Positions 1-22,653 of a stretch of 22,653 bases of DNA are shown in pieces. The stretch comes from a virus. Position 1 is the first letter of the stretch, and each line of letters begins with the position of its first letter. The stretch lies in IMG/VR virus record IMGVR_UViG_3300025127_000307, positions 1 to 22,653 of that record; one strand, given 5' to 3'. A program made the position numbers and the translations under genes. A model generated the notes under the pieces. That model searched no databases. It was not told the DNA's origin and saw only the letters and a list, made by a program, of their open reading frames with translations.

Positions 1-618
1 ATAATATTAAATGCACAATACAGAATTTTTAGAGATGTACCAATTGATGCAGATAGAAAACAACAATTAGGTAATTTTGTTGCTGGTCAAGAGTCTATTA
101 ACTGTCCTGCAGGAGCTGTATTTATAAGAGGCATACAGGTTTATGATACAGCAGGATCAGAGATTACAGGAGCTAACAGATGGCTAGAGAAAAAAGATGT
201 AACATATCTTCAAGAGTATCAGGATGTTACAGGAACAGCAGCAGCTCAAGGTCAACCTAAATATTACGCTATGTTTGGTGGTGCTACAGGAGAATCTGAC
301 ACTACATCAGGTAGAATATTTGTAGCCCCAGTTCCAAATACTACATATAGATTTAGAGTTCATTTTAATAAAATGCCAGATCTTTTAGAGAATGATGATA
401 CCAATTATATTAGTCTTAATTTTCCAAATGGCTTATTATATTGCTGTTTATCAGAGGCATATGGGTATTTAAAAGGTCCTGTAGATATGTTGACTTTATA
501 CGAAAATAAATATAAACAAGAGGTACAGAAGTTTGCAATTGAGCAAACTGGTAGAAGAAGACGAGACGATTATACTGACGGAACTGTCAGATTTAAAATT
601 GAATCTTCTTCACCATAA
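1..618 (+). CDS. Head-tail adaptor-like protein (5' partial)
   Basis: The frame is open from base 1, so the gene begins before the window; about 205 C-terminal residues are present. The part from the in-frame ATG at 271 onward is not a separate gene. The C-terminal half has the layout of short-tailed phage adaptor proteins (the SU10-type adaptor family): a beta segment around YRFRVHFNKMP, a short acidic turn, then a helix rich in small and aromatic residues (LLYCCLSEAYGYLKG) followed by a charged helix with YENKYKQEV and an RRRRDDY tail. In that family the protein forms a ring joining portal to tail nozzle. Its place just before tail and fibre genes fits. It ends with TAA at 616-618, and the next gene's ribosome site (CAGGAG) starts one base later. 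The assignment rests on recalled family resemblance. Confidence 0.7.
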   Translation: MILNAQYRIFRDVPIDADRKQQLGNFVAGQESINCPAGAVFIRGIQVYDTAGSEITGANRWLEKKDVTYLQEYQDVTGTAAAQGQPKYYAMFGGATGESDTTSGRIFVAPVPNTTYRFRVHFNKMPDLLENDDTNYISLNFPNGLLYCCLSEAYGYLKGPVDMLTLYENKYKQEVQKFAIEQTGRRRRDDYTDGTVRFKIESSSP

Positions 619-630
619 CAGGAGATTATT

Positions 631-1083
631 ATGGCAATATCATCAGCAATATGTTCAAGTTTCAAACAGGAACTTTTACAAGGTAAACACAGTTTTGAAT
701 CTTCAGGTGGACACACTTTTAAAATTGCTTTATTCACAAGTTCAGCATCTTTAGGTGCTGCTACGACTGACTACTCAACATCAAATGAGATCACAAATAC
801 ATCAGGTTCTGCATATACTGCAGGTGGAGCAACTTTAACAAACTCTGGTGTATCTTTATCTTCAACAACTGCATTTACAGATTTTTCAGATGTAACTTAT
901 TCATCCGCTTCTTTCACTGCAAACGGAGCTTTAATCTATAACACAACAACAGATGGTGGTTCAGGAACAACTGATGCTGTTTGTGTTATTGCATTTGGTG
1001 GCGATAAAACAGCTAGTAATGGAACTTTTAAAATAGAGTTTCCAACAGCAGATTCTTCTTCAGCAATAATCAGATTAGCGTAG
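631..1083 (+). CDS. Ser/Thr-rich putative virion protein (150 aa)
   Basis: No characterised function is recognised. The start is supported by CAGGAG at 619-624, seven bases upstream (624 to 631). After a short helical start (residues 1-20, SSAICSSFKQELLQGKH) the protein is almost entirely Ser, Thr, Gly and Ala with alternating hydrophobic residues, typical of a beta-sandwich. The segment HTFKIALFTSSASLGA and the late FKIEFPTADSSSAIIRLA end look like edge strands. Two cysteines (about residues 8 and 117) are unlikely to matter in a cytoplasmically assembled virion. Placement between an adaptor and fibre-like genes suggests a structural or decoration role; this is inference. The stop TAG is fused to the next gene's Shine-Dalgarno sequence. 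Confidence 0.6.
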   Translation: MAISSAICSSFKQELLQGKHSFESSGGHTFKIALFTSSASLGAATTDYSTSNEITNTSGSAYTAGGATLTNSGVSLSSTTAFTDFSDVTYSSASFTANGALIYNTTTDGGSGTTDAVCVIAFGGDKTASNGTFKIEFPTADSSSAIIRLA

Positions 1084-1086
1084 GAG

Positions 1087-1101
1087 GTCGACTATGTCGA
1101 C
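1087..1101 (+). promoter_or_regulatory. Start-codon hairpin of the 1094 gene
   Basis: Two copies of the palindrome GTCGAC (1087-1092 and 1096-1101) are separated by TAT and can pair into a 6-bp stem with a 3-base loop. The loop holds the A and T of the ATG at 1094-1096, and its G is the first base of the second arm. The Shine-Dalgarno GGAGG (1083-1087) abuts and overlaps the 5' arm by one base. This could modulate initiation of the repeat protein; regulation is inference. The two short palindromes could also pair by chance. Confidence 0.4.
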
Positions 1102-2023
1102 GACTTCAGGATGGGGCAGGTTTACCTGGGGCCAAGCTTATTGGAACGCAGACACAACTTTAAAAACAGGTTGGGGTGCACAAGCCTGGAATGATGGTGA
1201 GTGGGGCGAACTCAAAGACGCAACAATATTTCCAACAGGTTTATCTATAACATCTAGTGTTGGCTCAGTTGACGTACCAGATCAAATAATTACACCTTCA
1301 AGTTTTGAAATAACATCATCACAAGGTGAAGCTTTTGTTCCTGTAAATGTAGAAGGGGTATCAGCAACATTTTCGATTGGTTCAGTATCTGTAGTAGATA
1401 TGCAGGTAGGTCTAACTGGTCAATCCACAACAACTTCTGTTGGTTCTGTATCTGTTAATGACATGACTCTTGGTCTAACAGGTCAGGAGTTTACTGCAAG
1501 TCAGGGAACAGCGAAAGCACCAAATGAAACAGCAATACTATCTGGTGTATCAATCACATCAGAACAAGGAACAGCACAAGGTATTTCCTCACAAGAAGCA
1601 ACATTAACAGGAGTGTCTTTCAGCGCTAGTGTTGGTAGTGTTACGATACCAAATGATGTAGTTCAAATATCTGGATTAGAAGCTACTTTCGCTCAAGGAA
1701 CGATTGTCGGATTAGGTGGAGCTGTGGCTCAACCAACTGGTCAATCAGCTACGGCATCTGTAGGTTCTTTGACAATAGAAGAGGGTCTAGGATTAACTGG
1801 TCAATCATTTAGTGCTAGTGTTGGATCTATATCACTGACCGATATTATTGTCGGATTAGATGGTTTCTCAATAACATCTAATGTGGGAGCTGTAGATATC
1901 TTTGCATATGGTGATGTTGACACTGGTTCAAATACATCATATAGTAATGTTTCGACAGGTTCGAATGATACATATTCGGATGTTGCAACTGGATCAAATA
2001 CAAGTTATAGTGACGCTGCATAG
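1094..2023 (+). CDS. Trp-rich, tandem-repeat virion/fibre-like protein (309 aa)
   Basis: No named function is recognised. There are three zones. Residues 6-38 are rich in Trp and Gly (GWGRFTWGQAYW, then GWGAQAWNDGEWG), an N-terminal signature I associate with marine phage structural proteins. Residues 46-272 hold about eleven diverged repeats of 19-22 residues with consensus near GLTGQSFTASVGSVSV, some ending in SQGTA instead. Residues 276-309 hold three short repeats, TGSNTSYSNV, TGSNDTYSDV and TGSNTSYSDA. Each long repeat could form two or three strands of a beta solenoid or an elongated fibre shaft. The start has a strong ribosome site GGAGG that overlaps the upstream stop (TAGGAGG, 1081-1087) and lies next to a hairpin around the ATG. 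A fibre, spike or head-decoration role is inferred from repeats and neighbours. Confidence 0.6.
   Translation: MSTTSGWGRFTWGQAYWNADTTLKTGWGAQAWNDGEWGELKDATIFPTGLSITSSVGSVDVPDQIITPSSFEITSSQGEAFVPVNVEGVSATFSIGSVSVVDMQVGLTGQSTTTSVGSVSVNDMTLGLTGQEFTASQGTAKAPNETAILSGVSITSEQGTAQGISSQEATLTGVSFSASVGSVTIPNDVVQISGLEATFAQGTIVGLGGAVAQPTGQSATASVGSLTIEEGLGLTGQSFSASVGSISLTDIIVGLDGFSITSNVGAVDIFAYGDVDTGSNTSYSNVSTGSNDTYSDVATGSNTSYSDAA
1229..1909 (+). repeat. Coding array of about eleven ~20-residue repeats
   Basis: The translated unit, near GLTGQSFTASVGSVSV, recurs with 19-22 residue spacing through residues 46-272 of the 1094-2023 product. Two endings alternate, SVGSVxV and SQGTA. The DNA copies are diverged, so the array is old or maintained at protein level rather than a recent slippage product. 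Confidence 0.7.
1919..2020 (+). repeat. Three short C-terminal repeats (TGSNxxYSxV)
   Basis: The last 34 residues of the 1094-2023 product are three consecutive 11-residue copies: TGSNTSYSNV, TGSNDTYSDV and TGSNTSYSDA. The unit differs from the longer repeat before it and may form a separate tip or attachment element. Confidence 0.7.
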
Positions 2024-2033
2024 GAGATAATTT

Positions 2034-2990
2034 ATGGCATCTACATTTACGCCTTTAGGGGTAGAACTTCAAGCAACTGGTGAAAACGCCGGTACATGGG
2101 GAACGAAGACTAATACTAATTTACAAATCATAGAACAGATAGCTGGTGGTTACGTTGCTAAAGATATAGCAGGTGGTGCACAGACGACTGCTTTAGCTGT
2201 TTCTGATGGATCAACTGGTGCAGAATTATCTCACAGAATGATTGAGTTTACAGGAACAATCACAGGTAATCAAATTGTAACAATACCTTTAGATGTGCAA
2301 ACTTTTTACTTTTTAAGAAACTCAACATCAGGTGCATATACAGTTCAATTTAAATATGCTTCTGGTTCAGGAGACTCGTTTACTTTTTCAGCCACAGATA
2401 AAGGTGATGCTATTGTATTTGCAACTGCAAGTGATAGCACTAACCCTAATATTGATACAATAGCTTTAGGTATTTCAAACATAGTAGAGGATACAACACC
2501 GCAACTTGGTGGTAATCTAGATACTAATTCTTTCATGGTAGATTTCGATGATGCTCACGGTATCAGAGATGAGAATGCAAACGAACAATTGATTTTTGAG
2601 ACAACTTCCTCTGCGGTAAACCATGTAGATGTAACAAATGCTGCAACAGGAAATGGTCCACAGATAGGGGCCGTTGGTGATGATACTAATATCAGTTTAA
2701 AATTAAGGCCAAAAGCAACCGGTAATATCGAGGTTATGGGTGCAACAAACCCAGGCTCAATTCAGCTCAATTGTGAATCTAATTCGCATGGGATTAAGTT
2801 AACCAGTCCACCCCACAGTGCTGGACAGTCATATGAGATTAAATTCCCTACAGGAAATATAACAGCAGGCACATTTTTAAAGGTAGATAGCGTTTCTGGG
2901 TCAGGAACCAGTGGAGTTGGTACATTAACCTTTGATTCTTCACCAGCAACAACAGGAAAAGCTATTGCAATGGCAATCGTATTCGGATAA
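2034..2990 (+). CDS. Tail-fibre-like protein (318 aa)
   Basis: The N-terminus carries the motif TGENAGTWGTKTNTNLQ (residues 15-31), which recurs at the start of many phage tail-fibre-like proteins and probably serves as the virion attachment end. It is followed by beta-rich sequence without membrane segments or enzyme motifs, a segment near residues 156-165 (TPQLGGNLDT) also common in marine phage fibre proteins, and a glycine/serine-rich C-terminal region ending in KAIAMAIVFG. The start is fixed by TAGGAG (2021-2026), in which the previous stop codon is part of the ribosome site. It likely forms a trimeric fibre or appendage. The fibre class is fairly well supported by the N-terminal motif; the receptor is unknown. 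Confidence 0.65.
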   Translation: MASTFTPLGVELQATGENAGTWGTKTNTNLQIIEQIAGGYVAKDIAGGAQTTALAVSDGSTGAELSHRMIEFTGTITGNQIVTIPLDVQTFYFLRNSTSGAYTVQFKYASGSGDSFTFSATDKGDAIVFATASDSTNPNIDTIALGISNIVEDTTPQLGGNLDTNSFMVDFDDAHGIRDENANEQLIFETTSSAVNHVDVTNAATGNGPQIGAVGDDTNISLKLRPKATGNIEVMGATNPGSIQLNCESNSHGIKLTSPPHSAGQSYEIKFPTGNITAGTFLKVDSVSGSGTSGVGTLTFDSSPATTGKAIAMAIVFG

Positions 2991-3002
2991 AAGGAGTAAA
3001 TT

Positions 3003-3395
3003 ATGGCAAACCCAAATATAGTATCAGTAACAAGTATTAAAGGTGAATCGGTAGGATTTAATTTATCAGCTACCACTACAACAACTTTAATGACAGTGTC
3101 TTCTGATAAATTAATAAAAATAAATAGAATAACAGTTGCAAACGTAGATGGAACTAATGCAGCTGACGTAACTGTTTCGGTTACAAAATCAAACTTTACT
3201 TCAGATGGTATTACCAACTTTGATACTTCTGGAACTTTTCACATAGCAAAAACAATATCTGTTCCAGCTGACGCAACGTTAGTATTACTTGACACACCGA
3301 TATATTTAATGGAAGCAGATGTCCTAAAAGGTGGAGCAAGTGCTGCCTCAGATTTGGATTTATTCGTATCATATGAAGTCATAGACGACGCGTAG
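3003..3395 (+). CDS. Small beta-rich virion protein (130 aa), paralogue of the 12225 gene
   Basis: The function is not recognised. The pattern is all-beta: TTTTTLMTVSSDKLIKINRI, then a VDGTNAADVTVSV strand pair, then KTISVPADATLVLLDTPIYL and a C-terminal LDLFVSYEVID strand. The same order of elements occurs in the 113-residue product at 12225-12566 (LYTVPSF, then GTTITVTLVD, then KTISGNATTELLSQPLVM, then ELHVIASILEI), so the two are probably distant paralogues. The start has AAGGAG at 2991-2996, seven bases before ATG (2996 to 3003). A minor structural role (decoration, neck or fibre connector) is inferred from context only. Confidence 0.6.
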   Translation: MANPNIVSVTSIKGESVGFNLSATTTTTLMTVSSDKLIKINRITVANVDGTNAADVTVSVTKSNFTSDGITNFDTSGTFHIAKTISVPADATLVLLDTPIYLMEADVLKGGASAASDLDLFVSYEVIDDA

Positions 3396-3405
3396 GAGTC
3401 CACTG

Positions 3406-3441
3406 ATGGAGCGAAAGGAAGTAGCTAATGAACCAAGATAA
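3406..3441 (+). other. Possible 11-codon leader ORF before the first LamG/SPRY gene
   Basis: An ATG at 3406 lies seven bases after TAGGAG (3393-3398) and opens an 11-residue frame (MERKEVANEPR) that stops at TAA 3439-3441, 11 bases inside the next gene. The main gene at 3428 has its own weaker site (AAAGGAAG, 3414-3421) within the mini-ORF. It may couple translation, or it may be a chance ATG in an otherwise unusually long leader. It could also be a remnant. Confidence 0.25.
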
Positions 3442-4885
3442 CGGTGGAGTCATAGGAAAAATAAATACACCAACAACAACTCTGGCCTCAGGTGTATGGT
3501 CTTTAGATAGTCAGTTTGATTCACAAGCATCATCTATATGGCCTCTTGCCTTTCCACAAGTAACTTTTACTAATTCATGTAGATTTAATGACGATGATTC
3601 AAATTACCTAAATAAAACATTCTCAGGTAATGGCAATAGAAGAACATTTACATTATCTTGGTGGTTTAAAAATATGGGTGGAAATGTTCACATGAAATCA
3701 GGATCAAGTGGAGATTTTTTTACTTTAGATAATAATAGTAACAGACTTAGACTTAATGGTGCTGATTCATCAGTAGACAAATTTCAACTTATTTGTAATA
3801 GAGTATTTAGAGATCCATCAGCTTGGTATAATTTTGTTGCGGCTTTTGATACAACACAATCAACATCTAGTGACAGGGTGAAATTTTATGTAAATGGTTC
3901 TCAGGTTACTTCTTTTGCAGTAGAAAATTACCCAACACAAAACTATGAGACTCAATGGGGTAATAGTTCACTTTCACATGGAATAGGTGCTAGACCAGAT
4001 GGTAATCATTATTTTGATGGTTACATGACAGAAATTATTTATGTTGATGGACAACAACTCACACCATCTTCATTTGGTTTAACAAATCCTGTTTCAAATA
4101 TTTGGGAACCCAGAGCGTACACAGGAACCTATGGTACTAATGGATTTAAATTAAATTTTTCTGATTCATCAAATTTAGGTGATGATACTTCAGGAAATGG
4201 AAATGATTTTACTGCTCAAAATATGTCAAGTACTAATCAGTCGACTGATACCTGTAGCAATAACTTTGCAACATTTAATCCGGTAGTAAATGCAGCTGGA
4301 AACAATTTAACTTTATCAGAGGGTAATTTAAAAGTAACTAGCGGAAGTAATAATTGGAACTCAGCTATAGGAACTATTGCTGTAAATTCAGGCAAATGGT
4401 ATTGGGAAGTTAAAATTATAAATGCAACATATAATTATAATCATGGTGTATTTTCTTTAATTACAGGAGATATAAATGATACAGATAATCCCATGAACCA
4501 AACAGGATATAGTGGTTTTTACAATACAGATGGTGGAGAAACTAGAATTGATGATACAGTATCTACAAGTGATTTTGGAACATTTGCAGCTAATGATATT
4601 TTAGGTTTCTATCTTAATGCTGATGACAATCAATTTACTATTTATAAAAATGGTAGTTCTCATGTTTCCGCAACTAATTTAGGCACAGGAAGAACTGATT
4701 TAGTTCCTATTGCAGTTCATTATAATGGAGGGGTATCAGACTATAATTTTGGTAATTCACCGTTTAGCATTTCATCAGGAAACGCAGATGCCAATGGTTA
4801 TGGTAATTTTGAATATTCTCCTACAATAGGAGGAGTAAATTATTATGCCCTTTGCACCAAGAACCTAGCGGAGTTTGGAGGATAG
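3428..4885 (+). CDS. LamG-like + SPRY-like receptor-binding candidate, copy 1 (485 aa)
   Basis: Domains, in order: an N-terminal anchor-like stretch (residues 4-17, DNGGVIGKINTPTT) shared with copy 2; a concanavalin/LamG-like jelly roll at about 50-212, with the family-typical AWYNFVAAFDTT (132-143), VKFYVNGSQV (151-160) and YFDGYMTEIIYVDGQ (195-209); a linker with LGDDTSGNGNDF; and a SPRY-like domain at about 318-447, starting SGKWYWEVKI and including ILGFYLNADDNQFTIYKNG. The C-terminus has NYYALCTKNL. Both folds usually bind sugars or proteins, so a fibre or receptor-binding role is inferred. It ends with TAG at 4883-4885, directly abutting the ATG of the next gene in the same frame. Its paralogue is 5920-7458. 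Confidence 0.7.
   Translation: MNQDNGGVIGKINTPTTTLASGVWSLDSQFDSQASSIWPLAFPQVTFTNSCRFNDDDSNYLNKTFSGNGNRRTFTLSWWFKNMGGNVHMKSGSSGDFFTLDNNSNRLRLNGADSSVDKFQLICNRVFRDPSAWYNFVAAFDTTQSTSSDRVKFYVNGSQVTSFAVENYPTQNYETQWGNSSLSHGIGARPDGNHYFDGYMTEIIYVDGQQLTPSSFGLTNPVSNIWEPRAYTGTYGTNGFKLNFSDSSNLGDDTSGNGNDFTAQNMSSTNQSTDTCSNNFATFNPVVNAAGNNLTLSEGNLKVTSGSNNWNSAIGTIAVNSGKWYWEVKIINATYNYNHGVFSLITGDINDTDNPMNQTGYSGFYNTDGGETRIDDTVSTSDFGTFAANDILGFYLNADDNQFTIYKNGSSHVSATNLGTGRTDLVPIAVHYNGGVSDYNFGNSPFSISSGNADANGYGNFEYSPTIGGVNYYALCTKNLAEFGG
4772..4791 (+). repeat. 20-bp exact repeat, first copy
   Basis: Identical to 7357-7376. It encodes the SSGNADAN segment just after the SPRY-like domain in both cassette copies. It is part of the duplicated two-gene cassette and could serve as a homology patch for recombination between copies. 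Confidence 0.7.
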
Positions 4886-4888
4886 ATG
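4877..4888 (+). promoter_or_regulatory. Coupling site: ribosome site, in-frame TAG and ATG
   Basis: GGAGG (4877-4881) lies inside the last codons of the copy 1 LamG/SPRY gene. It is followed by ATAG, with the stop TAG at 4883-4885 and ATG at 4886-4888. All of it is in one reading frame. This arrangement fits termination followed by immediate re-initiation; occasional read-through of the amber codon would give an 830-residue fusion. Confidence 0.6.
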
Positions 4889-5920
4889 GCTGATTATACA
4901 ACTATAGATAATCCGACAAAACATTTTAATACTGTTTTGTATAGTGGTACTGGTTCCTCTAATTCTGTAACGGGTGTTGGTTTTCAACCTGATTGGGTTT
5001 GGTTAAAACATAGAAATGGTGTAAATAATCATTGTGCGTATGATGCAATAAGAGGTGTTCAACAAACAATTCATCCAGATTTAACTAACGCTGAATCCAC
5101 AGATGCAAATAATTTAACTGCATTTGGAACAGATGGATTTACCGTGGGTTCAGGAACTAACGTCAATGGTTCTAGTGGAACTTATGTATCCTGGAACTGG
5201 TTAGGTGCAAATGGAACTACTTCAAACTCAGATGGAAGCATAACATCAACAGTATCTGCAAATCAAACTGCTGGATTTAGTGTTGTTACTTATACCTCTA
5301 ATAGCACCAGTTCAAACGAAACAGTTGGTCATGGACTTGGAGTAAAACCTGATATGGTAATTACTAAAAATAGAGATTCTGGATATAATTGGGATATTTA
5401 TCATTCTAGTTTAGGATACAACGCTAATTTAACATTTACTACTGATGCAACAAGATCAGGTGCTTTTGGTACTTCAGAGCCAACTTCAACTGTTTTTAGA
5501 ACAAGTCCTAGTTTTACTACTAATCTTACAAATAAATACGTGGCTTACTGCTTTGCAGAAAAACAAGGCTACTCAAAATTTGGAAAATGGACAGGTAACG
5601 GACAAAGTTCTGGACCATTTATATACACAGGATTTCGTCCAGCTTTTCTCTCTTGGAAAATGAGTAGTTCTACAGAAAATTGGTACATAAATGATAATAA
5701 AAGAGAGCCATTTAATGATGATGCTATGACAGTTTTATATCCTAATTTAAATAATGCAGACGGCAATTTAAATGATGAGATCGATTTATTATCTAATGGT
5801 TTTAGAATAAATGGCACTAACTCTGCGCACAATACAGATGGTGCAACATATATCTATTGGGCGTTTGCAGAGCACCCATTTGTAACATCAGGAACCAAAG
5901 CAGCGGGGACGGCAAGATAA
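4886..5920 (+). CDS. Three-repeat (DUF7483-like) fibre protein, copy 1 (344 aa)
   Basis: It resembles marine phage proteins annotated as DUF7483; that name is from memory. The protein is built from three diverged repeats at about residues 13-107, 131-228 and 229-331. Each begins with a Y(T)GxG-type strand, has a G(F/L)xPDxVxxK core (GFQPDWVWLK, GVKPDMVITK, GFRPAFLSWK) and ends with a Y(V/I)xWxFAE-type strand (YVSWNWLG, YVAYCFAEKQG, YIYWAFAEHPF). There is no signal peptide or membrane segment. It is co-oriented, in frame and directly abutting the LamG/SPRY gene, so the two products probably act together or are occasionally fused. Its paralogue is 7464-8543; both end in TAR. A fibre tip or adhesin role is inference. 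Confidence 0.65.
   Translation: MADYTTIDNPTKHFNTVLYSGTGSSNSVTGVGFQPDWVWLKHRNGVNNHCAYDAIRGVQQTIHPDLTNAESTDANNLTAFGTDGFTVGSGTNVNGSSGTYVSWNWLGANGTTSNSDGSITSTVSANQTAGFSVVTYTSNSTSSNETVGHGLGVKPDMVITKNRDSGYNWDIYHSSLGYNANLTFTTDATRSGAFGTSEPTSTVFRTSPSFTTNLTNKYVAYCFAEKQGYSKFGKWTGNGQSSGPFIYTGFRPAFLSWKMSSSTENWYINDNKREPFNDDAMTVLYPNLNNADGNLNDEIDLLSNGFRINGTNSAHNTDGATYIYWAFAEHPFVTSGTKAAGTAR
5555..5585 (+). repeat. 31-bp near-identical repeat, first copy
   Basis: It matches 8172-8202 with one synonymous mismatch. It encodes AEKQGYSKFG at the junction of internal repeats 2 and 3 in both three-repeat proteins. The local DNA identity is well above that of the flanking coding sequence. Confidence 0.7.
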
Positions 5921-7458
5921 TGTCTAGAAAAAACGGAGGAATAATCGGACCAGCAAACACACCAGTCGGAGGACTGATGTCAGGAGTGGCAGGTGGTGTG
6001 TGGAGAATGAATGATCTTTTAGATTTTGTCAGCAACAATCAGTGGCCATTGACACCTCAAGATATAGAGAACTCAACAAGGTTTAATGATGGAAGTTCGG
6101 ATTATTTAAGCAGAACACCTAGCAGTGCAGGAAATAGAAAAACTTGGACATGGAGTGGTTGGGTTAAGCGTGGAACTATTGGTGCAAATTCTATATTTGA
6201 AGCTGGCACTGCATCAAATAATAGTCTTGGGTTTCAATTTGAAAGTGGCACAGACCAGTTACAATTTTTTGTTTACAATGGATCAAGTGTTACTGTAAAT
6301 GTAAAAACTACTCAAGTATTTCGTGATGTATCTGCTTGGTATCACCTAGTTGTTGCATTTGATACAACACAAGGAACAGCATCTAATAGAGTAAAATTAT
6401 ATGTAAATGGCTCACAAGTAACTGATTTAGCCGCAACTACTTATCCATCACAAGATACAGACTATAATATTAATAATACAAATGTACACGAACTTGGTCG
6501 AGCTGTTTTTGGTAGTAGTAATTATTTTGATGGTTACATGGCTGAAGTGGTTTTAATAGATGGACAAGCACTAGACCCAACATCATTTGGTGAATTTGAT
6601 TCCACAACAGGAATATGGAAGCCTAAAAAGATAGGTGCACAATTTGCAGCTGGGGGAGGTGCGGGAACAAACGGATACTATCTTGATTTTAAAGATAGTT
6701 CAAATCTGGGCAATGATGCATCAGGAAATAATAATGATTATACTGTTAATAATCTAACAAGCATAGATCAGACTACTGATACCTGTGTTGAAAATTTTGT
6801 AACATTAAGTCCTTTAGCAACAACCACTACACAAGGAACTGTATCGCAGGGTAATTTAGAATTTGATAGATCTGGAAGTAGTGATGGTTGGGTAAGTATT
6901 CTTTCAACAATTGCTGCATCTTCTGGTAAATATTATGCAGAAGTAAAAATTATAGATGTTGGTTCTCCATCACAAGGTTGTGTATTAGGATTTTTAAATT
7001 GGGACAAAACAAATATAATGAATTCTTCATCTACTTATTTAGGTGCTGCCACTGCTGATGCAGGTATGGGTTGGTATTCAGTCGGAAATGTATTTAGACA
7101 AGGTGGTCATGTCAATATTATAAATAGCTATACTGATAATGATATAATAATGTTAGCTATGGATTTAGATAACGGATATTGTTATTTTGGAAAAAATGGT
7201 AGTTGGGAAAATTCAGGTGATCCAACATCAGGTTCTACTGGGACAGGTGGATACGCAACAAGTAATATGACAGCTGGTGGAACTTATTGTTTTGCAGCAT
7301 CTTGTAGAGAAGCGGGAAATGTACAATTTAATTTTGGTAATCCTCCATTTTCAATATCATCAGGAAACGCAGATGCTAATGGATTTGGAAACTTTGAATA
7401 TGCTCCGCCATCAGGATACTATGCGTTAAACACATCTAACCTAAATACTTATGGATAA
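5920..7458 (+). CDS. LamG-like + SPRY-like receptor-binding candidate, copy 2 (512 aa)
   Basis: The start is placed at 5920, not at the earlier in-frame ATG 5857, because 5920 overlaps the previous stop by one base (TAATG) and the sequence from there (MSRKNGGIIGPANTPVGG) aligns with the start of copy 1 (MNQDNGGVIGKINTPTTT). LamG-like region at about 52-217: AWYHLVVAFDTTQ (139-151), VKLYVNGSQV (158-167), YFDGYMAEVVLIDGQ (202-216). Linker LGNDASGNNNDY. SPRY-like region at about 335-478, starting SGKYYAEVKI, with GYCYFGKNGSWENSGD. It ends in YYALNTSNL, matching YYALCTKNL of copy 1. It diverges most in the loops, as expected for surface-exposed binding faces. Its role is inferred to be the same as copy 1. 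It has six residues more between the N-terminal motif and the LamG region, and a longer SPRY loop. Confidence 0.7.
   Translation: MSRKNGGIIGPANTPVGGLMSGVAGGVWRMNDLLDFVSNNQWPLTPQDIENSTRFNDGSSDYLSRTPSSAGNRKTWTWSGWVKRGTIGANSIFEAGTASNNSLGFQFESGTDQLQFFVYNGSSVTVNVKTTQVFRDVSAWYHLVVAFDTTQGTASNRVKLYVNGSQVTDLAATTYPSQDTDYNINNTNVHELGRAVFGSSNYFDGYMAEVVLIDGQALDPTSFGEFDSTTGIWKPKKIGAQFAAGGGAGTNGYYLDFKDSSNLGNDASGNNNDYTVNNLTSIDQTTDTCVENFVTLSPLATTTTQGTVSQGNLEFDRSGSSDGWVSILSTIAASSGKYYAEVKIIDVGSPSQGCVLGFLNWDKTNIMNSSSTYLGAATADAGMGWYSVGNVFRQGGHVNIINSYTDNDIIMLAMDLDNGYCYFGKNGSWENSGDPTSGSTGTGGYATSNMTAGGTYCFAASCREAGNVQFNFGNPPFSISSGNADANGFGNFEYAPPSGYYALNTSNLNTYG
7357..7376 (+). repeat. 20-bp exact repeat, second copy
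   Basis: Identical to 4772-4791; see that entry. It lies at the equivalent position after the SPRY-like domain of copy 2. Confidence 0.7.
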
Positions 7459-7463
7459 AAATT

Positions 7464-8543
7464 ATGGCTTATAGTTCGATTACAAAACCAAGTGATTATT
7501 TTAATACCATCACCTATACAGGAAATGATACAGATGGAAGAACCATAACAGGAGTTGGTTTTCAACCTGATTGGACTTGGGTTAAAGCTAGAAGTAATGC
7601 ATTTTCAGATTATATTATTGATGCTATTAGATATGATAGTGGTTCATCTAAATATTTAAAATTAGATTCTTCTGGAACTGCTGCAGAGGAAACACCTGGT
7701 GCTGCAGGTTGGATTTCAACATTAAATGCAGATGGTTATGTATGTAAAAATGGAACATCTAACACAAATAACTGTAATGAAAATAGTGTAACTTATGTTG
7801 CATGGAATTGGTTGGCTGGAAATGGAACTGCCTCAAATTCCGATGGAGGAACATCATCAACTGTATCTGTAAATACTACTGCTGGACTTAGTATTGTTGG
7901 GTGGTCTGGCGCAGGATCGGCTACTACTGTGGGGCACGGATTGGGAGTAGCACCTAAAGTAGTATTAGTAAAAAATAGAAGTGAAGTTTATGGTTGGCAA
8001 ATGTATCATGAATCTCTTGGAAATGGAAAATATGTATCTCTAAATAGCACAGATGCGGTAGCTACTTCTTCACAATCTTGGAATGATACCTCACCAACAT
8101 CTTCTGTATTTTCTGTTGGAGCTAGTGATTCAAATAATAAAAGTGGAAACAATATAATTGCATATTGCTTCGCAGAAAAACAAGGCTATTCAAAATTTGG
8201 AAGCTACACAGGAAATGGTGGCACAGATGGAACATTTATTTATACAGGATTTAAACCAGCTTGGGTGATGGCAAAAAGAACAGATTCATCTAGTTCAGGA
8301 GCATGGGTTATGTGGGATAACAAAAGAAGCACATTTAATCCATGTGATGAATATTTGGTAGCCAACACAAGTGATGCAGAGAGTACAACTGGCACTCCAA
8401 TAGATATATTTTCAAATGGATGGAAGCCAGGATCAGCAGGAGCTTGCAATATATCAGGTGGATCATTTATATATCTGGCTTTTGCAGAAAACCCATTTGT
8501 GGGTAATGATTCTGGGACCGCGGTGCCAGTAACGGCTAGATAA
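7464..8543 (+). CDS. Three-repeat (DUF7483-like) fibre protein, copy 2 (359 aa)
   Basis: Paralogue of 4886-5920 with the same three internal repeats, at about residues 13-117, 140-239 and 240-342. The cores are GFQPDWTWVK, GVAPKVVLVK and GFKPAWVMAK; the repeat ends are YVAWNWLAG, IIAYCFAEKQG and FIYLAFAENPF. It ends in TAR like copy 1. The ATG is five bases after the TAA of the previous gene (7456-7458) and in a different frame, so no read-through fusion is possible here, unlike copy 1. There is no clear Shine-Dalgarno sequence in the short AAATT gap, so translation probably depends on ribosomes arriving from the gene upstream. A host-recognition role is inferred. Confidence 0.65.
   Translation: MAYSSITKPSDYFNTITYTGNDTDGRTITGVGFQPDWTWVKARSNAFSDYIIDAIRYDSGSSKYLKLDSSGTAAEETPGAAGWISTLNADGYVCKNGTSNTNNCNENSVTYVAWNWLAGNGTASNSDGGTSSTVSVNTTAGLSIVGWSGAGSATTVGHGLGVAPKVVLVKNRSEVYGWQMYHESLGNGKYVSLNSTDAVATSSQSWNDTSPTSSVFSVGASDSNNKSGNNIIAYCFAEKQGYSKFGSYTGNGGTDGTFIYTGFKPAWVMAKRTDSSSSGAWVMWDNKRSTFNPCDEYLVANTSDAESTTGTPIDIFSNGWKPGSAGACNISGGSFIYLAFAENPFVGNDSGTAVPVTAR
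8172..8202 (+). repeat. 31-bp near-identical repeat, second copy
   Basis: It matches 5555-5585 with one mismatch and encodes AEKQGYSKFG in copy 2 of the three-repeat protein. Confidence 0.7.
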
Positions 8544-8588
8544 ATAGCTATGGACAATAAATATAAAATATAATAAAAGGAGAACAAC

Positions 8589-9179
8589 ATGTATGCAAAA
8601 GTAGAAAATAATCAGATCGTAAGAGCAAACTCTAGTCTTGGAGCATTCGGCATACCAATCAGTTCAACTGTGGCCGAAAGAGAGGCTCAGGGCGTTTATG
8701 AGATCATATACGATAATACAAATCTAAAAGATTCAAGATACTATTGGAATGGTGCAGAGTCTATGGTATTTGCAAATAATGCTGTCACTGCAAGTTATGC
8801 ACCAGCGACAGGCAAAGACGTAGAAGATAAAAATGCAGTTGATGAAGATGGTAATAATGTTCTAGATGAAGACGGTAATCAGATGATTATCAAAGGTCTA
8901 AAAACTATATTTAAAGAAGAAGTAAAGGCACAGGCTAAAAATTTATTATCATCAAGTGACTGGTATGTAATTAGAAAAGCAGAAGATGCTGGATCTACAA
9001 TACCTGCTGACATAGCTACTTACAGAGCAGCTGTTAGAACCAGATCTAATGAGATGGAAACAGCGATCGATGGTGCAGCTGATGCAGCGGCTATGGAAGT
9101 TTTGTATACATATACCAATACAGGAACAGAAGAGAGCCCTGTTTATACTAGACCTTTGGGTGAGTGGCCTAAACTTTAA
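8589..9179 (+). CDS. Putative tail-fibre assembly chaperone-like protein (196 aa)
   Basis: It starts at ATG 8589, six bases after a good ribosome site (AAAGGAG, 8576-8582). The N-terminal half (MYAKVENNQIVRANSSLGAF) resembles the first strands of small fibre-associated proteins. Residues 84-98 carry two DEDGN boxes that look like calcium-loop fragments. The C-terminal helix-rich part (about 107-160) contains SSDWYVIRKAEDAG, then IPADIATYRAAVRTRSNEM, a signature shared by phage proteins annotated as fibre assembly or DUF4376-type. In those families the gene follows the fibre gene, as it does here. The function (helping fold or trimerise the fibres encoded just upstream) is inferred; it may instead be a structural component. 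Confidence 0.5.
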   Translation: MYAKVENNQIVRANSSLGAFGIPISSTVAEREAQGVYEIIYDNTNLKDSRYYWNGAESMVFANNAVTASYAPATGKDVEDKNAVDEDGNNVLDEDGNQMIIKGLKTIFKEEVKAQAKNLLSSSDWYVIRKAEDAGSTIPADIATYRAAVRTRSNEMETAIDGAADAAAMEVLYTYTNTGTEESPVYTRPLGEWPKL

Positions 9180-9220
9180 TAGTCTTTAAAGATATTGCTT
9201 CTCCATAAAAACTAATATAG

Positions 9221-9242
9221 AACCTAAAAAGGTAGGTTTTTT
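9221..9242 (+). terminator. Weak hairpin with T-run before the nozzle gene
   Basis: AACCT (9221-9225) can pair with AGGTT (9234-9238), inside a run of six T (9237-9242) that ends directly at the ATG of the next gene. The stem is short and A+T-rich. The same bases include GGTAGG (9231-9236), which would be the ribosome site of the 9243 gene, so it may be a read-through attenuator or simply the leader of that gene. Confidence 0.25.
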
Positions 9243-11426
9243 ATGTTACAAAAAATAGGTTTTGCACCAGGAATCAATAAACAGATCACAGCAACAGGAG
9301 CAGAGAGTCAGTGGATTGACTGTGATAATGTTAGGTTTAGATATGGCACACCTGAAAAAATAGGTGGTTGGAAACAATTGGGAGACGATGCTCTTACTGG
9401 TGCAGGTAGAGGACTTCATCATTTTGTAAATAGTTCAGCTAGAAAGTATGCTATCATCGGCACAAACAGGATTTTATATGCATTTTCTGGTGGTGTGTTT
9501 TATGACATACATCCGATTAAATCTACAACAACGCTTACAAGTGCATTCACCACGACCAACGGATCAACATCTGTTACAATAACTTTTAGTGGAGATCATG
9601 GTATATCAGCACAAGATATAATTTTATTAGATACTTTCTCTTCAATTACTGATTCTAATTTTGCAGCTGCAGATTTTAATAATAAAAAATTCATGGTGAC
9701 TACTGTCCCTAATGCTACAACTATCACAATTACAATGCCATCAGCAGAGTCAGGATCTGGTGCAACAACATCAGGTGGGATTAGAGTTCAACATTATTAT
9801 CCTGTAGGACCAGCTGTACAGGCAAAAGGTTTTGGTTGGTCACTTGGAACTTGGGGTGGTGAGGTTGCAGGAGAACCAACAACAACTTTATCTGCAGCAA
9901 TAAACTCCTCAACAACAACTGGTATTACATTAGCAGATGTATCACAATTCCCAGATACAGGTACAAATTTTATAAAAGTAGGAACAGAAGAAATATCTTA
10001 TACAGGCATTAGCACGTCTAATGAATTAACAGGTGTTACAAGAGAAGTCAGAGGTACAACTGCTGCATCACATGGTGCAGGAGATGCAGTCACTAGCACT
10101 ACAAACTTTGTGGCCTGGGGTGAGGCAGCATCAGGTGATTTAGTATTAGAACCTGGTATGTGGTCACTTGATAATTTTGGTGACAAGGCAATCTGTCTAA
10201 TACATGATAGTGCTGTATTTGAATGGAACTCTGCAGCAGCAGATGCAACATCAAACAGAGCTACAATTATAACTGGTGCACCCACTGCATCAAGACACAT
10301 GTTAGTATCTACACCAGACAGACACTTAGTATTCTTTGGAACAGAAACAACGATTGGAGATACATCAACACAAGATGATATGTTTATAAGATTCTCTGAT
10401 CAGGAAGATATAAATACCTACACACCTACAGCAACCAATACAGCTGGTACACAAAGACTGGCTGACGGATCACAGATCAGAGGAGCGATTAGAGGTAGAG
10501 ATTCAATTCTTGTTTGGACTGACACAGCTTTATTTACTATGCGTTTCGTTGGTCAACCATTTACATTTGCATTCGCACAGGTTGGAACACACTGTGGACT
10601 TGTTGGACAGAATGCTTGTGTTGAAGTTGATGGTGCTGCATATTGGATGTCAGAGAATGGTTTCTTTAGATATGCTGGTAAATTAGAATCACTACCATGT
10701 TTGGTAGAGGATCACGTTTATGATAATATAAATCTAGAGTCTGGTAATCAGATGGTATCAGCAGGTCTAAACAATTTGTTTGGTGAGGTTATGTGGTTTT
10801 ATCCAACGACTGGATCTAGTGTCGTAAATAGAATGGTCTGTTATAATTATTTTGATTCAGCACCACAGAGACCAGTATGGACTGTGGGCACGCTTGCTAG
10901 AACAATGTGGCAGGACTCCGCAGTATTTGGTAGCCCACATGCAACAGAATACACTGCTGGTAATGATTCATCTTTTGATGTTGTGGGCAACACAGAGGGT
11001 AGAACAATATACTATCAACATGAAACAGGGACAGATCAGGTTCAAGGTGGATCAACTACGGCTATTGTTGCAAGTATATCTTCTGGGGATTTTGATATAA
11101 GTCAGAGAAGAAGTGTAACTGGTCAAACGACTGGAACAGCAGATCTTAGAGGAGATGGTGAATTTATAATGAAGATAAGAAGGTTTATACCTGATTTTAT
11201 ATCACAGACTGGCAACACACAGGTGACACTACAATTAAGAGATTTTCCAAATGATAGTCAGGCTAGTTCTGCACTAGGACCATTTACCGTATCATCATCT
11301 ACTAAAAAAGTGGATACACGTGCAAGAGCAAGAGCTATTGCATTAAAAATAGCTAATACAACAACTAATCAAAGTTGGAAACTAGGCACCTTTAGATTAG
11401 ACATACAACCGGATGGTAGACGATAA
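9243..11426 (+). CDS. Tail nozzle/stabilisation-like structural protein (727 aa)
   Basis: It starts with GFAPGINKQITATGAESQWIDCDNVRFRYG (quoted here only in part: residues 6-19 and 23-35), then GGW and RGLHHFVNSSARKYAIIGT, then LYAFSGGVFYDIHPI. This opening is typical of large podovirus tail proteins annotated as stabilisation or nozzle proteins, which are beta-propeller-like and sit at the distal tail. Two beta insertions interrupt it: about 100-168 (Thr-rich, with FSGDHGISAQDIILLD) and about 213-290 (QFPDTGTNFIKVGTEEISY, then LTGVTREVRG). After them come WSLDNFGDKAICLIHDS and a long beta region with LVWTDTALFTMRF and AAYWMSENGFFRYAG, each a propeller-blade-like strand pattern. The C-terminus (from about 650) has a basic, strand-rich end. 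It stops one base into the next ATG. Confidence 0.6.
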   Translation: MLQKIGFAPGINKQITATGAESQWIDCDNVRFRYGTPEKIGGWKQLGDDALTGAGRGLHHFVNSSARKYAIIGTNRILYAFSGGVFYDIHPIKSTTTLTSAFTTTNGSTSVTITFSGDHGISAQDIILLDTFSSITDSNFAAADFNNKKFMVTTVPNATTITITMPSAESGSGATTSGGIRVQHYYPVGPAVQAKGFGWSLGTWGGEVAGEPTTTLSAAINSSTTTGITLADVSQFPDTGTNFIKVGTEEISYTGISTSNELTGVTREVRGTTAASHGAGDAVTSTTNFVAWGEAASGDLVLEPGMWSLDNFGDKAICLIHDSAVFEWNSAAADATSNRATIITGAPTASRHMLVSTPDRHLVFFGTETTIGDTSTQDDMFIRFSDQEDINTYTPTATNTAGTQRLADGSQIRGAIRGRDSILVWTDTALFTMRFVGQPFTFAFAQVGTHCGLVGQNACVEVDGAAYWMSENGFFRYAGKLESLPCLVEDHVYDNINLESGNQMVSAGLNNLFGEVMWFYPTTGSSVVNRMVCYNYFDSAPQRPVWTVGTLARTMWQDSAVFGSPHATEYTAGNDSSFDVVGNTEGRTIYYQHETGTDQVQGGSTTAIVASISSGDFDISQRRSVTGQTTGTADLRGDGEFIMKIRRFIPDFISQTGNTQVTLQLRDFPNDSQASSALGPFTVSSSTKKVDTRARARAIALKIANTTTNQSWKLGTFRLDIQPDGRR

Positions 11427-12061
11427 TGAGTGTATTAAATAGAGATGTGTTTAATGAATATAATTTAAATTATGATCCAGTAGGTTTAAGAAATATTTCA
11501 TTACCAGATTCTTTTTTTACTCCTGCTTTTGCACCAGAGCCAGATGACATAGAGGCTATAATAGAGGCTAGGAAAAACAGAGATATTTTAAATAGGCAAG
11601 GTTTATTATCTTTGGATGATGCAGGACTTACTATAAGTCCGTATGAAGAATTTACAGAAGTAGCTAAACCAGGATTAAATATAGATTTTGCAAGACAATT
11701 GGGATCAAGTGCTCTTGGTTTATTAACAGCTAATCCTATTGTTGGATTATTAGCTAGAGGTATAGGTGCTCTTGGAGATAGATTTGATTTACCAGGAAGA
11801 GTAGGTGGTGCTGATCTAAGAGGAGATACAGGTTTTGATACGTTTAGACGATCAACTAGTCTTGCAGATTTTTTTCAAAGACGAAGAGATAAAAAAGCAA
11901 GAGAAGAGGCTGCAAGAATAGGTGCAGCAAAACAAAAAGCAATAATTGCAGGCCAACAAGTAGATACTGGAGGAGGTCCGGGAAGTAGACCTGGAGGTTT
12001 TGGAGAAGGTGCAGGTGATTTTAGCCCTTCAGACCCAACAGCAACAGAAGGTAGTTTCTAA
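11426..12061 (+). CDS. Putative internal virion protein (211 aa)
   Basis: The function is not recognised. It begins by one-base overlap (TAATG) with the nozzle-like gene. Residues 92-116 form a glycine/alanine-rich hydrophobic stretch (ALGLLTANPIVGLLARGIGA) that could insert in a membrane. It is followed by a basic helix at about 150-170 (QRRRDKKAREEAARIGAAKQ) and a glycine/proline-rich, disordered C-terminus (DTGGGPGSRPGGFGEGAG). This mix of short amphipathic, basic and disordered segments is typical of phage proteins ejected with the genome. That role is inferred from these properties and from its position at the start of the ejection-gene block. Confidence 0.5.
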   Translation: MSVLNRDVFNEYNLNYDPVGLRNISLPDSFFTPAFAPEPDDIEAIIEARKNRDILNRQGLLSLDDAGLTISPYEEFTEVAKPGLNIDFARQLGSSALGLLTANPIVGLLARGIGALGDRFDLPGRVGGADLRGDTGFDTFRRSTSLADFFQRRRDKKAREEAARIGAAKQKAIIAGQQVDTGGGPGSRPGGFGEGAGDFSPSDPTATEGSF

Positions 12062-12225
12062 TGGCAAAGATAGTACAAGTATTAACAAGACCAAGTAAAG
12101 AATATGATTTGTTTACAGCAGAGGCACAGGTCAGAGATCTTGATGCAATTGTAGAAAAATTGAATACAACGTTTCAACAGGAATTAAAAGATGAGGTAGA
12201 GGCATTTAACTTCTTTTTACAATAA
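12061..12225 (+). CDS. Small acidic helical phage protein (54 aa)
   Basis: A 54-codon gene with one-base overlaps at both ends (TAATG at 12059-12063 and 12223-12227). The product starts MAKIVQVLTRPSKEYDLFTA and ends DEVEAFNFFLQ. Most of it (residues 18-52) can form one charged amphipathic helix. No family is recognised. The exact stop/start packing on both sides and codon use like its neighbours argue that it is translated. Confidence 0.65.
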   Translation: MAKIVQVLTRPSKEYDLFTAEAQVRDLDAIVEKLNTTFQQELKDEVEAFNFFLQ

Positions 12226-12566
12226 TGGCTAATAGTTTTATAAATAAAAAAGCAGACCTAACTACAACAGATCTAACAACACTATACACGGTGCCTAGTT
12301 TTAAGACAGCTGTCGTTAAATCATTGTTAGTATCCGAGGATGCCGGATCAGGGACCACGATAACAGTAACATTGGTTGATGCTAGTGGTAATATATTTAG
12401 TTTATTTAAAACAAAAACCATATCGGGTAACGCTACAACAGAACTTTTATCTCAGCCTCTTGTAATGGAGGAAAGTGAGATACTTAAAGTACAGGCTGGT
12501 GACGCGAATGAGCTGCACGTCATAGCTTCAATATTAGAAATACAGCCAAGAGAGGTAACATCATAG
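12225..12566 (+). CDS. Small beta-rich virion protein (113 aa), paralogue of the 3003 gene
   Basis: An all-beta pattern: TTLYTVPSFKTAVVKSLLVS, then GTTITVTLVDASGN, then KTISGNATTELLSQPLVMEE, then EILKVQAGDANELHVIASIL. The order and spacing of these elements match the 3003-3395 product, which suggests a duplicated fold used at two places in the particle. It is joined to its neighbours by TAATG at the start and TAGTG at the end. No enzyme motif is seen. It could be a head-decoration or tail-connector protein; function not established. Confidence 0.6.
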   Translation: MANSFINKKADLTTTDLTTLYTVPSFKTAVVKSLLVSEDAGSGTTITVTLVDASGNIFSLFKTKTISGNATTELLSQPLVMEESEILKVQAGDANELHVIASILEIQPREVTS

Positions 12567-12736
12567 TGAGAGTAATAGAACCAAAAGAAGTGATAGAAGA
12601 GATTTATAACCTTAGAACAGGTGAAAAATACAAGAATGATGAGGAATGGAAGGCAAAAGGCATACCTGAATCAGAGATAAGAAAAGATGTCAGGGTTATT
12701 ATGCCGAGCCTTGATTTATTTGGAGAAACAAAATAA
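12566..12736 (+). CDS. Small hypothetical protein with GTG start (56 aa)
   Basis: The frame starts with GTG at 12566, whose G is the last base of the preceding TAG (TAGTG), and runs to TAA at 12734-12736. The product has RVIEPKEVIEEIYNLRTGEK near the N-terminus, a WKAKGIPESEIRKDVRV middle and an IMPSLDLFGETK end, soluble and charged. No function is recognised; I believe similar short genes occur at this position in related marine phages, but that is from memory. Without it there would be a 180-base unexplained gap in a densely packed region, which supports it. Confidence 0.6.
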   Translation: MRVIEPKEVIEEIYNLRTGEKYKNDEEWKAKGIPESEIRKDVRVIMPSLDLFGETK

Positions 12737-12745
12737 GATAGTACG

Positions 12746-14080
12746 ATGGCGATATCTAGAATGCAACAACCCAGACAGATGTACGGACTTGGAAGCTTTG
12801 TTAAAAAAGTTACAAGAAAAGTTACTAGGCCTATAACTAAGGTAGCTAAGAAAATAGTGCCAAAAGAAATAGCGGGTATTATGAGAGTTGCTGCACCTTT
12901 CTTGCCACCAGGATATAGAGAAGCAGCATACTTATTGGGAACAGCGAGACAGACTGGTAGAATTAGTCCTGTAGATTTAGCATTAGCCGCTGCACCTACA
13001 TTTTTTGAAAAAACACAAACTGGACAAAATTTATCTACTTCATTTAAAGGGACAAGAGCAGGAGAATTTTTATTAGGTAAAGCACCTCCAAGTTTAGATG
13101 CAGCCATGGCTGGAGAGGCAGGAACAACTGGTTTATTGGGAACGGGTGGTGAATTATTTCAGTTTGGAGAAGGTATGGGTCCAGCAGCTTTTAGAGATCA
13201 AACTAAATTAGGTAGTCTGTTATTAGGTGGTAAAGAACCAGGAACTTTTAGTAAATCTAAATTAGCAGGTTTAGGAATAGGGACGCTATCATTGGTAACA
13301 GCTGCTGAAACACCAAGAGAAGCAGGAATAGCACTGGCCAACCAAACAGGAAATCCTGAAGATCGTGCTAGAGGTGAAGAATTATTTTCATTAATAAAAC
13401 CAGAATTATTTAGGGTTCCAGAAAGATTTAGATTACCTGTACCAGCAGCTAATGGTGGTTTAATGAGAACTAATTATGCAATAGGTAGTGAAGATCCAAA
13501 ACCTGTAAATCCTTTTGGACCAAAACCAACAGGACCTGTATTACCAGAAGAAGATAAACCATTTAGACCAAAACCATTAAAACCTATAAAAATGTCTGAA
13601 GACAATGAAGAAAACATGATGATGGCTGGTATGGATAGAAAGATGGCAGCCCAAATGTTAGCAGATGAATTAGCTGAAGAAGAATTTGGCATGGATTTTT
13701 ATGACCTTGATATACGAACACAAATGAAAATATATCAAATAGCATTAGATATGATTGATGAAGGAGGTGGTAATGCTATGGGTGGACTACCAAATAACAG
13801 AATGAATTTTGCTCTTGGAACAAAACCCACTGCTGAAGAAAGTGGTCTAGGAGGGCTTCCAATTGAAGCAGATATGAGGTATACTGGTGGCTTCATGCCA
13901 TACGGCGCAAAAGAAAAAGCCGATGACGTGCCTGCTAGATTAAGCAAAAACGAATTTGTATTTACTGCCGATGCTGTGAGAGCAGCGGGTGGTGGTAGTG
14001 TCAACAAAGGTGCTAAAAGAATGTATCAAACTATGAAACAATTAGAAGCAAAACCTGAAGCGAAAGGAATGATGGCATAA
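12746..14080 (+). CDS. Putative ejection/internal virion protein (444 aa)
   Basis: The N-terminal 60 residues combine a strongly basic helix (SFVKKVTRKVTRPITKVAKK, 17-36) with a hydrophobic proline-containing stretch (APFLPPGYREAAYLLG). The middle is glycine-rich, and 245-282 is a proline/lysine linker. An acidic helical segment follows (about 283-340). A motif GGLMRTNYAIG (237-247), repeated as NRMNFALG (351-358), resembles ones in the 15033 gene. The C-terminus (394-430: DVPARLSKNEFVFTADAVRA, then GAKRMYQTMKQLE) is a signature of many uncultured marine phage proteins. The role in genome ejection or internal core is inferred. The ATG has no good ribosome site at normal spacing (GGAG at 12722-12725 is 20 bases away). 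Confidence 0.5.
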   Translation: MAISRMQQPRQMYGLGSFVKKVTRKVTRPITKVAKKIVPKEIAGIMRVAAPFLPPGYREAAYLLGTARQTGRISPVDLALAAAPTFFEKTQTGQNLSTSFKGTRAGEFLLGKAPPSLDAAMAGEAGTTGLLGTGGELFQFGEGMGPAAFRDQTKLGSLLLGGKEPGTFSKSKLAGLGIGTLSLVTAAETPREAGIALANQTGNPEDRARGEELFSLIKPELFRVPERFRLPVPAANGGLMRTNYAIGSEDPKPVNPFGPKPTGPVLPEEDKPFRPKPLKPIKMSEDNEENMMMAGMDRKMAAQMLADELAEEEFGMDFYDLDIRTQMKIYQIALDMIDEGGGNAMGGLPNNRMNFALGTKPTAEESGLGGLPIEADMRYTGGFMPYGAKEKADDVPARLSKNEFVFTADAVRAAGGGSVNKGAKRMYQTMKQLEAKPEAKGMMA

Positions 14081-15030
14081 TGGCTGAAACAGTAACACAG
14101 ATACAACAAGCACCAGATTATTTAAGACCTGGTATAGAACAATTTTTAAGCGCTGCTACACAACAAGCAGTTGATCCAATTGATACATCCAAATTTGCAC
14201 CATCCGTAGTTGGATTAGGTGCATTACAACAACGAGCACAACAACAAGCAGCAACACAGGCTGGTCTCGGCACATTACAATTTGATCCTACAACAGGAGC
14301 GGTCTCAGGTGTAACAGGAACAGGAGTTGCAGGGTTCCAACCGTTTTTAACAGATGCACAAACTACTTTAGCTGGTGTATCACCAATGATAGCACAAGCA
14401 GCAACTAGAACAGGTCCTACTGCATTTCAAGCTTTTGAATCACCGTATCAGACAGCAGTTAGAGATGCCACGCTTGCACAATTTGATGAACAGGCAAAGG
14501 CAAGGAGACAAGGTATCAGAGATCAAGCAGCTACATTAGGTGCGTTAGGAGCTGGTAGAACAGGTGTTCAATTATCAGAGTATGATAGAAAGTCTGATAT
14601 GGACAGGGCGTTATTACAAGCACAATTAAATCAGGCAGGATTCACACAGGCCAATCAATTAGCAGCACAAGCATTTCAACAACAAGGACAATTAGCAGGA
14701 TTACAATCAGGACTTGCTAATCAACAATTAGGTTTAGCTCAAATACAACCACAGTTAGCAGCAGGTGCAATAGGCATGGCACAAGGTCTAGGACAATCCG
14801 ATCTGGCGTTTAGACAGGCTATACAGGATGCACAGACACAAGCTAATAGAATGGCTGCGTTTGAACCGATTGATAGACTAGCAAGATTTGGACAAGGATT
14901 AACGGGAGTAGGTGGCATGTTAGGATCAGTGCAAACTCAGACAGGACCATCAGCACCGGTTCAAAGTCCACTGGCAGGAGCATTACAAGCAGGTATAGGA
15001 GCATTTAGTTTAGGTAAACTATTTGGATAA
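14080..15030 (+). CDS. Gln/Ala-rich putative internal virion protein (316 aa)
   Basis: It starts by TAATG overlap. The product is rich in Gln and Ala with long helical segments. It opens with QQAPDYLRPGIEQFLSAA, has an arginine-rich central helix (AQFDEQAKARRQGIRDQAA, about 138-156) next to GALGAGRTG, and then repeated short phrases such as NQLAAQAFQQQGQLAG and ANQQLGLAQIQPQLAAG (about 190-228), and ends in a glycine-rich hydrophobic tail (ALQAGIGAFSLGKLFG). This resembles internal core proteins of T7-like phages (gp14/gp15 position) in composition and place, not demonstrably in sequence. A DNA-ejection role is inferred. Confidence 0.5.
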   Translation: MAETVTQIQQAPDYLRPGIEQFLSAATQQAVDPIDTSKFAPSVVGLGALQQRAQQQAATQAGLGTLQFDPTTGAVSGVTGTGVAGFQPFLTDAQTTLAGVSPMIAQAATRTGPTAFQAFESPYQTAVRDATLAQFDEQAKARRQGIRDQAATLGALGAGRTGVQLSEYDRKSDMDRALLQAQLNQAGFTQANQLAAQAFQQQGQLAGLQSGLANQQLGLAQIQPQLAAGAIGMAQGLGQSDLAFRQAIQDAQTQANRMAAFEPIDRLARFGQGLTGVGGMLGSVQTQTGPSAPVQSPLAGALQAGIGAFSLGKLFG

Positions 15031-15032
15031 AT

Positions 15033-16034
15033 ATGAATTATAAAGTTATGCAAAGACCTATGTTTAAGATGGGAGGCAAGGCTGCTTCTCAAGGCACAGG
15101 TATTACATCAGGTCTAGATGAGAAAGTAAACATGACAGATGGTAGAGCAAACTATGCTGAGGGACCAACTACTTATCAAGATTTTTTAAACAGAGCTATG
15201 ACTAATTATAATCTTAGACAACAAAAAATGGCTGATATGGAAAATTTAATTAATTTACAAGCATTAGGTAGAGTTGGTAATGTTTTAGCTACAGAGGAAT
15301 CTAATAACCCTTTTGATATATTAAAAAATATCGCAATGTCAGGAACTGAAATAGCTTTACCAGCATTATCAGCAAAGAAAAAATTAGAACTTAAAGCATT
15401 AGATCCAACAACAGATCTTGCATTTGCTAAAGCATTAAAACCAACTAGTTCTGGATCACAAAAAGTTTTTGAAATGAAATTTGCTAAATTAGATAAACTT
15501 GAAAAAGCATTGACAAAATTAAATATGGAAAAAGAAAATTTAGATCCTAAAGATTACAGAGATCAAAAAGATAGAATAGAGAGAAGAATGAAACTAACTA
15601 TAGGTTCTAGTTATCAAACAGAAGATGAACTTAAAAAAGATTTAAGAAAAGAATTTAACGATTTATATGGCACACCACCGACCGGCCCACAATTAGATAA
15701 ATACCTAGAAGATTATAAAGCATCTATGGGTTTTGCAGAGGGTGGTAGAGTTAACAGAGCTATGGGTACACCTATGATGGGTGAACAACCAATGGCAAAC
15801 CCTATGGCTGTTGAAAGAAAAGATGTGGCTATGGAAACAAAAGGTGAGGGCAACGATGCGTACGCTATGTTAAGAGCTAGACTACCACAAGAAGTACCAG
15901 ACGATGTTGTAAAATTAATCGCATACAACAAAGAGGCTTTTGCAGACTTTGCAAGTATTAAAAACCAAGAAGACGTAACATCGTTCAATCAGAAATATAA
16001 TGTCTCAATGAACATTGATGTGTCTACCGTATAA
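15033..16034 (+). CDS. Putative internal virion protein with GG motifs (333 aa)
   Basis: It begins MNYKVMQRPMFKMGGKAASQ, followed by TSGLDEKVNMTDGRANYAEG (25-44), a start common in marine phage structural proteins. A helical charged middle (about 100-225, rich in Lys, Glu, Leu) follows. Then FAEGGRVNRAMG (234-245) repeats the theme of the GG...R.NYA.G motif, and a methionine-rich stretch (MGTPMMGEQPMANPM) comes next. The C-terminus (about 279-325: LPQEVPDDVVKLIAYNKEAF, then EDVTSFNQKYNV) looks like a small folded domain that I associate with similar phage proteins. ATG is only two bases after the previous TAA, so translation likely relies on coupling. Function unknown; an ejection-module role is inferred. 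Confidence 0.5.
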   Translation: MNYKVMQRPMFKMGGKAASQGTGITSGLDEKVNMTDGRANYAEGPTTYQDFLNRAMTNYNLRQQKMADMENLINLQALGRVGNVLATEESNNPFDILKNIAMSGTEIALPALSAKKKLELKALDPTTDLAFAKALKPTSSGSQKVFEMKFAKLDKLEKALTKLNMEKENLDPKDYRDQKDRIERRMKLTIGSSYQTEDELKKDLRKEFNDLYGTPPTGPQLDKYLEDYKASMGFAEGGRVNRAMGTPMMGEQPMANPMAVERKDVAMETKGEGNDAYAMLRARLPQEVPDDVVKLIAYNKEAFADFASIKNQEDVTSFNQKYNVSMNIDVSTV

Positions 16035-16039
16035 GGAGG
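16034..16039 (+). promoter_or_regulatory. Full-length ribosome site TAAGGAGG for the giant gene
   Basis: The stop TAA (16032-16034) and AGGAGG (16034-16039) form TAAGGAGG, a perfect complement of the 16S rRNA tail, three bases before ATG 16043. It is the strongest site in the window and serves the largest gene. Confidence 0.7.
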
Positions 16040-16042
16040 CCA

Positions 16043-19000
16043 ATGGACGAGAGTAAAAAACCACAGATACGACCTTTCTTACAAGGAGCTTTAGACAAAG
16101 ATCCACTAGATAGAACATTTTTAGAAAAACTAGCAGTAGGAATATACGGACCAGGTATTGAGGCAAGAGAAGATAGAGATAAACCTTCTGCAGTGTTAGA
16201 TGATGCTTATAGTGATTTTGTATTAGAACTACCAGCAGAGGTACAAGCTGATGTAGATAGATACCTAAACATATTTAAAAATGATCCCACACCTGTAATA
16301 CAATTTTTAGATGAATATAAAAAAGAGGGATATTCAGAATATTTTAAAAATATATCCGACATTAAAGATATAGCAAATGAAAAAGATTTTGGAAGATTCT
16401 TAGATTTTAATTATCTTGGTAAGGGCTCGTACGATGCTTTGTACAGAAAAGATGAGGCAGGTGATAAGGCACGAAAAAAAGTCATGGAGTCTAAACTTAC
16501 TCAGGCGGTTATTGGTCCAGGTCAGGGTCTATACACAGCGGTAAGAGGAACAGCAGAGACAATATCTGCGTTATCAGATCTATATCTTGACACGGAAACA
16601 TTAGACAATGTACAGAAAGCTTTACCCGAGATGTCTCTCGATGATATTTATGGTGAGGACGCAGGTGGTGTTGCAAAATTTACCTCACTACTGACACAAT
16701 ATGGCACAGGTTTTGCTGTTGCACAGAAGGTAGCAAAAAAATTATTTGGTAATGTAGCTAAGACAAAACTTGCACAAAAAACTGCGGCTGTTGCAGCCAC
16801 AAACAAAGCTGCTAACTATGGGGTTAACCTTGCAAAATATGGCGGCTATTGGGTATTGCCTGCATTTGCAGCTGATACAACTGTATCCGCTACAGGGCAA
16901 AAATCCGTAGGAGAAATATTTGGGGATGAGAGCGGTAATTTTTTAGAGAGAGCTTTAGCTAATACAAAATTAGAAAGTCTAGAAGGTATTACAAACCCAA
17001 AAGAATACGCGGCTGCCGTGTTAAGAAACAAATTAAAGTTTGGCACGGAAGGCACAGCATTTTTAGGTGCACTTAAATTAATAGGACCATCTATGAAAAT
17101 GATGTCCACAGGATCCGGTGTGATACTATCCAATGTTGTGGGACCTACGGTTGGTGGTATGTCAAGAGTTTTAGCCAGTGAAAGAACAGGTATACCACAA
17201 TTATTTAGAGGCATATCTAAAGCTGCTGACAAAGCTTTGACAAAATCAGGTATACCAAGAGCTGATCTTTGGAAATATTCAGAGTATGGTGCAGGTGTAA
17301 AATCTTCTATATTAAGAGCCATAGATCAATTTTCACAGAATTTTAAATCAGGTGGACCTTTTAACGTGCAGACTAGAAATGAACTTAAAAAATTAGACGG
17401 GTTAAATAAATCTGCAAAAAAATCTACAGATATATTTTTAAAAGATTTAGATAGACAGATGTATAAGCTAGCAGATGCTGGGTTTAATGATATATTATTT
17501 AATACAAACACAGCTAACCAAGCGTTAAGATATTGGGGCGATGTGTTAGATTATATGCGTGGTAATATGAAATTAGACAAATTACCAAAATCTTTACAAT
17601 CCTCTTCTTTTGCGGTTAGAAAACTAATTGATGACTATACAACAGAATTGTCACCAATATTAAAAACCATGAATGTTAAAGACGATATTATAAAAAACAT
17701 GGGTAGATATCTGCATCAGGGTTATGAGATATTTAAGAATAATAGATATAGAGCACCAAAAGAAGAATATAATGCTGCGATAGATTATTTTATAAAACTA
17801 CAAAAATCTTTTAACAAAAATATACCACCATCAGATGCAAAAGTAGAGGCAACAGCCATGGTAAATAGAATACTCGCCATAGGAAGATCAGAGGGATCTA
17901 CACCTGCACAGAGATTAAAAGCTATTGCAAATGCAGCACAGGAATTAAAAATACCAAAAACAACATTTAATAAATTTTTTAGTGAGGAACAACATTTACC
18001 AGATGCCATAGCTAAATTATTAGGCAAAGTTGAAGATCCAAAACAGATTATTATGGATACTATTGTTGAGATGGCACATACAGCAAATAGTTTTAAAGCT
18101 TACAGAGAGATAGCTGATTTTGGTGTAGATAATTTTATATTTAGAAACAGAAGAGACTACATTGAGTTTGCAAAGAAAAATGGTATTCAATCACCAAGAG
18201 ATTTAGTAGAGATAAAAGTGTCGAAACCATATAATCTAGATTTACAAAAAATATTTAAGACTGGTAAGGAACCCATGCTAACTTTACCAGAGATAGCAAA
18301 AGCCATGAAAGACAACACTACAATCATGGACCAATTATTAAAATTACCTTTTATGAAATCTGCACTTGCAATTAAAGCAGGTATACAGATGAATAAAACC
18401 GTTTTATCTTTAATGACACAAATGCGTAACATAACTACAGCTGCTATGTTTGCGACAGCAAACGGACACGTGGGATCAGGTGCATCGGTTGCAGATAATT
18501 TTAGAATATTATTTGATGATCTTGTTGGTAAAACAAAAGATCCAAAAAAATTAAAAGAAATATTAGAGGAGGCTCTAGATAATGGTGCAATAGATTCGTC
18601 TACAATTGCACAAGAACTAGAACAAATGATACCAGAACTTATGGGCGGAACTAAACTTACACCTTCAGGCAAAACTATTATTCAAGGAACAACTTCAGAT
18701 AATATATTTGCACATCTTTTTTCAAATAAAGGGGCTTTAGGTAGAGTCGTTGGTAAATCAATGGAGGCATATCAATTAGGTGATAACCTTTGGAAATTGT
18801 TTGGTTATAATTATGTTAAATCACAATTAAAACCAGCGCTTAGAAATCTAGATGATGTTAAAAAATATTTTAACCAAGTTTATAAATTCGATTTTAAGCC
18901 AGTTAGAGCGGATGGTACTAAAAAATCTTTAGATGATGCTGTTAAAGAGATAGCTGGTATCGAGATAAGAGACACATATCCAAACTATTCTATGATACCA

Positions 19001-20527
19001 ACGTTTGTACAAAACGTTAGAAAGTTTCCGTTTGCAGGAAACTTCGTTGCGTTCGTATCAGAGATGTACAGAAACTCATTTAATATAGTTAGAGGTGGTA
19101 TGCGTAAGCTACAGTCTGATAATCCATACATAAGACAGATAGGTGCAAGACAATTAATAGGTTGGACAACAACAGTTGGAATTGCAACACCTGTTGTCAT
19201 GGACACAGCACAAACAATGACTGGTATCACAAAAGAAATGTATCAAGCGTACAAAGATAGGTTTGCACCGCCGTATGAGAAAGCATCTGATCTTATACCT
19301 GTTACACAGCAAAAAGAGGATAGATCATGGAAAGCAAGTAATTTTTCATATCTTGTACCATACGCTGATGTGGCTGGTCCAGTTAAAGCTGCAATACAAA
19401 GATTTAGACAAGGAAAAGACACAGATCAAGACACTGCAGATTTATTTGCAACATCATTAAGAGCTTTTGTAGTAAGATCATTAGAGCCTTTTTTAGCACC
19501 ATCTATCATGGCAGAGACAGCATTGGAATTAACACCAGACTCAAAAGGTATATTTAGAAATAAAAACGGTGGTGTTATCGCTGACATAAAAAATGACCCT
19601 GATTGGTTTTCTAAAATCATGTATCATGCGTATAGAAAAGTTACACCTACAACCATAAGAAGTGGTGAGGAAATAGCACAAGCTATCGGTGGTGATTTAT
19701 CTAAATCTGCAATTAAAAGAGATCTATTTGATACCGTATTAAAAGTGTTTACAGGATTTAGTATAACAAAACAAGATCCATACACATCGATGAGATTTAA
19801 ATTAGGAACATACTCAGGATTATTATCTGATGTAAGAGGTGCATTTACAAGAGACATTAACAATGCAACAAAACTACAAAGAGATGCAAGATTACTTTTA
19901 AGAGGTTTAGATGCAGAAACAATTGCAAATGAATATGATAAATTACAATCAAATAATTATAGGGTTTTATCCGAAGTATACAAAGATGTGCAAGCGCTAC
20001 GTACATTAAATTTTACTGAAAAAGAAATAAAAGATTTATTATCTGGAAGAAGAGCTTTATCTGATAAAGATGTTAGTATGGTTATGTCAGGAACTTATAA
20101 TCCAGAAAATTTACCAAACTTTAAAAAAGACTCTGCATTAAGAAATACAATTAAAAATATAAATAGAGAATTGCAAACTAATTATAATGTAAATGATTTT
20201 GTAAGTAGAACAAAATTAGTTGAAATACGAAAAAAATATATGACAGTGCCATTAGGGTTATCAGAGGAGGAAAGAGAAGAATTTTTACGATCAACACCTG
20301 AAAGAAAAATAGAAGAACTTGTGCCAAAAATAGACGAAAGAATTAAAAAAATAGAAGGACAAACAGGCAGTGTGCAACCAGTTATACCAGCTGCACCTTT
20401 TTTACCAGATCCGCAAATAGCTAATATGTTTGCGGCTAATATTAACCCAACAACAGGCTTGACACAGACCGAGTCTGCATTACTATCACCAGAGGAACAA
20501 GTTATTGCGAGGAGACTAAGAACGTAA
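16043..20527 (+). CDS. Giant internal/ejection-type virion protein (1494 aa)
   Basis: It is the largest gene, in the position and size range of T7-like gp16 and of giant structural proteins of marine podoviruses. The N-terminus (PFLQGALDKDPLDRTFLEKL) is followed by a mostly helical, lysine-rich chain. Hydrophobic or glycine-rich patches occur near residues 215-285 (LLTQYGTGFAVAQKVAKKLF and the AAFAADTTVSATGQ segment), 340-375 (FLGALKLIGPSMKM, then VILSNVVGPTVGG) and 1035-1060 (WTTTVGIATPVVMDTAQTMTG), possibly segments that enter the host membrane. No lysozyme or transglycosylase catalytic motif is visible to me. The C-terminal end GLTQTESALLSPEEQVIARR is a signature I have seen on other marine phage proteins. 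Role: internal core/DNA translocation, inferred. Confidence 0.55.
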   Translation: MDESKKPQIRPFLQGALDKDPLDRTFLEKLAVGIYGPGIEAREDRDKPSAVLDDAYSDFVLELPAEVQADVDRYLNIFKNDPTPVIQFLDEYKKEGYSEYFKNISDIKDIANEKDFGRFLDFNYLGKGSYDALYRKDEAGDKARKKVMESKLTQAVIGPGQGLYTAVRGTAETISALSDLYLDTETLDNVQKALPEMSLDDIYGEDAGGVAKFTSLLTQYGTGFAVAQKVAKKLFGNVAKTKLAQKTAAVAATNKAANYGVNLAKYGGYWVLPAFAADTTVSATGQKSVGEIFGDESGNFLERALANTKLESLEGITNPKEYAAAVLRNKLKFGTEGTAFLGALKLIGPSMKMMSTGSGVILSNVVGPTVGGMSRVLASERTGIPQLFRGISKAADKALTKSGIPRADLWKYSEYGAGVKSSILRAIDQFSQNFKSGGPFNVQTRNELKKLDGLNKSAKKSTDIFLKDLDRQMYKLADAGFNDILFNTNTANQALRYWGDVLDYMRGNMKLDKLPKSLQSSSFAVRKLIDDYTTELSPILKTMNVKDDIIKNMGRYLHQGYEIFKNNRYRAPKEEYNAAIDYFIKLQKSFNKNIPPSDAKVEATAMVNRILAIGRSEGSTPAQRLKAIANAAQELKIPKTTFNKFFSEEQHLPDAIAKLLGKVEDPKQIIMDTIVEMAHTANSFKAYREIADFGVDNFIFRNRRDYIEFAKKNGIQSPRDLVEIKVSKPYNLDLQKIFKTGKEPMLTLPEIAKAMKDNTTIMDQLLKLPFMKSALAIKAGIQMNKTVLSLMTQMRNITTAAMFATANGHVGSGASVADNFRILFDDLVGKTKDPKKLKEILEEALDNGAIDSSTIAQELEQMIPELMGGTKLTPSGKTIIQGTTSDNIFAHLFSNKGALGRVVGKSMEAYQLGDNLWKLFGYNYVKSQLKPALRNLDDVKKYFNQVYKFDFKPVRADGTKKSLDDAVKEIAGIEIRDTYPNYSMIPTFVQNVRKFPFAGNFVAFVSEMYRNSFNIVRGGMRKLQSDNPYIRQIGARQLIGWTTTVGIATPVVMDTAQTMTGITKEMYQAYKDRFAPPYEKASDLIPVTQQKEDRSWKASNFSYLVPYADVAGPVKAAIQRFRQGKDTDQDTADLFATSLRAFVVRSLEPFLAPSIMAETALELTPDSKGIFRNKNGGVIADIKNDPDWFSKIMYHAYRKVTPTTIRSGEEIAQAIGGDLSKSAIKRDLFDTVLKVFTGFSITKQDPYTSMRFKLGTYSGLLSDVRGAFTRDINNATKLQRDARLLLRGLDAETIANEYDKLQSNNYRVLSEVYKDVQALRTLNFTEKEIKDLLSGRRALSDKDVSMVMSGTYNPENLPNFKKDSALRNTIKNINRELQTNYNVNDFVSRTKLVEIRKKYMTVPLGLSEEEREEFLRSTPERKIEELVPKIDERIKKIEGQTGSVQPVIPAAPFLPDPQIANMFAANINPTTGLTQTESALLSPEEQVIARRLRT

Positions 20528-20721
20528 TGGGAATGCAACCAAAAAATACTAGAGAACACATTTTATCTTTGTACGGACATATTTCAGGTGTCAAGAAAAA
20601 TTTAAAACATGTACACGAAGACGTCGAGAAGTTGGGCGGTAAGATAGATAAAGTCTATTGGGTTCTCTTAGCAGCAGCGGGATCTGCTGTGCTCTTCGCC
20701 TTAGGAATATTATTTAAATAA
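20527..20721 (+). CDS. Holin-like small membrane protein (64 aa)
   Basis: It starts by TAATG overlap with the giant gene; a GAGGAG site lies at 20509-20514. Residues 7-41 form a charged helical, coiled-coil-like part (TREHILSLYGHISGVKKNLK, then HEDVEKLGGKIDKVY), followed by one membrane span at about 43-63 (VYWVLLAAAGSAVLFALGIL) and a final lysine. This layout, an N-terminal coiled region and a C-terminal span, resembles XhlA-type lysis proteins. It is directly followed by an endolysin, with a one-base overlap, which supports a role in membrane permeabilisation or lysis timing. It could instead be a lysis regulator (antiholin). No second candidate holin or spanin is seen in this window. Confidence 0.6.
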   Translation: MGMQPKNTREHILSLYGHISGVKKNLKHVHEDVEKLGGKIDKVYWVLLAAAGSAVLFALGILFK

Positions 20722-21200
20722 TGAATCTTACACGTAACTTCAGCTTGTTAGAGCTTACCAAAAGCGACACTGCTATTAGGAAGGGCATTGATAATAATCC
20801 TAATGCTGATCAGATAGAAAAATTAAAATTATTATGTGAGAATATTCTTCAGCCGGTACGTGACCATTTTGGCAGAGTTAAGGTGACAAGCGGTTTCCGG
20901 AGCGTGGATTTGTGTTTGGCGATTGGTAGCTCTGCAAATTCACAGCATGCCAAAGCTGAGGCCGCAGACTTCGAATGTCCGGGTGTTGATAATGTTGAAC
21001 TTTTTGATTGGATTAAAAGCAACCTTACGCCGGATCAGCTAATCCTCGAGTTCTATACTCCAGGTGAACCAAACAGCGGGTGGATTCATGCGAGTTGGAT
21101 AGAGGGAACACCAAGAGCATCATTCTTGCACGCATTTAAGGAGGGTGGCAAAACAAAATATAAACCCATATTAGGAAAAGCAAAAGATATATTTGTTTAG
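20721..21200 (+). CDS. Endolysin, peptidase M15-type (159 aa)
   Basis: It matches the zinc peptidase M15 (M15_3-like) family, which cuts peptide cross-links of peptidoglycan. The visible signature is VTSGFRS (55-61), then SQHAKAEAADFE (74-85) with likely zinc ligands His76 and Asp83, and WIHASW (121-126) with likely third ligand His123. The usual glycine of the SxHxxGxAxD box is alanine here. There is no signal peptide, so release needs the holin-like protein encoded just upstream. The start overlaps the previous stop by one base and no clear Shine-Dalgarno is present. Codon use is less A+T-rich than the neighbours (CGG, CCG, AGC, GCG appear), a possible sign of separate origin. It overlaps the convergent helicase by 4 bases. 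Confidence 0.85.
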   Translation: MNLTRNFSLLELTKSDTAIRKGIDNNPNADQIEKLKLLCENILQPVRDHFGRVKVTSGFRSVDLCLAIGSSANSQHAKAEAADFECPGVDNVELFDWIKSNLTPDQLILEFYTPGEPNSGWIHASWIEGTPRASFLHAFKEGGKTKYKPILGKAKDIFV

Positions 21201-22645
21201 ATCCAATCTCTCAACTCTTCACCCAATACTTCAGAGGCAACGTTAATCTTATCACGCAAAGCTTTTACTATTTTTTCATCGACAGTATCCTCACATATAA
21301 TATCTATGTAAGTTACATTTTTTTTCTGTCCGATACGGTGCGCACGGTCCTCTGACTGTAAACGCTTTTCTAGGTCATATCCGTTAGAATAGTAGATCAC
21401 GGTGTTTGCAGCCGTCAGAGTTATCCCATAGCCGCCCGTAGACGGCGTTCCTACCATAAACCGGCACTTAGGGTCGGACTGAAATTTACGTATGTTATCT
21501 TGCCTGTCTTCTTGTGGTGTGAGTCCATAATAATCGACCACGGACCCCGGACCATATTCTTTTTCTATATTATCTGTAATCTGTGTGATATCTCTTTGAT
21601 AATTAGCCCAGATAATTGCCTTACCCTCTGTTTCCTCCAATATATTCATAAGCTCTTTTATTCTATTACTATCAACATCTTGTATTGAACCATCATCAGC
21701 TGTAAAATGCCCACATGTAATTTGATGTAGCCGCATTAATTGAGTCAACACAGTCATGGTAGATGTAATTTTTCCATTCAACATAGCAAGAGCATGTTTT
21801 TTCATTTGTTTATAAATTTTATCTTGTTCTTTTGTAAGAGTTATATGTCTTTTAATCCAATTTTTTGGAGGCAGGTCAAGGCAATCTTCTTTTAATACCC
21901 TGTAAGAAAAAGGTTGCAAAGACTCTGATAACTCACCGAGATGTCTAAATTCTTTTACCACCTGTATAGATCTACCTCGAACATTCATTGTTGTCATCTC
22001 AGCGTATCTATTTCTAAAAGCATAGTATGATGAAAAATCTAAGAGGTATGGGTCTAAAAATTCACATTGTGTATATAAATCCAATGGATTTTTTGTAACA
22101 GGAGAGCCTGTCATAATACGTTTATATTTTGCAAGTTTACCAAGACTAATAATATTTTTTGTACGTTTTGCAGTGGGTGTTTTGATAGTTGTAGATTCAT
22201 CGATTGCCATCAAAACTTTATGTGAGTTTAAAAATTTAGAGGCAAACTTAACACCTTTGTCTGTAGACAAAGCCTCAACATTCATGACTAAAATATGTAA
22301 AGCTGTTTCTATTTCAAATAGTGTTTCTAATTTTTCCTGTTGTTTTTTTGTAATATTAGATTGCCATAATACGGTCACATTTTCTATGTGATCTGGTAAG
22401 TGCGTGGGTATCTCTTGTTCATACCAAGTTTTTACAACACCCTTTGGAGCAATAATTAACGCACCATCTATCTTACCTTTGTCGTAAAGCATGGACATAT
22501 TATCAATTAACACTTTTGTTTTACCAGTACCCATCTCCATAAAATATGCGTACGTTTCTTTATGCCATGACTTTTCCAAAGCAGTCATCTGATGCTTATA
22601 CGGCTTAGTCTTAAATTTATATTTCATCTTTCTATTGACTTTCAT
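21197..22645 (-). CDS. SNF2-family DNA helicase/ATPase (482 aa)
   Basis: A superfamily 2, SNF2-like ATP-dependent DNA translocase. Motifs in order: PYKHQ (15-19, before motif I), Walker A MGTGKT (38-43), motif Ia IIAPKGVVKTW (64-74), Walker B DEST (149-152, in place of the commoner DEAH or DEAD), motif III MTGSP (178-182), then in the second RecA lobe AIIWANYQRDI (343-353), motif V GGYGITLT (404-411) and motif VI QSEDRAHRIGQ (430-440). The length and complete motif set suggest an intact enzyme; phage members probably act in DNA replication, recombination or repair. It is the only minus-strand gene, converging on the endolysin. The start at 22645 is not certain: the frame stays open to the window edge, and Met7 (22627) is an alternative; neither has a convincing ribosome site. 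Confidence 0.85.
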   Translation of the reverse strand: MKVNRKMKYKFKTKPYKHQMTALEKSWHKETYAYFMEMGTGKTKVLIDNMSMLYDKGKIDGALIIAPKGVVKTWYEQEIPTHLPDHIENVTVLWQSNITKKQQEKLETLFEIETALHILVMNVEALSTDKGVKFASKFLNSHKVLMAIDESTTIKTPTAKRTKNIISLGKLAKYKRIMTGSPVTKNPLDLYTQCEFLDPYLLDFSSYYAFRNRYAEMTTMNVRGRSIQVVKEFRHLGELSESLQPFSYRVLKEDCLDLPPKNWIKRHITLTKEQDKIYKQMKKHALAMLNGKITSTMTVLTQLMRLHQITCGHFTADDGSIQDVDSNRIKELMNILEETEGKAIIWANYQRDITQITDNIEKEYGPGSVVDYYGLTPQEDRQDNIRKFQSDPKCRFMVGTPSTGGYGITLTAANTVIYYSNGYDLEKRLQSEDRAHRIGQKKNVTYIDIICEDTVDEKIVKALRDKINVASEVLGEELRDWI

Positions 22646-22653
22646 ATATAGGA

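Follow-up and report, generated by a model that had tools for sequence, protein, structure and literature searches.

The stretch of DNA analysed here (the window) spans an entire IMG/VR record of 22,653 bases and comes from a phage whose genome is itself incomplete. It contains two pairs of genes arranged head to tail (3428-5920 and 5920-8543), each consisting of a LamG-SPRY gene followed by a DUF7483 gene; hereafter, A1 and A2 denote the slot-1 LamG-SPRY and DUF7483 genes, and B1 and B2 the corresponding genes of slot 2 (Table 1). All four open reading frames of the two tandem pairs described in the sequence-only reading are present, and the pairs form direct repeats in register, with a spacing of about 2.5-2.6 kb. 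A1 and A2 abut with zero gap, the ATG of B1 at 5920 lies on the TAA stop of A2 with a 1-base overlap (TAATG), and B1 and B2 are separated by 5 bases, a spacing that resembles that of translationally coupled genes.

Table 1. Genes, segments and mosaic tiles of the two-slot locus, in window coordinates
Feature	Position	Strand	Evidence
Gene directly 5' of slot 1, 130 aa	3003..3395	+	occurs in tandem-layout contigs
A1, slot-1 LamG-SPRY gene, 485 aa	3428..4885	+	phrog_27411, E 2e-81; BLASTP vs B1
A2, slot-1 DUF7483 gene, 344 aa	4886..5920	+	PF24299, E 1.1e-114
B1, slot-2 LamG-SPRY gene, 512 aa, ATG start	5920..7458	+	Laminin_G_3; SPRY by Foldseek
B2, slot-2 DUF7483 gene, 359 aa	7464..8543	+	PF24299, E 4e-114
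Tail-fibre-assembly-like gene closing the module	8589..9179	+	phrog_4912 tail fiber assembly, E 8e-7
Conserved flanking virion gene, 'stabilization protein'-like	9243..11426	+	phrog_3287, E 5e-101
Slot-1 anchor, MNQDNGG[VI]IGKINTPTT..ASGVW...WPL	3428..3574	+	89-99% DNA identity to L003/L005/L006
Slot-1 LamG head (limits approximate)	3575..4024	+	95-97% DNA identity, to L005 only
Slot-specific LamG/SPRY linker, slot 1	4025..4249	+	nearest relative same-slot, 47/47
Slot-1 SPRY head (limits approximate)	4250..4774	+	4271-4879, 92% DNA identity to L160
20-bp patch encoding SSGNADA	4772..4791	+	exact second copy at 7357-7376; motif conserved family-wide
Junction: SPRY C-terminus and DUF7483 N-terminus	4775..4960	+	slot-specific at both gene ends
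Segment common to L003/L004/L005: A2 repeat 3, A2 C-terminus, slot-2 anchor	5540..6050	+	
31-bp patch encoding AEKQGYSKFG	5555..5585	+	one mismatch vs 8172-8202
Slot-2 anchor, MSRKNGGIIGPANTPVGGL..GVWRMN...QWP	5920..6075	+	nearest relative always a slot-2 protein
Slot-2 LamG head common to single-cassette L198	6114..6600	+	93% DNA identity over 487 bp
Linker, SPRY head and DUF7483 start common to L197, the nearest relative	6567..7507	+	96% DNA identity
20-bp patch, second copy	7357..7376	+	
31-bp patch, second copy	8172..8202	+	
Mosaic tile, L005	3001-4250		
Mosaic tile, L160 (single-cassette)	4271-4880		mostly 93-96% in tiles
Mosaic tile without close match	4900-5500		
Mosaic tile, L003/L004/L005	5540-6050		
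Mosaic tile, L198 (single-cassette)	6114-6600		
Mosaic tile, L197	6600-7480		
Mosaic tile, L083-L086 (single-cassette)	7485-7850		88-93% DNA identity
Mosaic tile, L197	from 8477		

Both DUF7483 products comprise the full Pfam domain (PF24299): A2 and B2 score 383.5 and 381.5 bits (cut-off 27) and cover positions 2-330 and 1-330 of the 330-position profile, respectively. The AlphaFold2 model of A2 (mean pLDDT 90.9, pTM 0.91) contains three beta repeats, at about residues 9-108, 126-226 and 229-332, so that the gene previously described as 'three-repeat' is indeed predicted to encode three successive beta domains of ~100 residues each. Foldseek found no PDB match to this fold with E <= 0.001, the best VIA-align hit (Z 5.6) lies inside the noise range stated for that tool, and a profile search against PDB sequences yielded only E values of 0.006 and 0.03 over partial stretches. 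Clear matches were found among viral models, one of them a named DUF7483 protein and the rest nameless; the literature searched contained no mention of DUF7483. Among the LamG-SPRY proteins, B1 matches Laminin_G_3 in Pfam (59.3 bits, cut-off 27.6), where no SPRY match is listed for it; its beta-rich AlphaFold2 model (pLDDT 87.6, with a low-confidence N-terminal anchor) matches solved SPRY domains in Foldseek (E 1.4e-10, TM 0.79 normalised by target). A1 does not reach the Pfam cut-off for Laminin_G_3, although it is homologous to B1 over the full length, and its Pfam SPRY score of 20.4 bits falls under the cut-off of 26.3. A literature search on phage tail proteins combining LamG and SPRY returned nothing relevant.

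PHROG assigns A2 and B2 to tail fiber protein, Pfam and PHROG give A1 and B1 lectin-type domains, and the PHROG matches within the module include phrog_24898 (tail fiber protein) and phrog_19943 (virion structural protein). The location in the tail module, the tail-fibre family annotation, the adjoining tail-fibre-assembly-like gene and the synteny jointly mark the module as a candidate tail adhesin. Phage 023Pt_psg01 (44%) and Pelagibacter phage HTVC027P (48%) carry full-length homologues of the 9243 gene, and HTVC023P is likewise close. The order of genes, namely, the stabilization-like gene, a large structural protein, a small gene, an M15 peptidase and a convergent helicase, is common to 023Pt_psg01 and largely also to HTVC023P and HTVC027P. 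This synteny indicates a pelagiphage-like tailed phage, with a SAR11-type bacterium as the probable host. Upstream of the module, the 3003 gene has homologues in L003, L005, L007, L012, L077, L078, L127 and L201, as well as in L152, a different, fused tandem (43%); in L203 and L208, which are closely related but have a single cassette, none was detected.

The two pairs are alike far above chance. In pairwise BLASTP alignments, A1 and B1 are 39% identical (E 4e-94) and A2 and B2 45% identical (E 6e-84), in both cases over the full length, and every shared motif noticed earlier (GGVIG/GGIIG, YYAL...NL, C-terminal TAR) was found, as were both DNA patches, the exact 20-bp one and the 31-bp one with its single mismatch. 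Nevertheless, the copies are not mutual closest relatives: A2 and B2 rank only 181 and 177 as each other's partners among 260 DUF7483 sequences, and A1 and B1 rank 33 and 76 among 236 LamG-SPRY sequences, contrary to what a recent tandem duplication would give. Gene conversion between the copies, which had been suggested to account for their local likeness, finds no support in that slot-1 and slot-2 proteins of the same contig are no more similar than those of different contigs (0.444 vs 0.445 for LamG-SPRY, permutation p 0.23; 0.478 vs 0.484 for DUF7483, p 0.77). Nor is DNA-level conservation of the patches supported: they encode motifs conserved across the family and show no general conservation at the codon level. 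Codon homozygosity is elevated at A224, S449 and S450 only rather than patch-wide, and accordingly, the patches were rejected as recombination signals. For the window pair, patch identity falls within the top 3-5% of different-contig pairs, a weak signal for patches chosen post hoc.

We collected ~300 loci with all four proteins and the anchors as queries. This search for related phages by copy number recovered single-pair, fused and double-pair loci alike: the majority contain one LamG-SPRY/DUF7483 pair, some encode a fused protein and some carry two separated pairs. A gap-free double pair, or one end thereof, was identified in ~30 IMG/VR contigs, the tandem-layout genomes here all being metagenome contigs, and wherever a contig is of sufficient length to include both anchors (15 cases), that of slot 1 precedes that of slot 2. 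The two anchors (MNQDNGG[VI]IGKINTPTT and MSRKNGGIIGPANTPVGGL, respectively) are distinct yet paralogous, and the single-cassette proteins have another N-terminal start, for example, MSLLIPGTNSIKDTGY. In L203 and L208, the counterparts of the 631 and 9243 genes show 89-95% identity to the window, yet these loci carry one cassette, which is preceded by the 8589-like assembly gene that in the window comes after the module. A single cassette on a backbone this similar implies that the type of module itself is exchanged. Among the IMG/VR loci collected, there was no further phage with the inverted arrangement of HTVC200P.

Comparison of identities within and between slots separates fixed from variable parts of the proteins. 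In LamG-SPRY, a clear excess of within-slot over between-slot identity is confined to the first 50 residues, the linker (residues 201-275) and the last residues; in DUF7483, it is found mainly at both ends. The nearest relative of a slot-1 anchor is always a slot-1 protein, and over both slots the nearest relative of a LamG-SPRY anchor is same-slot in 48 of 48 cases, a circular count because the slot labels of the LamG-SPRY proteins were set from the anchors. The remaining segments are independent of the labelling: the nearest relative comes from the same slot for all 47 LamG/SPRY linkers, all 39 LamG-SPRY C-termini (last 11 residues) and, at the two ends of DUF7483, in 41/43 (first 25 residues) and 44/45 cases. 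For the domains in between, the same-slot fractions are 31/48 for the LamG head (p 0.044), 26/43 for the SPRY head (p 0.12), and 24/43 and 24/46 for DUF7483 repeats 1 and 3 (p 0.27 and 0.41); within-slot identity of the slot-1 LamG head drops to 22-58% per 25-residue bin. DUF7483 repeat 2 is the exception that retains the slot signal (37/45), perhaps because of an insert that adjoins this repeat in several slot-2 genes. The lack of such a signal in the heads may in part reflect saturation.

Trees of 47 proteins show the same division. The tree built from interface columns of tandem-clade phages contains a single slot-1/slot-2 change, with support of 100, whereas the head-column tree contains 13 slot changes compared to a mean of 15.2-15.4 after shuffling. 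The anchors are paralogous and divide a single time on the tree, which points to an old duplication of the entire unit. Thus, the old duplication proposed in the sequence-only reading stands for the anchors and fails for the lectin heads; likewise, nearer relatives in other phages than in the partner copy, which that reading took as a sign of separate acquisition, exist for the heads but not for the anchors.

The window is a mosaic. Against L197, the locus with the nearest downstream flank (97% and 99% protein identity for the next genes), the DNA is mostly 95-100% identical up to ~7480, drops to ~60% over B2 and returns to 95-100% from 8503; the low-identity stretch, at about 60%, lies between 7483 and 8480, and the B2 product is only 49% identical to the DUF7483 protein of L197. 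Relative to L197, B2 has been replaced. The comparison with L003 gives mostly 95-100% identity from ~2000 to 3480; values of mostly 50-75% follow across A1 and the greater part of A2, and mostly 93-97% is reached from 5581 on. The jump, at about 5540-5581, marks the entry into the segment resembling L003/L004/L005, with about 90-99% DNA identity in 150-bp tiles over 5540..6050 and 94% to L003 over 5540-5988. A further joint, between L005-like and L160-like DNA, lies at about 4271-4281. Altogether, different stretches of the module resemble different phages at 88-99% DNA identity; for head segments, the matches to single-cassette phages lie at 88-96%, where L160, L198 and L083-L086 count as single-pair within their sequenced contigs.

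The source of the heads can be traced in part. Heads with a relative of >= 75% identity have 86 such relatives, of which 66 occupy the same slot, 6 the other slot and 14 lie elsewhere. Recent exchange therefore proceeds mainly between like slots of different phages, and transfer from one slot to the other is exceptional, as exemplified by the slot-1 head of L005 and the slot-2 head of L197, which are 96% identical over 405 bp. Such a bias is what homologous recombination through slot-specific flanks would be expected to produce. The notion that heads shuffle freely between slots was toned down, given that close relatives are mostly same-slot. A few distant members of the tandem clade are included among the 14 relatives found elsewhere.

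In our interpretation, the locus of this pelagiphage-like tailed phage encodes a receptor-binding (adhesin) module with two positions, whose sockets are conserved and whose heads can be exchanged; we assign this reading a probability of roughly 0.7. Its evolutionary part, an old two-slot module with fixed interfaces and exchanged heads, is well supported: the LamG/SPRY linker and short stretches at the ends of the genes are position-specific, conserved across phages and derived from one old duplication of the pair, and the domains between them have been replaced block by block through recombination. Each position would hold a closely coupled pair of a lectin-like LamG-SPRY protein and a three-repeat DUF7483 protein, with replacement alleles drawn mostly from the same slot, sometimes from single-cassette phages and occasionally from the other slot. 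The receptor-binding and docking roles are inferred from these patterns. The slot-specific segments could serve as docking sockets, the N-terminus attaching to the virion or a partner and the LamG-SPRY C-terminus to the N-terminus of DUF7483, and the variable domains might bind glycans or proteins of the host surface. Two pairs per virion would then provide two specificities that could change independently. A more ambitious version, in which two position-coded sockets accept independently replaceable LamG, SPRY and DUF7483-repeat heads from a pool common with single-cassette phages, that is, a combinatorial adhesin system, is tentative, and we lean slightly against it.

A simpler history, in which an old tandem duplication was followed by vertical divergence of whole genes, with purifying selection or gene conversion keeping the patches alike, would account for the full-length homology and common motifs of the two pairs and for the paralogous anchors with their single split. 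It is unlikely, however, because segments of one copy resemble various phages at 88-99% DNA identity although their neighbours do not, because identity to L197 changes sharply from 95-100% to 60% and back to 95-100%, and because same-contig copies are no closer than copies on different contigs. The affinity of each copy to genes of other phages, along with the heads common to the window and single-cassette phages, might instead suggest that two whole pairs were acquired separately into one locus. Because single-cassette phages have a different anchor, such an import would have brought that anchor in, whereas both anchors of the window are tandem-clade members and paralogues of one another, making this scenario quite improbable.

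The tandem-layout sequences are metagenomic, and short-read assemblers misjoin at conserved patches, so that chimeras from a mixed marine population could mimic some of the mosaics. Yet the pattern recurs across contigs from many samples with a constant order of the four genes, and the interface tree differs from the head tree, so an assembly artefact is highly improbable as the general explanation. Diversity-generating retroelements count lectin-type phage proteins among their typical targets, which brings a targeted mutator into consideration as the source of diversity in place of recombination. The variation, however, spans whole genes in sharp-edged blocks instead of one short repeat, and near-identical donor segments are found in other phages; we consider this mechanism very unlikely on the evidence of this incomplete contig.

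The two-slot module with exchanged heads has partial counterparts among known systems. In the distal tail-fibre adhesins of T4-type phages, gp37/gp38, short conserved motifs lie between exchangeable specificity segments, with recombination between the motifs. The window, too, has short conserved motifs between exchangeable segments, but in other proteins, and its motifs are slot-specific and present in two parallel copies. HTVC103P, an isolate on Pelagibacter HTCC7211, likewise has two LamG-SPRY/DUF7483 pairs; they are, however, separated by other genes and show no match to the slot-1 or slot-2 anchors. Ackermannviridae have a branched complex in which exchangeable tail spikes are held by their conserved N-terminal domains (PMC11414711). 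The similarity lies in several receptor-binding proteins per phage, N-terminal segments that set their place and receptor-binding parts gained from other phages; however, the protein families differ, and both the complex and its effect on host were demonstrated experimentally there. No Pfam match to a gp10-like XD domain was detected in the window proteins at E up to 1, and the anchor is modelled with low confidence.

Among marine phages, the available parts of one account list tail fibre, lectin-like and carbohydrate-binding genes as the commonest identifiable genes of under-recruiting metaviromic islands (PMC3909814); in those parts, neither a two-slot cassette nor a slot-specific interface is described, and LamG, SPRY and 'duplicat' do not occur. 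A parallel in gene content is Skadi-1 (Polarivirus skadi, an HTVC010P-type pelagiphage), with a region at 13,646-15,713 published as hypervariable and related to host recognition (PMC10504331). This region falls on a DUF7483-matching gene (13353-14408) and a SPRY gene (14408-15730). The SPRY-annotated and DUF7483-matching genes are adjacent there as in the window, and they overlap by 1 nt and directly follow a putative tail fibre gene; the difference is that the Skadi records examined contain one cassette, with a DUF7483 protein 46% identical to that of the window. Skadi is absent from the slot-anchor matches, the anchor searches having covered viral_contigs only. The role in host range suggested by the sequence-only reading is plausible and in keeping with this published hypervariable region (PMC10504331).

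The backbone of the window phage resembles that of isolates infecting SAR11-type ocean bacteria, which rank with the most numerous cells of the ocean. By splitting into fixed, slot-specific ends and variable heads, the locus singles out putative docking segments and candidate receptor-binding domains; it also suggests a role for the uncharacterised DUF7483 family and recasts the hypervariable region of Skadi as the one-slot form of a wider modular design. Exchanged heads probably alter which host surfaces a phage can grip, and if the system is truly combinatorial, a population would possess very many receptor-binding combinations on near-identical backbones.

The locus L152 of one relative encodes two tandem copies of a fused LamG-SPRY-DUF7483 protein, located between homologs of the window genes 3003 and 8589. 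The DUF7483 domains of the two copies are sisters in the tree (support 99), and this tandem is an example of a more recent duplication. In HTVC200P (MH598801), one DUF7483 gene lies in inverted orientation between two LamG-SPRY genes, one of which is bracketed by 58-bp inverted repeats (95%) placed at both DUF7483 gene starts; because of these flanking repeats, inversion could connect the bracketed gene with either DUF7483 gene. Such an inverted arrangement was absent from all other loci compared in the IMG/VR search.

In some DUF7483 proteins, approximately 100 additional residues separate repeats 1 and 2, namely, those in slot 2, the second gene pair, of L010, L012, L077, L264, L272, L277, L278, and L283, and in slot 1, the first pair, of L113 and L201. 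All six inserts that were read (L010, L012, L077, L278, L113, and L201) contain a His...Cys..His...Met pattern resembling a type I copper site; the Pfam Copper-bind match reached only E 0.16.

The products of window genes 12225 and 3003 may be distant paralogs, given that their matches in L052 fall on one shared region. HTVC023P and 023Pt_psg01 carry tandem runs of three to four genes, ~1.4 kb each, upstream of their homologs of window gene 9243, the conserved virion gene that flanks the cassettes; these runs are possibly further tandem adhesin sets.

Coordinates of the loci and genes discussed
Locus	Source	Positions	Feature
L291	HTVC200P	3399-8273	inverted arrangement
L152		4495-9498	fused tandem
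	window	3003-3395	gene 3003
	window	12225-12566	gene 12225
L258	HTVC023P	36241-41937	tandem run
L257	023Pt_psg01	37471-41678	tandem run
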